In this document: in pieces, positions 1-64,000 of the stretch
Layout: each line of letters opens with the position of its first letter
Position numbering within the stretch: the stretch's first letter is position 1
Source of the DNA: Streptomyces sp. V3I8
GTDB lineage: Bacteria > Actinomycetota > Actinomycetes > Streptomycetales > Streptomycetaceae
Assembly (NCBI RefSeq): GCF_030817535.1
Contig: NZ_JAUSZL010000002.1
Span: forward strand, 8,122,001-8,186,000
DNA length: 64,000 nucleotides
Direction of reading: 5' to 3'
Notes under the pieces: generated by a model
Databases searched by the model: none
Told to the model about the DNA's origin: nothing
Seen by the model: the letters and a program-made list of their open reading frames with translations, nothing else
Position numbers and translations under genes: made by a program

Positions 1-284
1 AAGATGCTGGCGTCGCGGATGCGGCCCGTGGGCGGGGTGTACGCGGACGCCTTGAGGAGCCGGAAGTCGGTCGCGTCGTCCGACTGGTAGACGTTCACGG
101 TGCCGTCGTTGCTGTTGAGGAACGGCACGATGGTGTAGCGGGTGGCGGAACCGCCGGGCGGCGCCGCCGCCGAGGCCGAGCCGAGCAGGCCCGGCAGCGC
201 GCCCGCGGCAAGGGCGGAGGCGGGCAGGGCGGCCATCGCCCGCAACAGGCTCCGGCGTGAGGTGGGTCCGTCTGGCGTGATCAT
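1..284 (-). CDS. Tat-exported protein, N-terminus only, possibly GH43-like
   Basis: Only the first ~94 codons lie in the window; the gene runs off the left edge. ATG at 284 follows a TAGGAGAG ribosome binding site. The N-terminus has a twin-arginine signal (SRRSLLRAM at residues ~9-17), a hydrophobic Ala/Leu stretch and a likely AxA cleavage region near residue 40. The mature start (RYTIVPFLNSNDGTVNVYQS) and the RIRDASI segment recall exported glycoside hydrolase family 43-like enzymes of Streptomyces, but too little is present to fix the family. Export is well supported; the enzymatic role is an inference. Confidence 0.6.
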   Translation of the reverse strand, partial: MITPDGPTSRRSLLRAMAALPASALAAGALPGLLGSASAAAPPGGSATRYTIVPFLNSNDGTVNVYQSDDATDFRLLKASAYTPPTGRIRDASI

Positions 285-337
285 GTGCGGCTCTCCTAGA
301 TGACGCGTTCCTGCGGTCCCATGGGGTGAGCGGTATT

Positions 338-352
338 TCGAACGAGGTTCGA
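338..352. promoter_or_regulatory. Palindrome TCGAAC-GAG-GTTCGA between divergent genes
   Basis: Perfect six-base arms around a three-base spacer lie between the divergent exported enzyme (start 284) and the DUF326 gene. It resembles an actinobacterial SOS box, but the spacer is three bases instead of the four expected for GAAC-N4-GTTC, so LexA is unlikely. It is best read as an operator for an unknown regulator. Confidence 0.3.
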
Positions 353-475
353 TGGGCCGGTCAGAACGTAGAGCGTGAGCATGGCCGCGTCAATAACTTC
401 GACATACCCGGCCACTGCGGACCCGCCTGCGTGCCCCGCGGGTTTGGTGCGGCGGTCTCCGGCTACCCGACCGCT

Positions 476-847
476 GTGTCAGTAACGGAGTTGCGGGAAC
501 TCGTCCGATTCCTCGAGGACCGGTTCGCCTGCGCGCAGGCCTGCACCGAGTGCGCACGCGCCTGCGCCCTGCGGGCGAGCCTCGCCGACCTCGACGGACC
601 CGAGGAGCAGCGGCTGATCCGGCGCAAGGGCATCCTCTGCGCGGAGGTCTGCGACACCACGTGCCGTCTCCTCGCCGAACAGGCCACGCAGTCCGAGGAC
701 GTGATGCGCGTCCAGGTCGAGTGGTGCCGCACCATATGCCTGGAGACCGCCCAGGTCTTCGACCGGAGCCCCGGTTGCGAGGAGGGCGGGCAGGCCTGCC
801 GCGACTGCGCCGACGCCTGCTCGGAATTCCTCTCCCTGCTGCGCTGA
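476..847 (+). CDS. Cys-rich four-helix-bundle protein, DUF326 family (putative copper binding)
   Basis: About 123 residues if the GTG at 476 is the start; the frame stays open upstream to 326, and no site has a clear ribosome binding site, so the start is uncertain. Cysteines fall in the DUF326 rhythm: a CAQACTECARAC cluster (C-x3-C-x2-C-x3-C), then CAEVCDTTC, CRTIC and a C-terminal CRDCADAC. Members of this family are small helical bundles whose inward-facing Cys/His are thought to bind copper or other metals. It is cytoplasmic, with no signal peptide or membrane span. It stands alone, followed 108 bp later by an acyl-CoA dehydrogenase that is probably under separate control. Confidence 0.7.
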   Translation: MSVTELRELVRFLEDRFACAQACTECARACALRASLADLDGPEEQRLIRRKGILCAEVCDTTCRLLAEQATQSEDVMRVQVEWCRTICLETAQVFDRSPGCEEGGQACRDCADACSEFLSLLR

Positions 848-881
848 CCCGCTCGGGCACGTCACCGGCATTCCCAATTTC

Positions 882-895
882 TGGAACACGTTCTA
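882..895. promoter_or_regulatory. KstR-like operator upstream of acyl-CoA dehydrogenase
   Basis: TGGAACACGTTCTA fits every fixed position of the published KstR consensus TNNAACNNGTTNNA. It lies 60 bp before the acyl-CoA dehydrogenase start. KstR is the TetR-family, acyl-CoA-responsive repressor of sterol catabolism in actinobacteria. No kstR gene is in the window, so the regulator would act in trans. Confidence 0.5.
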
Positions 896-955
896 CGGTG
901 TGCGCCGTCGGGTCCGGGTCGCCCGGGCCGTGGCCAGGAGAGCCAGGGAGGCGCC

Positions 956-2146
956 GTGCACCTCGAATACACCCCGGAGCAGGGGCGGTTGCGCACCGAA
1001 CTGCGCGCCTACTTCGCCGGACTCGTCCCGGACGACGTGCACTCCCGGTACGACGGGCCGGCCGCACAGAAACGCTTCTACCGCGACACCGTCCGCCGGC
1101 TCGGCGCCGACGGATGGCTCGGTGTGGGCTGGCCGAAGGAGTACGGCGGACGCGGCCTGACGCCGATGGAGCAGTTCGTCTTCTTCGACGAGGCCGCCCA
1201 GGCCGGCGTACCGCTGCCGCTGATGGCGCTCAACACCGTGGGGCCCACGATCATGCGGTTCGGCACGGACGAGCAGAAGGCGTACTTCCTGCCGAGGATC
1301 CTCTCCGGCGAGATCGACTTCGCGATCGGCTACAGCGAACCCGACGCGGGCACCGACCTGGCCGCCCTCAGGACGAGGGCGGTCAGGGAGGGCGACACGG
1401 AGACCGGCCACTACACGGTCGACGGGCAGAAGATCTGGACCACGAACGGCGACACCGCCGACTGGGTCTGGCTCGCTGTCCGCACCGACCCCGACGCCCC
1501 GCCGCACAAGGGCATCACCATGCTCCTCGTGCCGACCTCCGACCCCGGCTACTCCTGCACGCTCATCAACACCCTCGCCTCGCACGACACCACCGCCAGC
1601 TACTACGAGAACATCCGCGTCCCCGCCTCCCGCCGTGTCGGCGAGGAGAACAAGGGGTGGCGGCTGATCACCAACCAGCTCAACCACGAGCGCGTCACCC
1701 TCGCCGCCCACGGCACCATGGCCGTGCGCGCCCTGCACGACGTGCAGCGCTGGGCCATGGAGACCAAGCTCGCCGACGGCCGCCGGGTCGTCGACCTGCC
1801 GTGGGTGCGCCGGACCCTGGCCCGCACCCACACGAAGCTCGACGCGATGAAACTCCTCAACTGGCAGATGGTCAACGCCGTCCAGGAGGGCACCCTCACC
1901 CCGCAGGACGCCTCCGCGGTCAAGGTGTACGGCTCCGAGGCCCGCCGGGACGCCTACGCCTGGCTCATGGAGGTCGTCGCCGTCGCGGGAGTCCTCAAGG
2001 ACGGCTCGGCGGGCGCGGTGCTGCACGGCGAACTGGAACGCGGCTACCGCTCGGCCGTCATCTTCACCTTCGGCGGCGGCAACAACGAGATCCAGCGCGA
2101 GATCATCGCGTGGATCGGCCTGGGGATGCCACGGGTGCGGCGTTGA
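956..2146 (+). CDS. Acyl-CoA dehydrogenase (FadE-like)
   Basis: Full-length, 396 residues, GTG start at 956 after an AGGGAGG-type site. It should oxidise an acyl-CoA to the 2,3-enoyl-CoA with FAD. Seen: an N-terminal helical domain with WPKEYGGRG, the middle beta domain with GYSEPDAGTDLAALRTRA and QKIWTTNGDTADW, the NHERVTLA helix, and the C-terminal FGGGNNEIQREIIAWIGLGM signature. The overall layout resembles the FadE proteins of steroid and branched-chain side-chain degradation more than short-chain enzymes. A KstR-like box just upstream supports that reading. The partner CoA ligases, crotonase and Ltp-like proteins lie 12-25 kb away in the same window. Confidence 0.88.
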   Translation: MHLEYTPEQGRLRTELRAYFAGLVPDDVHSRYDGPAAQKRFYRDTVRRLGADGWLGVGWPKEYGGRGLTPMEQFVFFDEAAQAGVPLPLMALNTVGPTIMRFGTDEQKAYFLPRILSGEIDFAIGYSEPDAGTDLAALRTRAVREGDTETGHYTVDGQKIWTTNGDTADWVWLAVRTDPDAPPHKGITMLLVPTSDPGYSCTLINTLASHDTTASYYENIRVPASRRVGEENKGWRLITNQLNHERVTLAAHGTMAVRALHDVQRWAMETKLADGRRVVDLPWVRRTLARTHTKLDAMKLLNWQMVNAVQEGTLTPQDASAVKVYGSEARRDAYAWLMEVVAVAGVLKDGSAGAVLHGELERGYRSAVIFTFGGGNNEIQREIIAWIGLGMPRVRR

Positions 2147-2257
2147 CGAGTGCGTTGGCGCGCCGGCCGAGGGGACCGACCACCGTGGCAACGGCGCCCA
2201 CGGCGTTCCGGACGTGACGAAGCCGCCGGCTCCGACACGACCGCCGGCCCCGGCCGC

Positions 2258-2824
2258 TCACGCCCCGGCCGCGAGCACCAGCGGCGAACGAGGCGTGCGC
2301 GCGAGCGACACCGGGGCGACGGTCACCGGGGTCACGGCCCGGACGGCGAGCGGCCCGCAGGCGGCCTTGTCGCGCGTCGTCTGCCCGGGGCCGGCCGCGA
2401 AGACGAACAGCCTCAGCACCAGGAAACGTCCGACCCCCGCGAGCCCGGACGCGCCGAGGTAGACGAGCTGCTCGGTCGGTGCGCCGGGCGCCGACTGCAC
2501 CAGGTGCAGGACGAGCACCGCCGCGGAGGTCACCGCGTAGGCGGCCGTGGCCGACCCGGCGGACTGCCGGTGGCGGCGCCATCCGGCCCGCTTCCCGGTC
2601 CCGAAGGTGAAGCGTGCGTGCAACTCCGTGCAGAGGACCGTCGACACGAGGGTGATCACCGCGTTCGCCAGGACCCAGGGCATCACCCCGGCCAGCGCCG
2701 CCACCGCGCCGCCGGCCAGAACCCCGACACCACCGCCGCAGACCACGAACCGGACGAAGGAGGCGAACGGCCCGGGAGCGGCCTCGCCCACCGTCTGCGG
2801 CTCTGACGTGAGCTGCGCGTTCAT
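2258..2824 (-). CDS. GtrA-like membrane protein
   Basis: 188 residues from ATG at 2824, placed by the GGAAGGA site just upstream; an in-frame extension to 2905 is unlikely. Four hydrophobic segments are visible: ~18-38, ~42-62, ~85-105 and ~115-135. The FVRFVVCGGGVGVLAGG start and the TELHARFTFG ending of the second hairpin match the GtrA pattern of a Gly-rich first helix and an N/H-R-x-TF motif. GtrA proteins are thought to move lipid-linked sugars across membranes for wall or teichoic acid glycosylation. No glycosyltransferase partner is adjacent. It is divergent from the DUF2236 gene across an AT-rich gap, and convergent with the acyl-CoA dehydrogenase. Confidence 0.65.
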   Translation of the reverse strand: MNAQLTSEPQTVGEAAPGPFASFVRFVVCGGGVGVLAGGAVAALAGVMPWVLANAVITLVSTVLCTELHARFTFGTGKRAGWRRHRQSAGSATAAYAVTSAAVLVLHLVQSAPGAPTEQLVYLGASGLAGVGRFLVLRLFVFAAGPGQTTRDKAACGPLAVRAVTPVTVAPVSLARTPRSPLVLAAGA

Positions 2825-2916
2825 GGGGGTGTTCCTTCCGGGGAGGGACTGTGCGCCCCTGGGATCGACCGGGTTCGACCGTCCGGTTCGTTCACCGGAC
2901 CGCACCGCCCACTTGA

Positions 2917-2930
2917 CTTACAACCGTAAG
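2917..2930. promoter_or_regulatory. CTTAC-AACC-GTAAG palindrome in AT-rich divergent promoter
   Basis: The 170 bp between the divergent GtrA-like and DUF2236 genes is the most AT-rich stretch of the first 10 kb. It contains this perfect five-base inverted repeat, and a near-palindromic CCTTGTAAGG follows about 50 bp downstream, just before the GTG at 2997. A TetR- or MarR-type operator is plausible; the regulator is unknown. Confidence 0.35.
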
Positions 2931-2996
2931 GCTATAGAGATTAAGTGACCGTGTGCAAGATGAACGCGTATAAGTTTTCCCTTGTAAGGTGAAGGT

Positions 2997-3935
2997 GTGG
3001 GGGTGAGCCCGCTGGTACCGGCCGGGAATCCTGGTCACACTGGTGGTGTGGACGTGGAGCGCACCGATGCCGGGGACGCGGCGGGCGGGCGGCCGGGGGA
3101 CCCGGGCCTGTTCGGCCCCGGCTCCGTGACCTGGCAGCTGCACAGCGACCCCATGATGTGGGTCGCCGGGGTCCGCGCGCTCTACCTCCAGGCACTGCAC
3201 CCGCGCGCGGTGCGCGGCGTCATGCAGAACAGCGACTTCCGCAAGGACGCCTGGGGCCGCCTGAGGCGCACGGCCCACTTCGTCGGCACCACGACGTACG
3301 GGACGGCCGAGGCCGCAGAGAAGGCCGGCGCCGGGGTGCGGAGGATCCACGCACTGCTCACGGCGACCGACCCCGGCACCGGGGAGCGCTACCGCATCGA
3401 CGAACCCGGGCTGCTGCTGTGGGTGCACTGCGCCGAGATCGACTCCTATCTGCACGTCCTGCGCCGATCCGGCCTTCCGCTCACGGACGCGCAGGCCGAC
3501 CGGTACGTCGGCGAACACCGCGTCAGCGCACGCCTGGTCGGCCTCGACCCCGCCGACGTACCGTCCGACCAGGCGGAACTGGCCGCGTACTTCGAAAGGG
3601 TGCGGCCGGAACTGGCCGCCGGACCGGAGGCGCGGGACGTCGACGCCTTCCTGCGCGAGCCGCCCGTCCACCCCCTGCTGGTCCCGGCCCGCGCACTGCT
3701 GTGGCGCTGGGTGGCGCAGTCCGCGTACGCCTCACTGCCGCCGTACGCCCATGAGTTGTACGGAAGATCCGTACGGTCACCCCGGGCCGTGACCCGGCGG
3801 CTGCGTCTCACGGGCACCGTACTGCGCTGCGTTCCCGCACGTCTGCGCTGGCAACTGCCGCCCAAACACATTATCCGCGCCATGTCACGGCTCGGCCCCG
3901 GCTCGCGCCCCGCACCGTACAAAGTCGGACCATAG
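2997..3935 (+). CDS. MpaB/Lcp-like oxygenase family protein (DUF2236)
   Basis: 312 residues from GTG 2997, which has an AAGGTG site; GTG 3048 is an alternative that would trim 17 residues. The core matches DUF2236: the MMWVAGVRALYLQALHP motif with its invariant Arg and His, then HCAEIDSYLHV, and a helical C-terminus with SAYASLPPYAHELYG. The family includes latex-clearing protein and fungal MpaB and binds heme b in an all-helical fold. Some members are oxygenases; most actinobacterial ones have unknown substrates. There is no signal peptide. It is divergent from the GtrA-like gene and shares the AT-rich control region. Confidence 0.72.
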   Translation: MGVSPLVPAGNPGHTGGVDVERTDAGDAAGGRPGDPGLFGPGSVTWQLHSDPMMWVAGVRALYLQALHPRAVRGVMQNSDFRKDAWGRLRRTAHFVGTTTYGTAEAAEKAGAGVRRIHALLTATDPGTGERYRIDEPGLLLWVHCAEIDSYLHVLRRSGLPLTDAQADRYVGEHRVSARLVGLDPADVPSDQAELAAYFERVRPELAAGPEARDVDAFLREPPVHPLLVPARALLWRWVAQSAYASLPPYAHELYGRSVRSPRAVTRRLRLTGTVLRCVPARLRWQLPPKHIIRAMSRLGPGSRPAPYKVGP

Positions 3936-3995
3936 CTCGTCATACTGGACGGGCCAGGGGAGGGCGGGTCCGGACGACGGGGGCGATCGCGGCAG

Positions 3996-6242
3996 ATGGG
4001 GGACACCAGACTCATCCAGGGCCGGTACCGACTGCTCGACCTGATCGGTCGAGGCGGCATGGGCGAGGTGTGGCGCGCCCGGGACGAGTCGCTGGGCAGA
4101 CAGGTCGCCGTCAAGTGCCTCAAACCGCTGGGCCAGGGCCACGACCACTCGTTCACCGGTGTGCTGCGGGAGCGGTTCCGCCGCGAGGCCCGGGTGGTCG
4201 CGGGGCTCCAGCACCGCGGGGTGACCGTCGTCCACGACTTCGGCGAGTCCGACGGCCTCCTGTACCTGGTGATGGAGCTGCTCGACGGACGCAACCTGAG
4301 CCAGCTCCTGGAGGACAACAAGCAGCATCCGCTGCCCGTCGCCGACATCGTGGAAGTCGCCGAGCAGGTCTCCGCCGCCCTCGCCTACACCCATCGGCAG
4401 GGCATCGTGCACCGGGACCTGAAGCCCGCCAACATCATGCGGCTCGACGACGGCACGGTGAAGATCTGCGACTTCGGCATCGCCCGCCTCGGCCACGACA
4501 TCGGCTTCACCTCCCGCCTCACCGGCACCGGCATCGCCATGGGCACCCCGCACTACATGTCGCCCGAACAGATCGGCGGCTCCGAGGTCGACCGGCGCAG
4601 CGACCTCTACTCCTTCGGCTGCGTGCTGTACGAGATCGCCACCGGGGCCCCGCCGTTCGACCTCGACGACGCGTGGGCGGTCCTCGTCGGGCACCGGGAC
4701 ACACCGCCCGAGCCGCCGCGCGTCCACCGGGCCGAACTGCCCGAGTACATGGACCGGATCATCCTCGACCTGCTGGCCAAGGAGCCCGGACAACGTCCTT
4801 ACGACGCCCGTGAGTTGGGGCGGCGGATCGGCGCCGGCCGCGGCACGCCCGAGTACGTGCCGACCGTGGTGCCGGCTCCCCTGCGGGATCGTGCGACGCA
4901 GCGGCCCGTCTCCCGTGAGGCGCGACTGCCGTCCTGGACCCGGGGGATGACCACCGGCCACAAGGCGACCGGGACCTGGGCCGGGCCGCGCGCCACACCG
5001 CCGGACGCCGCCGCGGGCCTCACCGGCGACTGGATCGCCCGCACCGACACCCGCGGGGCCCGGGAGCCGGTGCCCGCCGGGCGGCCCACCCCGGCACCGG
5101 AGGCGCTGGCCGCGCTCACCGGCCGCCACAACGCGGGGCTGAGCCTGGGACGGCTGGGCCGCTGGGAGGAGGCCGGCGAGGTGCACCGGGCCGTCGCCGC
5201 GGAACGCGAGCACGCCCTGGGGCCCGACCACCCCGACACCCTGGCCAGCCGCTACGAGGTCGGCTTCACCCTCAGCCGCACGGGCCGCCCCGCCGACGCG
5301 CTGCGCGAGTACACCCACGTGGCCCGGATCAGGGAGGCGGTGCTCGGCCCCGACCACCCGGACACGCTGGCCACCCGGCAGGAGACGGCGTACGTACTGG
5401 GCCGGCTGGGGCGTCACTTCGAGGCGCACCAGGTGTACGCGACCGTACTCGCCACCCGGGAGCGCGCCATGGGGCCCGACCACCCGGACACCCTGCGCTG
5501 CCGCCACAACCTCGCCTTCAACCTCAGCAGGCTCGGGCGGCTCGAGGACTCGTACCGGATGGCGAGCGACGTCGCCGCGGCCCGCGCGCGGGTGCTCGGC
5601 GCCAACCATCCCGACACGCTCGTCACGCGGTACGAAGTCGCTTACGCACTCGGCCAGTTGGGGAAGTGGCCGGAGGCGCTCGACACCTATCGGGAGGTCG
5701 CCGGGGCCCGGGCGCAGGCGCTCGGGCCCGACCATCCCGACACGCTCGCCGCCCGCTACGAGGTCGGCATCAGCCTCGGCAGGCTCGGACGCAGCGTGCA
5801 GGCACTGGAGCTGTACCGGGGCCTGATCGACGACCGGATCCGCGTCCACGGCCCCGCCCATCCCGAGACGCTGCGTGCCCGGCACGGCCTCGGGGTGAAC
5901 CTGGGGCGGCTCGGCCGGTGGGAGGAGGCGCTCGCCGAGTCCCGCGACGTGTGCGCCGTCCGGGAGCGGGTGCTCGGACCCGACCACCCCGACACCCTGG
6001 TGAGCCGCCGGGAGGTGGCCGTCGGGCTCGGATGGCTCGGGCGGTGGGGCGACGCTCTCGCGGAGTACCGGGTGGTGGCGGGGGCACGGGAGCGGGTGCT
6101 CGGCGCCGGTCATCCCGACGCGCTGGCCAGCCGCAATGACGAGGCGCACTGTCTGGAGCAGTTGGGGCGGGGGACCGAGGCGGCGGAGTTGTACCGGCGG
6201 GTGGCCGAACTGCGGCAGCGCCCGGTCTCCGGGGCGTGGTGA
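3996..6242 (+). CDS. Ser/Thr protein kinase fused to kinesin-light-chain-type TPR repeats
   Basis: 748 residues. The Hanks-type kinase domain spans ~11-275: Gly-rich loop IGRGGMGEVW, ATP-anchoring Lys40, HRDLKPAN with catalytic Asp141, DFG at 159-161, and GTPHYMSPEQ. All catalytic residues are intact. A Pro/Arg linker (~285-370) leads to about eight 42-residue TPRs of the kinesin-light-chain type, each marked by GPDHPDTLxxRYEV or a close variant, from ~380 to the end. The TPR array presumably selects substrates or partners. No membrane segment or PASTA repeat is present, so it is a soluble kinase. It is likely monocistronic; the following 550 bp contain only a pseudogene. Confidence 0.9.
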   Translation: MGDTRLIQGRYRLLDLIGRGGMGEVWRARDESLGRQVAVKCLKPLGQGHDHSFTGVLRERFRREARVVAGLQHRGVTVVHDFGESDGLLYLVMELLDGRNLSQLLEDNKQHPLPVADIVEVAEQVSAALAYTHRQGIVHRDLKPANIMRLDDGTVKICDFGIARLGHDIGFTSRLTGTGIAMGTPHYMSPEQIGGSEVDRRSDLYSFGCVLYEIATGAPPFDLDDAWAVLVGHRDTPPEPPRVHRAELPEYMDRIILDLLAKEPGQRPYDARELGRRIGAGRGTPEYVPTVVPAPLRDRATQRPVSREARLPSWTRGMTTGHKATGTWAGPRATPPDAAAGLTGDWIARTDTRGAREPVPAGRPTPAPEALAALTGRHNAGLSLGRLGRWEEAGEVHRAVAAEREHALGPDHPDTLASRYEVGFTLSRTGRPADALREYTHVARIREAVLGPDHPDTLATRQETAYVLGRLGRHFEAHQVYATVLATRERAMGPDHPDTLRCRHNLAFNLSRLGRLEDSYRMASDVAAARARVLGANHPDTLVTRYEVAYALGQLGKWPEALDTYREVAGARAQALGPDHPDTLAARYEVGISLGRLGRSVQALELYRGLIDDRIRVHGPAHPETLRARHGLGVNLGRLGRWEEALAESRDVCAVRERVLGPDHPDTLVSRREVAVGLGWLGRWGDALAEYRVVAGARERVLGAGHPDALASRNDEAHCLEQLGRGTEAAELYRRVAELRQRPVSGAW

Positions 6243-6265
6243 CGTCGCGGGCCGCCCTTGGGTGA

Positions 6266-6740
6266 ACGGCCGGGGAGCCGTTCGTCCGGCGCCGTTTCGA
6301 GGGGACCGGCGCCGGCGCCGCGCACCAGAAGCTGACCGCACTCGACCGGCTCTCCGGGGACGGCGACTTCGGCGACAACCTGCGCGAGGGCCTCGACCGG
6401 GTCGAGGAGGCGCTCGGCGAACGCCCCGGCGACGACGCCTTCGCCGTCGCCGCCCCCGTCTTCCTCGATGAGGTCGGCGGCACCGGCGGCCCGCTCGTCG
6501 GTCTGCTCCTCCAGGAGATCGCCCGGGGCCCGGCCGCCTCCGAGGACGCCCGCCAGGACTGGCGGACCGGTGTCGCCGAAGGGCTGGCCGCGATCCAGCC
6601 CGTGGGCGAGGCGGAGCCGGGGACCGCACCATGGCCGACGCGCTCGCCCCTGCCCGCGACGCCCTGGCCGCGGGCCGGGGATCCGCCGGCACCGCCCGTG
6701 CCGCCGACCTCCACGGCGCGTCGGGCGGTGGGTGCAAGGC
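6266..6740 (+). pseudogene. Decayed dihydroxyacetone kinase L-subunit (dhaL-like) remnant
   Basis: The ~550 bp between the kinase and the SpoIIE phosphatase encode a broken DhaL-like protein. In one frame one reads FVRRRFEG, then LTALDRLSGDGDFGDNL, then DEVGGTGGPLVGLLLQEIA and VGEAEPG. After position ~6618 the expected D-R-T-M continues only in the next frame (DRTMADALAPARDAL), consistent with loss of one base. The family carries the ADP-binding GDGDFGxNL and GGTSGPL motifs seen here. The 5' end has no usable in-frame start (TGA at 6263) and the C-terminal part fades out near 6740. No dhaK lies next to it. Confidence 0.7.
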
Positions 6741-6793
6741 GGGCCCCGATCGCGGAAGACCTGTCCGGCGGCCCGTCGCGCAGGCTGCGCACG

Positions 6794-7978
6794 TCACGTG
6801 CCGGGGGCCGGAGGACTCCACTCGAACAGGAGGATCGTGGCGTCGTCGCCGAGCCGGTAGTCGTTGGCGTCGAGGAAGGAGTGGATGAGACGGCGCAGGG
6901 TCTCGGGGGCGAGTTCCCCGGTGGCGCCGGCGCCGATGACGTAGTCGGCGAACCGCTCGACGCCCAGTTCCTGGCCCTGGGGAGTGCGCGCCTCGATGAT
7001 CCCGTCGGTGTACAGCAGCACCCTGTCCCCGGGCTCCAGCGTCGTCTCGTAGGCGCGTCGCTGTCCGGAGGCCAGCTGGGCGGGGAAGCCCATGGGGAGG
7101 TTGGCCCGGCGTTCCAGGGCCCCGTCGAGCACGCGACCGCCGCGGATCAACAGGGGTGGCGGATGGCCGCAGTTGACCCAGCACAGCACCCCGGTGGTGA
7201 GGTCGAGACGGCACAGGACGGCCGTGCAGAACAGGTCGGGCAGCCATGTCGTCAGGGCCGAGTCGACGGCTTCCGCGAGGTCGAGGAGACCGGCACCGGT
7301 GCGCCGGGCGTTGCGGCACGCGGCCAGTGCGACGACGGTCGTCAGACCGGAGGCGAGATTGTGCCCGGTGGCGTCCAGGACGGCGGCGTGCAGCGTGTTC
7401 TCCGACAGGGCGTGGTCGAAGGCGTCGCCGCCGATCTCGTAGGCGGGCTCGAGGACGGCGGTGGAGACCACGGAGCGGGTGCCGATCGTGCGGGGCGGCA
7501 GGTACGCGCGCATCATCTCGGCGGGCAGTTCCATGGACTCCGTGCGCGAGCGGCGCACGAACGTGTCCTTGTAGGCGCGCTTGGACGTGATCATCATGGC
7601 GCACACCGAGGCCAGGGTCCGGGCGCGGCGTTCCGTGAGCGGATCCGCCGCCGGCACGTGGACGGACATCACGCCGAGGCGCTCCGCCCCGTCGATCAAC
7701 GGGAGCCACAGCGTCACCCCGTACGGTCCCTCGTCGAGCCGAACGGTCTGCGTCCGGTAGCTGTCACCGGCGACGGACCCGTCCACCGGCCGCTGCGGGG
7801 CGGCGGCATTGAGCGCCGACAGCTGGCGTTGCTGCAGGTCGACCAGGTAGACGACGGTGGTGCCCAGCCCCAGTGCCTGGGCGCAGCAGGTCACCGACGT
7901 CGCCAGGTCCAGCGGGAGATGGGCCGGGTCGGCGAGGAACTCCCCCAGCAGACTGTCCGGTGATCTCGGCTCTTTCAT
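6794..7978 (-). CDS. GAF-like / PP2C (SpoIIE-type) protein phosphatase
   Basis: 394 residues from ATG 7978, chosen for its AGAGGTGAG site. Residues ~20-140 look like a GAF-type sensor domain. Residues ~165-390 form a SpoIIE/PP2C phosphatase domain with EIGGDAFD (metal Asp185), a LDATGHN motif (Asp202), NCGHPPPLLI and a C-terminal DDATILLFEW. The family dephosphorylates anti-sigma-factor antagonists in partner-switching cascades. The normally invariant GHG is GHN here, which may matter little. No anti-sigma or STAS partner is adjacent. The next minus-strand gene upstream is a small membrane protein 160 bp away. Confidence 0.85.
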   Translation of the reverse strand: MKEPRSPDSLLGEFLADPAHLPLDLATSVTCCAQALGLGTTVVYLVDLQQRQLSALNAAAPQRPVDGSVAGDSYRTQTVRLDEGPYGVTLWLPLIDGAERLGVMSVHVPAADPLTERRARTLASVCAMMITSKRAYKDTFVRRSRTESMELPAEMMRAYLPPRTIGTRSVVSTAVLEPAYEIGGDAFDHALSENTLHAAVLDATGHNLASGLTTVVALAACRNARRTGAGLLDLAEAVDSALTTWLPDLFCTAVLCRLDLTTGVLCWVNCGHPPPLLIRGGRVLDGALERRANLPMGFPAQLASGQRRAYETTLEPGDRVLLYTDGIIEARTPQGQELGVERFADYVIGAGATGELAPETLRRLIHSFLDANDYRLGDDATILLFEWSPPAPGT

Positions 7979-8138
7979 CTCACCTCTGTGCGAACCCGTC
8001 GGCAGATACGACAACACTGCCTGCACCTTTTCAGCTGGTTCGACCGTTTGCCGGCAGGACACACGAGGCCGACGGCCAAGCTGTTGCCCGCGCACGATGC
8101 GGACGACGGCATCGGGTGGGGTGCGGCTACCGCGGGTG

Positions 8139-8750
8139 TCACGCAAGCGGACGTCGCAGCCGTCGGCGCCGATCGGCGCCGACGACCCCGATGTGCAGCG
8201 TCGTCACGGCTGCCGTCCCGATGCCGGCTCCGGCCGTCCACAGGACCTGGGCACGGTCGCCGACGGTCATGGAGGGCAGCCGTCCGTTCGGGTCGTAGGC
8301 CACCAGCAGCCGGGTTCCCCTGTACCGGTCGGTGGTGTCCTCCCCGTTCCGGACCGCCATCTCGTTCCCCAACCCGTCGGTGCGGCCGTCGTCGCAGGCC
8401 AGCCGGCGGTAGGTGTAGGTTTCCTCCCCGCCGGGGCTGAGCCGGTGCCAGGTGTGTGCCTCGACCACGGTGCACAGGTGCCGTGGAGCGACCAGGCCGA
8501 GCACCGCCACGTACGCGGCGAGGAGCGTGGCGGCCAGCACGATGCCGGCGGCGAACACGAGGGTGCCGAGACCTCTGTCCTCGAAGTGGTGGTGGATGTC
8601 CCAACCGGTCACCAGTGCCAGTGCGACACAGGGCAGGCCGAGCAGCAGGTACAGCGGGTGGCCGCGTAGAGCCAGGTGGGCGACACCCGTGAACGCGGCC
8701 GCGACCAGCGGCGCCGCGCACAAGGCGACCAGCAACCGCAGGGGAAACAT
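8139..8750 (-). CDS. Membrane protein of unknown function
   Basis: 203 residues from ATG 8750 (MFPLRLLVALCAAPLVAAAF). Hydrophobic helices are visible at ~4-24, ~30-50 and ~60-90. A hydrophilic domain of about 80 residues follows, with CTVVEAHTWHRL and ETYTYRRLACDDGR, and there is a last possible helix near 175-195 (VLWTAGAGIGTAAVTT). The soluble segment probably faces outside. I do not recognise a family. It may be co-transcribed with the phosphatase downstream on the same strand. Confidence 0.55.
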   Translation of the reverse strand: MFPLRLLVALCAAPLVAAAFTGVAHLALRGHPLYLLLGLPCVALALVTGWDIHHHFEDRGLGTLVFAAGIVLAATLLAAYVAVLGLVAPRHLCTVVEAHTWHRLSPGGEETYTYRRLACDDGRTDGLGNEMAVRNGEDTTDRYRGTRLLVAYDPNGRLPSMTVGDRAQVLWTAGAGIGTAAVTTLHIGVVGADRRRRLRRPLA

Positions 8751-9003
8751 CGTACGAGCATCACAGAGCCGTCCGGCGGCTGTCCAGCCGCGGATGCACG
8801 CATGCGCGCACCACGGCACGCACGTGCGCACCACGGGCTTCGGCCGGTGGCGTCCGCGACGACGAAGGCGTCACGGACGCCGGTCCCGGCCGCCCCTCGG
8901 CAACGGGTCGCTCCGCGCTGTCCGGCCTACGACGCCCGTACCTCCGTACGGCGCAGCAGCACGGCGGCACACGCTCGGGAAGCGTGACCGCCGGCACGTC
9001 CTG

Positions 9004-9765
9004 TCAGGGAGCCCACGGCCCGAGCGAGTCCTTCATGGCGTCCGCCATCGCGAACTGCAGCAGCGGGCCGTAAGTGATCCGGCCGACGCCGAGGCGGCGG
9101 AAGCGCTCAAGGTCGTGCTTGACGGGGTGGGCCGTGGAGTTGACGGGGACGGCGACGGCGCCGGTCACCGCCGTGAGCAGATCGTCGTTGTCCTGGATAC
9201 CCACCGGGTAGACGCTGTCGGCGCCGGCCTGCTCCAGGGCCCGCAGTCGCTCGATCGCGTCGTCCAGGACGCCGGAGGCGTCCTTCGCGTGCAGGAAGAG
9301 GTCGGTGCGTCCGTTGACCCAGACCGGGATGCCCGCGTCGTCGGCCGCCGCGCGCAGGCCGGCGATGTAGCTCGCGTGCTCCTGCGTGCCGCGCACGCGT
9401 CCGCCGTCCGAATGGACGGTGTCCTCGACGTTGAGACCGACGCCGCCCACCTCGGTGAGTCCGGCGATGAGATCCGCGGGCTTCTGCCCGTACCCGGCCT
9501 CCAGGTCCACGGACACGGGGACGTCGACCGCCGCGATGATCGGCCTGACGGCGGCGAGCACCTCCTCGAAGGTCTGTCCCTCGTGGTCCTCGGCCCCCCG
9601 GGAGTCGGCGAGCGGATGACTGCCGATCGTCAGTGCCAGGAACCCGGCGTCAACCGCTGTCCGCGCCGACCAGACGTCCCAGACGGTCGGCAGCACGAGC
9701 GGCTTGTACTCGGCGTGCAGTTGCTTCAGGCGCTGAGCGCGCTCGACGGTGGTGTGAAAGTCCAT
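9004..9765 (-). CDS. Isocitrate lyase / PEP mutase superfamily enzyme
   Basis: 253 residues from ATG 9765; no strong ribosome binding site is visible. It is a TIM-barrel protein of the PEP mutase/isocitrate lyase superfamily, with PTVWDVWSARTAVDAGF, IGSHPLADSRG, VSVDLEAGYG (metal-binding Asp), GLNVEDTVH, VNGRTDLFL and GADSVYPVGI. The Cys-containing KKCGH loop of true lyases is absent, so it is neither isocitrate nor methylisocitrate lyase. Related actinobacterial proteins are mostly of unknown substrate, sometimes annotated as phosphonomutases or oxaloacetate decarboxylases. It is divergent from the FAD oxidoreductase. Confidence 0.78.
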   Translation of the reverse strand: MDFHTTVERAQRLKQLHAEYKPLVLPTVWDVWSARTAVDAGFLALTIGSHPLADSRGAEDHEGQTFEEVLAAVRPIIAAVDVPVSVDLEAGYGQKPADLIAGLTEVGGVGLNVEDTVHSDGGRVRGTQEHASYIAGLRAAADDAGIPVWVNGRTDLFLHAKDASGVLDDAIERLRALEQAGADSVYPVGIQDNDDLLTAVTGAVAVPVNSTAHPVKHDLERFRRLGVGRITYGPLLQFAMADAMKDSLGPWAP

Positions 9766-9997
9766 GCCGAGGACGCTACCCCGCACCGCCGCGGGCGACG
9801 TACCGGCGGGGCGTGCGTGACCGGTGGGGCCGCCGCGCCCTCCGCCGCTGTGAACGGCTCCTCGAACCGGCCGTGCACGAGACACGGTCCGAGCGGCCGC
9901 CGCCTCCGGCCGGGCGCCCCCTGCGGGGCCCCTCGTGGGGGTCCGCCAGGTGCGTGCAGGGCTGGTCCGGGTGGATCTTTGCGTGTTACCTGGGGGG

Positions 9998-11560
9998 ATG
10001 GGTGCTCACGAGGGACATCGGGAACACGACGTCGTCATGGTCGGCGGGGGCCACAACGGGCTGGTCGCCGCCGCCTACCTGGCCCGCGCCGGAAAGTCCG
10101 TTCTTGTGCTGGAGCGGCTGGGGAACACCGGGGGCGCGGCCGTCTCGACGCGGCCCTTCGCCGGGCTCGACGCCCGGCTGTCGCGGTACTCCTACCTGGT
10201 CAGCCTGCTGCCCCGGAAGATCGTCCGGGACCTGGGCCTGGACTTCCGGGTCCGCGGCCGCACCGTGTCCTCGTACACCCCCACCGAGCGCGACGGGAAA
10301 CCGGCCGGACTGCTCGTCGGGGGCGGTGAACGGCGTACCCGGGAGGCCTTCGCCAAGCTCACCGGATCGGGCAGCGAGTACCAGGCCTGGCGGCGCTTCT
10401 ACGGCATGACCGGCCGCGTCGCCAAGCAGGTCTTCCCCACCCTGGTCGAACCCCTCCCCACCCGCGACGAACTGCGTCGGCGCGTCGACGACGAGGAAGC
10501 CTGGCGCGTCATCTTCGAGGAGCCGCTCGGGGTCGCCGTCGAGGACACCTTCGCCGACGACCTGGTCCGCGGGATCGTCCTCACCGACGCGCTCATCGGC
10601 ACCTTCGCCGACGCCCACGATCCGTCCCTCCTGCAGAACCGCTGCTTCCTCTACCACGTGATCGGCGGCGGCACCGGGGCCTGGGACGTGCCGGTCGGCG
10701 GCATGGGCGCGCTCACCGACGCCCTGGCCCGCGCCGCGCGCGGCGCCGGCGCGGTCCTCGCGACCGGCCACGAGGCGGTCCGCATCGAGACCGACGGACG
10801 TGCCGCCGAGGTCACCTACCGGACCGCGGACGGTGAGGGAACCGTCGCCGCCCGGCACGTGCTCGTCAACGCCTCCCCGCAGGAGCTCGCGCGGCTGACC
10901 GGTGACGAGCCGCCCGCCCCCGCCGAGGGCGCCCAGCTCAAGGTCAACATGCTGCTGAAGCGGCTGCCCCGGCTGCGCGACACCTCCGTCGACCCGCGCG
11001 AGGCCTTCTCCGGGACCTTCCACATCGCCGAGGGGTACGAGCAGCTGGCGACCGCGCACGCACAGGCCGCGTCCGGTGTGCTGCCCGGGGCGCCGCCCTC
11101 CGAGATCTACTGCCACTCGCTGACCGATCCCACGATCCTGGGCCCCGACCTGGTCCGGCAGGGCTACCACACGCTCACGCTCTTCGGGCTCCACACACCG
11201 GCCCGGCTCTTCGCCCACGACAACGACGGCGCCCGCCGGGAACTGCTCGGGTCGACCCTCGCGCAGCTGGACGCCCACCTCGTCGAACCGATCGTCGACT
11301 GCCTGGCGACCGACGCCGACGGCCGCCTCTGCATCGAGGCGAAGACCCCTCTCGACCTGGAACGCGACCTCCGGCTCCCCGGCGGCAACATCTTCCACCG
11401 CGACCTCGCCTTCCCCCACACCCAGGAGGGCACCGGCCGCTGGGGCGTCGAGACCGCCCATGCCAACATCCTGCTCTGCGGCGCGGGCGCGGTCAGAGGG
11501 GGAGGCGTGAGCGGGGTCCCCGGCCACAACGCGGCGATGGCCCTCCTGGAAGCCCCGTAA
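9998..11560 (+). CDS. FAD-dependent oxidoreductase, phytoene-desaturase-like
   Basis: 520 residues from ATG 9998, which directly follows a G-rich site; an in-frame upstream extension to 9935 lacks one. The N-terminal Rossmann dinucleotide motif (VVMVGGGHNGLVAAAYLARA, then LERLGNTGGAA) is of the CrtI/carotenoid-isomerase family. The C-terminal FAD-binding end (AHANILLCGAGAVRGGGVSG) is complete. The family oxidises or isomerises isoprenoids and other lipids. No carotenoid genes lie nearby, so the substrate is unknown. The stop codon sits inside the first of three small hairpin repeats. Confidence 0.82.
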   Translation: MGAHEGHREHDVVMVGGGHNGLVAAAYLARAGKSVLVLERLGNTGGAAVSTRPFAGLDARLSRYSYLVSLLPRKIVRDLGLDFRVRGRTVSSYTPTERDGKPAGLLVGGGERRTREAFAKLTGSGSEYQAWRRFYGMTGRVAKQVFPTLVEPLPTRDELRRRVDDEEAWRVIFEEPLGVAVEDTFADDLVRGIVLTDALIGTFADAHDPSLLQNRCFLYHVIGGGTGAWDVPVGGMGALTDALARAARGAGAVLATGHEAVRIETDGRAAEVTYRTADGEGTVAARHVLVNASPQELARLTGDEPPAPAEGAQLKVNMLLKRLPRLRDTSVDPREAFSGTFHIAEGYEQLATAHAQAASGVLPGAPPSEIYCHSLTDPTILGPDLVRQGYHTLTLFGLHTPARLFAHDNDGARRELLGSTLAQLDAHLVEPIVDCLATDADGRLCIEAKTPLDLERDLRLPGGNIFHRDLAFPHTQEGTGRWGVETAHANILLCGAGAVRGGGVSGVPGHNAAMALLEAP

Positions 11561-11620
11561 GGGGGTGGCCCCGTAAGGGGGTGGCCCCGCAAGGGGCGCG
11601 GGGAACTGCGCGAGCAGCCC
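11549..11620. repeat. Three CCCC-GYAA-GGGG hairpins plus a dispersed Streptomyces intergenic element
   Basis: Three tandem copies of a ~16-base unit (TGGCCCCGTAAGGGGG, the last with GCAA) begin on the stop codon of the FAD oxidoreductase. They run into GGGGCGCGGGGAACTGCGCG (11593-11612). The last 20-mer reappears in inverted orientation near 24915. From memory, this string is common between genes throughout Streptomyces. The hairpins could act as a transcription terminator or RNA-stabilising 3' end. Confidence 0.7.
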
Positions 11621-11672
11621 CCACGATCCGCGGACGAACCCGGGACCGCGACGGACCGACGCCGCACGGACG

Positions 11673-13469
11673 TCAGTCCGACGACGTCACCCACCCCACG
11701 GCTTCCACCCGTGCCGCATCCGCCGGCCGGGCCCCGTCGAAGACGACCCGGTCGCCGTCGAGGACCCGTAGCGCGTCCACGTACACACCCCGCCCCTGAT
11801 AGAGCCGGTCCGTCGTGCACCGCCAGCGCAGGGCGGACCGCCCGGCTGCGGGAAGGTCCGCGCCGAGCCGGTGCCAGACGCGGCCGGACCAGCCCGTGAC
11901 CGACCCGCCGGGATGCGTCCGCGGTGCCTCCCCGTCGCGGACGGTCGTGAACGGCACCGGCTGCCACGTCGCCCCGCCGTCCGCCGAGGACTCCAGGAAC
12001 AGGGCGTCCGCCCCCGGCTCGGTGTCCCACCACAGGGCGCACCGCAGACGGCCACCGCCGCCGATGTCCACCGCGGGCAGCGTCAGCGTCGCGGAGGCCG
12101 CGGCCGCCGTCCCGGAGAACCAGGCCGTACGCCCCCGCGCGGGCCGCACCGGCACCGCGCGCGCCAGGTGGTCGGCGGCGGCCACACGGGGAGCGGAACC
12201 GGACCGCCAACCGCGCACCGGGTGCACGGAGTTGCCGAGCAGGACGAGGAAGGAGTCGGTCGTCGGGTCGAGGACGAGCGAGGTGCCGGTGAAGCCCGTG
12301 TGGCCCGCTGTGCGCGGAGTGGCCATCGCGCCCATGTACCAGTGCTGGTAGAGCTCGAAACCGAGCCCGTGCTCGTCGCCGGGGAACGCCGTGTTGAAGT
12401 CGGTGAACATCAGCTCCACCGACTCGGGCTCCAGGATGCGGGCCCTGCCGTACACGCCGCCGTTGAGCAGCGTACGGCCGAGGACCGCGAGATCCCACGC
12501 GGTGGAGAAGACGCCGGCGTGCCCGGCCACTCCGCCCAGGGCGTACGCGTTCTCGTCGTGCACCTCGCCCCACACGAGGCCGCGGTCGAGCCCGGACCAC
12601 GGCTTGCGGGCGTCCTCGGTGGCGGCGATCCGCGGTTTCCAGGAGGGCGGCGGGTTGTAGCGGGTGCGGTGCATACCGAGCGGAGCGGTGATCCCGGTGC
12701 GGAGCAGGACGTCCAGCGGGTGCCCGGTGATCCTCTCCAGGACCAGCTGGAGCGAGATCAGGTTGAGGTCCGAGTAGAGGTACTCGGTACCGGGCGGGTT
12801 GAGCGGCGCCTCCTTCCAGATGAGCCGGAGCTTCTCCTCGTACGTCGGCGCGCCGTAGAGCGGGATCCAGGAGCGGAAACCGGAGGTGTGGGTGAGGAGT
12901 TGGCGAACGGTGATGTCCTGTTTGCCCGCGCCGCCGAAGTCCGGGAGGTACGCGGCGACCCTGCCCTCCAGTTCCAGCGTGCCGCGCTCGATCTGCTGCA
13001 CGGCGAGGACCGACGTGAACAGCTTCGACACCGAGGCCAGGTCGAAGACGGTGTCCTCGGCCATCGGGATCTGCCGTTCGGCGGGGAACTCCACCCCGGT
13101 GTCGGTCTTCTCGTCGTACGCCGAGTAGCGCACCGCCTTGCCGATCGGCCGGTGCAGGGCGACCGTGCCCCCGCGGCCCGCGAGCAGCACCGCGCCCGCG
13201 TACCAGGGGTGCGTGGGAGAGGGGCCGAGGAACGACTCGGCGTCGGTGACGAGCCGGCGCAGGTGGTCGGGGAGCAGCCCGGCGCGTTCGGCGGAGCCGT
13301 GACGCAGGGTCGGGCGGCCGTCGCCCGGTCCGTCCCGGTCCGCCGTGCCCGGTGCGGCGGACGCCGCCGGCAGGGGCGCGAGGACCAGTGCGCCGCCCAA
13401 CGCCGTGAGGCCCCGGCCCAGTTGGCGGCGGGTCGGTCCGCCGCCCGCTCTGTCCGCCGTCGATGCCAT
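11673..13469 (-). CDS. Tat-exported serine hydrolase, beta-lactamase/penicillin-binding family
   Basis: 598 residues, ATG 13469 after a GGGAGG site. A twin-arginine signal (TRRQLGRGL, ~13-21) and an Ala-rich h-region ending near ASA/AP (~40) direct Tat export. The class C beta-lactamase-like domain spans ~60-420 with the SVSK nucleophile tetrad (S-x-x-K), LTHTSGF, YLYSDLN as the Tyr motif, and GHTGFTGTS as the third (KTG-like) motif. A C-terminal ~150-residue beta-rich part (SSADGGATWQPVPF) looks like an added carbohydrate- or adhesion-type domain. It is likely an extracellular esterase or D-aminopeptidase-like enzyme. Confidence 0.85.
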   Translation of the reverse strand: MASTADRAGGGPTRRQLGRGLTALGGALVLAPLPAASAAPGTADRDGPGDGRPTLRHGSAERAGLLPDHLRRLVTDAESFLGPSPTHPWYAGAVLLAGRGGTVALHRPIGKAVRYSAYDEKTDTGVEFPAERQIPMAEDTVFDLASVSKLFTSVLAVQQIERGTLELEGRVAAYLPDFGGAGKQDITVRQLLTHTSGFRSWIPLYGAPTYEEKLRLIWKEAPLNPPGTEYLYSDLNLISLQLVLERITGHPLDVLLRTGITAPLGMHRTRYNPPPSWKPRIAATEDARKPWSGLDRGLVWGEVHDENAYALGGVAGHAGVFSTAWDLAVLGRTLLNGGVYGRARILEPESVELMFTDFNTAFPGDEHGLGFELYQHWYMGAMATPRTAGHTGFTGTSLVLDPTTDSFLVLLGNSVHPVRGWRSGSAPRVAAADHLARAVPVRPARGRTAWFSGTAAAASATLTLPAVDIGGGGRLRCALWWDTEPGADALFLESSADGGATWQPVPFTTVRDGEAPRTHPGGSVTGWSGRVWHRLGADLPAAGRSALRWRCTTDRLYQGRGVYVDALRVLDGDRVVFDGARPADAARVEAVGWVTSSD

Positions 13470-13627
13470 CGAAAGCCTCCCGTCACGCCGCCTGAAAGTA
13501 TCTTTCCGGGTTCGCTGTGCCCGGTGAAACTTTTGTGTCAGAGGTGGCCGATGTCAACGGTGCCGGCCCGTCAGGCCCGTCCGGCCCGTCCGGCCCGGCC
13601 CGCCACGGCTCGTTCCCGGACCAAAAA

Positions 13628-13642
13628 CTGACGGAGCATCAG
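13628..13642. promoter_or_regulatory. CTGAC-N6-TCAG operator candidate for the nitronate-monooxygenase/FadD operon
   Basis: CTGACGGAGCATCAG followed by AAAA lies 43 bp before the ATG at 13685. The same layout, CTGAC-N6-TCAGAAAA, recurs between the divergent FadD and crotonase genes at 23960. A shared TetR-family regulator of acyl-CoA genes would explain both. Confidence 0.42.
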
Positions 13643-13684
13643 AAAAGTCTTCCCTCGTCCGGAGGACTGCGGCATCCTGCGCCC

Positions 13685-14794
13685 ATGCAGACGGAGCTGA
13701 GCAACAGACTGGGAGTCGAGCGCGCCCTCTTCGGCTTCACACCGTTCCCCGCGGTCGCCGCTGCCATCAGCCGGGCGGGCGGGCTCGGCGTGCTCGGCGC
13801 GGTCCGCTACACCGACCCCGACGAGCTCAAGCGCGACCTCGACTGGCTCGAGGCACACGTCGACGGAAGGCCGTACGGGCTGGACGTCGTCATGCCCGCC
13901 AAGAAGGTCGAGGGCGTCACCGAGGCCGACGTCGAGGCCATGATCCCCGCCGGACACCGCCGGTACGTCGAGGACACCCTCGCCAAGTACGGGGTGCCCG
14001 GACTCGACGAGGGCGAGGCCGTCGGCTGGCGTATCACCGGCTGGATGGAACAGGTCGCGCGCACCCAGCTGGACGTCGCCTTCGACTATCCGATCAAGCT
14101 GCTGGCCAACGCGCTCGGCTCACCGCCCGCCGACGTCGTCGAGCGCGCCCATGAGAAGGGCGTGCTCGTCGCCGCGCTCGCGGGCAGCGCCCGTCACGCG
14201 CGCAAGCACGCCGAGGCGGGCATCGACATCGTCGTCGCCCAGGGCTACGAGGCGGGCGGTCACACCGGGGAGATCGCCTCCATGGTGCTCACCCCCGAGG
14301 TCGTCGAGGCCGTCGCCCCGCTGCCCGTGCTCGCGGCGGGCGGCATCGGCAGCGGACAGCAGATGGCCGCCGCGCTCGCCCTCGGCGCCCAGGGCGTGTG
14401 GCTCGGCTCCCTCTGGTTGACCACCACGGAGGCCGACATGCACTCACGGGCCCTGACCCGCAAACTCCTCGCCGCCGGGTCCGGCGACACCGTCCGCTCA
14501 CGCGCGCTGACCGGCAAACCCGCACGGCAACTGCGTACCGAATGGACCGACGCCTGGGACGACCCCGACGGCCCCGGCACACTTCCCATGCCCCTGCAGG
14601 GACTGCTGGTCGCCGAGGCGGTCTCCCGCATCCAGAAGCACGAGGTGGAGCCCCTGCTCGGGACGCCGGTGGGGCAGATCGTCGGGCGGATGAACAGCGA
14701 ACGCAGCGTCCAGGAGGTCGTCGACGGCCTCACGCGCGGGTTCGAACGGGCCGTGGACCGGCTCGACCGCATCGCCGGAAGGAGCCACGAGTGA
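13685..14794 (+). CDS. Nitronate monooxygenase-like (2-nitropropane dioxygenase family) flavoprotein
   Basis: 369 residues from ATG 13685. The open frame extends to 13517, but that part is Pro/Gly-rich low-complexity sequence overlapping the operator candidate. TIM-barrel FMN protein: LGVERALFGFTP, AISRAGGLGVLGA, VAQGYEAGGHTGEI (phosphate-binding Gly motif with catalytic-region His), VLAAGGIGSGQQMAAALALGAQGVW. In acyl-CoA gene clusters such NPD-like proteins often act as enoyl reductases or CoA-linked oxidoreductases instead of on nitronates. It overlaps the next gene by 4 bp (GTGA), so the two are translationally coupled. Confidence 0.82.
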   Translation: MQTELSNRLGVERALFGFTPFPAVAAAISRAGGLGVLGAVRYTDPDELKRDLDWLEAHVDGRPYGLDVVMPAKKVEGVTEADVEAMIPAGHRRYVEDTLAKYGVPGLDEGEAVGWRITGWMEQVARTQLDVAFDYPIKLLANALGSPPADVVERAHEKGVLVAALAGSARHARKHAEAGIDIVVAQGYEAGGHTGEIASMVLTPEVVEAVAPLPVLAAGGIGSGQQMAAALALGAQGVWLGSLWLTTTEADMHSRALTRKLLAAGSGDTVRSRALTGKPARQLRTEWTDAWDDPDGPGTLPMPLQGLLVAEAVSRIQKHEVEPLLGTPVGQIVGRMNSERSVQEVVDGLTRGFERAVDRLDRIAGRSHE

Positions 14795-16341
14795 GTCAGC
14801 CACCGGGCGGGTTCTGGGCCCAGGCCACCGCCGACCCCGAACGCACCGTGCTCATCGCGGCCGACGGCGCGCGATGGACCGCCGGACGGCTGCACGCCGA
14901 GGCCAACCGGCTGGTGCACGGACTGCGGGCCGCCGGGCTCGCCCGCGGGGACTCCTTCGCCGTCGTGCTGCCCAACGGCGTCGAGTTCCTCACCGCGTAC
15001 CTCGCCGCCTCGCAGGCCGGCTTCTACCTCGTGCCCGTCAACCACCACCTCGTGGGCCCCGAGATCGCCTGGATCGTCGCCGACTCCGGGGCCAAGGTGC
15101 TCATCGCGCACGAGCGGTTCGGCGACGCCGCCCGCCACGCGGCCGACGAGGCGGGGCTGCCCGCCGAGCAGCGGTACGCGGTGGGCGGGGCCGCGGGCTT
15201 CCGGCCGTACGCCGACCTCCTCGACGGGCAGCCCGGCTCCGCGCCCGGGGACCGGACGCTCGGCTGGGTCATGAACTACACCTCCGGCACCACGGGGCGC
15301 CCGCGCGGCATCCGCCGCCCGCTGCCGGGCAAGCTCCCCGAGGAGACGTACCTCGGCGGCTTCCTCGGCATCTTCGGCATCAAGCCGTTCGACGACAACG
15401 TGCATCTGGTGTGTTCGCCGCTCTACCACACGGCGGTGCTCCAGTTCGCGGGCGCGTCCCTGCACATCGGGCACCGGCTGGTCCTGATGGACAAGTGGAC
15501 GCCCGAGGAGATGCTCCGGCTCATCGACACCCACCGGTGCACCCACACCCACATGGTCCCCACCCAGTTCCACCGCCTGCTCGCGCTGCCCGAGCGGACG
15601 CGGGCCGCGTACGACGTGTCGCCCATGCGGCACGCCATCCACGGCGCCGCCCCGTGCCCCGACCATGTGAAACGGGCCATGATCGAGTGGTGGGGCCACA
15701 GCGTCGAGGAGTACTACGCGGCCAGCGAGGGCGGGGGCGCCTTCGCCACCGCCGAGGACTGGCTGAAGAAGCCCGGCACGGTCGGCAGGGCCTGGCCCAT
15801 CAGCGAACTCGCCGTCTTCGACGACGACGGGAACGCGGTCCCGCCCGGTGAACTGGGCACCGTCTACATGAAGATGAGCACCGGCGGCTTCTCGTACCAC
15901 AAGGACGAGACCAAGACGCGCAAGAACCGCATCGGGGACTTCTTCACCGTCGGCGACCTGGGACACCTCGACGAGGACGGCTACCTCTTCCTCCGCGACC
16001 GCAAGATCGACATGATCATCTCGGGCGGGGTCAACATCTACCCCGCCGAGATCGAGGCCGCGCTGCTCGCCCACCCCGCCGTCGCCGACGCGGCCGCCTT
16101 CGGGATACCGCACGACGACTGGGGCGAGGCGGTGAAGGCGGTCGTCGAACCCGCTCCCGGCTCCGTACCCGGCGAGGCGCTGGCCGCCGACATCCTCGCC
16201 CACTGCGCACGGCGGCTCGCCGGGTACAAACGGCCCGGGAGCGTCGACTTCATCGGGACGATGCCGCGCGATCCCAACGGGAAGCTGTACAAGCGGCGGC
16301 TCCGGGAGCCGTACTGGGAGGGCCGTACGCGTCCGGTGTGA
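14791..16341 (+). CDS. Acyl-CoA synthetase (FadD-like, ANL superfamily)
   Basis: 516 residues; GTG 14791 has a GGAAGGA site and overlaps the upstream stop. It adenylates a carboxylic acid and transfers it to CoA. ANL motifs are complete: phosphate loop YTSGTTGRPRG, YAASEGGG (A5), VGDLGHLDEDGYLFLRDR (A7-A8 with the hinge Asp/Arg), NIYPAEIE and the C-terminal PRDPNGKLYKR with the catalytic Lys. The substrate is unknown; operon context with an NPD-like flavoprotein suggests an unusual acid. A perfect hairpin terminator follows 25 bp after the stop. Confidence 0.9.
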   Translation: MSQPPGGFWAQATADPERTVLIAADGARWTAGRLHAEANRLVHGLRAAGLARGDSFAVVLPNGVEFLTAYLAASQAGFYLVPVNHHLVGPEIAWIVADSGAKVLIAHERFGDAARHAADEAGLPAEQRYAVGGAAGFRPYADLLDGQPGSAPGDRTLGWVMNYTSGTTGRPRGIRRPLPGKLPEETYLGGFLGIFGIKPFDDNVHLVCSPLYHTAVLQFAGASLHIGHRLVLMDKWTPEEMLRLIDTHRCTHTHMVPTQFHRLLALPERTRAAYDVSPMRHAIHGAAPCPDHVKRAMIEWWGHSVEEYYAASEGGGAFATAEDWLKKPGTVGRAWPISELAVFDDDGNAVPPGELGTVYMKMSTGGFSYHKDETKTRKNRIGDFFTVGDLGHLDEDGYLFLRDRKIDMIISGGVNIYPAEIEAALLAHPAVADAAAFGIPHDDWGEAVKAVVEPAPGSVPGEALAADILAHCARRLAGYKRPGSVDFIGTMPRDPNGKLYKRRLREPYWEGRTRPV

Positions 16342-16366
16342 GGGCTCGGGCCCCTGTGGTCCGGGT

Positions 16367-16396
16367 CCGGTCCCGTCCGGTGCCGGACGGGACCGG
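16367..16396 (+). terminator. Hairpin terminator, 12-bp perfect stem
   Basis: CCGGTCCCGTCC pairs perfectly with GGACGGGACCGG around a six-base loop, just after the first FadD gene. No U-tract follows, as is common in Streptomyces. It separates this operon from the next ligase gene. Confidence 0.65.
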
Positions 16397-16462
16397 TCGC
16401 CGTTCCGGGCCCCGTGCCGTCCGGCTTGACCTGCCGCGTGGACGGACCCAGGATCATCTGTC

Positions 16463-17995
16463 ATGACGCCTGGACACGGCAGCACGGTCGACGGGGTGCT
16501 GCGGCGCAGCGCCCGGCGCACCCCGGACCGCATCGCGGTCATCCACCGCGAGCGCACCTGGACGTACGCCGGACTCGACGACGCCGTCTCCCGCGCCGCC
16601 GGGGTGCTGCGCTCCTCGGGGCTCGCCCCGGGCGACCGCGTCGGCTCCTACGGGCACAACTCGGACGCGTACCTCATCGGCTTCCTGGCCTGCGCCCGCG
16701 CCGGGCTCGTCCACGTGCCGGTCAACCAGAACCTGACCGGTGACGACCTCGCGTACATCGTCGGGCAGTCGGGCAGCACGCTGGTGCTGGCCGACCCGGA
16801 CCTCGTGGACCGGCTCCCCGACGGCGTACGCGTACTGCCGTTGCGCGACGCGGAGGACTCGCTGCTCGCCCGGCTGGAGTCGACGCCGCCGTACGACGGT
16901 CCCGAGCCGCGCACCGAGGACCTGGTGCAACTGCTCTACACCTCGGGCACGACGGCGCTGCCCAAGGGGGCGATGCTGACCCACCGCGCGCTGGTGCACG
17001 AGTACCTCAGCGCGATCACCGCCCTCGACCTGAGCGCCGGCGACCTGCCCGTGCACTCGCTGCCGCTCTACCACTCGGCGCAGATGCACGTGTTCCTGCT
17101 GCCCTACCTCGCGGTCGGCGCCACGAACACCATCCTCGACGCACCCGACGGGGACCAGCTGTTCGACCTCGTCGAGGCCGGCCGCGCGGACAGCCTCTTC
17201 GCGCCGCCCACCGTGTGGATCGGTCTGTCGAACCGCCCCGACTTCGCGACGCGTGACCTGAGCGGGCTGCGCAAGGCGTACTACGGGGCGTCGATCATGC
17301 CGGTGCCCGTACTGGAACGGCTGCGGGCGCGGCTGCCGAAGCTGGCCTTCTACAACTGCTTCGGGCAGAGCGAGATCGGCCCGCTGTCCATGGTCCTCGG
17401 GCCGCACGAGCACAAGGGACGGCTGGACTCCTGCGGGCGGCCGGTGCTCTTCGTGGACGCGCGGGTGGTCGACGAGAACGGCAAGGACGTGCCGGACGGC
17501 ACCTCCGGCGAGGTCGTCTACCGGTCGCCGCAGCTGTGCGAGGGCTACTGGGACAAGCCGCAGGAGAGTGCCGAGGCGTTCCGGGACGGCTGGTTCCGCT
17601 CGGGCGACCTCGTGGTGCGGGACGCCCACGGGTACTTCACCGTCGTCGACCGGGTGAAGGACGTCATCAACTCCGGTGGTGTCCTGGTCGCCTCACGGCA
17701 GGTGGAGGACGCGCTCTACACCCATCCCGAGGTGGCGGAGGTCGCGGTGATCGGCCTGCCGCACGAGCGGTGGATCGAGGCGGTCACCGCGGTGGTCGTC
17801 CCGCGCGGGCGGGTCACGGAGGACGAACTGCTCGCGCACGCACGGGAGAACCTCGCCCACTTCAAGGCCCCGAAGCGGGTGCTGTTCGTGACGGAACTGC
17901 CGCGCAACGCGAGCGGGAAGATCCTGAAGCGGGAACTGCGGGACCGGTTCGGCGAGGATGCTCCCGCCGGTGCCCCGGGCGGACCATTTGGCTGA
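16463..17995 (+). CDS. Acyl-CoA synthetase (FadD-like)
   Basis: 510 residues, ATG 16463. Complete ANL adenylate-forming enzyme: LLYTSGTTALPKGAM (P-loop), YNCFGQSEIGPLS (A5), FRSGDLVVRDAHGYFTVVDR (A7-A8), NSGGVLVASRQVEDAL and RNASGKILKRELR with the catalytic C-terminal Lys. The sequence type is that of medium/long-chain fatty acid or aryl acid ligases. It is preceded by a terminator and followed by a weak hairpin, so it is probably its own transcription unit. Its substrate cannot be read from the sequence. Confidence 0.9.
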   Translation: MTPGHGSTVDGVLRRSARRTPDRIAVIHRERTWTYAGLDDAVSRAAGVLRSSGLAPGDRVGSYGHNSDAYLIGFLACARAGLVHVPVNQNLTGDDLAYIVGQSGSTLVLADPDLVDRLPDGVRVLPLRDAEDSLLARLESTPPYDGPEPRTEDLVQLLYTSGTTALPKGAMLTHRALVHEYLSAITALDLSAGDLPVHSLPLYHSAQMHVFLLPYLAVGATNTILDAPDGDQLFDLVEAGRADSLFAPPTVWIGLSNRPDFATRDLSGLRKAYYGASIMPVPVLERLRARLPKLAFYNCFGQSEIGPLSMVLGPHEHKGRLDSCGRPVLFVDARVVDENGKDVPDGTSGEVVYRSPQLCEGYWDKPQESAEAFRDGWFRSGDLVVRDAHGYFTVVDRVKDVINSGGVLVASRQVEDALYTHPEVAEVAVIGLPHERWIEAVTAVVVPRGRVTEDELLAHARENLAHFKAPKRVLFVTELPRNASGKILKRELRDRFGEDAPAGAPGGPFG

Positions 17996-18032
17996 GTCTT
18001 TGCTGGTCGTCTCCCTTGTGCGTTGAACTGGA

Positions 18033-18063
18033 GCCGCCGGCCGGCCGTACCAGTACCGGCGGC
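18033..18063 (+). terminator. Weak hairpin after second FadD gene
   Basis: GCCGCCGG pairs with CCGGCGGC across a 15-base loop, 38 bp beyond the stop codon. It has no U-run. It is a plausible intrinsic terminator, but of modest stability. Confidence 0.35.
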
Positions 18064-18125
18064 CCGACCACCTGAGCCCGGTCCGCCCCGTCACCACCGG
18101 GTTTCCGCACGGAAGGACCTTCGGG

Positions 18126-20234
18126 TTGTCTCGCACCACGCATTCCCACAAGCTGCCGGACACGGACCAGGCGATCCCGGAGCAACCCGAGACGCCGGAC
18201 ACCGAGCGACCGGACACCGAGCCGCCGGCGACCGGCACGCCTGAGGAGCCGGCCGCCGAGTCGTCCGCCGGGGCGACGGGCGCCCCCGGTGACGAGGGCA
18301 TGCCCGCGGCCGAGGACGCGCCGGGCGGCGCGGAGTCGCCGGCCGCCGACGGCGCCGCGCCGACCGCGTCCGCCGGCGCCCCCGCCGGCACCGGGCCACG
18401 TGCCGACGCACAGACGCCGTCCGGCGAAGGACCCGCGGACGAAGAGCCGGCGGGTCAAGTCCCGTCCGGTGCCGGTGCCGGTGCCGGTGCCGGTGCCGTT
18501 GACGGAGACGGAGACGGCGAGGGCGACGGAGACGGAGACGGCGAGGGCGAGGGCTCCGGTACCGCGGAGCCGGAGCCCCCCGCCCCCCGCGGCTGGCGTG
18601 CCAAGCACCCGGTCGCGGCGCGCAACGTGCGGTACACCGTCACCGTCCTCGCCGCCGTCCTCGTGCTCTTCGCCCTCCTCATGCCCAACGAACCCGACCG
18701 GTTCCGGCCCGCCGTGCTCACCCGCCTGCCGGTGGAGGCGATCTTCGGAGCCGCCGTCCTCATCGTGCTGCCGAAGACGCTGAGGGTGGTGACGGCCGTG
18801 CTCGCCGGTCTGGCGCTCGGCGCGCTGACCGTCCTGAACCTCCTCGACCTCGGCTTCAACGAATTCCTCGGCCGCGGCTTCAACGTCGTACTCGACTGGG
18901 TCCTGTTCGACGACGCCCGGTCGTACCTCGAGGACTCCATGGGCAAGGCCGGCACGGTCGGCGTCGTGATCGCGGTCGTCGCGCTCGTGATCGCCGTGTT
19001 CGCGCTGATGGTCCTGTCCGTCGTCCGGCTCGCCGGCCTGCTGGCCCGGCACAGCGGCCGCGCGACCCGCGCCACCCTGGTCGCCGGCACCGTCTGGGTC
19101 GCCTGCTCGGCGCTCGGTGTGCAGTTCGCCGGCGTGCAGTTCGCGGCCCGCAGCACCGCCGGCGCCGTCCAGAACCGGGTGGACCGCGTCCAGGCGACCC
19201 TCAAGGACGAGGCGGAGTTCGCCAAGATCGCCAAGAAGGACACCTTCGCCAACACGCCCGGCGATCAGCTCCTCACCGACCTGCGCGGCAAGGACGTCAT
19301 CATCGGCTTCATCGAGAGCTACGGCCGCAGCGCCATCGAGGACCCGATCATGGCACCCGGCGTCGACGCCATGCTGGACGCCAAGACCGAGGCGCTCACC
19401 GAGGCCGGATACGCGGCCAGGAGTGGCTGGCTCACCTCGGCGACGTACGGCGGCAGCAGCTGGCTGGGCCACTCCACCTTCCTCTCGGGGCTGTGGATCA
19501 GCAACCAGGCCCGCTACCGCACTGTCACCGCGGGCGAGCACCTCACGCTCACCGGTGCCTTCCGGCGCACCGGCGCGTGGCGAACCGTCGGCATCATGCC
19601 GGGCGTCCAGAAGAACTGGCCCGAGAGCTCGTTCTACGGCCTCGACAACGTCTACGACTCCCGCGAACTGGGCTACAAGGGACCGAAGTTCAGCTGGTCG
19701 ACGATGCCCGACCAGTACGCCCTGAGCGCCTACCAGCGCCTGGAGCACGGCAAGAAGCGCGCCAAGCCGCTGATGTCGGAGATCATCCTGACCTCCAGCC
19801 ACCAGCCCTGGGCGCCGATCCCGAAGACGATCCCGTGGGACGAGGTCGGCGACGGCTCGGTCTACGAGGACATCCAGAAGGAGGGCAAGAAGGCCTCGGA
19901 CGTCTTCTACGACTCCACCAAGGTCAAGGAGGAGTACGGGAAGTCCGTCCAGTACTCGGTGAGCAGCCTCATCGACTACGTGGTGAAGTACGGCGGCAAG
20001 AACACCGTGCTGGTCTTCCTCGGCGACCACCAGCCCCTCGCCAGGGTCAGCGGCGACCACGCCAGCCGGGACGTGCCGATCTCCATCGTCGCCCACGACA
20101 AGTCCGTACTCGACAAGATCGACGACTGGGGCTGGACCGACGGCCTCAAGCCCGACGACACCGCCCCGGTCTGGCGCATGGACTCCTTCCGCGACCGCTT
20201 CCTGACCGCGTACGGCTCCACGCCCCACCCGTAG
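18126..20234 (+). CDS. LtaS-like membrane sulfatase/phosphotransferase
   Basis: 702 residues, TTG start at 18126 after GGAAGGA. The first ~150 residues are a low-complexity, acidic, Pro/Thr-rich cytoplasmic tail ending in Gly-Asp/Gly-Glu repeats. About five membrane helices follow (~170-335), then an extracellular alkaline-phosphatase/sulfatase-type domain: VIIGFIESYGRS (metal-site start), YGGSSWLGHSTFLSG (nucleophile loop), TSSHQPWAPIP and VFLGDHQPLARV (C-terminal metal-binding Asp-His). The topology is that of lipoteichoic-acid synthase-like proteins. In Streptomyces such proteins may act on wall polymers or lipids. Placement amid acyl-CoA genes is probably coincidental. Confidence 0.8.
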   Translation: MSRTTHSHKLPDTDQAIPEQPETPDTERPDTEPPATGTPEEPAAESSAGATGAPGDEGMPAAEDAPGGAESPAADGAAPTASAGAPAGTGPRADAQTPSGEGPADEEPAGQVPSGAGAGAGAGAVDGDGDGEGDGDGDGEGEGSGTAEPEPPAPRGWRAKHPVAARNVRYTVTVLAAVLVLFALLMPNEPDRFRPAVLTRLPVEAIFGAAVLIVLPKTLRVVTAVLAGLALGALTVLNLLDLGFNEFLGRGFNVVLDWVLFDDARSYLEDSMGKAGTVGVVIAVVALVIAVFALMVLSVVRLAGLLARHSGRATRATLVAGTVWVACSALGVQFAGVQFAARSTAGAVQNRVDRVQATLKDEAEFAKIAKKDTFANTPGDQLLTDLRGKDVIIGFIESYGRSAIEDPIMAPGVDAMLDAKTEALTEAGYAARSGWLTSATYGGSSWLGHSTFLSGLWISNQARYRTVTAGEHLTLTGAFRRTGAWRTVGIMPGVQKNWPESSFYGLDNVYDSRELGYKGPKFSWSTMPDQYALSAYQRLEHGKKRAKPLMSEIILTSSHQPWAPIPKTIPWDEVGDGSVYEDIQKEGKKASDVFYDSTKVKEEYGKSVQYSVSSLIDYVVKYGGKNTVLVFLGDHQPLARVSGDHASRDVPISIVAHDKSVLDKIDDWGWTDGLKPDDTAPVWRMDSFRDRFLTAYGSTPHP

Positions 20235-20258
20235 GGGAGAGGAGGGGGACGGGGAGCG

Positions 20259-21554
20259 CTACCGCGGGCGCAGGTCCACGATGCGCCTGATCTTGCCGAC
20301 CGACCGCTCCAGCGACTCCGGTTCGACGATCTCGACCCGCGCCGAGACGCCGATGCCGTCCTTCACGGCCGCCGCGATGGCGCGCGCGGCCGCGTCGCGG
20401 GTCTCCGGCGTGGCCCCGGCGCGCGCCTCGGCCCGTACCGTGAGCGCGTCGAGGCGGCCCTCACGGGTCAGCCGGAGCTGGAAGTGCGGAGCGACGCCCG
20501 GGGTGCGCAGGACGATCTCCTCGACCTGGGTCGGGAAGAGGTTGACGCCGCGCACGATGACCAGGTCGTCGCTGCGGCCGGTGATCTTCCGCATCCGCCG
20601 GAAGACGCGGGCCGTGCCGGGCAGCAGCGTCGTCAGGTCCCGGGTCCGGTAGCGGACGACGGGCATGGCCTCCTTGGTGAGCGAGGTGAACACCAGCTCG
20701 CCCTCCACGCCGTCCGGCAGCACCTCGCCGGTGAGCGGGTCGACGACCTCCGGGTAGAAGTGGTCCTCCCAGATGTGCAGTCCGTCCTTCGTCTCCACGC
20801 ACTCCTGGGCCACCCCGGGGCCGATCACCTCCGACAGCCCGTATATGTCGACGGCGTCGATGGCGAACCGCTCCTCGATCTCCCGGCGCATCTCCTCGGT
20901 CCAGGGCTCGGCGCCGAAGACGCCGACGCGCAGCGAGGTCGCACGCGGGTCGACGCCCTGCCGCTCGAACTCGTCGAGGATCGTCAGCATGTACGAGGGC
21001 GTCACCATGATGATCCCGGGCCGCAGGTCCTGGATGAGCTGGACCTGCCGGGCCGTCATGCCGCCCGACGCCGGAACGACCGTGCAGCCCAGCCGTTCGG
21101 CGCCGTAGTGCGCGCCGAGCCCGCCGGTGAAGAGGCCGTAGCCGTAGGCCACGTGGGCGATGTCGCCGGGCCGGCCGCCCGCCGCGCGGATCGAGCGGGC
21201 CACCATGTCGGACCACATGGAGAGGTCGTTCTCCGTGTAGCCGACGACGGTGGGGCGTCCCGTGGTGCCGCTGGAGGCGTGGATGCGGCGGATACGCTCC
21301 CGGGGCACGGCGAACATCCCGTACGGGTAGTTCTCGCGCAGGTCGGCCTTGGTGGTGAAGGGGAAGCGCGCCAGATCGGCGAGCGAGCCGCAGTCCTGCG
21401 GCCGGAGCCCGGCCTTGTCGAAGGCGTCGCGGTAGAACGGCACGTTCTCGTAGGCGTGCCGCAGGGTGGCCTTCAGCCGCTCCAGCTGGAGCGCGCGCAG
21501 AGCCTCCGGGTCGAGCCGCTCACCTGCGTCCAGCAGGTCCGTCGAGTCCGCCAC
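20259..21554 (-). CDS. paaK: Phenylacetate-CoA ligase
   Basis: 431 residues, GTG 21554 after GGGAAGGG. PaaK activates phenylacetate to phenylacetyl-CoA with ATP, the first step of aerobic phenylacetate breakdown. Diagnostic features: N-terminal HAYENVPFYRDAFDKAGL, the PaaK-type P-loop HASSGTTGRPTVVGYT, IYGLSEVIGPGVAQEC, VRYRTRDLTTLLPG and SDDLVIVRGVNLFPTQVEE. The length equals the usual ~430. No paaABCDE epoxidase genes lie in the window, so the ring-activating steps must be elsewhere or the ligase serves another aryl acid. A perfect inverted repeat sits 33 bp upstream. Confidence 0.9.
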   Translation of the reverse strand: MADSTDLLDAGERLDPEALRALQLERLKATLRHAYENVPFYRDAFDKAGLRPQDCGSLADLARFPFTTKADLRENYPYGMFAVPRERIRRIHASSGTTGRPTVVGYTENDLSMWSDMVARSIRAAGGRPGDIAHVAYGYGLFTGGLGAHYGAERLGCTVVPASGGMTARQVQLIQDLRPGIIMVTPSYMLTILDEFERQGVDPRATSLRVGVFGAEPWTEEMRREIEERFAIDAVDIYGLSEVIGPGVAQECVETKDGLHIWEDHFYPEVVDPLTGEVLPDGVEGELVFTSLTKEAMPVVRYRTRDLTTLLPGTARVFRRMRKITGRSDDLVIVRGVNLFPTQVEEIVLRTPGVAPHFQLRLTREGRLDALTVRAEARAGATPETRDAAARAIAAAVKDGIGVSARVEIVEPESLERSVGKIRRIVDLRPR

Positions 21555-21586
21555 AGGCCCTTCCCCTCACGCATGGGCATTCCGGA

Positions 21587-21604
21587 CGACCGATCATTCG
21601 GTCG
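21587..21604. promoter_or_regulatory. CGACCGA-TCAT-TCGGTCG operator upstream of paaK
   Basis: A perfect seven-base inverted repeat with a four-base spacer lies 33 bp upstream of the paaK start and overlaps the expected promoter. Such ACCGA/TCGGT palindromes are typical TetR-family sites; a phenylacetyl-CoA-responsive PaaR-type repressor is the obvious candidate. None is encoded in the window. Confidence 0.55.
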
Positions 21605-21731
21605 TGCCGTCGGGGATCAAGTAATCCAGCCGTACGGGCGGCCGTCAAGGAGTGCGGCGGGAACCGGTTCCTCCCGCCGGCCCTCTTCCCTGCCGACGGG
21701 ACGCCCGGCGTCCCGGAGACGGAGGGCACGG

Positions 21732-22223
21732 ATGTCATGTACCGCCGCAGGAGCGGCCCGGGCGGGCGGACTGGTCGCCGTACTGGCACTGGCACTGGCA
21801 CTGGCCTGTCTCGGCTGCGGGGTGGGGGCGACGGCGCCCGCCGGGCCCGAGGGCGCCGAGCGCGCGGGAAGAGGGGGCACGCGGACCGCGGCGGAGGAGG
21901 TGCCGTGCCGCGAGGCGCTGCGGTTCGCGGACCAGGAACGGCTGCCCGCCGGGGCCGAGGACGCCGTCTGCGTGGTGCGGCACGGCATCGACACGCTGTA
22001 CGACGTCCGGTTCCGGATCGGCGGGACCGGCTTCGACACCTGGCTGGCCGACACCCACCCCGACCTGGAGCTGGGTACGGACTGCGCACAGGAGGGCGCC
22101 GACCGCTGCGGAGTCCTGACCCTGGACCCGTACGCCGAAGGGGGCGCCGTGGCGGTGGAGCTGACGGTGCGGGACGAGGGCGACGGCCGCGCCCTCGTGC
22201 ACTACCGGCCCTTCGACACCTGA
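21732..22223 (+). CDS. Putative lipoprotein of unknown function
   Basis: 163 residues from ATG 21732 behind a strong GGAGGG site. A short n-region is followed by a hydrophobic run (VAVLALALALACLGC) ending in cysteines that could serve as a lipobox, then a disordered Gly/Ala/Glu segment. The mature domain (~60-163) has paired cysteines (VPCREAL, AVCVVRHG, TDCAQEG, DRCGVL) that could form two disulfides, consistent with an exported protein. I do not recognise a family. It lies between paaK (divergent) and the FadD19-like gene (convergent). Confidence 0.6.
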   Translation: MSCTAAGAARAGGLVAVLALALALACLGCGVGATAPAGPEGAERAGRGGTRTAAEEVPCREALRFADQERLPAGAEDAVCVVRHGIDTLYDVRFRIGGTGFDTWLADTHPDLELGTDCAQEGADRCGVLTLDPYAEGGAVAVELTVRDEGDGRALVHYRPFDT

Positions 22224-22232
22224 GCGGACCTC

Positions 22233-23852
22233 TCAGCGGGCCGCCTCCGCCGCCACCGACCGCGCCCACCGGTAGTCCGCCTTGCCGCTCGGGGACCGCT
22301 GGATCGACTCGGTGACCACCAGCCGGCGGGGGATCTTGTAGCCCGCCAGCCGCGGACGGCAGTGGGCCCGGATCTCGTCCAGCGAGAGCAGGCCCCCGCC
22401 TTCGCGCAGCTGCACCACGGCCGCCACCTGGTTGCCCCACGTCTCGTCGGGCACTCCGGCCACCAGGGCGTCGTACACGTCCGGGTGCGACTTGAGCGCC
22501 TGCTCGACCTCCTCCGGGTACACCTTCTCCCCGCCGGTGTTGATGCACTGCGAGCCGCGGCCCAGGACGGTGACGACGCCCTCCTCGTCGACGGTCGCCA
22601 TGTCACCGAGCAGCACCCACCGCTCGCCGTCCTTCTCGAAGAAGGTCTCGGCGGTCTTCGCCGGGTCGTTGTAGTAGCCGAGCGGCACGTGTCCGCACTG
22701 GGCGATCCGGCCGGGCTCGCCCACGGCGACCGGCTCGCAGGTCGCCGGATCGACCACCCGGGTCCGGGAGTTGACCTGGATGCGGAAGCCGCGTCCGGGG
22801 CCCGAGTCGGCGGTCGCCGTGCCGTTGAAGCCGGACTCGGAGGAGCCGAAGTTGTTGAGCAGCAGCACGTTCGGCACGAGGGCCTGGAACTGCGCGCGTA
22901 CCGTCTCCGACATGATCGCGCCGGACGAGGAGACGCTGAACAGGGAGGAGCAGTCGGTGTCCTTCAGCGGCCCGTTCAGGGCGTCGATCAGCGGCCGCAG
23001 CATCGCGTCGCCGACCAGCGACACACTGGTGACGCTCTCCTTCTCGATGGTCCGCAGCACTTCCTCCGGCACGAACTTGCTGTGGACGACGACGCGTTGC
23101 CCGAAGTGGAAGCCGATGAAGGCGGTGAGGGTGGAGGTGCCGTGCATGAGCGGGGGTGTGGGGAAGAAGGTGATCCCGTCGCCGCCGGCCGCGACCCGCT
23201 CGGCCAGCTCCTGCGGCGTCCTCACCGGCTCACCGGTCGGGGCGCCGCCGCCCAGCCCCGCGAAGAAGAGGTCCTCGTGCCGCCACATCACCCCCTTCGG
23301 CATCCCGGTCGTGCCGCCGGTGTAGATGATGAACTGGTCGTCGGCCGAACGCGCGGGGAAACCGCGCTCCGGGGAGCCGGCGGCCTCGGCGTCCGTGAAG
23401 GCGGTCACCGGCAGGGAGGGCGCGTCCGGTGCGGGGACACCCACCCGTACGAGGTGCCGCAGCGCCGGGACCCGTGGCAGGGCCGCCGCGACCCGCTCGG
23501 TGAACTCCGCGTCGAAGACCAGCGCCACCAGGTCCGCGTCCCGGTAGAGGTAGACCAACTCCTCCTCGACGTAGCGGTAGTTGACGTTGACCGGCACGAT
23601 CCGCGCCTTCAGGCACCCGAGGACCGTCTGCAGGTACTCGATGCCGTTGTAGAGGTGCAGTCCGAGGTGCTCGCCGGGACGGACGCCGCTGTCGGTCAGG
23701 TGATGGGCGACCCGGTTGGCCGCCGCGTCCAGCTCCGCGTACGTCAGACGGCGCTCGGCCCCCGAACCGGGGTGGTCGATGTGGACGAGCGCCTCGCGGT
23801 CCGGGACCACGTCGACGACCGACTCGAACAGGTCGGCAAGGTTGTACTCCAC
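22233..23852 (-). CDS. Acyl-CoA synthetase, FadD19/FadD17-like
   Basis: 539 residues, GTG 23852 with a GGAGGAGCG site. Complete ANL enzyme: IIYTGGTTGMPKGVMWRHED (P-loop), NNFGSSESGFNG (A5), GDMATVDEEGVVTVLGRGSQ (A7-A8), NTGGEKVYPEEVE and SPSGKADYRWA with the catalytic Lys. The MEYNLADLFESVVDVVPDREAL start and GGTTG loop are typical of the actinobacterial ligases that activate sterol side chains and branched fatty acids. It is divergent from a crotonase gene; the promoter gap carries two operator-like palindromes. It probably feeds the downstream crotonase, OB-fold and Ltp-like genes. Confidence 0.88.
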   Translation of the reverse strand: MEYNLADLFESVVDVVPDREALVHIDHPGSGAERRLTYAELDAAANRVAHHLTDSGVRPGEHLGLHLYNGIEYLQTVLGCLKARIVPVNVNYRYVEEELVYLYRDADLVALVFDAEFTERVAAALPRVPALRHLVRVGVPAPDAPSLPVTAFTDAEAAGSPERGFPARSADDQFIIYTGGTTGMPKGVMWRHEDLFFAGLGGGAPTGEPVRTPQELAERVAAGGDGITFFPTPPLMHGTSTLTAFIGFHFGQRVVVHSKFVPEEVLRTIEKESVTSVSLVGDAMLRPLIDALNGPLKDTDCSSLFSVSSSGAIMSETVRAQFQALVPNVLLLNNFGSSESGFNGTATADSGPGRGFRIQVNSRTRVVDPATCEPVAVGEPGRIAQCGHVPLGYYNDPAKTAETFFEKDGERWVLLGDMATVDEEGVVTVLGRGSQCINTGGEKVYPEEVEQALKSHPDVYDALVAGVPDETWGNQVAAVVQLREGGGLLSLDEIRAHCRPRLAGYKIPRRLVVTESIQRSPSGKADYRWARSVAAEAAR

Positions 23853-23958
23853 CGCTCCTCCTGACCCCGGCGACCCTCGGCGAGTGCACGTGCGTCACCG
23901 CTTCGCCGGTCATCAGAGCAAAGGCCGCCACAACTGTGAAGAGTCCGCGCGGATAAAA

Positions 23959-23975
23959 TCTGACTGACTGTCAGA
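23959..23975. promoter_or_regulatory. TCTGAC-TGACT-GTCAGA operator candidate
   Basis: Perfect six-base arms lie between the divergent FadD19-like and crotonase genes, in the AT-rich part of the gap. The core CTGAC-N6-TCAGAAAA is shared with the site at 13628 upstream of another FadD operon. A TetR-type acyl-CoA-sensing repressor is the likely ligand. Confidence 0.5.
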
Positions 23976-24002
23976 AAACCCTTGTACTGGTTACCCGCCT
24001 CC

Positions 24003-24016
24003 TGCAACCTGTTCTC
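24003..24016. promoter_or_regulatory. KstR-like near-match upstream of crotonase gene
   Basis: TGCAACCTGTTCTC matches the KstR consensus TNNAACNNGTTNNA at all fixed positions except the last A. It lies 24 bp before the crotonase start. It is weaker than the perfect match at 882. Confidence 0.3.
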
Positions 24017-24039
24017 GTTCCTGAGACGGGAGGACGGCA

Positions 24040-24840
24040 ATGGGTGGGACGGAACACCTCACCGTGCGGCGCGAAGGCGCCACACTGGTGCTCACGCTCA
24101 ACAGGCCCGAGGCCAAGAACGCGCTCTCGCTGCCGATGCTGGTCGGCCTCTACGACGGCTGGATCGAGGCCGACGAGGACGACGCCGTCCGCTCCGTCGT
24201 ACTGACCGGCGCGGGTGGCGCGTTCTGCGCCGGCATGGACCTCAAGGCCCTCGCGGGCGGGAAGATGGAAGGACAGCGGCACCGGGACCGCCTCGAGGCC
24301 GACCCCGATCTGCACTGGAAGGCGATGCTCCGCCACCACCGGCCGCGCAAACCCGTGATCGCCGCGGTGGAAGGCCACTGTGTGGCCGGCGGCACCGAGA
24401 TCCTGCAGGGGACCGACATCCGGGTCGCGGGGGAGTCCGCCACCTTCGGACTCTTCGAGGTGCGGCGCGGACTGTTCCCGATCGGGGGCTCGACGGTGCG
24501 GCTCCCGCGGCAGATCGCGCGCACGCACGCGCTGGAGATGCTGCTCACCGGGCGGCCCTACTCGGCGCGGGAGGCCGCCGGTATCGGGCTGATCGGGCAT
24601 GTCGTGCCCGACGGGACCGCTCTGGAGAAGGCCCTGGCCATCGCCGAGCAGGTCAACGGCTGCGGGCCGCTCGCCGTCGAGGCGGTCAAGGCCTCCGTGT
24701 ACGAGACCGCCGGGATGAGCGAGCCGGACGCTCTCGCCGCCGAGCTGAAGCGGGGGTGGCCGATCTTCGACACGGCCGACGCGGAGGAAGGGGCCCGGGC
24801 TTTCGCCGAGCGACGCCCGGCCGTGTTCCGGCGGGAGTGA
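24040..24840 (+). CDS. Enoyl-CoA hydratase/isomerase family (crotonase) protein
   Basis: 266 residues, ATG 24040 after GGGAGGA. Crotonase fold: LNRPEAKNALSLPML, oxyanion-hole segment GAGGAFCAGMDLKAL, and the second AVEGHCVAGGTEILQGTDIRV segment. At the usual catalytic positions one finds FEVRRGLFPIGGS: one Glu-like position is present, but the second Glu of true hydratases is replaced around Gly-Gly-Ser, as in EchA19-type sterol side-chain hydratases. It likely hydrates an enoyl-CoA made by the FadE/FadD set. It is probably co-transcribed with the OB-fold and thiolase genes that follow. Confidence 0.85.
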   Translation: MGGTEHLTVRREGATLVLTLNRPEAKNALSLPMLVGLYDGWIEADEDDAVRSVVLTGAGGAFCAGMDLKALAGGKMEGQRHRDRLEADPDLHWKAMLRHHRPRKPVIAAVEGHCVAGGTEILQGTDIRVAGESATFGLFEVRRGLFPIGGSTVRLPRQIARTHALEMLLTGRPYSAREAAGIGLIGHVVPDGTALEKALAIAEQVNGCGPLAVEAVKASVYETAGMSEPDALAAELKRGWPIFDTADAEEGARAFAERRPAVFRRE

Positions 24841-24909
24841 CGTCCGGCGCCGCCGGGGTGACGTCTCGCTCCGCGACCGGATCGTTCGCTGCCGCGGGTC
24901 CGTCGTGGC

Positions 24910-24944
24910 CGGCCGCGCAGTTCCCCGCGCCCCTGCCGGGGCGC
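24910..24944 (-). repeat. Second copy (inverted) of the dispersed intergenic element
   Basis: The reverse complement contains GGGGCGCGGGGAACTGCGCG, identical over 20 bases to the element at 11593. Here it lies between the crotonase and OB-fold genes, preceded in its own orientation by a CCCC-GGCA-GGGG hairpin. Confidence 0.7.
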
Positions 24945-24990
24945 CGTCCCTGACCGGGGCTTCAGGCCCACTGTGTGTGAGGAGATCCCC

Positions 24991-25947
24991 GTGCCCGAAG
25001 TCCTCAAGGCGCCCCTCGTCGTCGAATTCCCCTTCACCCGGTCCCTCGGGCCTGTGCAGAGCGCGTTTCTCACCGGGCTGCGGGAGCGGGTCGTGCTGGG
25101 GGTGCGGACCGGGGACGGCCGGATCCTCGTCCCGCCCGTCGAGTACGACCCCGTCACCTCCGAGGAGGTGGGCGAACTCGTCGAGGTCGCGGCCACCGGG
25201 ACCGTCACCACCTGGGCCTGGAACCATGAACCCCGGCGGGGGCAGCCGCTCGACCGGGCGTTCGCCTGGGTGCTGGTGCGGCTGGACGGGGCGGACACCG
25301 CACTGCTGCACGCCCTCGACGCGCCGGGCGGGCCCGACTCCGTGCGCACCGGTATGCGGGTGCGCGTCCGCTGGGCCCGGGAGCGCTCCGGCGCCATCAC
25401 GGACATCGCCTGCTTCGAACCGCACGAAGCGCACGAACCCGGTGGGGCGGACGAACCGGCCGCCCACGACGGGCGGTTCGAGAACCCCGTGACCGGCATC
25501 GTCGCGCCCGCCCGGCTCGACTACACCTACTCACCCGGTCGGGCCCAGTCCGCCTACCTCCACGCACTCACCGAACGGCGGGTCGTCGGGGAGCGCTGCC
25601 CGTCGTGCCGCAAGGTGTACGTCCCGCCGAGAGGGGCCTGCCCCACCTGCGGCGTGGCCACCTCGGAACGGGTCGACGTGGGGCCGCGCGGGACCGTCAC
25701 GACCTACTGCATCGTCAACATCAAAGCGAAGAACCTCGACATCGAGGTGCCCTACGTCTACGCGCACATCGCCCTCGACGGCGCCGACCTCGCCCTGCAC
25801 GGCCGGATCGGCGGCATCCCGTACGACAGGGTCCGCATGGGCCTGCGGGTCGAGCCGGTGTGGCCGGACGGAGGCGGCCACCCCGACCACTACCGGCCCA
25901 CCGGCGAACCCGACGCGGACTACGAGACGTACAAGGAGCTGTTGTAG
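24991..25947 (+). CDS. Tandem OB-fold (DUF35 / ChsH2-like) protein
   Basis: 318 residues. GTG 24991 is preferred because GAGGAG lies just upstream; GTG 24973 is also in frame. It has two DUF35 units. The first (~1-160) has the OB-fold strands (VGELVEVAATGTVTTWAW) but no zinc cysteines. The second (~175-318) has a proper zinc ribbon with Cys 203, 206, 217 and 220 (CPSCRKVYVPPRGACPTC) and the OB fold (VGPRGTVTTYCIVN). DUF35 proteins are partners of thiolase-fold aldolases such as the Ltp2-ChsH2 pair that cleaves sterol side chains. The two thiolase-like genes that follow with no gap are the expected partners. Confidence 0.85.
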   Translation: MPEVLKAPLVVEFPFTRSLGPVQSAFLTGLRERVVLGVRTGDGRILVPPVEYDPVTSEEVGELVEVAATGTVTTWAWNHEPRRGQPLDRAFAWVLVRLDGADTALLHALDAPGGPDSVRTGMRVRVRWARERSGAITDIACFEPHEAHEPGGADEPAAHDGRFENPVTGIVAPARLDYTYSPGRAQSAYLHALTERRVVGERCPSCRKVYVPPRGACPTCGVATSERVDVGPRGTVTTYCIVNIKAKNLDIEVPYVYAHIALDGADLALHGRIGGIPYDRVRMGLRVEPVWPDGGGHPDHYRPTGEPDADYETYKELL

Positions 25948-27008
25948 ATGCCCGCACCGAGGCCGCTCAGGGACATCGCCGTCGTCGCGTTCGCGCAGAC
26001 CGACCACCGGCGTACCAGCGACGAGCTCTCCGAGGTGGAGATGCTCATGCCGGTCCTCCACGAGGTCCTGGCGCAGACCGGACTGAAAACCGGCGAGGTC
26101 GGCTTCACCTGCTCCGGTTCCACGGACTACCTCGCGGGCCGGGCGTTCTCCTTCACGATGGCGCTCGACGGGGTGGGGGCCTGGCCGCCGATCTCCGAGT
26201 CGCACGTGGAGATGGACGGCGCGTGGGCGCTGTACGAGGCCTGGACGAAGCTCCTCACCGGCGACGCGGACACCGCGCTCGTGTACGCGTACGGCAAGTC
26301 GTCCCCCGGCTCCGTGCGCGACGTGCTGACCCGGCAGCTCGACCCGTACTACCTCGCGCCCCTGTGGCCCGACTCCGTGGCCCTGGCCGCCCTCCAGGCG
26401 CAGGCGCTCATCGACGCGGGGCACACGGACGAGCCGGCGCTGGCCGCCGTCGCGTCCCGCAGCCGCGCCTCGGCCGCCGGCAACCCCCATGCCCAGCTGC
26501 GCGGTCCGGTGCCGCGGGGCGGCTACGCCGTACGCCCCCTGCGCACCGGCGACTGCCCGCCCGTCGGGGACGGAGCCGCCGCCGTGATCCTCGCCGCGGG
26601 GGAGCGGGCCCGGGAACTGTGCGAGCGGCCCGCCTGGATACGGGGCATCGACCACCGCATCGAGGCGCACGGCCTGGGTGTACGGGACCTCACCGACTCG
26701 CCGTCCACGCGGCTGGCGGCGGAGCGGGCCGGGGTCTTCGAACGGCCGGTGGACACCGCCGAACTGCACGCCCCCTTCAGCTCCCAGGAGGTGGTGCTGC
26801 GCAAAGCCCTGCGGCTGGACGACGGCGTCACCGTCAACCCGTCCGGGGGAGCGCTGGCCGCCAACCCCGTCATGGCCGCCGGTCTCGTCCGCATCGGCGA
26901 GGCGGCCGACCGGATCCGCCGCGGGGAATCGGACCGGGCGCTGGCACACGCCACCTCGGGCCCCTGCCTGCAGCAGAACCTGGTCGCCGTACTGGAAGGA
27001 GACCCGCG

Positions 27009-27012
<4 letters not shown>
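25948..27012 (+). CDS. Thiolase-fold lipid-transfer-like protein (Ltp family), no nucleophilic Cys
   Basis: 354 residues, ATG 25948 immediately after the OB-fold stop. SCP2-type thiolase fold: IAVVAFAQTDHRR start, SGSTDYLAGRAFSF, VGDGAAAVILAAGE, VTVNPSGGALAANPVMAAGL and ATSGPCLQQN at the C-terminus. Where thiolases have the nucleophilic Cys of the N-terminal half, this has SESHVEMDGAW, so a classical Claisen thiolysis is unlikely. A structural or aldolase-like role with the OB-fold partner is more plausible. It overlaps the next gene by ATGA. Confidence 0.83.
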
Positions 27013-28175
<1,163 letters not shown>

Positions 28176-28257
28176 ACTGTCCCCCTCGCGTGGCCTGTGC
28201 GTGGCAGTGACCGAAAGCTAGGCTGGCCGCGGACGACGAACCGGGAGGAGCACGGAC

Positions 28258-28500
28258 GTGGCCGAGAGCACCATCCAGCAGCATCCGTTCGCGGGCTGGG
28301 ACAAGCCGGAGCTTGACCTCAGCAGCGCCGACTGGCATTCGAGCAGCCGTGGGCGGGGGGATGTACAGATCGCCTTTGTCGAGGGGTTCATCGCGATGCG
28401 CAACAGCGGCCGCCCGGAAAGCCCCTCCCTGATCTTCACACCGGCGGAGTGGGGCGCGTTCGTGTCGGGGGCGCGGGAAGGGGAGTTCGACCTCACCTGA
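28258..28500 (+). CDS. DUF397 domain protein
   Basis: 80 residues, GTG 28258 after GGGAGGAGCAC. The pattern DWHSSSRG, VEGFIAMRNSG, SLIFTPAEWGAFVSGAREGEFDL is that of DUF397 proteins (W-x-K/S-S-S... V-x-D-S... F-x-x-x-E-W-x-x-F-x-x-G-x-x-x-G-E-F). They are small actinomycete proteins, usually paired with a helix-turn-helix regulator of the BldB/WhiJ type. No such partner is next to it, so it may work with a distant one. Confidence 0.8.
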   Translation: MAESTIQQHPFAGWDKPELDLSSADWHSSSRGRGDVQIAFVEGFIAMRNSGRPESPSLIFTPAEWGAFVSGAREGEFDLT

Positions 28501-28701
28501 GGAGACTCGGGGAGACCCGGTGCGCACCGGGTGCGGGGTCCGGCCCGGTGGGAACCGCGAGGGACCGCGACCGACGCCCGCCGCGGTGACGGCGGACGGG
28601 CCCGCGACGCTCGCACCCGGCGGCGTACGCCGAGGTGCCTGCAGGCCACGGTGCGCACCGTCCCCCCATGTCGGCCGTACCACCGCGGCAGGGGGTCCGT
28701 C

Positions 28702-29282
28702 ATGGGGCGGTACGGCAGGACGCTCTTCGAACGCGAGATGGAACTCGCCGCCGTGGACGAGGCGTTGGCCGATGTGACCGGACTGCGCGCGAGCCCGTCC
28801 GGGCGCGGTACGGGCATCTTCGGACCGGGCGCGGCCGCAGACGGGCCCCCTGCCGGTCCCACGGGCCTTCGCCCGCAGGACGCCGGGCCGCTGCGGGGCG
28901 GTACGGATCACCGGTGGGCGGCGGCGAGCTGCCTTCGGCTGCACCCTCCTCGCGTACGTCCGCCACCGGCGCGGCCGGCTCGCCGAGACGGAGGACTTCC
29001 GGCCTGGCCGGGACCGCCCGCGCCGAACTGGCGGCGATCGGGTCGCGGTCCCGCCCCCTCCACGGCACCGAGACGGACGCACTCACCGCGTACGAGCGCG
29101 CGGCCGCCGAGCCGGCCGTACGAGGACTCACGACGACGGCGATCGCGCAGGAGCTCCACACACGGGAGACGACGGTGGTGCGACTGCTGTCGGCGGTGTG
29201 CCGCAAGGCGGGATCGGACCTGACGGGGCCGGGGACGGCGCTGCGGACGGCGCGCGGCGACGGCCCGGGGCCCGGCGGCTGA
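28702..29282 (+). pseudogene. Remnant of a large ATP-binding LuxR-family (LAL) regulator
   Basis: The 877 bp between the DUF397 gene and the next gene hold pieces of a LuxR/LAL regulator in shifting frames. At 28702 an ATG starts GRYGRTLFEREMELAAVDEA, like the N-terminus before a Walker A. A middle piece (LLAYVRHRRGRLAETE) reads in a second frame. The C-terminus reads in a third frame as ARAELAAIGSRSRP, then ALTAYERAAAEPAVRGLTTT and IAQELHTRETTVV, which is a degraded LuxR DNA-binding helix-turn-helix. An intact protein would need about 900 codons, so most of it is deleted. Confidence 0.6.
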
Positions 29283-29377
29283 CCACCGGCACACCGGAGG
29301 CGGGGCGGGCACGGGGCGGGGCCCGGCGCCGGTCGCCCCCAGGGCGGGCGACCCCCCGGTGCACGTACCATTGCGGC

Positions 29378-29875
29378 ATGTCCTTCCTCCGCCGCCGCAG
29401 CGCCACCCCCGCCGGACCAGACTTCGACGTGCTGGCCATGGACCCGGGCGACTGGCCGGGCAATCTCGGCGCCGGCCTGCTGCCCGCACCCGACGGCAGC
29501 TGCCAGGGTGTGTTCCTGCGCTACGACCTCTTCGGCGGCCGCGGCCCCGCGATGATCATCGGGAACCTGCCCGAGGGCTCCCCGGCCCGCGAGGTAGCCG
29601 AGGGAGAGGTCCCGTTCGAGGTGGCCCAGCTGCTGCTGGCGCTGGAGAACGACGAAGAGGTGACCGTCACCGGCGCCGAGGACATGCCGGTGATGCAGGG
29701 CGACAACCTGCTCATCGTGCGCCGCCTCAAGCTCTCCGAGACGCGCATCTCCTGTGTGCAGTTCGACCGCAGCGACAAGGTCCTGGTGACGATCGCCGCC
29801 TGGGACCGCCCCATCACCGACGACCTGTACGCGCTGCTCAAGCCCCTGCCCGCGGAGCTGTTCCAGCAGGGCTGA
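29378..29875 (+). CDS. Conserved hypothetical soluble protein
   Basis: 165 residues from ATG 29378; upstream in-frame codons are Gly/Arg/Pro-rich low-complexity sequence. No signal peptide or membrane span. It is a compact alpha/beta protein with GRGPAMIIGNLPEGSPAREV, FEVAQLLLALENDEEVTVTG and ISCVQFDRSDKVLVTIAAWD. I do not recognise a family with a known function. It runs convergently into the siderophore operon and is separated from its last gene by 12 bp. Confidence 0.7.
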   Translation: MSFLRRRSATPAGPDFDVLAMDPGDWPGNLGAGLLPAPDGSCQGVFLRYDLFGGRGPAMIIGNLPEGSPAREVAEGEVPFEVAQLLLALENDEEVTVTGAEDMPVMQGDNLLIVRRLKLSETRISCVQFDRSDKVLVTIAAWDRPITDDLYALLKPLPAELFQQG

Positions 29876-29887
29876 GCCATGTCCTCG

Positions 29888-31093
29888 TCATGACCCCAGG
29901 AAGTGGAAACCGGGCCGCGGGTGCATGAGGAAGTCGTGGTGCGAGATGTTCCACGCGTAGGCACCCGCGAGCCCGAACGCCACCCGGTCGCCCGCCCGCA
30001 GCCCCGGCGCCGGCACGCGTCGCGCCAGGACGTCCTTCGGTGTGCACAACTGGCCCGTCAGCGTGACGAGTTCGCCGTGCGCCGCCGGCCGGGGCCACGG
30101 ATGCGGCCACTCCTCCACCGCGAACAGGGTGCAGGGCTGGTCGTGCCCCTTGGTCGCCGGGGTGCGCAGGTGGTGCGTACCGCCGCGCACCACGGCGAAC
30201 TCCTCCCCGTGGCTGTGCTTCACGTCCAGCACCTCGGTCACGTACCAGCCGCAGTACGCCGTCAGCGCGCGCCCGGGTTCGATCCGCAGGAGCAGCTCCG
30301 GGTACCGGTCGCCGAGCCGGGCGAGCCCCGCCCCGTACGCGGCCCAGTCGAACCGGTCCCCGGGCGCCGTGTAGTCGACGCCCATGCCCCCGCCGACGTT
30401 CACCTCGGCGAGCCGCACCCCGTGCCGCCCGGCCAGCCGGACGGCCCAGTCCACGACGGAACCGGCCACCGCGAGCTGCTGCGGCGCGCGGAGCCCGCTC
30501 GCCAGGTGGGCGTGCACGCCGCGCAGTTCGAGGTGCGGGTAGGTGCCGTCGGTGAGCAGCCGCACCACCGTGTCCGCCCGGGACGGGTCGAGGCCGAAGG
30601 GCGTGGGGCGCCCGCCCATCGCGAGAGAGCTGTCCGCCAGCGAGCCCGCCGCCACCGGCAGGTTGAAACGCGGCAGGACCGCCACCCGGGCGTCCGGCAC
30701 CACCTGCCGGGCCAGCTCGGCCAGCATGTGCAGCTCGTGCTCGCTCTCCACGTGGAAGCGCGCCACGCCCAGCTCCAGCGCGGCCACGATCTCGGCAGGG
30801 GTCTTCCCGGGGCCGCCGAAGGCCAGCGGGCGGCCCGGCACCGCCTTGGCCACGTGGTCGAGTTCGCCGCCCGAGGCGACCTCGTAGCCGTCCACGTACG
30901 GGCCGAGCGCGTCCAGGATCCCCGGCTCCGGATTGGCCTTCGCCGCGTAGTGGAGCTCGACGCGCCCGGGCAGTGCGGCCCGCACGGCCGCCGCATGGGC
31001 CCGCAGCGCCGCCAGGTCGTACACGTAGGCGGGCAGTTCGGCGCGGGGCAGCGAGAGGGTGAGGTCTCGTACGGCGTCGGTGGGTACGGTCAT
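29888..31093 (-). CDS. PLP-dependent decarboxylase of NIS siderophore pathway (PvsE/SbnH-like)
   Basis: 401 residues, ATG 31093 overlapping the synthetase upstream by ATGA. It is a fold-type III (alanine-racemase-like barrel) amino-acid decarboxylase. PLP-binding Lys52 sits in VELHYAAKANPEP; also seen are VASGGELDHV, HAHLASGL, NVGGGMGVDY (phosphate loop), IEPGRAL, and the C-terminal LCTPKDVLA with the catalytic Cys of the second subunit face. The ending GAYAWNISHHDFLMHPRP is that of siderophore decarboxylases such as PvsE and SbnH. It probably makes the amine (ethanolamine from serine, in vibrioferrin) or decarboxylates a citryl-amino acid intermediate. Confidence 0.85.
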   Translation of the reverse strand: MTVPTDAVRDLTLSLPRAELPAYVYDLAALRAHAAAVRAALPGRVELHYAAKANPEPGILDALGPYVDGYEVASGGELDHVAKAVPGRPLAFGGPGKTPAEIVAALELGVARFHVESEHELHMLAELARQVVPDARVAVLPRFNLPVAAGSLADSSLAMGGRPTPFGLDPSRADTVVRLLTDGTYPHLELRGVHAHLASGLRAPQQLAVAGSVVDWAVRLAGRHGVRLAEVNVGGGMGVDYTAPGDRFDWAAYGAGLARLGDRYPELLLRIEPGRALTAYCGWYVTEVLDVKHSHGEEFAVVRGGTHHLRTPATKGHDQPCTLFAVEEWPHPWPRPAAHGELVTLTGQLCTPKDVLARRVPAPGLRAGDRVAFGLAGAYAWNISHHDFLMHPRPGFHFLGS

Positions 31094-32853
31094 CGGGTGC
31101 TCCCGGTCGGACGGTGCGGGACGCCCTCGCCGAGAGGCGAGGGCAGACGGACGTAACCGGCCTCACGGTCGGCCTTGCGCGCCCAGCGGGTGAGGAGGTT
31201 CGCCTTCGCGGGCAGCGGCACTCCCGCCAGCAGCGCGGCCAGCGGCGGCGGGCAGCCGTACCGGTCGGCGTACGCGCGCAGGGCGGCGCGGACCTCCGCC
31301 CACAAGGCGGCCTCGGTGTGCGGATGCAGATCCGCGAGTGCGGCGAGCAGCTCGGCGACGTGGTTCACGAGCAGGCAGTAGACGACCCGGTCCCAGCCGC
31401 GCTGCGCGTCGTAGGTGAGCGGGCCCGCGACCTCGGGCGGCAGCGAGGCGAGGGTGTCGGCGTGGTGCTCGGGCACGAGCTTGGTGCCCTCCAGGTCCCG
31501 GAAGAGGACCTGGGCGGGCATGCCGTCGCCGTCGACGCAGATCAGCACGTTCTGCAGATGGGGTTCGAGCACCAGCCCGTGGTCGAAGTAGGCGGCGAGC
31601 ACCGGCGGCACCAGCAGCCTGAGGTAGGCCGCCCACCAGTCGAGCGCGGCCCGCGGGCCGGCCCCGTCGAGGAGGCGGGAGACGTGCGCGGGACCGGTGG
31701 GGTACTCGTCCGCCACGGCCGCCGCGAGCAGCGGGGTGGTGCCCGGCAGGAGACGCCGGCCCAAACCCTCGCGGACGATGACCCCGAACCCTTCGAGCAT
31801 CTCGCGGTCGGGTGCCCCGTCGGGGCCGGGCAGCGCGAGACTGCGGTACGCGGGCTCGCGCAGCACCGCGCTGCCGGGGAACCGGTCGGACAGGCCGGCG
31901 AGCACCGGACCGAGCACACGGGTGAGGGCCACGGCGCCGGACAGCTCGTACCACGCGTTCTTGCGCCAGCAGTTGGTGATGCGGATGTTCAGGCTGAACT
32001 TCAGGAACGACTCGCCGTCGTACAGGGTCCGCACGGACGCGGTGGCCGCGAAGGGCGTGCCGCCGGGGCCCAGGTCGAGGACGTCCCCGCGTCCGAGGGC
32101 CGCGCGCAGCACCGGGTGCTCGCGCAGCATCGCGTACTGCCAGGGGTGCGCGGGCAGCAGCCGGTAGCCCTCGGGGACGCTCGCAACGCCCCGCCGGCCC
32201 AGCCGGTCGAGCGCGTCCGTGGCACCGGGCTCCGCGGACTCCTGCGCGATCAGGTGCTCGCGTACGGCGAGGTGCCGCAGGGGGAAGACCGCGGCCGTCT
32301 CCGGCGCGTAGGCCGGCCAGGCGCCCGCGTCCCCGGTGCGCGCCTTGGGCGTCGGGTGGAAACGGTGCCCGAAGAGCAGCGACCGCTCGGAGGCGAGGTA
32401 GGCGGCGACGGGTGTGTCCGCCGGCACGGTCCGGTCCGCCGTCCGTACGGCGAGGGACGAGGCGATCGCGCGGTGGCTGGAGCCGATCTGCTCCAGGAAC
32501 TCCTCGTTGCGCACACCGGTCCGCAGGAACAGCTCGTCCTGCGTGTACCGGGCCAACCGCCGCCAGCCGATCTCGCACCAGTCACCGTCCGCCGTCCGCT
32601 CACTCACCGGGCCGGTGAAGCGGTGGGCGCCGAGCATCGACGTACGACGCAGCGCGACCCGGAGCAGCACACCGCGCCGGGGCAGCCGCAGCAGCAGGTG
32701 GCGGCCGGTGAGGGCGGTCTGGTGCTCGGGCGCCGACACCTCGCGCAGCAGGCAGTTGAGGAGCGTGTGCGCCACGGCGAGGTCCGGGGAGGGGAGTTCG
32801 GTGTCCGCCGATGAGAGGGGGGTGCTACCGGGCGACTCGGTCAGCGGGGGCAT
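31090..32853 (-). CDS. NIS siderophore synthetase, IucA/IucC family (PvsD-like)
   Basis: 587 residues from ATG 32853, which has a GGAG site; GTG 32901 would add 16 residues. IucA/IucC enzymes activate a citrate or 2-ketoglutarate carboxyl as an acyl-adenylate and join it to an amine or alcohol. Seen: RLLPAHPWQY (HPWQ), FLKFSLNIRITNCWRKN (nucleotide/citrate site), LVLEPHLQNVLICV (H-x-Q-N catalytic patch) and FRDLEGTKL. It is the third gene of the four-gene operon; the 158-bp gap to the previous synthetase is unusually long for the operon. Confidence 0.9.
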   Translation of the reverse strand: MPPLTESPGSTPLSSADTELPSPDLAVAHTLLNCLLREVSAPEHQTALTGRHLLLRLPRRGVLLRVALRRTSMLGAHRFTGPVSERTADGDWCEIGWRRLARYTQDELFLRTGVRNEEFLEQIGSSHRAIASSLAVRTADRTVPADTPVAAYLASERSLLFGHRFHPTPKARTGDAGAWPAYAPETAAVFPLRHLAVREHLIAQESAEPGATDALDRLGRRGVASVPEGYRLLPAHPWQYAMLREHPVLRAALGRGDVLDLGPGGTPFAATASVRTLYDGESFLKFSLNIRITNCWRKNAWYELSGAVALTRVLGPVLAGLSDRFPGSAVLREPAYRSLALPGPDGAPDREMLEGFGVIVREGLGRRLLPGTTPLLAAAVADEYPTGPAHVSRLLDGAGPRAALDWWAAYLRLLVPPVLAAYFDHGLVLEPHLQNVLICVDGDGMPAQVLFRDLEGTKLVPEHHADTLASLPPEVAGPLTYDAQRGWDRVVYCLLVNHVAELLAALADLHPHTEAALWAEVRAALRAYADRYGCPPPLAALLAGVPLPAKANLLTRWARKADREAGYVRLPSPLGEGVPHRPTGSTR

Positions 32854-33011
32854 GTGCGGCTCCGGCAGGTGCGGGAAGAAGCGAAGGACGGTCGCGCTCA
32901 CGGCGGTCCGCGCGGCGGCGGGCGGGCGGGATCCGCACGGCGGCGGGCAGGGCGGCCGCCGTGCGGATCAGGACCGGGGAGGGGGCCGGCCGCGCTGCCG
33001 GGCCTCGACCC

Positions 33012-34829
33012 TCACGCGGGAGTTCCCGTACGCAGGAGGTAGTTGGGGCCGGTGATGTAGTGCTTGTTGATGTCCGCCGCGCCGGAGCGCTCCTTGCTGA
33101 GCAGCGTCCCCGCCGTGACCATCGCCTTGACCGGCAGCCGCGGTGCCTCCAGCACCCGGGCCCGCAGCACGGCGCCGGGCTCGCCGGCCGCCGTGCCGAG
33201 CCGCTCGACCGCCTCGCTGAGCCGGTCGCGCACGAGCTCCAGCAGCACCGGCAGCGGCGCACGGCCGTGCCGGGCCAGCCCGAAGGCGTAGGCGCCCGCG
33301 CACAGGTGGACCGTGATGGTGGTGAACAGGTCGGCGACCGGCCGGTCGTCCGCGACGAAGGTGCGGGCGTCGTCGAAGTCCGCGGGGCCCGGCGCCTCGT
33401 CCCCCAGCCGTTCGCCCAGCCGCACGCGGTTGATGCGCGGCCCGTCGTTGTCCTTCAACAGCAGCCGCAGCCGCGTACGGCCGTCGTCCCTCCGGTCGAG
33501 GACCAGCGAGATGTTCTGCTGGTGCGACTCCAGCGCGATCCCGTACCCGAAGAGCGTGGTCTGCCAGTCGAAGAGCAGGGTCAGGAGGGCGTCCAGCAGG
33601 GCGAGCAGGTCACCCCCGTGAAAGCGGTCGGCCAGGTCCTCGACGACCAGCCGTCCGCCGGGTGCCTCGGCCAGCAGCGCGGCCATGGGCACGACGACGC
33701 AGTCCTCGAGGCCGTCGGGCAGACGCCGGAACAGCGCGGCGAGCAGTTCGTGCCCGGCATGCGCGTACAGGCTCTCGTCGGCGTGCAGGATCGTGCTCCC
33801 GAAGCGCGGTTCGCGGGCGATGACCCGCTCGATCAGACGCTGCCCGGCGGCCCCGTCGACCAGGGTGCCGGGTTTGACGGTGCGCCGGTTGCGCAGCCCC
33901 AGCGAGGCGGTGTTCAGGGGGAGTTTGACGTGCAGCGACGGATCCTCGGACAGAGCCACGGTACGCATGGAGAGGGTGGGTACGACTTCGAGGCGGGAGC
34001 GGCCGGCGAGCACCGCCCGGTCGGCCAGACCGGTGGCACGCAGGGCGTCCTCCAGCGGGGCGCCGACGACCAGCGGGTGCACCGGCAGCGCCACATGCGT
34101 ACGGTCGAGTCCCGGGAGCCCGAGCACCGCGGGCGTGGGCCAGCCGTCCGGGAACGCCCCGGTCACCGCGTCCCGCGGCAGGGCGAGCCAGCGCAGCGCG
34201 AAGCGCGGATGCACCTCCGGCGCGTACGCGCGCAGGTGTGCCTCGTCCAGTCCGGCGCGTCCGCGCGCGGTCGGGTAGACGGGATGGTCGAGATGGGCGG
34301 CGAGGGTGTCGTACGCCAGCCCGCCCGTCAGCCCCGACCAGGCGTCCGGAGAACGCCCGTGACGGTCCGTCAGCCGCTGGAGCACCTCGTCACGGACCGC
34401 CGTGTGCAGCCGCACGGTGGCCAGTGTCTGCCGGCACTCCTCGGCGAAGGCGTCGAAGCCTTTCCGGTCGCGGGGGTCGGCGAGCTCCCGCAGGGTGGCG
34501 AGGATCGCGTCGCACGTCTCGTGACGGACGGGCGCGAACCCGTCGGACTCCCGCACGAGCAGGGGCAGCCGGGCCGCGTACTCGCACTGGAACCCGTCCT
34601 CGGCGACGGGCAGCAGCAGGGACGCCGTGTCGCCGCAGGGCCGTTGCCACCAGGCGCCGTCCGCCCGGTGCACGAGCCGGCCGGCCGACCGCAGACCGAC
34701 CACGTCCTCACGCAACAGCGCGCCGAGCACCCGCACCACCAGCTCGCGCTGGACCGCGTCGGTCTCCACGGGCGCGCTGCCGGACGCGCTGCCGCAGGAG
34801 GTGCCGGCCGTCACCGGCCGCGCCGTCAC
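33012..34829 (-). CDS. NIS siderophore synthetase, IucA/IucC family (PvsB-like)
   Basis: 605 residues, GTG 34829 overlapping the ATP-grasp stop by 4 bp, with a GGGAG site. Second IucA/IucC-type synthetase, divergent in sequence from its neighbour: LPVHPLVVG, LHVKLPLNTASLGLRNRRTV, ILHADESLYAH, GIALESHQQNISLVLD (E-x-H-x-Q-N patch), LLLKDNDGP, and a FhuF-like C-terminal half ending ADINKHYITGPNYL. Two different NIS synthetases imply stepwise, non-symmetrical assembly around citrate, as in vibrioferrin and staphyloferrin B. Confidence 0.9.
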   Translation of the reverse strand: MTARPVTAGTSCGSASGSAPVETDAVQRELVVRVLGALLREDVVGLRSAGRLVHRADGAWWQRPCGDTASLLLPVAEDGFQCEYAARLPLLVRESDGFAPVRHETCDAILATLRELADPRDRKGFDAFAEECRQTLATVRLHTAVRDEVLQRLTDRHGRSPDAWSGLTGGLAYDTLAAHLDHPVYPTARGRAGLDEAHLRAYAPEVHPRFALRWLALPRDAVTGAFPDGWPTPAVLGLPGLDRTHVALPVHPLVVGAPLEDALRATGLADRAVLAGRSRLEVVPTLSMRTVALSEDPSLHVKLPLNTASLGLRNRRTVKPGTLVDGAAGQRLIERVIAREPRFGSTILHADESLYAHAGHELLAALFRRLPDGLEDCVVVPMAALLAEAPGGRLVVEDLADRFHGGDLLALLDALLTLLFDWQTTLFGYGIALESHQQNISLVLDRRDDGRTRLRLLLKDNDGPRINRVRLGERLGDEAPGPADFDDARTFVADDRPVADLFTTITVHLCAGAYAFGLARHGRAPLPVLLELVRDRLSEAVERLGTAAGEPGAVLRARVLEAPRLPVKAMVTAGTLLSKERSGAADINKHYITGPNYLLRTGTPA

Positions 34830-36028
34830 GGCCGGATCTCCCAGCGCTGCCCGGCCAGGAAGTCGGTCACCGCCCTGTCCACGGCCTCCTGATCGGTCCC
34901 GGTGGCCCGCACCACACCGAGGAAGTCGCGATTGGTGCCGTACACCTCGTGCCGCTCACCGATTTCCCGTAGCGGCCGATAGGTCAACCGCACCCCGTCC
35001 GAGGTCAGTTCGGTGGCCGGGGGAGCGGCGGTCAGCGTCCCCGGACGCTCGGCGCACGGATAGTCCAGGCGTGCCGCCCCGTCCCGCCGTGCTCCCAGGT
35101 CCGCGGGCAGGGGTTCGCCCAGGTGCGTACGGAGGATGTGCTCGAAGAGCGGAACGTCCAGCAGTCGCGCCAGCAGCAGATCGCACTGGTCGCCTATGGC
35201 GCGGTAGTTGACCTCGATGATCCGCGCCCTGCCCTCGTGCACCACGAACTCGGTGTGGCAGACGCCGAATCCGACCCCGAGCGCGTCGAGCTGGGCCAGC
35301 ACCTGGGCGACGACCGGTTCGGGATGGGCCGCGACGAAGGTGAGCCGTTCCTCGATGAAGTACGGCGGCGGGGACACCACGGTGCGGAAGCCGCCCAGGA
35401 CGTGACGCACCTGCCCGTCGCCGAGCGTCTCCAGCGTGCAGAGCTCCCCGGGCAGGTACTCCTCCACGACCAGCGCGGCCCCGGGGCGGCGGCCGCGGAT
35501 CTCGGCGCAGCGTGCCACCAGGTCCTCGGGGCCCTCGACGAGCACGACGTCCTCGCTGGCCACGCCCTCGCGCGGCTTGAGGACACACGGGAACGGCGGG
35601 TCGAGGGCGGCCACGTCCGTCCGGTCGGTGACCTCGGCCGACCACACCGTGTCGGCGCCGGCGGCGGCGAGCCGGCGCCGCATTTCCGCCTTGTCCTTGG
35701 TGCGCAGGGCGACCCGCCAGTCCTTGCCCGGCAGGCCGAAGTAGGAGGCGGCCAGGGCGGCCTGGGTCTGCAGGTGGTCGCTGTTGGTGAAGACCGCGTC
35801 GGGACGGCCCAGCGTCGAGATCCGGGTGACCACGGAACGGAAGTCGCGGACGTCGCACTCCAGGACCTCGAACCCGTCGGTCCCCGGGTGCCCGCTCCGA
35901 TACGCGCGCCGGTGTGCGTCCGGCTGATCCGTGAGAACCGTCACCCGGAGGCCGAGCCGTGCCGCGGCCGGCAGGAACCCTTCCGTGACGGAGTCGGTCG
36001 GGTTGAGGGCGAGCACGTACATACGCAT
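34826..36028 (-). CDS. ATP-grasp ligase of siderophore operon (PvsA-like)
   Basis: 400 residues from ATG 36028 (TTG 36040 and ATG 36022 are alternatives; none has a good site). ATP-grasp fold: N-terminal Rossmann-like MRMYVLALNPTDSV, AALRTKDKAEMRRRL, FPCVLKPREGVASEDVVLV (ATP-binding Lys), ALVVEEYLPGEL, VCHTEFVVHEGRARIIEVNYR (metal-binding Glu/Asn). Such enzymes couple a carboxylate to an amino acid through an acyl-phosphate. In vibrioferrin synthesis PvsA performs the amino-acid ligation step. First gene of the operon; its promoter lies under a perfect iron box. Confidence 0.85.
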   Translation of the reverse strand: MRMYVLALNPTDSVTEGFLPAAARLGLRVTVLTDQPDAHRRAYRSGHPGTDGFEVLECDVRDFRSVVTRISTLGRPDAVFTNSDHLQTQAALAASYFGLPGKDWRVALRTKDKAEMRRRLAAAGADTVWSAEVTDRTDVAALDPPFPCVLKPREGVASEDVVLVEGPEDLVARCAEIRGRRPGAALVVEEYLPGELCTLETLGDGQVRHVLGGFRTVVSPPPYFIEERLTFVAAHPEPVVAQVLAQLDALGVGFGVCHTEFVVHEGRARIIEVNYRAIGDQCDLLLARLLDVPLFEHILRTHLGEPLPADLGARRDGAARLDYPCAERPGTLTAAPPATELTSDGVRLTYRPLREIGERHEVYGTNRDFLGVVRATGTDQEAVDRAVTDFLAGQRWEIRP

Positions 36029-36114
36029 GCGACGGGACAACTTCTGCTCGGGTGCGGGCGGTTGCGGCGGACGCCGGGTGCGGTCACGCGCTGCCGTTGG
36101 TGATCTCTATACTA

Positions 36115-36129
36115 AGGTAAGCCTTACCT
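36115..36129. promoter_or_regulatory. Iron box (DmdR1/IdeR-type) in divergent siderophore/reductase promoter
   Basis: AGGTAAG-C-CTTACCT is a perfect palindrome. Flanked as TAAGGTAAGCCTTACCTGG it closely fits the actinobacterial DmdR1/IdeR consensus TTAGGTTAGGCTNACCTAA. It lies 87 bp upstream of the ATP-grasp gene and 28 bp upstream of the FhuF-like gene. One site can therefore repress both directions when iron is plentiful. Confidence 0.88.
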
Positions 36130-36156
36130 GGTGTTGCCCCCTGTGCAGGAGTACCG

Positions 36157-37011
36157 ATGACCGTGGCCGTGGAGACTCCGTGGACCCGTGCGGCCCCGAC
36201 CGTGTCCGGCCTGCTGCGTGACACGTATCGGCAACTGGCGGACATCTGCGAGGCGTTGACGGTCCGCGTGGAGGGACCGGCGCCGCGGTTCACCCGAAAG
36301 GGCGTGTCCGGCGCGGAGCTGACGAAGGACCAGCAGGCGATGGAGGCCTTCCTCGTCGCCGAGGACTCCCGTATCCGGTCACGTCACGACCACGTCCCGC
36401 GCCGCGACGTCGCCGCCTCCCGCGCCTTGCACGACTACGCGTGGTCGGTCGGCCTGCTGACGAGCGGCGTCTGGTACCTCACGGGCCGGGTGCCGCGGAT
36501 CCGCCCCGAGGACGTACGACTCGACCTGGCGTCCGGGGAGTTCGCGATCAGCCCGGGGTCCGGCCTCGCCTGTCTCCCGGGGGACCCGGCCGCCGCGCTC
36601 CCCGGGGTGCTGACCGTGCCCCACGAGGAGGCGCTGCGCGCGGAGCTGCGGGTCGCCGTCGCCGACCACATGGAACCGCTGCTCACCGCGATCGGCCCGC
36701 ACGTCCGGCGCGGTCCGCGCGCGCTGTGGGGCCTGGTCACCGACGACCTGGTCTCCGGGATCTGGTACCTCGGCCGCATGCTCGGCCGGGAGGACGACGC
36801 CGTACGGGCCGCCTCCGCGCTGCTGCCCTCCGCCGTCGCGCCCTTCCCCGGCGGCGCGGACTTCCGCCACCTCACCGGCGCCGACGGCCGGCAGCACCCC
36901 ACCCGCACCCGCATGGGCTGCTGCCTCTACTACACGATCCGCCCCGCCGAGGCGTGCGCCACCTGCCCGCGCACCTGCGACACCGAACGGCTGCGCCGCC
37001 TCGAATCCTGA
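36157..37011 (+). CDS. FhuF-like (2Fe-2S) siderophore-iron reductase
   Basis: 284 residues, ATG 36157 after AGGAGT. The C-terminus carries the FhuF signature C-C-x10-C-x2-C (GCCLYYTIRPAEACATCP), which binds an unusual [2Fe-2S] cluster. The rest is the helical FhuF/IucA-like scaffold (LVTDDLVSGIWYLGRML). FhuF proteins release iron from internalised ferric siderophores by reduction. It is divergent from the siderophore operon and shares its iron box, so it is the likely intracellular iron-release step of the same system. Confidence 0.88.
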   Translation: MTVAVETPWTRAAPTVSGLLRDTYRQLADICEALTVRVEGPAPRFTRKGVSGAELTKDQQAMEAFLVAEDSRIRSRHDHVPRRDVAASRALHDYAWSVGLLTSGVWYLTGRVPRIRPEDVRLDLASGEFAISPGSGLACLPGDPAAALPGVLTVPHEEALRAELRVAVADHMEPLLTAIGPHVRRGPRALWGLVTDDLVSGIWYLGRMLGREDDAVRAASALLPSAVAPFPGGADFRHLTGADGRQHPTRTRMGCCLYYTIRPAEACATCPRTCDTERLRRLES

Positions 37012-37055
37012 CGGAGGCGGCCGGCGGGCCACCCGGGCCGCCGGCCGCCTCCGTC
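37010..37055. terminator. Long bidirectional hairpin terminator, 18-bp perfect stem
   Basis: GACGGAGGCGGCCGGCGG (overlapping the FhuF stop codon) pairs perfectly with its complement at 37038-37055 across a 10-base loop. It sits between two convergent genes and should stop transcription from both sides. Confidence 0.85.
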
Positions 37056-37064
37056 ACCGGCCGT

Positions 37065-39053
37065 CTACGCGGACGGCGTCACCCGCACGTCCGCGGCCCG
37101 TACGAACGCCACCCGGTGCCCGAACTGGATCTCGTAGTACAGGTCCGCACCCCGCACCACCCGGTGGGGCGTCGTGTCGAAGGTCGGCGCGTAGAAGTAC
37201 TCGCCCGGCACCTTGTCACCGACCACGTACTCCTGCCCCGCGAGGAGCTTGTACGGCAGCGGCGACACCGCCTGGACGGGCACACCCGCCGGGTAGGCCT
37301 CCTTCTCCGGGTACGCGCGCCCGTACACGGGGATCTCGGCCAGTCCGTCCTTCGGGGTGACGACGGCACCGGACGCGTTCACCGCCGTCGGCTGCTTCTT
37401 CGGGTTCCTGAACCAGGCCTTCTGGCCGAGGTACCAGATCGCGGTCCAGTCGCCGTCGCGTCCGGCGACCGCGTACTGCTGGCCGGTGGAGACGCGCGAA
37501 CCGAGGTCGTTCACGCCGGTCGTGGAGTCCGCGCCCGAGGGCCGCAGGCCGATGTCCTTGACGAGCGGCGCGTTCTCATCGGGTTCCGTGTACAGGCGTA
37601 CGGCGCTGGACCCGTGCGTCTCGCAGGGTTCACCGGCCGTGACGCAGCCGGTGAACAGCGGCTTGTTGGTGGCGAACCGCGGCGCCACGGTCACCAGGCC
37701 GCCCTTCGGCCCGGCCGTGGCGTGCAGCGGCCTGCCCAGCAGTGCGAAGTAGTGCTGCCAGTCCCAGTAGGGGCCCGGGTCCGTGTGCATCCCCGGAATG
37801 GTCGCCGTCGTGGTGCCGGGCACGGTGTCGTGGCCGAGGATGTGCTGCCGGTCCAGCGGAATGCCGTACTTCTTGGACAGGTACTTCACCAGGCGTGCCG
37901 ACGACCGGTACATCGCCTCGGTGTACCAGGTGTCGGGCGCGGTGAGGAAGCCCTCGTGCTCCAGGCCGATCGACGTGGCGTTGATGTACCAGTTCCCCGC
38001 GTGCCAGGCCACGTCCTTGGCCTTCACGTGCTGGGCGATGTGCCCGTCGGTGGAGCGCAGGGTGTACTGCCACGACACGTAGGTCGGGTCCTGCACCATG
38101 TTGAGGACACCTTCCCAGGTGCCCTCGGTGTCGTGGACGACGATGTACTTGATGCTCTGTGACTTCGGCCGGTCGCCCAGGTCGTGGTTGCCGTAGTCGC
38201 CGTCCCCGAACTCCTCGTACGGGGCCGGGATCCACTCGCAGGACACGGTCGCCGGGCACTCGGTGGCACCGGCGGCGGGAGCCCGCAGCCCCGCACTCCT
38301 CACCTGTGCCGTCACCGGGCGCAGCCGCGGCTGCGCGGCGAGCGCGACCTGCTGCCCCGCGTCCGTCGTGCGCTTCTCGCCCCGCCGGATCACGTCGAAG
38401 ACGTCGTCGGCGTAGGCGGCCGCCGTCGCCGTGTCGTCGGCGCCCGAGTAACGGGCCACCGCCCCGTACCAGTCGGCCGCGTCGCCGCCGAGCGGTTCGC
38501 CGAGCTGCTTCTGGGCGGCGGCCAGCAGCGCGGCACCGCCCGCCACGTTCGCCGCCGTGTCCGTGCGCAGTCGCTCGGCGGGGATGCCGCTGAGCTCGGC
38601 GGCCTTCGTCAGGGTCTTGAAGCGGGCCGGCAGCCGGGTGTTCTCCGGGACCTTCGCCCCGGCCGGGAGCGCGCCGCGTGAGTCGTCGCCGCGCGCGTCC
38701 TCCGTGCCGTCGCTGTGGTGCGGCACCGCGGAGCGGGCGATCGCCGTGCGGGCGTCGGTCAGGTGCATCGGGCCGTAGCCGCCCGTGACACTGGGCGCCC
38801 CGCCGTGCGCGTCCCAGCGGGACTGCAGGTAGGAGACGGCGAGGAGCACGCTCTGCGGCACGTGGTACTCGGCCGCCGCGTCAGTGAAAGCTTTCTGCAG
38901 CTGTGCGGAGGGAGCGGTCGCCCGTCCGCCGTCGTCGTACGGGGCGGCGCCGAGCAGGGGCAGCAGGAGCGCGGCCGAGGCGACGGCGCCCGCGGTCCGG
39001 CGGGCACGTCTGCGCCGGGCGGAGGGGCTGGGGTCGGTGCGGGATGCTGGCAA
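37065..39053 (-). CDS. Secreted N-acetylmuramoyl-L-alanine amidase
   Basis: 662 residues, TTG 39053 after GGAGGCAGCC. A signal peptide with an Arg-rich n-region (ARRRRARRTAGAV) and an Ala/Leu core ends near residue 37. Residues ~55-200 resemble a lysozyme-like or helical binding segment (VPQSVLLAVSYLQSRWDAH, YGPMHLTDA). The Amidase_2 (PGRP-like) domain spans ~295-440: YIVVHDTEG (zinc His), AWHAGNWYINATSIGLEHEG and ILGHDTVPGTTT (zinc His). A C-terminal ~180-residue SH3-like part (VRLYTEPDENAPLVKDIG) probably binds the wall. It cleaves peptidoglycan stem peptides outside the cell. Confidence 0.88.
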   Translation of the reverse strand: MPASRTDPSPSARRRRARRTAGAVASAALLLPLLGAAPYDDGGRATAPSAQLQKAFTDAAAEYHVPQSVLLAVSYLQSRWDAHGGAPSVTGGYGPMHLTDARTAIARSAVPHHSDGTEDARGDDSRGALPAGAKVPENTRLPARFKTLTKAAELSGIPAERLRTDTAANVAGGAALLAAAQKQLGEPLGGDAADWYGAVARYSGADDTATAAAYADDVFDVIRRGEKRTTDAGQQVALAAQPRLRPVTAQVRSAGLRAPAAGATECPATVSCEWIPAPYEEFGDGDYGNHDLGDRPKSQSIKYIVVHDTEGTWEGVLNMVQDPTYVSWQYTLRSTDGHIAQHVKAKDVAWHAGNWYINATSIGLEHEGFLTAPDTWYTEAMYRSSARLVKYLSKKYGIPLDRQHILGHDTVPGTTTATIPGMHTDPGPYWDWQHYFALLGRPLHATAGPKGGLVTVAPRFATNKPLFTGCVTAGEPCETHGSSAVRLYTEPDENAPLVKDIGLRPSGADSTTGVNDLGSRVSTGQQYAVAGRDGDWTAIWYLGQKAWFRNPKKQPTAVNASGAVVTPKDGLAEIPVYGRAYPEKEAYPAGVPVQAVSPLPYKLLAGQEYVVGDKVPGEYFYAPTFDTTPHRVVRGADLYYEIQFGHRVAFVRAADVRVTPSA

Positions 39054-39302
39054 GGCTGCCTCCTGGGACGAACGGGCGTGACAGGGCGTACGGGGGCGGG
39101 TGTGGGTCAGTGGTACCGACTCTCCGACGATCCGTCAATCATTCCCAGAAACCTGCGATTGCCCACGTCAGCGGCGGGGGTTCACCGGTTGCGGCGCGGT
39201 GGTGATCCGGCCTGCGGGGCGTCAGTGGAGTAGACCTCTGGCCCGTCCGGGTGAACGGTGCCCGCCGGCGGGGGCGCAGGTGAGCAGCGGGCCCCGGACA
39301 CG

Positions 39303-39350
39303 ACGAAGGCCCGCGGTGCGCGCTGTCCCTGGCGCACCGCGGACCTTCGT
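39303..39350. terminator. Strong hairpin terminator, 19-bp stem
   Basis: ACGAAGGCCCGCGGTGCGC pairs with 39332-39350 with one mismatch over 19 bp and a 10-base loop. It lies 5 bp beyond the stop of the phosphotransferase gene (minus strand). The rest of the 302-bp gap 39054-39355 holds the amidase promoter region and no recognisable gene. Confidence 0.85.
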
Positions 39351-39355
39351 CCCCG

Positions 39356-40498
39356 TCAGCGAGTACCGACCGCCGCGCGCACGGCCTTGCGGGCCATCTG
39401 GCAGTCGTCGTGCAGCCGCCTCAGCAGCAGCCGCTGTTCCTCGCCGGACGGCGCGGCGCCCGGGTGGGCCGTTCCCGGTGCCGCCGGGGTCGTCTCGTGC
39501 ATCGAACGCTGCACGGCCGTCTCGTACGTACGGATCTCCCTGGTGAGGACGAGCATCAGGTTCACCAGGAACGCGTCACGGGCCGCCGGTCCCGCCGACT
39601 GGGCGAGCTGGCTGATCTGGCGGCGGGCGGCGGGCGCGTCCCCGAGGACCGCCCACAGCGTCGCCAGGTCGTACCCCGGCAGGTACCAGCCCGCGTGCTC
39701 CCAGTCCACCAGCACCGGACCGGCCGGTGAGAGGAGCATGTTGGACAGCAGGGCGTCGCCGTGGCAGAACTGGCCCATGCCCTGGCGGCCGGCCGAGTGC
39801 GCGATGCCGTGCACGAGCTTCTGCAGGTCTCCCATGTCCCGGTCGGTGAGCAGTCCCAGCTCGTGGAACCGGGAGATCCGCGCCGCGTAGTCCAGCGGTG
39901 CGTCGAACGTGCCCGCCGGCGGCCGCCACGCGTTGAGCCGGCAGACCGCGCCGAGTGCCGCCCTGATGTCCGCGCGCGGCGGGGCCTCGGCGGGATGCCG
40001 GTGCAGTGCCGCCACCCGTCCCGGCATCCGCTCGATCACCAGCGTGCAGTTGTCCGGGTCCGCCGCGATCAGCCGGGGCACCCGCACCGGCGGCCGGTGC
40101 CGCACGAAGGAGCGGTATGCCGCTATCTCGTGCCGGATCCGCTCGGCCCACACGGGGGAGTGGTCCAGTAAACACTTGGCTACGGCGGTGCTGCGTCCCG
40201 TCGTGCCGACGAGGAGCACGGAGCGTCCGCTGCGGCGCAGCACCTGGACCGGAGCGAACTCCGGACAGATCCGGTGCACCGACGCGATCGCCGTACGCAG
40301 CTGGGCGCCCTGGGGGCCGGACAAGTCGAGTCTCCCGCTGAGCGGTTGCGTACCGAGCCCCGGCATACGCCGTGACCGGCCGGCACCGAGCACGGGAGCC
40401 GCCGTCGGGCGGGCCGGGTCGAGATAGGGGCCGCCGCCGACCGGGCGGGTGTGCGACGACCGGGGTGGGACGGACACGGAGGACGATGCTGTGTACAT
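39356..40498 (-). CDS. Aminoglycoside-phosphotransferase-family protein with a TTA codon
   Basis: 380 residues from ATG 40498; the ORF extends upstream, but without a plausible site. APH/choline-kinase fold: [13 protein letters not shown] (H-x-D-x4-N, catalytic Asp), [21 protein letters not shown] (metal-binding DWE), [12 protein letters not shown] hinge. The substrate is unknown. Codon 110 (40169-40171) is TTA, the rarest Streptomyces codon, read only by the bldA tRNA. Translation should therefore be largely confined to late growth. It sits back to back with nsdB across a 230-bp promoter region. Confidence 0.82.
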
Positions 40499-40684
40499 GG
40501 GAAGAACAGATCCCTTCGTGTGCCGGCGAATTACGGCGCCACCCGCCCCGGTCGCCCTGTTACATCCTGGGGAATGTCCCTCGGCGACCGGGTCGGGGTG
40601 GCGCGTTCCTACCTGACACCTTTGGCCCAGTGGCACACCATCTGGCGTGCCCTGGCGAACCCTGGCGAATAGTCGCCCAGCAAC

Positions 40685-40703
40685 TGACAGGCGGTTACTG
40701 TCA
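40685..40703. promoter_or_regulatory. Inverted repeat TGACAG-N7-CTGTCA upstream of nsdB
   Basis: Perfect six-base arms lie 28 bp before the nsdB start, overlapping the expected promoter. It could be an operator for autoregulation or for a developmental regulator. No consensus was recognised with certainty. Confidence 0.45.
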
Positions 40704-40730
40704 ACTCAGCCGAGAACCTGGGGGCTTGAC

Positions 40731-42230
40731 GTGAGCGGACAACCCAACACCCGACTGTCGGACCTGTTCGGCCTGGCCGGCTGGTCCAAGGGCGAACTCG
40801 CGAGAATGGTCAACCGGCAGGCGGCGGCCATGGGCCACCCCCAGCTGGCGACCGACACCTCACGGGTACGGCGGTGGATCGACATGGGAGAGGTCCCACG
40901 CGATCCGGTGCCGCGGGTGCTGGCAGCACTGTTCACCGAGCGTCTCGGCCGTGTCGTGACCATCGAGGACCTCGGTCTGGTCCGGCACGGGCGCACGGGG
41001 AAACGGCAGGGCGGCGGGAGTGTGCAACACCCCGACGGTCTGCCGTGGGCGCCCGAGCGGACGGCTGCGGTCCTCACCGAATTCACGGGAATGGACCTCA
41101 TGCTCAACCGACGCGGCTTGGTGGGCGCGGGCGCCGCGCTCGCCGCAGGATCCACACTCAGCAGTTCCATGCACGAGTGGCTGCACACCGATCCGGCCCT
41201 CGCGGCGGACGCCCCCGGAACCGACCATCCCCTGCACGCCGACCCCGCTGGGTTCGACCGCTACGAGGCCGCCCCCATCGGGTCGCAGGAGATCGAGGAA
41301 CTGGAGCGTTCGGTCGAGGTGTTCCGGGCCTGGGACGCGGCCCGCGGTGGCGGTCTGCAACGCAAGGCTGTCGTGGGACAGCTCAACGAGGTGGGGGGCA
41401 TGCTCTCCTACCGCCACCCCGACCATCTGCAGCGGCGCCTGTGGGGCGTCGCCGCCAACCTCGCCGTCCTCGCGGGCTGGATGTCGCACGACGTCGGCCT
41501 GGAGCCCACGGCGCAGAAGTACTTCGTCATCGCCACGCACGCGGCCAGGGAGGGCGGCGACCGGCCCCGTGCCGGCGAGGCGCTCTCCCGGGCGGCCCGT
41601 CAGATGGTGCACCTGGGCCGGCCCGACGACGCGCTCGACCTCATGAAGCTCGCCAAGTCGGGTTCCGGCGACGAGGTCCTGCCCCGGACGAGGGCCATGC
41701 TCTGCACCATCGAGGCCTGGGCGCAGGCGTCGATGGGCAAGGCCCAGGCCATGCGGCGCACGCTGGGCGAGGCGGAGGACCTCTTCGCCTCGGACAAGGG
41801 CGACGTGCCGCCGCCGAGCTGGATGCAGCTGTTCGACGAGGCGGACATGCACGGGATGCAGGCGCTGGCCTACCGGACGCTCGCGGAGCACGACCCGTCC
41901 GCGGCCGCCGTCGCGCAGCGCCATGCCAAGGAGGCGCTGGCGCTGCGGGAGAAGGGCCGGGACCGGTCGAAGATCTTCGACCACCTCTCGCTCGCCTCGG
42001 CGTGCTTCATCGCCGACGACCCCGAGCAGGCCGACCGGTACGCACGGCTGGCCCTGACGTCGATGGGGACGAACTCGTCCCACCGCACCTGGGACCGGCT
42101 CCGTGAGATGTACCGGCTGACGGGGCAGTACTCCAGCTATCCGAAGATCCACGATCTGCGGGAGGAGATCAAGCTGTCGCTGCCGAAGGGCTCGTTGAAG
42201 CCCAAGGGCGACAACAGCGCCCGCGCATGA
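40731..42230 (+). CDS. nsdB: NsdB/NsdA-family negative regulator of development and antibiotic production
   Basis: 499 residues, GTG 40731 after a GGGGG site. The N-terminus (TRLSDLFGLAGWSKGELARM, then DTSRVRRWIDMGEVPRDPVP) forms the helix-turn-helix-like region of the Nsd family; a Gly/Arg linker and an MLNRRGLVGAGAALAAGS segment follow. From ~190 to the end there are TPR-like helical repeats (ALSRAARQMVHLGRPDDALD, HLSLASACFIADDPEQADRY). In S. coelicolor, NsdA (SCO5582) and NsdB (SCO7252) repress antibiotic production, NsdA also sporulation. I choose nsdB from the nearby chpB-type chaplin, as in that genome; nsdA remains possible. Confidence 0.75.
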   Translation: MSGQPNTRLSDLFGLAGWSKGELARMVNRQAAAMGHPQLATDTSRVRRWIDMGEVPRDPVPRVLAALFTERLGRVVTIEDLGLVRHGRTGKRQGGGSVQHPDGLPWAPERTAAVLTEFTGMDLMLNRRGLVGAGAALAAGSTLSSSMHEWLHTDPALAADAPGTDHPLHADPAGFDRYEAAPIGSQEIEELERSVEVFRAWDAARGGGLQRKAVVGQLNEVGGMLSYRHPDHLQRRLWGVAANLAVLAGWMSHDVGLEPTAQKYFVIATHAAREGGDRPRAGEALSRAARQMVHLGRPDDALDLMKLAKSGSGDEVLPRTRAMLCTIEAWAQASMGKAQAMRRTLGEAEDLFASDKGDVPPPSWMQLFDEADMHGMQALAYRTLAEHDPSAAAVAQRHAKEALALREKGRDRSKIFDHLSLASACFIADDPEQADRYARLALTSMGTNSSHRTWDRLREMYRLTGQYSSYPKIHDLREEIKLSLPKGSLKPKGDNSARA

Positions 42231-42297
42231 CGGCATCCGCGCATGACGGCATCCGCGCATGACGGCATGCGGACGTGACGCCATGCGGACGTGACCC
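42222..42297. repeat. 16-bp tandem repeat spanning the nsdB stop codon
   Basis: CGCGCATGACGGCATC occurs twice in a row, then CGCGCATGACGGCATG, CGGACGTGACGCCATG and a partial fifth unit. The nsdB stop codon TGA (42228-42230) is in the first unit. Copy-number change here would not alter the protein. It fills the 74-bp gap to the convergent phosphatase gene. Confidence 0.85.
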
Positions 42298-42304
42298 GGG
42301 TGTC

Positions 42305-43738
42305 TCAGACGGCGACCCGGGCGACGAGCACGCAGGCGTCGTCCTCGCGCTCCGTCCCGCCGAACTCCTCCACCACCGTCCGTACGCAGTCCTGTGCGGT
42401 ACGGGCTCCGCGCAGACGCGGGGCCAGGTCGAGGAGACGGCTCACGTCCGCGGTGCCCGCGCCGTGCCCGGCCGGCCGCGCGGGGACCAGTCCGTCGGTG
42501 TGCAGGAGCAGCAGGTCGCCCGGTTCGAGCGGCTCCTCGGCCTGCCCGTAGACGGCACCCGGGGTGGCGCCGAGCAGGACGCCGGCCGGCGGGGTCAGCA
42601 TGCGTCCCGTCCCGTTGCGGAACAGCAGGGGGGCGGGATGGTCCGCCTGCGCCCAGGCGAGGGTCCGGCTCCCGGGGCGGTAGCGGCAGCACACCGCGCT
42701 GCCCAGGGCCGGCTGGACCGAGGCGTCGAGCAGCTGGTTGAGCCACGCCATGAGCCGGCCGGGCTCGGTGCCCGCCATCGCCATGCCGCGCAGCGCGCCG
42801 AGCAGCATCGCCATGCCCGAGGTGACGGCGACCCCGTGTCCGGTGAGGTCGCCCACGCTCAACAGCGTGTCGCCGTCGGGCAGTTCCAGTGCGTCGTACC
42901 AGTCGCCGCCGATGAGCGCGCCGGTCGCGGAGGGGAGGTGGCGGGCGGCCAGCTCCAGCGTTCCCGGACCCCGTTCCGGGAGCAGCAGGGGTCCGCGCCA
43001 AGGAGGCAGGACAGCCTCCTGCAGTTCGACCGCCAGGCGGTGCTCGGTCTGTGCGGCGTGCCGTCGGCGCTGCAGGGAGTCACGGGTCTCGCCGACGGCC
43101 CGCTGGCTGCGCCGCAGTTCGCTGACATCGCGCAGGACGGCCCACATCGAGGCGGTGCTGCCGTCCGCGCCGAGCACGGGCTCGCCCATGACGTGCACGG
43201 TCCGTACGCCGCCGTCGGGCCGCAGCACCCGGAACTCCCCGTCGATCGGCTTGGCGTCGATGAGACAGTCCGTGACCATCGAGGTCAGCTTCGGACGGTC
43301 CTCGTCGAGGACGACGGAGGGCAGCTCGTCGAGGGTGAGCGGGGGAGCGGCGGGGTCCCGGCCGAGGATCCGGTAGAGCTCACCGGACCAGCTCGCCTCG
43401 TCCGTCAGCAGGTTCCATTCGGCGCTGCCGACCCGGCTGAGCAGCGAACCGGTCGTGGCGGTCGCGGCGGGGGGTGCGGCCATGCACTCGGCGGGCGCGG
43501 GCGGCGGACCGTCCCGTAACTGGGCCAGGTGCGCGTCGAGGTCGTTGAGCTGGTGCATCGCGAGGTCGCACAGCGCGCGCTGCCAGCGTCCCTCCGGGTC
43601 CGTGCCGTCCACCGGAGCGTCCCGCCGTACGGCGTCCATGTCGCCCCGCAACTGTCGCGCCTGCGAGATGAGCGCGTCGACCGAGCCGCGCGGGGGCGGC
43701 TGGGCGGCAGGGTGGTCCGCCGAGAGATGGGACGGCAT
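42305..43738 (-). CDS. PAS / SpoIIE-type PP2C phosphatase with a TTA codon
   Basis: 477 residues from ATG 43738, which has GGAG upstream; GTG 43759 is possible. An N-terminal helical segment (SVDALISQARQLRGDMDAV) leads to a PAS domain at ~100-225 (AEWNLLTDEASWSGELYRIL, DGEFRVLRPDGGVRTVHVMG), then a coiled linker and the SpoIIE/PP2C domain ~255-477 (IGGDWYDALELPDG, SVGDLTGHGVAVT, EDDACVLVARV). All metal-binding Asp are intact. Codon 74 (43517-43519) is TTA, so expression should depend on bldA. It may act in a partner-switching cascade during development; no antagonist gene is adjacent. Confidence 0.87.
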   Translation of the reverse strand: MPSHLSADHPAAQPPPRGSVDALISQARQLRGDMDAVRRDAPVDGTDPEGRWQRALCDLAMHQLNDLDAHLAQLRDGPPPAPAECMAAPPAATATTGSLLSRVGSAEWNLLTDEASWSGELYRILGRDPAAPPLTLDELPSVVLDEDRPKLTSMVTDCLIDAKPIDGEFRVLRPDGGVRTVHVMGEPVLGADGSTASMWAVLRDVSELRRSQRAVGETRDSLQRRRHAAQTEHRLAVELQEAVLPPWRGPLLLPERGPGTLELAARHLPSATGALIGGDWYDALELPDGDTLLSVGDLTGHGVAVTSGMAMLLGALRGMAMAGTEPGRLMAWLNQLLDASVQPALGSAVCCRYRPGSRTLAWAQADHPAPLLFRNGTGRMLTPPAGVLLGATPGAVYGQAEEPLEPGDLLLLHTDGLVPARPAGHGAGTADVSRLLDLAPRLRGARTAQDCVRTVVEEFGGTEREDDACVLVARVAV

Positions 43739-44073
43739 GACGTACTCCGATACAGGCACGCTACGGCCAGGACAACGGGAGGGACCGTTACGACTGTCGC
43801 ACAGCCCGCGAGGACCTGTAAGGGCTTTGGCAACACACGACGGAGCGGTGCCCCTGGCATGTGCCGCAGTCCTCGGGCCCGCCTCCGCCGGGACGGGACC
43901 GGCACCCGGCCCCGCCTTCAAATCGTAACGCTCCCAGGCGAGTTGCCGACGCGCCGACCACTTTGGAGGAACCGCTCACGCATACGTTCGTGCGTGTGTG
44001 TGTACGAGCGTCTCGTACGCGTATCGGCCCCGCCCGTGGCGGGCACCGCATGACGTGCCCGATCGTGCGCGGC
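43739..44073. other. 335-bp intergenic region with hairpins, no gene seen
   Basis: It holds the promoter side of the TTA-containing phosphatase and the 3' end of the exported hydrolase. Two palindromes are visible: CACGCA-N8-TGCGTG (43977-43996) and GTACGAG-CGT-CTCGTAC (44002-44018). The latter is a likely terminator for the minus-strand hydrolase. No coding sequence is convincing. Confidence 0.5.
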
Positions 44074-45720
44074 TCACTCCTCCGCGCCGCACGAACTGCC
44101 GTCCGCCGGCAGCCGCCCGTACAGCAGGAAGTCGTCGATCTTCCGGTGCACGCACTTCGAGGAGGAGTAGCCGGTGTGGCCCTCGCCCTTGTTGTCGAGG
44201 ACGACGGCCGACGAACCGAGCCGGTCCGCGGTCTCCGTGGTCCAGCGGTACGGGGTCGCCGGGTCGCCGCGGGTGCCGACGAGCAGCATCTTCGGTGTGC
44301 CGACGTCCCGTACCTCCTCACGGATGTACGAGGTGCCCCTGGGGCGGCCGTAACACATCAGCGCCTGGGCGAGCCGGTACCGGCCGAAGACCGGTGACGC
44401 CCGCTCGTACGCGGCACGCAGCCTGCCGAGGTCCTGGACGATCCGGTCGGCGCTGGGCCGGTCGGGGTCGTCGGCGCAGTTGATGGCCATCAGCGCGGCG
44501 GGGAGGTTGTCGAAGGGGATCTCGCCCTCGTCGACGAGGGTTCCGTTCCCGTTCCCGTGTCCGTCGCCGTCGCCGTTCCCGGTGGCGGCGCCGCCACCGG
44601 GGAACGTGCCGCCGCCGACGAAGAAGCGCATGATGCCGCGGGTGTCCCCGTCCTGGACGAGCGAGGTGAGCGCCTGCGAGAGGGCGGGCCACAGCTCCTT
44701 GCTGTAGAGGGCCTGCCCTATGGCGCCGACCAGGTCCTGGCCCGAGAACGGTATGCCGAAGTCCGCCGGCACCGGGTCCGCGTCCAGCGAGCCGATCAGC
44801 CGGAGCACCTCCTCGCGGGCCGAGCGCGGGTCCTGGCCGAACGCGCAGTTGATGTCCTGCGTGCACCAGTCGAGGAAGTCCTCCAGGGCGGTCTGCTGGC
44901 CCTGCGCGCCGGTGACGCCCTGCTCGGCGAGCGGTTCGGTGAGGGTGTCCACGCCGTCGAGGACCATACGCCCCGTCCTCCCGGGGAACTGGGCCGCGTA
45001 CACCGCGCCCAGCCGTGTCCCGTAGGAGAAGCCCAGGTAGTTGAGCTTCCTGTCGCCGAGGGCCGCGCGCATCACGTCGAGGTCGCGCGCGGCGTCGACC
45101 GTGCCGATGTGCTCCATCACCGGCCCGGAGTGCTCGGCGCACTCCGCGGCGACCTTCCGCAGCACGTCCAGAGCGGCCCGCGGATCCTCGCTCTCCTCCG
45201 GCGCCGCCTCCGCCTCCGTCCCGCCGTCCGCGCCCGTGCCCGGGTCCGCGTCGGAGTCCGGGTCGGCGTCGGGGGCCGTGGAGTCCATGCCGTCGCCGCA
45301 GCTGACCGGGGAACTGCGGCCGACGCCGCGCGGGTCGAAGGCGACCACGTCGTAGCCGTTCGTGAGCCCCATGAAGTCGGCTCCGCCGCCCGCGAGCTCG
45401 CTGACTCCCGGGCCGCCGGGGCCGCCGAAGTTCAGCAGCACCGAACCTCTCGACCTGCCCGTCGCCGTGAACCTCGCCATGGCCAGTTCGAGCGTGCCGT
45501 CGGCGGGGCGCGCGTAGTCGAGGGGGACGGTCACCTTCCCGCACTGCAGGCCCTCGGGCAGGTCGTCGCCCGGACAGGCCGTCCACCTGATCCGCTGGTC
45601 GTGGAAGCGGGACAGGTCGGGTCCTTCGTCGGCGGCCGCGGCCACCGACGGCAGCCCCGCACCGAGCAGGGCCAGCGTCACGGCGCAGATGAGGGCGCGG
45701 CGTTGGTGCGTCGACAGCAT
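44074..45720 (-). CDS. Exported alpha/beta hydrolase, tripeptidyl-aminopeptidase-like
   Basis: 548 residues from ATG 45720, six bases after GGGAGG. A Sec signal peptide (RRALICAVTLALLGAGL, cleavage near AAA at ~30) leads to an alpha/beta hydrolase of the Tap/SlpD-E family. Oxyanion segment LNFGGPGGPG, nucleophile in GFSYGT, Asp in VGTRGDPATPY and His in GEGHTGY give a complete triad. There are Gly/Asp-rich inserts at ~150-180 and ~400. It probably removes tripeptides from extracellular proteins or peptides. A paired Cys pattern (QCGKV, SSCGAEE) suits an exported protein. Confidence 0.86.
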   Translation of the reverse strand: MLSTHQRRALICAVTLALLGAGLPSVAAAADEGPDLSRFHDQRIRWTACPGDDLPEGLQCGKVTVPLDYARPADGTLELAMARFTATGRSRGSVLLNFGGPGGPGVSELAGGGADFMGLTNGYDVVAFDPRGVGRSSPVSCGDGMDSTAPDADPDSDADPGTGADGGTEAEAAPEESEDPRAALDVLRKVAAECAEHSGPVMEHIGTVDAARDLDVMRAALGDRKLNYLGFSYGTRLGAVYAAQFPGRTGRMVLDGVDTLTEPLAEQGVTGAQGQQTALEDFLDWCTQDINCAFGQDPRSAREEVLRLIGSLDADPVPADFGIPFSGQDLVGAIGQALYSKELWPALSQALTSLVQDGDTRGIMRFFVGGGTFPGGGAATGNGDGDGHGNGNGTLVDEGEIPFDNLPAALMAINCADDPDRPSADRIVQDLGRLRAAYERASPVFGRYRLAQALMCYGRPRGTSYIREEVRDVGTPKMLLVGTRGDPATPYRWTTETADRLGSSAVVLDNKGEGHTGYSSSKCVHRKIDDFLLYGRLPADGSSCGAEE

Positions 45721-45821
45721 CACAGGCCTCCCGGGACGCCCCGGCCCGCGGCCGGGGATTCCCCCTCGATCACGATAAGCGGGGCTTTCCGCCCACGCCT
45801 CCCGGCGGGCGGAACGGCGGC

Positions 45822-45985
45822 GCGGGCCTTATCCTGCGCGGCCCGTCCGTGCGCCTGTCCGTACGCCCGTCCGGTACGCCCGGCCCTCGGGCAGCCCTCG
45901 GGCGGCCCACCCGGCCACCCGTTCGGCACCCAGGCCCGCGTCCCCCCGAAGGGGGGGAATGGCGGGCGGGCCATAACCTGCCTGG
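45822..45985. repeat. Two direct copies of GCGGGCCWTAWCCTGC in the chaplin upstream region
   Basis: GCGGGCCTTATCCTGCGCGG (45822-45841) and GCGGGCCATAACCTGCCTGG (45966-45985) match at 16 of 20 positions and lie 144 bp apart in the 326-bp gap between the exported hydrolase and the chaplin. The second is 62 bp before the chaplin start. They could be regulator-binding sites or duplicated promoter elements. A C6-GAA-G6 hairpin lies between them (45949-45957 area). No gene is seen in the gap. Confidence 0.4.
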
Positions 45986-46046
45986 TGCGGCCGCGTTTAA
46001 ACGGTGCGGGCGCCTGCCCGTGACACCGTCTGGAAGGCAGGGACCC

Positions 46047-46760
46047 ATGAAACGGGTTGCCCGAAGTGGTTTGATCATCGCGGCCGCCGCCTCCGGCGCC
46101 GTGGGCGTGACGATGCCGGCGCACGCGGACTCCGCGGCCGACGGTGTCACGGCCAGGTCGCCCGGGGTGATCTCCGGCAACACCATTCAGCTCCCGGTGC
46201 ACGTTCCGGTCAACGCGTGCGGGAACACCGTGAACGTGGTCGGGCTCCTCAACCCCGCCGCGGGCAACGGCTGCGCCGACGAGGGCGGCGACGGCGGAGC
46301 AGGCGGCCACCACGGCTCCGCGGGCGCGGTCGCCGACGGTGTCGAGAAGGAGTCACCGGGCCTGGTCTCCGGCAACGGTGTGCACCTGCCGGTACAGCTG
46401 CCGGTGAACGTCACCGGCAACTCGGTGAGTGTCGTCGGCATCGGCAACCCCTCGGTCGGCAACGAGTCCACGAACACCTCGGCGGACGGGCCGCGGCTCC
46501 CGGACACGCCGTCCGGCCCGAAGCCGGCCCAGCCGTCGCAGCGGCCCGCCGACCGGGCCGAGCCCGCCGACCCGGTGGAGGCCGAGGGATCGCGGATCGT
46601 GCCCCAGGGCGTCCCCAAGGCCGCCCTCGCCCGGACCGGTACGGACCTGATGGCCCCGGCGGCCGCCGCGAGTGCCGCGCTGATGCTGGGCGGAGTCGCG
46701 CTGTACCGCCGCTTCCGGCCCGCCGCCGTACAGGGGTCCGTCCGCCGGGACGGACACTGA
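46047..46760 (+). CDS. chpB: Long chaplin with two chaplin domains and sortase signal
   Basis: 237 residues, ATG 46047 after GGAAGG. A signal peptide (~1-28, cleavage after AHA) is followed by chaplin domain 1 at ~40-77 (ISGNTIQLPVHVPVNACGNT, Cys58 and Cys76) and domain 2 at ~105-143 (VSGNGVHLPVQLPVNVTGNS). A Pro/Asp linker and a C-terminal class E sortase signal LARTG (194-198), hydrophobic helix and Arg tail complete it. Long chaplins are anchored to the wall and form the amyloid-like hydrophobic coat of aerial hyphae. Domain 2 has Thr123 and Ser141 where the cysteines should be. The chpB name rests on layout and nsdB linkage. Confidence 0.85.
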   Translation: MKRVARSGLIIAAAASGAVGVTMPAHADSAADGVTARSPGVISGNTIQLPVHVPVNACGNTVNVVGLLNPAAGNGCADEGGDGGAGGHHGSAGAVADGVEKESPGLVSGNGVHLPVQLPVNVTGNSVSVVGIGNPSVGNESTNTSADGPRLPDTPSGPKPAQPSQRPADRAEPADPVEAEGSRIVPQGVPKAALARTGTDLMAPAAAASAALMLGGVALYRRFRPAAVQGSVRRDGH

Positions 46761-46915
46761 CCCGGATCCGCGGACGCGCACCGGACCGGGCCGTGGTCCT
46801 GCGCGGACCGTGGCAACGGGCGGTGTGCGGACCGTCGTCCTCCGTGGTGCGCTGAACCGGCGCGACGTGTGAGCGCCGCATCGGTTCCCAGCCGAGCGAC
46901 ACCTCCGAGGACGGA

Positions 46916-46948
46916 AGGCCCCACCGGTCACGACGACCGGTGGGGCCT
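46916..46948. terminator. Bidirectional hairpin terminator between chaplin and acyltransferase
   Basis: AGGCCCCACCGGTC pairs perfectly with GACCGGTGGGGCCT around a five-base loop (14-bp stem). The stop codon of the minus-strand acyltransferase (46928-46930) lies inside it. It sits between convergent genes. Confidence 0.8.
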
Positions 46949-48109
46949 CCGTGCACGAGCACCTTCCCCCTCCGGCCCGCCGCCGGCCTGCGCGGGAGCC
47001 TCGGGACGGACGAACATCCACTCCATGCGCGGCTCTACGACGAACCGGAACACCGAGCGGACCGGGCCGGAACACAGCACGGTGACGAGCCCCACGGCGG
47101 CCACGGTGACGACGAACAGCCCGAACGCGGTGTGCAGCCAGGGATGGTCGTACCAGTTCCAGAAACGGGACGACTTGATCACGAAGCCGTGCAGCAGATA
47201 GCCGTACATCGTCCCCGTACCCAGCGTCGTGCACCACAGGTGCCGTCCGGGCACCCAGGACAGGAAGCAGGCCGTCAGGACCAGCGCGAGGCAGAACAGC
47301 GCCGGGGTGGTGAACAGCCCCGCCCAGGCCGGTGCACCCTGGCCCGTGACGCTGCCCCGGTGGTAGAGCCAGCCGGCGCCGAACCAGGGCGCCACCGCGT
47401 ACGCCGTGACCAGGGCCGCCGCGGCCACCGGCAGCGCGAGCAGCCGTACGCGCCAGGTCCGCAGCCGTTCGAAGTGCTCGGCGCGCAGCGTCAGTCCGAG
47501 CACGAAGAACGGCAGGAAGCCCAGGACCCGCTGGATCGAGATGTCCCCGCCCAGATCCGGAGAGACGGCGGCCAGCACCGCGAACCCCATGGCGACCGGC
47601 ACCGGGTGGCGCAGCGTCAGCCAGATCGGTGTGGTCAGCCGCCAGATGAAGAGGGCGACCAGGAACCACATCACGTACCAGGGATCCAGCAGGCTCAGCG
47701 GGTAGCCGGGATCGTCCCGCGCCCACCGGTAGAACAGCGTGTACGCGGTCTCGAAGACCAGGTACGGCACGACGACGCTCGTCAGGAGCCGCCGCACCCG
47801 GCCCGGCGCCATGTCGAAGCTCCGCGAGAAGTAGCCGGAGACGAGGGCGAACGCGGGCATGTGGAAGGCGTACACGGTCAGGTACGCGGCGGTGGCGAAC
47901 CGGCTCCCTTGGGTCAGCGGTTCCCAGGCGTGACCACAGGCCACCAGCACGATGGTGAGGTATTTCGCGTTGTCGAAGTACGGGTCCCGTCCGCCGGCCG
48001 ACGGGCTGCCGCCCCGCGGTACCGGGACCGCCGGGAGCGCCGGGACCGCCGGGCGTTCCCGGGGCGCCGGGGGCGGCGGATGCGCGGGGGCTGACAGATC
48101 GTGCGACAC
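46928..48109 (-). CDS. Membrane acyltransferase (acyltransferase 3 / fucose-4-O-acetylase-like)
   Basis: 393 residues; GTG 48109 gives better spacing from AGGAG than GTG 48112. A Pro-rich cytoplasmic N-terminus (~1-40) precedes about ten membrane helices. The first helix carries the family signature YFDNAKYLTIVLVACGHAWE, with the catalytic-type His, and FHMPAFALVSGYFSR follows. Such proteins transfer acetyl groups from acetyl-CoA to sugars or lipids at the membrane. Being next to a chaplin gene is suggestive, but co-function is not shown; the two genes converge. Confidence 0.83.
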   Translation of the reverse strand: MSHDLSAPAHPPPPAPRERPAVPALPAVPVPRGGSPSAGGRDPYFDNAKYLTIVLVACGHAWEPLTQGSRFATAAYLTVYAFHMPAFALVSGYFSRSFDMAPGRVRRLLTSVVVPYLVFETAYTLFYRWARDDPGYPLSLLDPWYVMWFLVALFIWRLTTPIWLTLRHPVPVAMGFAVLAAVSPDLGGDISIQRVLGFLPFFVLGLTLRAEHFERLRTWRVRLLALPVAAAALVTAYAVAPWFGAGWLYHRGSVTGQGAPAWAGLFTTPALFCLALVLTACFLSWVPGRHLWCTTLGTGTMYGYLLHGFVIKSSRFWNWYDHPWLHTAFGLFVVTVAAVGLVTVLCSGPVRSVFRFVVEPRMEWMFVRPEAPAQAGGGPEGEGARARRPHRSS

Positions 48110-48326
48110 CACATCTCCTGGCCTCGGCGGCGGTGGGTGATCCCCTCCGCCTGCCCCGTCCTGTACGGCTCAGTCGTGCCCCGCGTTCGCCGCCGCCGGC
48201 GGTTCCCCGCGGCCGGTCCTCCTGCGAACCCAGGCGACGGCCCCGGGGCGACGGCTCCGGGGTGCCGGTCCCGGGGTGATCCGAAACTCCGTTGCCGGGG
48301 CGGCCCGCGGATGCTGGAGTGACCCC

Positions 48327-49106
48327 ATGGATCACGAAGCGGTGCTGGCCCTGTTCGACCGGGAGATGCGTGAGGGCGCGCAGCCCTACGGTCCCGATTC
48401 CGTCGTGGAGCGGGTCGGCGGGGTGGTCCGGCACGTCGGACCCGAGCACGGCTGGAACGGCGTCCTGTGGTCGGACCTGACGGAGTCCGACGCGGACGAG
48501 GTCATCGCCGAACAGGCGCGCCACTTCGCCCGGTCGGGCCACGAGTTCGAGTGGAAGCTGTACGGGCACGACCGGCCGGCCGACCTCGGAGAGCGGCTGC
48601 GGGCCGCCGGGTTCGCACCCGGGCCGACGGAGACCCTGATGATCGCCGAGACCGGCGCGCTGAGCCTGGACGCGGAGCCTCCGCGGGGCGTCGGGCTGCG
48701 GTCCGTCACCGACGCGGCGGGCGTCGACCTCGTGGTCGACGTGCACGAACAGGCCTTCGGCACGTCCGGCACCCGGCTGCGCAGCCAACTGCTCGCCCAA
48801 CTGGACGAGCACCCGGACACCGTGGTCGTGGTCGTGGCCCTCGCCGACGGTGCCCCGGTCAGCTCTGCCCGGATGGAGCTCGTCCCCGGCACCCGGTTCG
48901 CCGGCCTGTGGGGCGGCGGCACCGTCGAGGCCTGGCGCGGCCGCGGCATCTACCGCGCCCTGGTCGCCCACCGCGCCCGTGTCGCCGCCGAGCGCGGCTA
49001 CCGCTACCTCCAGGTGGACGCCTCCGACCAGAGCCGGCCCATCCTCCAGCGGCTCGGTTTCGCACCGCTCACCACGACGACGCCGTACGTCCGCCCGGCA
49101 CCGTAG
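48327..49106 (+). CDS. GNAT N-acetyltransferase
   Basis: 259 residues, ATG 48327 after GGAGTGA. The C-terminal GNAT fold (~125-255) shows motif A (VEAWRGRGIYRALVAHRARV, acetyl-CoA pyrophosphate loop) and motif B (GYRYLQVDASDQSRPILQRL). The N-terminal ~110 residues are a degenerate GNAT-like or substrate-binding part. No substrate can be named. It is divergent from the membrane acyltransferase and has its own promoter region. Confidence 0.8.
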   Translation: MDHEAVLALFDREMREGAQPYGPDSVVERVGGVVRHVGPEHGWNGVLWSDLTESDADEVIAEQARHFARSGHEFEWKLYGHDRPADLGERLRAAGFAPGPTETLMIAETGALSLDAEPPRGVGLRSVTDAAGVDLVVDVHEQAFGTSGTRLRSQLLAQLDEHPDTVVVVVALADGAPVSSARMELVPGTRFAGLWGGGTVEAWRGRGIYRALVAHRARVAAERGYRYLQVDASDQSRPILQRLGFAPLTTTTPYVRPAP

Positions 49107-49354
49107 CCGGACGCCGGGGCCGGGCGCCGGGGCCCGGTGGCGGGAACTCGGAGGCCGGCCCGTCCCGGCCGCACGGTCGGTCCTCCGGTGAACACGGGCC
49201 GAATGCGGGCCGAACGGGCCGCCGCCGAGGGCCGGTTGGCCCCGCGTAGCGGCAACGCGTCCGTGGCATGCTCCAGGTGTTGGGTCACGTCGTCCCGGGA
49301 TCGGCCTCCCGTGACGCCACGTCTCTCCCGCGCCGTGGGCACGGTCGAGGCCGC

Positions 49355-49397
49355 GGGCCCGCCGACGCCCCGGGGGGAGACGTGTCGGCGGGCCCGA
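49355..49397. terminator. Hairpin with 13-bp stem in a 352-bp gap
   Basis: CGGGCCCGCCGAC pairs perfectly with GTCGGCGGGCCCG across a 17-base loop, between two convergent acetyltransferase genes. Nothing else in 49107-49458 looks like a gene. Confidence 0.6.
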
Positions 49398-49458
49398 AAA
49401 CGTACTTCCCGCCCCCGCGTCCCACCCCCGTGCTCCGCACCGCGGTACGGACGCGGCC

Positions 49459-50406
49459 TCACAGGTCGAGCTGGTACTCCACCGCCTGGTGCGTGGGCAG
49501 GTAGCCGAGCGCGTCGTTGATGCCGCGCATGCGGGTGTTGCTGTCGGCCGTGTCGGTGAGCAGGCCCCCGAGCTCCGGGTGGCGCTCGCGGGCCCGGCGC
49601 ACGGACTCCGCCTTCATCCACAGACCCAGCCCGTGCCCCCGGTGCTCGGGCAGCACGCCGGTCCCGTAGTGCCGGCCGTCGCCCCGGCCGTCGCCCGGTA
49701 CGACCAGTTCGGAGAAACCGACGACCGACTCGTCCGCCGTGCGCACCACGGCGACGGTGTGCAGCAGTTCACCGCGCGCGGCGACGGCGTCGGCGGCGGC
49801 GCGCACCCGGTCCACGTCCCAGACGACCGTGCCGTAGTCGGTCCCCTCCATCGGCATGTCGTCCATGGCCCGCCGCGACGCGGCGAAGGACAGGGCCAGT
49901 TCGGGCGGCACCGTGCCCTCCCACCGGACCAACCGGTATCCCTCGTGCGGCTGCCGGACGATGTCGTCCATCCGTCGCAGGTCGGCGTCGGCCAGCGGCA
50001 GCCTGGCGTAGGTCAGCGCGAGGACCCGGCGGAAACCGCGGGCCGCCAGGAAACGGTCGCCGGACGAGCCGTCCTCGGCCTGCGCCAGGAGCGAGCGGCG
50101 GCCGTCGTCACGCGCCGCCGAGACCGCCGCCGCCAGCAGCCGGCTGCCGACGCCCTGCCGTCGTTCACAACGGTGCACGCCGAGCTCGAGTTCGGCGAGA
50201 TGCCTCTGCCCCCGGCCGGTGAACAGCCGCAGGAAGGCGGATCCCGCCGGTATCCCCTCGTCGTCGGACGCGAGCCAGGCCGACCGGGTGCCCGAGGCGG
50301 TGGGTGCGGGATCGGTGAGCGCGGTGATGCGGTGGGGCAAGAGGTCTCCGTCACGGTCGGTGTGGACTTCGGGGAAGCCGCAGACGCTAGCCGCGCCGGA
50401 GAACAC
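49459..50406 (-). CDS. Tandem-domain GNAT acetyltransferase
   Basis: 315 residues if GTG 50406 is used; the site is weak, so the first ~15 residues are uncertain. Two GNAT domains are fused. The N-terminal one (~30-150) has LGVHRCERRQGVGSRLLAAA; the C-terminal one (~165-315) has YGTGVLPEHRGHGLGLWMKA and TADSNTRMRGINDALGY. Both acetyl-CoA loops look usable. Two-domain GNATs of this kind in Streptomyces often modify amines in small molecules or give resistance. The substrate is unknown. Confidence 0.8.
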   Translation of the reverse strand: MFSGAASVCGFPEVHTDRDGDLLPHRITALTDPAPTASGTRSAWLASDDEGIPAGSAFLRLFTGRGQRHLAELELGVHRCERRQGVGSRLLAAAVSAARDDGRRSLLAQAEDGSSGDRFLAARGFRRVLALTYARLPLADADLRRMDDIVRQPHEGYRLVRWEGTVPPELALSFAASRRAMDDMPMEGTDYGTVVWDVDRVRAAADAVAARGELLHTVAVVRTADESVVGFSELVVPGDGRGDGRHYGTGVLPEHRGHGLGLWMKAESVRRARERHPELGGLLTDTADSNTRMRGINDALGYLPTHQAVEYQLDL

Positions 50407-50532
50407 CCCGCAACACCATTACGTACGCTGATGATCAGGACCCGGCGCCGGGCAACTACGGCAGTACACCGACCGGTTGCCGGCCGGGCCGGACGGGACC
50501 GGGGCCGGCGGTACACGCGGGGCGCCGGCGGA

Positions 50533-51099
50533 TCAGGGCGTGTGCGGGGTGCCGCTGAGGCTCCAGGTCCGTAACGTGGCCTCCCGGTTCCGTGACGTCC
50601 GGTGCACGGGCTCGTCGTCGGTGAGGGCGAAGCCGGCGGCCCGGGCGACGCCGGCACTGGCCGTATTGGCCTCCTCGATGCGCAGCACCACCCGCCGGGC
50701 GTCCGCGTGACGCACGGCGTAGGCGGCGAGCAGCCGGACCGCACGGGAGGCGAGACCCCGGCCGCGGTGGGCGGCGCCGACGCCGTACGCGATCTCGACG
50801 TCTCGCTCGTCGGTCCCGCTGCGGAACAGCAGCACCTCGCCCCGGGGCAGCACCGCGTCCGTGGTGATCGCGAACTGAGCCCTGCGCCCCTGGGCCCGCG
50901 CCTCCCGGGCGTCGGCGAGGTAGGCGAGGGCCGCCGGCCTGTCGAACGGCGAGGCCACCGGGGTCCAGCGGGCCATCTCGGGGTCCTCGTACAGGGCGAT
51001 CAGCGAGTCCAGGTCGCCCTCGGACCATTCGCGCAGGTGAACTCCCTCTCCTTCGAGGCGCAGGTGCGTGGGCGGGATGAGCGTCGGCGGACTGTCCAT
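50533..51099 (-). CDS. RimJ/RimL-type GNAT acetyltransferase with a TTA codon
   Basis: 188 residues from ATG 51099; the open frame continues upstream through the next gene, but an AGGA site supports this start. GNAT fold of the ribosomal-protein acetyltransferase type: LREWSEGDLDSLIALYEDPE, YGVGAAHRGRGLASRAVRLL (acetyl-CoA loop), VLRIEEANTASAGVARAAGF. Codon 176 (50572-50574) is TTA, so full-length product should need the bldA tRNA. It lies downstream of a phosphotransferase gene on the same strand with a 52-bp gap, possibly one operon. Confidence 0.83.
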   Translation of the reverse strand: MDSPPTLIPPTHLRLEGEGVHLREWSEGDLDSLIALYEDPEMARWTPVASPFDRPAALAYLADAREARAQGRRAQFAITTDAVLPRGEVLLFRSGTDERDVEIAYGVGAAHRGRGLASRAVRLLAAYAVRHADARRVVLRIEEANTASAGVARAAGFALTDDEPVHRTSRNREATLRTWSLSGTPHTP

Positions 51100-51151
51100 G
51101 GGGTGATCCTGCACCGCGCGCGGACGTGCGGCCAAGGGCGCGTGGTCCCGC

Positions 51152-52387
51152 TCACCGCGCCGGGGCGCGCCCCGGGACGGCCAGGCACGGGTCGGGAGCG
51201 GCCGCGCGGCGCACCGCCTCGCGGACCGCCGACGCGGGATCACCCTGGTGATAGACCCGTTCGGACGGTTCGATGCCGTCCAGGAACTCCTGGTAACGCA
51301 CCGCGGACGCGAGGGGCGCGAGCGGTTCGGCGACGACCAGGGCGCGGGCGGGATCGCTGCCCGGGACCCGTGCCCGCCACGCGTCGGCCCAGGCGCGGGC
51401 GGTGCTCGCGCGCACCGCCGCAGGGAGGAAGGAGCCGAGGCGCAGACCGTCGAGGACCGGGTTGCCCCAGTGTGCGTCGGCGAAGTCGACGACCACCGGC
51501 GGGCCGCCGTCGGCACGCCAGTTGCCCGGGTGGAAGTCGCCGTGCACGACCGTGTCCGGCAGTCCGCACTCCTCGAGCGACCGCCAGCGGTCGGCCAGCG
51601 CCCGTGCGAGGTCCAGTTCCCGGGCGGTGAGTTCGGCGCGGACGGGACCGTCGAGGAGTTCCGCCACGCGTTCGGCGAGGACGGCCGTCCGGCGGTCCGG
51701 CACGGAGGCGGGCCGTTCGCCCGGCCGCTCGGCGAGGGCCGCCTGCGCGGCGGCGAACCGCCGGGCACCCGAGGCGGCGGTCCGGGCCGACGCGCGCCAG
51801 CAGTCCTCGCCCGGAACGTGCTCCATCAGGACGTACCCGTCGGCGGAACCGAGGACGGTGGGCACCAGACCCGGGTCGATCCGGGCGAACGCGGCGATGA
51901 CCTCCGCCTCGTCGGCGGCGAAGTGCGGGGTGGCCTTGAGCCAGACCGGTCCCCGGCCGGTGGGCAGCCGGAAGAGCCCGGCCAGGTTCCAGGTACGGCG
52001 CTGCTCCACCGGTCCGGTCACCGGCCGCCCCGCCGCGGCCAGGGTGCGCGTCGCCCCGTCGAGCAGCCCGTGCAGGCCGTCGGCGTCCGCCCACCGTGCC
52101 CGCAGCGGCTCGTCCCCGCTCAACGCCCCCGGATCCGCCGGAAGCCGGAGCGGTACGCGCGGACGCTCCAACGCCTGGACGTGGTAGGTCACATGACCGT
52201 CGCGTCCGTCCCCGCCGCCCTCCACGGACAGCAGGCGCAGCACCAGCACCTCCACGCCCAGGACCTTCCGCAGCCGCAGGACGACCGGCTCGACCTCGGC
52301 CCACCGCGGTACGTCGACGGGGAAGGGGCCGGCGACGCCGAGGAGGTCCTCGCCCGATGTCACCCACGCGCTGAAAGTACGGCTCAC
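51152..52387 (-). CDS. Aminoglycoside-phosphotransferase-family protein
   Basis: 411 residues from GTG 52387 (MSRTFSAWV); the ribosome site is weak and the frame is open to 52537. The first ~100 residues are an extra alpha/beta domain. The kinase-like part (~130-400) has VWLKATPHFAADEAEVIAAF, YVLMEHVPGEDCW (hinge), VVHGDFHPGNWRAD (catalytic Asp and Asn) and VVVDFADAHWGNPVLD (metal Asp). The APH motifs are intact. Substrates of such proteins range from antibiotics to sugars or homoserine; none can be assigned here. Confidence 0.8.
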   Translation of the reverse strand: MSRTFSAWVTSGEDLLGVAGPFPVDVPRWAEVEPVVLRLRKVLGVEVLVLRLLSVEGGGDGRDGHVTYHVQALERPRVPLRLPADPGALSGDEPLRARWADADGLHGLLDGATRTLAAAGRPVTGPVEQRRTWNLAGLFRLPTGRGPVWLKATPHFAADEAEVIAAFARIDPGLVPTVLGSADGYVLMEHVPGEDCWRASARTAASGARRFAAAQAALAERPGERPASVPDRRTAVLAERVAELLDGPVRAELTARELDLARALADRWRSLEECGLPDTVVHGDFHPGNWRADGGPPVVVDFADAHWGNPVLDGLRLGSFLPAAVRASTARAWADAWRARVPGSDPARALVVAEPLAPLASAVRYQEFLDGIEPSERVYHQGDPASAVREAVRRAAAPDPCLAVPGRAPAR

Positions 52388-52500
52388 CGCGACAGTGTGG
52401 GCGCGGCGGACGGCGTACGGCCAGTGGATATCGCCGGGACCCGAGCCCCGGACGCCGGGACGGAAGAAGGTCCGGGACGCCCTCACCGACGCGTGTGCGA

Positions 52501-52526
52501 GCCGGCCCGTGGCGCTACGGGCCGGC
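52501..52526 (-). terminator. Hairpin terminator after SPW-repeat gene
   Basis: GCCGGCCCGT pairs perfectly with ACGGGCCGGC around a six-base loop, 28 bp beyond the stop of the minus-strand SPW gene. Confidence 0.6.
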
Positions 52527-52553
52527 CCGCGGCTCATCCGTGCGGGTGCCGCG

Positions 52554-52994
52554 CTACCTCTTCGACGTGTTCTTCGCCGAGGCGGTCAGACACACGAACC
52601 CGAGCATCAGGGTCAGGGCGCCGATGATGATGTTGTTGATCACGACGCCCGTGTCGGGGCTGCTGCCCACGATCCACGGCGCGATGATCATCCAGACGCC
52701 CATCGCGCACATGGCGCCGCTCAGGCCGTACATCCGCGCCGGGTTGGTGGTGAAGCCGAGAGCCAGCACGCAGATCGCGATGCCCACGATGAGGTTGTGC
52801 GTCATGAGGGCCGACTGGCTCGACGTGTAGTGCAGGATCCATGGGGAGGCGGCGCAGTACAGACCGAGCAGGAACACCGGTCCGTCCACGAGCGCCACAT
52901 CGCGACCCCCGAGCATGCGGGCGTAGCGGTCCCGCATCTCCGGTACATCGGGGTGGGTGGCGATGTCCCCTCTGGTGTTCGAGACGTTGGCCAT
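52554..52994 (-). CDS. SPW-repeat integral membrane protein
   Basis: 146 residues, ATG 52994 after GGAGT. Four membrane helices form two hairpins, each with the SPW-type motif: LYCAASPWILHYT (~48-60) and VWMIIAPWIVGSS (~105-117). SPW-repeat proteins are small actinobacterial and proteobacterial membrane proteins of unknown function, with the motif at helix ends. The N-terminal ~35 residues are hydrophilic. It is preceded by a 260-bp AT-richer region that probably holds its promoter. Confidence 0.85.
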   Translation of the reverse strand: MANVSNTRGDIATHPDVPEMRDRYARMLGGRDVALVDGPVFLLGLYCAASPWILHYTSSQSALMTHNLIVGIAICVLALGFTTNPARMYGLSGAMCAMGVWMIIAPWIVGSSPDTGVVINNIIIGALTLMLGFVCLTASAKNTSKR

Positions 52995-53254
52995 GATGTG
53001 ACTCCTTTTTTGTCTCCGCTGTCTCCGCTGTCTCCGCAGACCCGACCGTGACGGTGCGGTGTACGGCGTCCGATACCTGTGTCCATTCTGCGCTTATTTT
53101 CCCTTTATGTGCACTCGTGGGGCGTGGGAGTTTCAGGGAGCGGCAACGGACGGAAACGGACGGGCACCGGAAGGGCCGCGTCGACCAGGACGGTTGTCCT
53201 TCGGGTGTGACGGCGGCCGGGGACGGAAGCAGCTGTCCGCGGGGGGCGGCACGG

Positions 53255-54019
53255 TCAGGCCGGGAACGTCATCAGGGCCAGCGGCGACGAGGTCGGCCGC
53301 GCGGAACCGCCCGCCGGCTCGACGGTGATGCCCATACCGGACGCCTTGTCCACCGTCCCCTCCAGGAGGACGGGCCCGGTCGTCCGGCCGGGATCCATCA
53401 GCCCGGCGGACCGCATGGTGCCCCCGTCGTCGAACCACAGCTGGTAGACCTTGCCGTTCGGCGGGCTCGCCATGCCGGAGGCGATGAAGACCGCCCTGTC
53501 GCGGCTCTTCGAGACGACGACCGTGCCGCGGGCCCCGTCCGCCAGTCCGGCGGTGCGGGTCCTGGCGTCCGGGGCGGCCAGCACCGCCGCGATCGCGTCC
53601 GTGCGCCGCTCGGACTGCCGCGCCTGCTCCTGGGCGTCCTCGGCCCGGTCGTACTGCCACACCGCCGTGCCGCCGAACGCGGCCACCCCGGCCAGGCAGG
53701 CGGCGAGCGCCCACCGCGACAGCCGGCGCGCGCGGCTGCCGCGGCCCGGGGACCGCAGCGGGGACCGCACCGGGGACGTGCCGCGCGGGCTCTCCTGGCG
53801 GACCGTCGCGATCCGCTGCATGACCTGGTCCTTGAGCGCGGCGGACGGGGTCGCGGACACCGCGAGCCCGAGCCGGGCCGCGGTCTCGCTCAGCTCGAGG
53901 GCCTCCTGGGCGCAGGCCTCGCAGTCGGCCGCATGGCGTTCGAACTCGACCCGTTCGTCCTCGGAGAGTGCGTGCAGTGCGTACGCGCCCGTCAGGGTGT
54001 GCAGGTCGACGGTGCTCAT
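53255..54019 (-). CDS. Anti-sigma factor, RskA-like (zinc-binding ZAS type)
   Basis: 254 residues, ATG 54019 overlapping the sigma gene stop by ATGA. The N-terminal cytoplasmic anti-sigma domain has the zinc motif HAADCEAC (H-x3-C-x2-C, ~29-36). One membrane helix (~102-122, WALAACLAGVAAFGGTAVW) follows, then an extracytoplasmic RskA domain (KVYQLWFDDGG, GITVEPAGGSARPTSSPLAL). It should hold the upstream-encoded ECF factor at the membrane until regulated proteolysis releases it. Translational coupling keeps the pair in balance. Confidence 0.9.
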   Translation of the reverse strand: MSTVDLHTLTGAYALHALSEDERVEFERHAADCEACAQEALELSETAARLGLAVSATPSAALKDQVMQRIATVRQESPRGTSPVRSPLRSPGRGSRARRLSRWALAACLAGVAAFGGTAVWQYDRAEDAQEQARQSERRTDAIAAVLAAPDARTRTAGLADGARGTVVVSKSRDRAVFIASGMASPPNGKVYQLWFDDGGTMRSAGLMDPGRTTGPVLLEGTVDKASGMGITVEPAGGSARPTSSPLALMTFPA

Positions 54020-54600
54020 ACGGCGGCCCCCAGGCAGTCACGCAGGCGGATGAGACCGTCGCGCAGCCGCGTCTTGACCGTGCCGAGCGGCAGGGCCAGC
54101 GACTCGGCCACCTCCCGGTAGGTCAGACCGCGGTAGTACGCCAGCGTGACGGACTGGCGCTGCAGCTCGGTGAGCGTGCGCAGACAGCGTCGGACTTGTT
54201 CGCGTTCCAACCGGGCTTCCACCTGTTCCGTCACCTCGTCGTACTCGGGGGCGTGGTCGAGCAGCGCCGCCCTGTGCTCACGTGCGGCCGAGGCCTCGAC
54301 CGAGCGGACCCGGTCGACGGCGCGCTGGTGGGCGAGGGTGAGCACCCAGTTGATCACCGAGCCGCGGTCGTTCCGGTAGCGGGCGGCGGACCGCCACACC
54401 TCGACCAGTACTTCCTGGGTCACCTCCTCCGACTGGGCCCGGTCGCGCAGCACGCTGCGCACGACACCCAGGACGGGACCCACCACGGCGTCGTACAGCC
54501 GGGCGAAGGCCTGCTGGTCCCCGAGGGCGACACCGCCCATCAGGTCCTGCAGGTCCGGTTCGGCCGAGGGGTTCCTGCCGATGTGCACGGCTTCTTTCAC
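54016..54600 (-). CDS. ECF sigma factor, SigK-like
   Basis: 194 residues from GTG 54600, chosen for its GGAGG site; the longer frame upstream is Arg/Pro-rich noise. Region 2 (~25-95): DQQAFARLYDAVVGPV, EVTQEVLVEVWRSAARY, SVINWVLTLAHQRAVDRVR. Region 4 (~130-190): CLRTLTELQRQSVTLAYYRG and YREVAESLALPLGTVKTRLR. The length and the co-encoded RskA-like anti-sigma factor fit the SigK group. Target promoters cannot be read here. A 485-bp region lies upstream. Confidence 0.9.
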   Translation of the reverse strand: MKEAVHIGRNPSAEPDLQDLMGGVALGDQQAFARLYDAVVGPVLGVVRSVLRDRAQSEEVTQEVLVEVWRSAARYRNDRGSVINWVLTLAHQRAVDRVRSVEASAAREHRAALLDHAPEYDEVTEQVEARLEREQVRRCLRTLTELQRQSVTLAYYRGLTYREVAESLALPLGTVKTRLRDGLIRLRDCLGAAV

Positions 54601-55085
54601 GAGGGGGTCCTCCGGGGGCGGGCTTCGTACGGCTGGAATCCGTTGCCGGGAGGCAGGCGGATTGGTCACGGGCGGATCTCTCCTGCGCCTTCGCGCGCGA
54701 AGGCACCGCGCGGAGGGCGAGTCCGGGGCGCCGTCGGTGGTCCAGGACGGGGCCCCGGACCGCCCTGCCGGTCCGGGGGGCCGAACGCCGGACCGGCGCC
54801 CCTCCCGAAACAGCCGACTGCCCCGGGAGGGGGGTTCGAAAGGTGCCCGCACGGCTCTGCGGGTCCGCGGTCCGGAATTCCGGGCCCCTGAGCCCTTTCT
54901 CCTCCGTACTTCCGGCAGGACGCGCCGCCCGGATGCACCGGAGCGCCGCCGGTCCCGTCCGTGTCACCGCCACCGCCACCGCCACCGCCACCGGCGTCGG
55001 CGGTTGGAGGGGAGACGGCGGCGCATCGCTTCCGCATCGAACTGACGCGCGAGCCCGGTGTGTCCGTTCGCCCGGGCCGCCCGCT
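54601..55085. other. 485-bp non-coding region between two ECF sigma genes
   Basis: It should hold the promoter and leader of the SigK-like operon and the 3' end of the LitS-like gene. It contains a (CCGCCA)-type hexanucleotide run of about five copies (54965-54994) and several GC hairpins. No coding sequence with a credible start or codon pattern was seen. Confidence 0.5.
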
Positions 55086-55787
55086 TCAGCCGTTCACCGC
55101 GTGGCGCAGGCCGTGCCGCAGCTGGTGCAGTCCGCGACGGGCGTGACTCTTGACCGTCCCCAGCGGCAGGCCGGTGCGCCGGGCGATCTGGGTCTGGGTG
55201 AGGTCCTCGTAGAAGGTGAGCCGCAGGACCTGCTGCTGGCCGGCGGGCAGCTTGGACATCTCGTGTCCCACGAGCACCCGGTCGAGGGCGGCCTCGGGCC
55301 GCCCGCTCGCGGGATCGGCGAGCAGCAGGACGGCCCCGGCCGAGGCGACCAGCTCGGCACGCCGGGTCCGGGCCGCCAGGGCGTCGGCGATCTTGCGTTT
55401 GGCGATGCCGATGATCCATCCGGCGATCGCGCCGCGCTCGGGCCGGTAGCCGTGACGGCCGCGCCACATGCCGAGGAACACCAGCTGGGTGACGTCCTCG
55501 GCCTCCCGTTCGTCGCCCAGCGCGCGCCGGGCGAGCGTGTACACCAGCGGCGACCACCTCGTGTGGGCGGCGGCCAGACAGGCCTCGTCCCCGCCGACGA
55601 GGCCACGGGCCAGCTCCTCGTCGCTGAGCGCATCCTCCGGCCTGGCCCGCGCGGACGCGGCCGGCGCCGTCCCGCGCTCCACGGACCGCTCCACGGGCCG
55701 CCGTACGAGCGGCCGTACGGGCGGGTGTACGGACATCTGTGCGGACCCCGGCGCGGGCGGGTGCCCGGCCATCGGTCGTCGGGTCAT
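55086..55787 (-). CDS. litS: ECF sigma factor, LitS-like, next to photoreceptor gene
   Basis: 233 residues from ATG 55787 (GGAG site). A Pro/Arg-rich N-terminal tail of ~50 residues precedes region 2 (DEACLAAAHTRWSPLVYTLA, EDVTQLVFLGMWRGRHGY, IAGWIIGIAKRKIADAL) and region 4 (LPAGQQQVLRLTFYEDLTQT, RTGLPLGTVKSHARRGLHQL). No anti-sigma gene adjoins it. It is divergent from a B12-binding MerR regulator and close to photolyase, the layout of the light-response litS/litR pair of S. coelicolor. So light, through LitR, probably controls its synthesis. The symbol is by context. Confidence 0.78.
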   Translation of the reverse strand: MTRRPMAGHPPAPGSAQMSVHPPVRPLVRRPVERSVERGTAPAASARARPEDALSDEELARGLVGGDEACLAAAHTRWSPLVYTLARRALGDEREAEDVTQLVFLGMWRGRHGYRPERGAIAGWIIGIAKRKIADALAARTRRAELVASAGAVLLLADPASGRPEAALDRVLVGHEMSKLPAGQQQVLRLTFYEDLTQTQIARRTGLPLGTVKSHARRGLHQLRHGLRHAVNG

Positions 55788-55974
55788 GGCTCACGGCTCC
55801 TCGCCTCGCACGGCTGCGTCCCGGCCGCGCGGGGGACGGCCGGGTGCGGCACCCGTCGGACCACGGCGGTGCGGTCCGGGGACGCCGGCCCGGGGCAACT
55901 CCCGTACAGCGCCCGGGTGACGCCATCGTGGGAGCGGAAAGGCCGAGGCATCAAACCGCGTCGATTCTGCGTCG

Positions 55975-55980
55975 TATAGT
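55975..55980 (+). promoter_or_regulatory. -10 box TATAGT six bases upstream of litR start
   Basis: TATAGT ends six bases before the ATG at 55987, and no ribosome binding site is present. That spacing predicts a leaderless litR mRNA. The -35 region (around CAAACC) is poor, so an alternative sigma factor or activator may be needed. Confidence 0.5.
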
Positions 55981-55986
55981 CGGCTC

Positions 55987-57174
55987 ATGGACGAGCCGAC
56001 GGGCGAGCCGGGTGGTCACCCGGAGCCCGACACGAACGAGGCCGCGGCGGTCGGTACGGGGATGACCACCGGGGGCCTGGCCCGGCGGCTGGGGGTGTCG
56101 CCGACCACACTGCGCTCGTGGGACCGCCGGTACGGACTGGGCCCCGCGGTCCGCGCCGACGGACGGCACCGGCGCTGGACGCCCCAGGACGTGGCGGTGC
56201 TGGAGGCGATGTGCCGGCTCACCTCGGCCGGGATCCCTCCCGGCGAGGCGGCCCGCGCCGCCAAGGCCGGTGACGCGGGCACGCGGGAGCGGTCCGCCTC
56301 CGGCGGGTCCCTCCGGGCCGCCCCGGGACGGCCGGCAGGCCACGGACCGCCCGCGGGGGACCATGAAAAGCCTGTCCCGGGCCAGGGAGGACCCGCGACC
56401 GGACACCGCGCGCCCGGAGTGCCGGACCGGCCGTCCGGCACCGGGCCCACCGCGGACGAGGGGCCGCCCGGCAGCGGCGGGCGCTCGCGGGCGGCGGGCA
56501 CCCTGCCGCTGGGCGACGTGCGTCAGGAGTGCCGCGGACTGGCCAGGGCGGCCGTCCGGCTCGACGCCCCGGCCCTGGACGGCCAGCTGGCCGCCGCCGT
56601 CGAGCGGTACGGCCTCACCGTCGCCTGGCAGGAGGTGATGATGCCGACCCTGCACGCCGTCGGGCGCAAGTGGGCCTCGTCCGGCGACCGTTACGTCGAG
56701 GTCGAACACCTGTTGTCCTGGCACATATCCACCGCGCTGCGCCGGGTCACGCCGATGTCCCCCGCCGGCCCGCCGGACACCGCGCAGGGACCCGTGGTCC
56801 TGGCCTGCGTCCCGGGCGAGCAGCACACCCTGCCCCTGGAGGCGCTCAACGCCGGACTCGCGGAACGCTCCCTGCCCGCCAGGATGCTGGGCGCGGCGGT
56901 CCCGGCGGAGGCGCTCACCGCGGCGGTGCGCCGCCTGGGACCCGTGGCCGTCGTGCTGTGGGCACAGGCCCGGTCCACGGCGAGCCTCCCGCTGGCCCGG
57001 CACGTCGCCGCCACCCGGTGGGGGGTGCGGGGCGCCCGCAGACAGCCGGCGGTGGTGCTCGGCGGCCCCGGCTGGACGGGCCGTTCGGCCCAGGGCATGC
57101 TGCGGCCCCCGAGTCTCGACGAGGCGCTGTCCGTCCTCACCGCCCACTACGAGCAGGCCGTGCCGGGCCGGTAG
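55987..57174 (+). CDS. litR: LitR/CarH-like MerR photoreceptor-regulator (cobalamin-binding)
   Basis: 395 residues. The MerR helix-turn-helix spans ~26-95 (TTGGLARRLGVSPTTLRSWD, RRYGLGP). A Pro/Gly linker (~96-172) is longer than usual. A four-helix light-sensing bundle (~175-255) and a Rossmann-like B12-binding domain (~265-390) follow. The lower-ligand motif is PGEQHTLPLEAL with His280. The CarH W-x9-EH signature appears as Trp229, Glu240 and His241, giving W-x10-EH. In this family adenosylcobalamin binding represses and light relieves. It is divergent from the LitS-like gene and upstream of photolyase (opposite strand). Confidence 0.85.
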   Translation: MDEPTGEPGGHPEPDTNEAAAVGTGMTTGGLARRLGVSPTTLRSWDRRYGLGPAVRADGRHRRWTPQDVAVLEAMCRLTSAGIPPGEAARAAKAGDAGTRERSASGGSLRAAPGRPAGHGPPAGDHEKPVPGQGGPATGHRAPGVPDRPSGTGPTADEGPPGSGGRSRAAGTLPLGDVRQECRGLARAAVRLDAPALDGQLAAAVERYGLTVAWQEVMMPTLHAVGRKWASSGDRYVEVEHLLSWHISTALRRVTPMSPAGPPDTAQGPVVLACVPGEQHTLPLEALNAGLAERSLPARMLGAAVPAEALTAAVRRLGPVAVVLWAQARSTASLPLARHVAATRWGVRGARRQPAVVLGGPGWTGRSAQGMLRPPSLDEALSVLTAHYEQAVPGR

Positions 57175-57223
57175 CGGACCGGGTCGGTGGCGGTCAGGCC
57201 CCCGGGCCGGCCCGACGCACACC

Positions 57224-58597
57224 TCAGCCGAGGCTGCGCGCGTGCTTGAACCGCTCCAGCCGGTCGGCGAGTTCGACGACGGGACCGGGATAGTCGTAGG
57301 CGGCGCGCTCGGCTCCCCGCAGTCTCCACGGCTCGTGCACGTGAGCACGGGCGAGGCCCGCGAGCTCGGGCACCCAGCGCCGTACGTACGCGCCGTCGGC
57401 GTCGAACCGCTTGCCCTGCGCGACCGGGTTGAGGACCCGGTTGGGCCGGGTGTCGGTGCCCGTTCCCGCCGCCCACTGCCAGTTGAGCTGGTTGTTGGCG
57501 ATGTCGCCGTCGACCAGCAGGTCCAGGAAGTGACGGGCACCCACGCGCCAGTCGACGTACAGCGTCTTCGTGAGGAAGCTCGCGGTCAGCAGGCGGCCCC
57601 GGTTGTGCATCCACCCCTCGTGCCGCAACTGCCGCATGGCCGCGTCGACGAGGGGATAACCGGTCAGCCCCGCCTTCCACGCCTCGATCTCCCGCGCCGC
57701 CGAATCCTCCGAGCGCCACAGGTCGTTGCGGGTGCGGTAGTCCCGTGCCGAGGAGGCGGGCCGCGCCGCCAGCACCTGGTGGTGGAAGTCCCGCCACGCC
57801 AGCTGCCGTACGAAGGCCTCGCCGCCGGGACCGCCCGCCCTGCGCGCCCGGTGGACGAGCTCGACGACGGACAGCGCGCCGAAGTGGATGTACGGGGAGA
57901 ACCGCGAGGTGGCGTCCCCGGCCAGATCGTCGTGGCGCTCCTCGTACGCGCCGATGCCGCTCCGGAGCCAGGCCGCGAGCCGCTTCCTGCCCTCCCGCTC
58001 ACCGCCCGTGGCGAGCCCTTCGGACAGGCCGGACAGTTCCGCGCGTTGGGGCAGCCGCTGCGAACCGACGCCCTCGGGCACGCGTACGGTCCGGGGCGCG
58101 CCCAGCACGGGACGCGGGCGGTGGCGCTCCCAGTGCCGGAAGTACGGCGTGAAGACGGAGAAGTGGTCCGACGCGGCCGGTGCGACCGCGCCAGGCGCCA
58201 GCACGGTGACGACCTCGTCGTGGACGTGCAGCCGGCGTCCGTCGGCCTCCAGCGCGGCCCGCAGCCGTTCCTCGCGGCGGTGGGCGTACGCGCTGACCCC
58301 GGCGGCCATGTGCACCTCGTCGGCGTCCGTCTCGGTGACCACCCCGCACACCTCGTCGACGAGGTCACCCGCGCGGTACACGAGCCGTCCGCCGCGCTCA
58401 CGCAGACCCGTGTCCAGGTCCCGCAGGCAGTCGGCGAGGAACGCCAGCCGGTTCGGAGCGGCGAAGCCGGCCCGGTCGACGGCGCGGTCGCGCACGAAGA
58501 GGGGGACCACCGTGCGGGAGCCGTCGAGCGCGGCACACAGCGGCGGATGGTCGTGCAGGCGCAGATCGGACGTGAACAGGACGACCGAGACGTTCAT
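57224..58597 (-). CDS. phrB: Deoxyribodipyrimidine photolyase
   Basis: 457 residues, ATG 58597 with GGAG upstream. Class I CPD photolyase: antenna-binding N-domain (VVLFTSDLRLHDHPPLCAAL, HMAAGVSAYAHRREERLRAA), FAD domain with TSRFSPYIHFGALSV, QLAWRDFHHQVLA, GYPLVDAAMRQLRHEGWMHN and DIANNQLNWQWAAGTGTDT, where the electron-transfer Trp and FAD-contacting Asn are conserved. It repairs UV pyrimidine dimers with blue light. Placement with the LitS/LitR pair implies light-induced expression. Confidence 0.93.
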   Translation of the reverse strand: MNVSVVLFTSDLRLHDHPPLCAALDGSRTVVPLFVRDRAVDRAGFAAPNRLAFLADCLRDLDTGLRERGGRLVYRAGDLVDEVCGVVTETDADEVHMAAGVSAYAHRREERLRAALEADGRRLHVHDEVVTVLAPGAVAPAASDHFSVFTPYFRHWERHRPRPVLGAPRTVRVPEGVGSQRLPQRAELSGLSEGLATGGEREGRKRLAAWLRSGIGAYEERHDDLAGDATSRFSPYIHFGALSVVELVHRARRAGGPGGEAFVRQLAWRDFHHQVLAARPASSARDYRTRNDLWRSEDSAAREIEAWKAGLTGYPLVDAAMRQLRHEGWMHNRGRLLTASFLTKTLYVDWRVGARHFLDLLVDGDIANNQLNWQWAAGTGTDTRPNRVLNPVAQGKRFDADGAYVRRWVPELAGLARAHVHEPWRLRGAERAAYDYPGPVVELADRLERFKHARSLG

Positions 58598-58778
58598 GGC
58601 GGGACTCCGGAACTCCGGGGAGGGCAACGGCGGAACGGACGCGAGCGGCGGAGGCGACGGACGAAGGCACGCGGGAAGGGCTCCGCGGTGCCGCCGGTCA
58701 TGCGGTACTTCCGCGCGGCGCCGCCCGGTGGATGCGCCCGGAGGCGTTCCCCGCCGCCCGCGGGGCGGTGACGGGACG

Positions 58779-60308
58779 TCAGCCGGCCGGTGTGCCCCGC
58801 GGTACCGCGGGGGGACCGGTCCTGGCGGCGGTGAGCGCGATGTTACGGGCCATGCCGCCGAAGACGACGGCGTGGAACGGCGACACGCTCCACCAGTAGG
58901 CGTGGCCGAGCAGACCGTGCGGGTGGAAGAGGGCCCGCTGCCGGTAGCGGACACTGCCGTCGTCACCGGTGTCGACGCACATCTCCAGCCACGCGAGGCC
59001 CGGCACCCGCATCTCGGCCCGCAGCCGCAGCAGCCGGCCCGGCTCGATCTCCTCGACGCGCCAGAAGTCGAGCGAGTCGCCGACCCTCAGCCGCGCGGCG
59101 TCCCGGCGCCCCCGGCGCAGGCCCACGCCGCCCATCAGCCGGTCCAGGACGCCGCGCGCGGCCCAGGCGAGGGGGAAGGAGTACCAGCCGTTCTCGCCGC
59201 CGATCCCCTCGATCACCCGCCACAGTGCCTCGGGCGAGGCGTCGACCGTACGTTCGCGCCGGTCCGTGTAGAGACTGCCGCCGGCCCAGTCGGGGTCCGT
59301 GGGCAGCGGGTCGCTGGGGGCGCCCGGCAGCGAGGCGGACGACCACCGGGTGGTGACCTGGGCCTCCCGGACGCGTTGCAGGGCGAGGCGTACCGACTCG
59401 TCGAAGGCGATCGGCCTGCCCTGCCGGTCGGGCACGTACCGGACGATGTCGTGCTCGTGGCAGACGACCTCGTGGCGCAGCGACTCGGTCAGCGGGCGGG
59501 CGATGGACTGCGGTACGGGCGTGATCAGGCCGACCCAGTGGCTGGAGAGCGTCGGCGTCAGGACGGGCACGGGCACGATGAGCCGCCGGGGCAGCCCGGC
59601 CACGGCCGCGTACCGCATCATCATCTGCCGGTACGTCAGGATGTCGGGACCGCCGATGTCGAAGGTCCTGTTGACGTCGTCCGGCATCCGCGCGCTGCAC
59701 ACGAGGGTGCGCAGGACGTCCCGCACCGCGATCGGCTGGACGCGCGTGTTCACCCAGTTGGGGGTGACCATCACGGGCAGCCGCTCGGTGAGGTAGCGCA
59801 GCATCTCGAAGGAGGCCGAACCCGAACCGATGATGACGGCCGCCCGCAGCACGGTCGTCGGGACACCGGAGTCCAGCAGGATGCGGCCCACCTCGGCCCG
59901 CGACCGCAGGTGCGGGGAGAGTTCCCTGTCGGGTACTCCGGCGGGTGTGAGCCCGCCCAGGTAGACGATCCGGCGTACGCCCGCCGCGCGGGCCTGCTCC
60001 CCGAAGATCCGCGCCGCCCTGCGGTCGGTCTCCTCGAAGCCCTTGCCCGTGCCGAGCGCGTGCACCAGGTAGTACGCGACGTCGATGTCCCGCATCGCCG
60101 GGGCGACCGACCCGGCGTCCGTCACGTCACCGCGCACCACCTCGGCGTCGCCCGCCCACGGATGGTCCCGGAGTGCGCCCGGGGAGCGCGCCAGGCAGCG
60201 CACGCGGTGTCCCCCGGCGAGGAGTTCCGGGACCAGACGGCCTCCGATGTACCCCGTCGCACCCGTCACCAGGCAGCGCAGCCCGGCTCCGGCGTCGTCA
60301 CCGCTCAT
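58779..60308 (-). CDS. NAD(P)-binding SDR / DUF2867 fusion protein
   Basis: 509 residues, ATG 60308. The N-terminal extended SDR (NmrA-like) domain has CLVTGATGYIGGRLVPELLA and IVYLGGLTPAG; it lacks a clear YxxxK pair, so it may sense nucleotide or act on an unusual substrate. The C-terminal ~160 residues are DUF2867/SRPBCC-like (RTVDASPEALWRVIEGIGGE, ALFHPHGLLGHAYWWSVSPF). Such fusions occur beside photolyase genes in light-inducible loci of several bacteria, which fits this spot. The biochemical role is unknown. It is upstream of phrB on the same strand with a 181-bp gap. Confidence 0.8.
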   Translation of the reverse strand: MSGDDAGAGLRCLVTGATGYIGGRLVPELLAGGHRVRCLARSPGALRDHPWAGDAEVVRGDVTDAGSVAPAMRDIDVAYYLVHALGTGKGFEETDRRAARIFGEQARAAGVRRIVYLGGLTPAGVPDRELSPHLRSRAEVGRILLDSGVPTTVLRAAVIIGSGSASFEMLRYLTERLPVMVTPNWVNTRVQPIAVRDVLRTLVCSARMPDDVNRTFDIGGPDILTYRQMMMRYAAVAGLPRRLIVPVPVLTPTLSSHWVGLITPVPQSIARPLTESLRHEVVCHEHDIVRYVPDRQGRPIAFDESVRLALQRVREAQVTTRWSSASLPGAPSDPLPTDPDWAGGSLYTDRRERTVDASPEALWRVIEGIGGENGWYSFPLAWAARGVLDRLMGGVGLRRGRRDAARLRVGDSLDFWRVEEIEPGRLLRLRAEMRVPGLAWLEMCVDTGDDGSVRYRQRALFHPHGLLGHAYWWSVSPFHAVVFGGMARNIALTAARTGPPAVPRGTPAG

Positions 60309-60518
60309 GATGTCCCGGCCCTCCTGTTCGGTCCCGTTCGGCGTCCTGCGTGTGGTCCCTTCCCCGCGGGGGAGCGGGACGGATGCGGCGTATGGGCCAC
60401 ATGGGTCAACCGGGACCGGACCGAGGCGACGGAGAGACGGGACACCCGTACATGCGCCTGCCGATCGGGGGCAGACGGACCTCTGGAGAGTCACCGGTCG
60501 GAACGGGAGGTCACCGTC

Positions 60519-60686
60519 ATGGGTGCGAAGGTACTGGAGCAGTTTCCCGCGGGAGCTCCGCGTGGGTCGTGGCCCGCGGAGGAGTACGCGGCGCGTCGTC
60601 GTGCCGAGGGCGAACCGGCGGCGGTCGTGATGGATCTGGAGTCGGACGCCTTCCTCGTGGTGGTTCCGGGGCGCGACGACGACTGA
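60519..60686 (+). CDS. Small conserved-type protein, 55 residues
   Basis: ATG 60519 after a strong GGGAGG site; 55 codons. It is an acidic small protein with an alternating hydrophobic end (AAVVMDLESDAFLVVVPGRD) and a middle Glu/Ala/Arg helix (PAEEYAARRRAEGEP). No signal or membrane span. Function unknown. It is divergent from the SDR/DUF2867 gene, so it may share light-dependent control, but that is only positional. Confidence 0.6.
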   Translation: MGAKVLEQFPAGAPRGSWPAEEYAARRRAEGEPAAVVMDLESDAFLVVVPGRDDD

Positions 60687-60926
60687 CCGCCCCTCCCCGG
60701 TGCCGCGGCCCGGCGCACGAAGGCCTCGGGCAGGCCGTGCGCGGCCCGCGGCACCGGGTCCGTCCTGCGGGCACCACCGTCGCGCCCGGCCCCTCGCAAC
60801 GCCCGGCCGGCGCCGGCCTGTTCAAGGGCTGCCCTGCCGCACCTTCGCAGGATCCGCCGGTCCGGGATACGAGACCGGTCGGGTTCTCCTTGACGGTCCC
60901 GACCGGCGACTGTCACGATCGGGAAC

Positions 60927-61010
60927 ATGATGATGCGACTGGACCTCACGCGGCGACGCCATGTCGACCTCGCGCGCGTCTCCAGTGCCGTCTGTCGCCC
61001 CACGGCCTGA
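60927..61010 (+). CDS. Leader peptide of sulfur-assimilation attenuator type
   Basis: A 27-codon ORF: Met-rich start MMMRLDL, then TRRRHVDLARVSSAVCRPTA and stop. ATG 60927, 60930 or 60933 may start it. The HVDL-x-R-x-SSA-x-C core is that of short leader peptides found upstream of sulfur and cysteine genes in actinobacteria, where cysteine supply is thought to set ribosome progress and downstream expression. It lies 320 bp before ssuE. Apart from this leader and the 55-residue gene ending at 60686, the 640-bp region shows no other gene. Confidence 0.8.
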   Translation: MMMRLDLTRRRHVDLARVSSAVCRPTA

Positions 61011-61330
61011 TCCTCCGGATCCGCCGGCGTCCCACCGCCCTCCCCGTGCGATCGAGGCCGCTGTGAGAAGCGTTCCGCTGCCCTGAATTCGGCGATTCAT
61101 CGCCCCTCGCGCATGCGGACCACCCGACCACACACGCACGAGCGCCCGCATCCGCCCGGCTTCCCGCACCACCCCGGGGCCGATCACTTCGGCCGCCGCG
61201 TGCCGCCCCTCGCACGTGAACCGGAAGCAGATCTCCCGGACAGCGCAGCCGGACCCATGACGGTCCACGCCCCGCCGCACACCCCGGCACGCCGTCCGCG
61301 AGGAGGCGCCCCCGTCCCGAAAGAGGTCCC

Positions 61331-61885
61331 ATGGCCACCGTCCTGTCCGTCTCCGGCAGCCCCTCCGCCTCCTCCCGTACCAACCGCCTGCTGCGCCACC
61401 TCGACAAGCGGCTCACCGCACAGGGCCACGAGGTGGTCCCGCTCGACGTCCGCACGATCCCCGCCGAGGCCCTGCTCGGCGCCGACTTCCGGCACCCCGC
61501 GATCGTCGAGGCCACCGACCTCTTCGCACGGGCCGACGGTGTCGTCGTCGGCACACCCGTCTACAAGGCGGCGTACTCCGGTGTCCTCAAGGCGCTGCTC
61601 GACCTGCTCCCGCAGTACGCCCTCACCGGCAAGACCGTGCTGCCCCTGGCCACCGGCGGGAGCACGGCCCACGTGCTGGCCATCGACTACGCGCTGCGCC
61701 CGGTCCTCAGCTCCATGGGCGCCCGGCACATCGTCCAGGGCTGGTTCACCCTCGACCAGGACCTCACGGTCGGCGAGGACGGCCGCCTCACCGTGGCCCC
61801 CGCGGCCGGCGAGGCGCTGGCCCAGGTGCTCGACCAGTTCTCCGAGGCGCTGGGCCGCCGGCCGATCCTCGCCGCGGCGGGCTGA
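61331..61885 (+). CDS. ssuE: NADPH-dependent FMN reductase for alkanesulfonate use
   Basis: 184 residues, ATG 61331 after AGAGG. Flavodoxin-like reductase: VLSVSGSPSASSRTNRLLRH (FMN phosphate loop), GVVVGTPVYKAAYSGVLKAL, LPLATGGSTAHVLAIDYALR. This layout is that of SsuE/MsuE, which supply reduced FMN to the sulfonate monooxygenase encoded directly downstream. It lies behind the cysteine-type leader peptide, so sulfur starvation probably induces the operon. No ssuABC transporter is in the window. Confidence 0.92.
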   Translation: MATVLSVSGSPSASSRTNRLLRHLDKRLTAQGHEVVPLDVRTIPAEALLGADFRHPAIVEATDLFARADGVVVGTPVYKAAYSGVLKALLDLLPQYALTGKTVLPLATGGSTAHVLAIDYALRPVLSSMGARHIVQGWFTLDQDLTVGEDGRLTVAPAAGEALAQVLDQFSEALGRRPILAAAG

Positions 61886-61940
61886 CCGCACCCCCGGAAC
61901 CACCCCGTACGCCCCCGCGCCCCGATCGGAGAACACAACC

Positions 61941-63086
61941 GTGTCCCTGACCTTCCACTGGTTCCTGCCCACCAACGGTGACAGCCGTGACGTCGTCGGG
62001 GGAGGCCACGGCACCGCGGTCACGGTGTCCGGCCGGGACCGGCCGCCGACGGTCGCCTACCTGAGCCAGATCGCCCGCGCGGCCGAGGACCTCGGCTTCG
62101 TCGGCGCGCTGACGCCCACCGGCGCCTGGTGCGAGGACGCCTGGCTGACCACCGCGATGATCAGCCAGAACACCGAGCGGCTGAAGTTCCTGGTCGCCTT
62201 CCGGCCCGGGTTCGTCTCACCGACGCTCGCCGCGCAGATGGCGTCCACCTTCCAGCGCCAGTCCGGCGGCCGGCTCCTCCTCAACGTCGTCACCGGCGGC
62301 GAGAGCCACGAGCAGCGCGCGTACGGCGACTTCCTCGACAAGGACGCCCGCTACCGCCGTACCGGCGAGTTCCTGGAGATCGTCCGGGGCCTGTGGCAGG
62401 GCGGAACCGTCGACCTGGACGGCGAGTTCCTCAAGGTCGAGGACGCCAGGCTGGCCCGGGTGCCCGATCCGGTTCCCGAGGTGTACTTCGGCGGGTCCTC
62501 GCCCATCGCCGGGGAGATCGCCGCGAAGCACGTGGACGCCTACCTCACCTGGGGCGAGCCACCCGCGCAGGTGGCCGAGAAGATCGCGTGGGTGCGTGGG
62601 CTCGCGGAGAAGGAGGGCCGCACCGTCCGGTTCGGCATCCGGCTGCACGTCATCACCCGCGACACCTCCGAGCAGGCCTGGACGGAGGCACGGCGGCTGC
62701 TGGCCGGCTTCGACCCGCAGACCGTCAGGTCCGTCCAGGCCGGGCTCGCCCGCAGCGAGTCCGAGGGCCAGCGGCGCATGCTCGCCCTGCACGGCGGCGG
62801 CAACAGCGACGGACTGGAGATCCACCCGAACCTCTGGGCCGGCATCGGCCTGGTGCGCGGTGGCGCGGGCACCGCTCTGGTCGGCAGCCACGACGAGGTC
62901 GCCGAGCGCGTCGCCGAGTACCACCGCCTCGGCATCGACGAGTTCGTGCTCTCCGGCTACCCGCACCTGGAGGAGGCGTACTGGTTCGGCGAGGGCGTCC
63001 TGCCCCGGCTCGCCGCGCAGGGCCTGTGGCGGCACCCGTTCGCCGCCCGGCCCGCCGCCGCGGCGCAGGTCCCGTTCGCGAGCTGA
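61941..63086 (+). CDS. ssuD: FMNH2-dependent alkanesulfonate monooxygenase
   Basis: 381 residues, GTG 61941 after GGAG; the length matches SsuD. Luciferase-like TIM barrel: FHWFLPTNGDSRDVVGGGHG, FVGALTPTGAWCEDAWLTTA (active-site Cys), LLLNVVTGGESHEQRAYGDF, YRRTGEFLEIVRGLW, VYFGGSSPIAGEIAAKHVD, and the C-terminal GIDEFVLSGYPHLEEAYWFG. It oxidises alkanesulfonates to aldehyde and sulfite using FMNH2 from SsuE. Only 55 bp separate it from ssuE, one operon. Confidence 0.95.
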   Translation: MSLTFHWFLPTNGDSRDVVGGGHGTAVTVSGRDRPPTVAYLSQIARAAEDLGFVGALTPTGAWCEDAWLTTAMISQNTERLKFLVAFRPGFVSPTLAAQMASTFQRQSGGRLLLNVVTGGESHEQRAYGDFLDKDARYRRTGEFLEIVRGLWQGGTVDLDGEFLKVEDARLARVPDPVPEVYFGGSSPIAGEIAAKHVDAYLTWGEPPAQVAEKIAWVRGLAEKEGRTVRFGIRLHVITRDTSEQAWTEARRLLAGFDPQTVRSVQAGLARSESEGQRRMLALHGGGNSDGLEIHPNLWAGIGLVRGGAGTALVGSHDEVAERVAEYHRLGIDEFVLSGYPHLEEAYWFGEGVLPRLAAQGLWRHPFAARPAAAAQVPFAS

Positions 63087-63248
63087 CCCGCAGGAGCCGC
63101 CCGTACTCCCGTGTCCCGGACCCCTCTCCGCGTACCCGATGTCCCGTGCCTGCGGAAAACCGCTGTACGCGGCCGTCCCCCGGATGATGACCTTGTGCGG
63201 GCCGCCCGGCTCGCACGGGGCAGCGGGGCGGCGGGGGAGGGGACCGCC

Positions 63249-63983
63249 GTGACCACCGAGAACATCCTGCTGTCCGGCATCGTCGGGTCGACCGCGTACG
63301 GCCTGGCCCGCGCGGGTTCGGACGTGGACCGGCTCGGCATGTTCGCCGCGCCCACCGAGGACTTCCACGGTCTGCACGGCCCGAAGGAGTCGTACGTCAC
63401 GACCAAGCCCGACAGCACGCTCCACGAGGCGGCCAAGTGGTGCAGGCTCGCCCTGCGCGGCAATCCGACCGTGGTCGAACTGGTCTGGCTGCCCGACGAG
63501 TTGTACGAGGTCCGCACCCCGCTCGGCGACGAGCTGATCGGCATCCGCACGACCCTGCTCTGCGCGAGACGGGTCCGCGACGCCTACCTCGGCTATGCCT
63601 CCCAGCAGTTCAAGCGCCTCCACGACCGCGTGGCCGGCCCTTCGTCCGCGGACGCGGCGGACTCCGCGGACACCCGCCGGCGGACCGCGAAGCACGCCCG
63701 GCACCTGCGGCGCCTGTGCCACCAGGGCTTCGAGCTGTACGCCACCGGCCGGCTGAACATCCGCGTCGAGGACCCGGACGAGTACCACCGCTTCGGCGAA
63801 CGGGTGGCGGCCGACGCCATGGCCGCGCTGCCCCTGCTCAAGCACTACGAGACGGCCTTCGACGAGACCCGCAGCGCCCTGCCGGAACACCCCGACGAGG
63901 CTCCCGTCGAAGCATGGCTGCGCCGGGTCCGCGCCCACCACTGCACGCCCCTTACCGCTTCTCCCGCCGTCTCCTCCGGCTGA
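63249..63983 (+). CDS. RlaP-type nucleotidyltransferase family protein (PF10127-like)
   Basis: 244 residues, GTG 63249 behind GGAGGGG; the frame is open further upstream without a site. The polymerase-beta nucleotidyltransferase core starts at once: LSGIVGSTAYGLARAGSDVD gives the G-S...D-x-D metal motif. TTKPDSTLHEAAKWCRLALR and NPTVVELVWLPDELY follow, as in RNA-ligase-associated (RlaP) predicted nucleotidyltransferases. The helical C-terminus has KHARHLRRLCHQGFELYATG. The nucleic acid or protein target is unknown; no RNA ligase gene is visible before the window ends. Confidence 0.8.
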   Translation: MTTENILLSGIVGSTAYGLARAGSDVDRLGMFAAPTEDFHGLHGPKESYVTTKPDSTLHEAAKWCRLALRGNPTVVELVWLPDELYEVRTPLGDELIGIRTTLLCARRVRDAYLGYASQQFKRLHDRVAGPSSADAADSADTRRRTAKHARHLRRLCHQGFELYATGRLNIRVEDPDEYHRFGERVAADAMAALPLLKHYETAFDETRSALPEHPDEAPVEAWLRRVRAHHCTPLTASPAVSSG

Positions 63984-64000
63984 GCCCTCCGTGTGATCCG

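Follow-up and report, generated by a model that had tools for sequence, protein, structure and literature searches.

Siderophore systems are usually read as three steps, in which the compound is made, exported and taken back. What, then, does a cluster do that encodes the first of these steps without the other two? Such a cluster is present in Streptomyces sp. V3I8, within a 64,000 nucleotide stretch (contig NZ_JAUSZL010000002.1, positions 8,122,001 to 8,186,000) that was analysed as a whole and is called the window here. The five genes recognised in the initial annotation are all where it placed them, and the ligase-synthetase-synthetase-decarboxylase series has the pvsA-B-D-E order, matching pvsA-B-(C)-D-E of the Vibrio fortis plasmid cluster. 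The features, in window coordinates, are:

29888..31093, minus strand: PLP decarboxylase, PvsE/AcsE/SbnH-like (PF02784 and PF00278)
31090..32853 (open reading frame to 32901), minus strand: IucA/IucC synthetase, PvsD/AcsD clade (AcsD match; tree)
32854..33011, no strand: scar of the deleted MFS exporter gene (DNA alignment with the loci of relatives)
33012..34829, minus strand: IucA/IucC synthetase, PvsB clade (PF04183 and PF06276; tree)
34826..36040, minus strand: PvsA-like ATP-grasp amide ligase (PF13535/PF02655)
36113..36131, no strand: iron box TAAGGTAAGCCTTACCTGG in the divergent promoter (mismatch count against the actinobacterial consensus)
36157..37011, plus strand: FhuF-like ferric-siderophore reductase, divergent (PF11575 over cut-off)

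All four biosynthetic genes are intact. The PDB matches of the ligase are L-amino acid ligases, and it has 35% identity to its V. fortis and 52% to its Rhodococcus counterpart; its start is probably at 36028 or 36022, since alignments with most relatives begin at residue 5. The second synthetase matches the AcsD structure 2w02 (E 3.2e-75) and its start is most likely the ATG at 32853 rather than 32901, because in relatives the 16 extra residues lie within the exporter gene, at its 3' end. The best PDB match of the decarboxylase is 6knh/6kni, listed as a probable diaminopimelate decarboxylase, which we take to be an SbnH. The region after the last gene gave no terminator signal, its fold being no better than those of shuffles (z -0.40).

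The IucA/IucC tree proposed as a check in the initial annotation bears out the vibrioferrin-like assignment. One synthetase groups with PvsB of V. harveyi and V. fortis (support 1.0) and the other with PvsD/AcsD (0.934), away from DesD; the DesD of the same genome is a separate gene (L001) in a different clade from both. Of 12 active-site columns checked, all are identical to AcsD in the PvsD/AcsD-clade enzyme and 10 are as in AcsD in the PvsB-clade enzyme. The latter has a histidine where five compared proteobacterial PvsB sequences have an asparagine, and because of this difference its final substrate may not be that of vibrioferrin, although the same histidine is found in Rhodococcus, whose cluster has the exporter.

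The divergent fhuF-like gene shares its iron-box promoter with the ligase operon. The box has 5 mismatches to the consensus, where 20 base shuffles of the region average 9.15 with a lowest value of 7, and it is predicted to be a working switch under iron shortage. A box with 5 or fewer mismatches precedes the ligase in all 32 exporter-less loci in which fhuF adjoins the ligase, a count in which a score cut-off had classed L011 and L018, both at contig ends, as exporter-positive; the loci were scored again for the gene tree described below. The divergent reductase is a FhuF_C protein (PF11575, 27.9 bits, cut-off 20.5), although it scores under the two NCBIfam FhuF cut-offs. It is not specific to this strain: FhuF matches accompany 43/62 exporter-less loci and 30/53 exporter-intact loci, the 53 including six reference loci with no FhuF match.

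The reported absence of pvsC holds. There is no MFS gene between the synthetases, which are only 110 bp apart, or 158 bp if the likelier start is taken, and importer and exporter are both absent from the cluster, with no transporter among the neighbouring genes given to Pfam. Elsewhere in the genome there is no close exporter relative (at best a match with E 5.5e-6 and 29% across about 143 residues) and no binding protein closer than 33%. In many Streptomyces relatives the pvsC position is still occupied by an MFS exporter, and a FecBCD-type importer separates fhuF from the ligase. The scar was read from a DNA alignment of the loci L009 (intact MFS), L012 and L013 (remnants), L007, L008, L010 and L014, and its 3' end carries the next gene's GGAG ribosome site. 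L012, L013 and L026 retain pieces of the lost exporter, and L013 also a piece of a permease; in L019 and L097, visual inspection of the scars showed further exporter traces. These remnants indicate that the loss was by deletion.

The initial annotation had taken a pvs-like set to be unusual for the genus, having compared it with desferrioxamine, coelichelin and other NIS types. This is not supported. The relatives compared initially were the best 80 of 124, those nearest to the window; in an even draw of 199 Streptomyces genomes, 47 have a PvsB-like synthetase match, and 46 of these were judged to keep the cluster (G049, with a lone 41% match, was dropped). The exporter is intact in 14 of the 46, broken or a remnant in 3 and undetected genome-wide in 29, where undetected stands for the lack of any match at E<=1e-15 in the candidates that were scored; the importer adjoins the cluster in 14/46. 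One genome of the undetected class, G105, has a short tblastn fragment (L127). In a second even draw, of which a further 30 genomes were analysed and the cluster region read in three (G288, G290 and G295), the exporter is present in 15 and absent from 15. Absence of the exporter is therefore not peculiar to this strain, being the commonest state in the first survey (29/46) and half of the second. Relocation of the exporter was considered and, for an ortholog of the pvsC-position MFS, rejected: in the 76 genomes (46 and 30), every strong match adjoins the synthetase, bar G211, where exporter and synthetase are at the ends of different contigs. In G223, a weak second exporter match (E 3e-20) is on a contig that carries another NIS cluster.

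A gene tree of 115 loci, 62 exporter-less and 53 exporter-intact, shows importer and exporter going missing together, with about 25 losses if no re-gain and a single tree are assumed. Collapsing splits with support under 0.9 gave 25 again, although the rule used for merging does not guarantee a lower count. The loci L102, L108 (G177), L111 and L136 and six duplicates were excluded from the tree, and L040 and L085 were manually assigned the state 'broken' from frame breaks seen in the same genomes. Re-gain of the exporter by recombination is disfavoured because the exporter phylogeny matches that of the core genes, with 26 of 29 supported splits common to both and 2 conflicting pairs; repeated loss is preferred. 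The importer was apparently lost before the exporter, as seen in L009, L017, G125 and G288.

Substitutes for the lost transporters were sought, and none emerged whose presence follows the loss. Beside the cluster, the neighbour families of stripped loci are either common to complete loci or limited to one clade, as judged from the 45 largest families, some of them given to Pfam, around 36 exporter-less loci (40 were labelled so, including four proteobacterial references). In S. scabiei (L057), another MFS gene lies about 3 kb beyond fhuF. Elsewhere in the window genome, iron boxes accompany FecCD uptake genes and the gene of an MFS_3 exporter-type protein. Neither the MFS_3 protein nor one of the uptake binding proteins tracks exporter loss: the former (>60% identity) is in 25/29 exporter-less and 11/14 exporter-bearing genomes, one of the 11 having it in two pieces, and the latter is in only 4/46 genomes. 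A weaker binding-protein relative (best E 5e-103 to 2e-52) is found elsewhere in 19/29 exporter-less genomes, the window genome not among them, and also in 9/14 genomes that have the cluster importer. In G290, an orthologous importer is on a different contig from the exporter-less cluster, and therefore uptake genes in trans exist at least once.

Taken together, there is about an even chance that the locus is an iron-regulated pathway for a carboxylate chelator, still in use, with its trafficking handled outside the cluster. Iron shortage would switch on the vibrioferrin-type operon through the iron box. By analogy, the AcsD/PvsD-like synthetase would join citrate and L-serine, the PLP enzyme would decarboxylate the conjugate to its ethanolamine form, the ATP-grasp enzyme would add an amino acid and the PvsB-like synthetase would add the last acid; the product would probably be a citrate-based iron-binding compound. 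In the cytosol, FhuF would release the complexed iron. Earlier in this lineage the operon included the pvsC-position exporter as well as a FecBCD importer, and both have been deleted, probably the importer first; export and the return of iron would now use transporters encoded elsewhere. The genes are seemingly useful without their own transporters because relatives have apparently lost these many separate times.

It is possible, though unlikely, that the product is instead kept inside the cell as a cytosolic iron ligand for storage, buffering or shuttling, with FhuF or a SIP-type reductase removing the iron. Export and import vanish jointly in unrelated lineages while synthesis, the iron box and often a cytosolic reductase remain. 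In Embleya a SIP reductase and the ligase lie side by side with an iron box in between, and there is no match to a transporter. Both transporters are also missing from one clade of 11 loci, with support 1.0 and a tree depth of 0.42, and in 9 of these loci an iron box precedes the ligase. However, this clade has no FhuF match, generic exporters could carry out export, and loss of the importer before the exporter does not by itself predict retention. The broader proposal, that Streptomyces repeatedly (about 25 times) converted a carboxylate siderophore from a secreted compound to an intracellular iron ligand, like the intracellular siderophores of fungi, is rather doubtful. A pathway to a different, non-siderophore-like product needing no dedicated transporter is less likely still; the histidine in the PvsB-like enzyme and a carboxyltransferase gene upstream in five checked loci of the 11-locus clade could be read in this way, but iron-box control and FhuF are retained, and in the tree complete clusters are closely related to stripped ones.

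Decay is also rather unlikely as an explanation. Here loss of the importer would make the secreted chelator useless to its maker, the exporter would follow, and the biosynthetic genes would now be disappearing. Broken clusters do occur: the decarboxylase is broken in L026 (G082), L085 (G140) has no ligase match, and in G177, outside the tree, the ligase match is short and the second synthetase carries a frame change. All three are exporter-less, against none of the 53 exporter-bearing loci by a coarse test, and in the genome of L040 (G079), which has the importer, there are frame breaks in exporter and decarboxylase. One further exporter-less locus, L109, is cut by a contig end. Yet the four genes are in open frames in 59/62 exporter-less loci, as in the window, deep exporter-less clades persist and most loci retain iron boxes. 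Mean dN/dS between exporter-less pairs is 0.26-0.31 per gene (pair range 0.15-0.47), which indicates purifying selection, although in some pairs, such as L043/L055, transporter loss may postdate the split. These values are slightly above those of complete loci (p 0.05-0.23; ten pairs each, two complete pairs sharing a locus and two nested stripped pairs excluded from the test).

Two of the three siderophore steps have been lost jointly many times in one genus, with synthesis mostly intact and iron-controlled. A missing exporter need not mean a dead cluster, and matched pairs of complete and stripped species would allow direct tests of dedicated transport, of other transporters or of an internal role.

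Among known systems, desferrioxamine desABCD shares with the window the NIS synthetase superfamily and the iron box, but not the DesD clade. Staphyloferrin B and achromobactin use three NIS synthetases, and staphyloferrin B also has Dap genes. The window shares with them an AcsD-like citrate synthetase (AcsD of achromobactin) and an SbnH-like decarboxylase (SbnH of staphyloferrin B), but has two synthetases only, plus an ATP-grasp ligase; the neighbouring genes that were given to Pfam are unrelated, and none is a diaminopropionate gene. With vibrioferrin (pvsABCDE) and xanthoferrin the window has in common the order of A, B, D and E, their families and the NIS clades, an order also found in Vibrio, Cupriavidus, Pantoea, Piscirickettsia and Rhodococcus clusters. 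Ligase and synthetases have 31-35% identity to those of V. fortis. These systems have the pvsC exporter and uptake genes, whereas the window cluster lacks both, and it differs further in its divergent fhuF and in one active-site change in the PvsB-like enzyme. In another Streptomyces, an antiSMASH match to xanthoferrin (56%) is reported (PMC13047742). A four-gene cluster of S. avermitilis, avsA-D (SAV7320-7323), has already been published as vibrioferrin-like, with expression values; its gene list names three 'siderophore synthetase components' plus a decarboxylase of the diaminopimelate type, and includes no exporter (PMC9394381). Judged by that list, it is a probable counterpart of the window set. 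A set of this kind is thus already known, and what is new here is that the exporter and importer, kept by many Streptomyces relatives, have been lost together repeatedly.

The genome carrying the window (C2:8122001-8186000) is 9.32 Mb and has six IucA/IucC genes, DesD being among those outside the operon. The operon consists of four minus-strand genes, with a fhuF-like gene divergent from them.

29888-31093, minus strand, PLP decarboxylase
31090-32853, minus strand, second synthetase, PvsD/AcsD-like
33012-34829, minus strand, first synthetase, PvsB-like
34826-36040, minus strand, ATP-grasp ligase
36113-36131, iron box in the divergent fhuF/ligase promoter

Genes for an AMP-ligase, an enoyl-CoA hydratase, a ChsH2-like and a thiolase-like protein (22233-27012) are probably for acyl-CoA degradation and unrelated to the siderophore finding. 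The PDB neighbours of the ligase are L-amino acid ligases, and the best match of the decarboxylase is 6knh, which we take to be an SbnH.

The initial annotation had the gene set as pvs-like, and a tree of 20 synthetases agrees. The first clusters with PvsB of V. harveyi and V. fortis (support 1.0) and the second with PvsD and AcsD (support 0.934), while DesD is placed away from both, as is the second synthetase of Phaeobacter. The tree neighbour of the second is L004 from the same genome, part of another divergent IucA/IucC pair (L004/L005, C2:1.94 Mb). One member of this pair has alanine at the AcsD Ser279 position, and from its sequence its activity may be altered. Over twelve AcsD columns that we take to be active-site residues, the second window synthetase is identical in 12 and the PvsB-like one in 10, with N302 replaced by glycine and E466 by aspartate.

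The view that a pvs-like set is unusual for the genus is not supported. A PvsB-like gene is present in 47 of 199 evenly drawn Streptomyces genomes, and PMC9394381 calls the four genes avsA-D of S. avermitilis those of a vibrioferrin-like polyhydroxycarboxylate siderophore. A S. melanosporofaciens region is given a 56% xanthoferrin match in PMC13047742. The best 80 of 124 relatives were retained, all Streptomyces save one Streptantibioticus.

Many Streptomyces encode an MFS protein some 400 residues long (the exporter) between the two synthetases, and have genes for a pair of FecCD permeases, a binding protein and an ATPase (the importer) between fhuF and the ligase. An HpcH/citrate-lyase-type aldolase gene, which may supply a building block, adjoins several of the complete clusters, both in Streptomyces and in Rhodococcus, Cupriavidus and Pantoea (L025, L039, L053, L064, L070, L077, L094, L096, L099, L100). 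One Streptomyces group has a 584-residue ABC exporter-type protein beyond fhuF (L032:2037-3791 and related loci; 16 complete and 5 stripped of the exporter). In Embleya, a SIP-type ferrisiderophore reductase (L098:5776-7557) occupies the Streptomyces fhuF position and is adjoined by a PEP-mutase/isocitrate-lyase-like gene. L166 (G223:C22:164000-182000) is an NIS cluster of another kind, in which two AcsD-like stretches are accompanied by an aldolase and by FecBCD-like genes.

Of the 47 genomes, G049 has a lone relative only and was left out. Of the remaining 46, 36 were judged by reading the main region of the cluster, one is the window genome, and nine (G048, G058, G060, G061, G065, G094, G101, G186, G190) were judged by match positions. 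The exporter is intact and adjacent to the cluster in 14, broken or a remnant in three (G079, G140, G082), and has no genome-wide match at E<=1e-15 in 29, among which G031 is at a contig end and G105 has a short exporter fragment. An importer-type binding protein (E<=1e-155) is beside the cluster in 14, made up of G079 and 13 of the 14 whose exporter is intact, and in none of the 29 (Fisher p 1.9e-9, ignoring kinship). Weaker relatives occur elsewhere in 19 of the 29 and 9 of the 14. A second, order-level draw gave 33 positives from 147, three of them already sampled. Of these 30 further genomes, 15 have the exporter, with an in-frame stop in G301, and 15 have none; the binding protein (E<=1e-110) is in 15. 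G290 (L162, L163) lacks the exporter and has orthologous importer genes and a transporter-less biosynthetic cluster on separate contigs.

Iron boxes were called at up to 5 mismatches; shuffling the bases gives 8.7 on average, the lowest of 20 being 5, in one region. In all 32 stripped loci with fhuF and ligase adjacent (36 stripped in the set) there is a box between them, as in 6 of 6 loci without an intervening cluster-type importer (four with exporter, two at contig ends). In all 24 complete loci the box is instead ahead of the first permease; ahead of the ligase the best have 9-10 mismatches, the same as shuffles. Importer deletion therefore placed the promoter immediately ahead of the genes for biosynthesis. 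Among 19 further or divergent loci, a box with 4 or fewer mismatches is just upstream of the ligase in 14 and was not found there in L109 (truncated at a contig end), L120, L121, L126 and L132. Five loci of a deep transporter-less clade (L103, L107, L117, L120, L122) have a fused carboxyltransferase (PF01039 and PF03255) upstream of the ligase, with a box between the two in all except L120.

No intact exporter is present in 62 of 115 tree loci; assuming that loss is irreversible, these fall into 25 distinct clades. The exporter tree agrees with the core tree. Exporter fragments are found in L012, L013 and L026, further pieces were flagged in L021, L024 and L127, and pieces were read by eye in the scars of L019 and L097. 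These pieces differ, as expected of independent deletions. Stripped loci have flanking genes in common with complete ones, so loss occurred in place. The importer is gone or fragmented with the exporter present in L009, L017, G125 and G288, where it is in pieces. No locus was seen with the importer in place and no exporter, except perhaps G079 (L040), whose exporter frame break may be a sequence error, given that the decarboxylase is broken as well. The pattern suggests loss of the importer before that of the exporter.

A coarse test looked in each gene for a single open frame covering 85% or more of its length. By this measure the four genes are all open in 59 of the 62 loci that lack the exporter, versus 53 of 53 with exporter. 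The failures are L026 (broken decarboxylase), L085 (no ligase match) and L109 (contig end). Stops in earlier matches sit at extreme ends or ahead of the true start.

Mean dN/dS (Nei-Gojobori, own script), 8 stripped versus 10 complete pairs
ligase: 0.26 versus 0.22, p 0.23
PvsB-like: 0.31 versus 0.25, p 0.05
PvsD-like: 0.27 versus 0.21, p 0.05
decarboxylase: 0.27 versus 0.20, p 0.07

The stripped clusters are under constraint, perhaps slightly relaxed. Damage to biosynthetic genes in G140, G177 and G082 counts against function.

No close relative of the exporter is encoded in the window genome, and none of its binding proteins exceeds 33%. It has eleven iron boxes at 1 or fewer mismatches, with none in a reversed control; the window's own box is weaker and outside this set. 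Loci with a strong box nearby include:

the DesD gene
two ABC-exporter-type genes, presumably of an NRPS siderophore cluster
two FecCD uptake loci, where the 12-13 kb read showed no synthetase that was recognised
a heme-oxygenase locus that also carries FecCD and MFS_3 genes
a SIP reductase

The MFS_3 protein could be a stand-in exporter. As a replacement tracking exporter loss it was rejected, orthologs (>60% identity) occurring in 25 of the 29 genomes without the exporter and in 11 of the 14 that have it. One uptake binding protein of the window genome is present in 4 of the 46 genomes.

At the level of titles and abstract openings, searches of open-access papers for exporter or gene loss in such clusters, and for vibrioferrin-like clusters in Streptomyces, gave no description of the repeated transporter loss. 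In Vibrionaceae, PMC5812596 attributes the present spread of vibrioferrin to old insertion, vertical descent and extensive system loss. The vibrioferrin enzyme functions remain untested according to the review PMC5577590, where the order of steps is unlike that proposed here. In exporter-bearing Streptomyces the genes are arranged like the pvsABCDE genes of Vibrio fortis, Cupriavidus necator H16, Pantoea soli and Piscirickettsia, and like those on two plasmids of Rhodococcus. PvsB of Vibrio, Pantoea and Cupriavidus has the same N302 and E466 replacements as the window enzyme; at AcsD column 444, the latter and Rhodococcus have histidine, whereas asparagine stands there in the five PvsB sequences from proteobacteria used for comparison.
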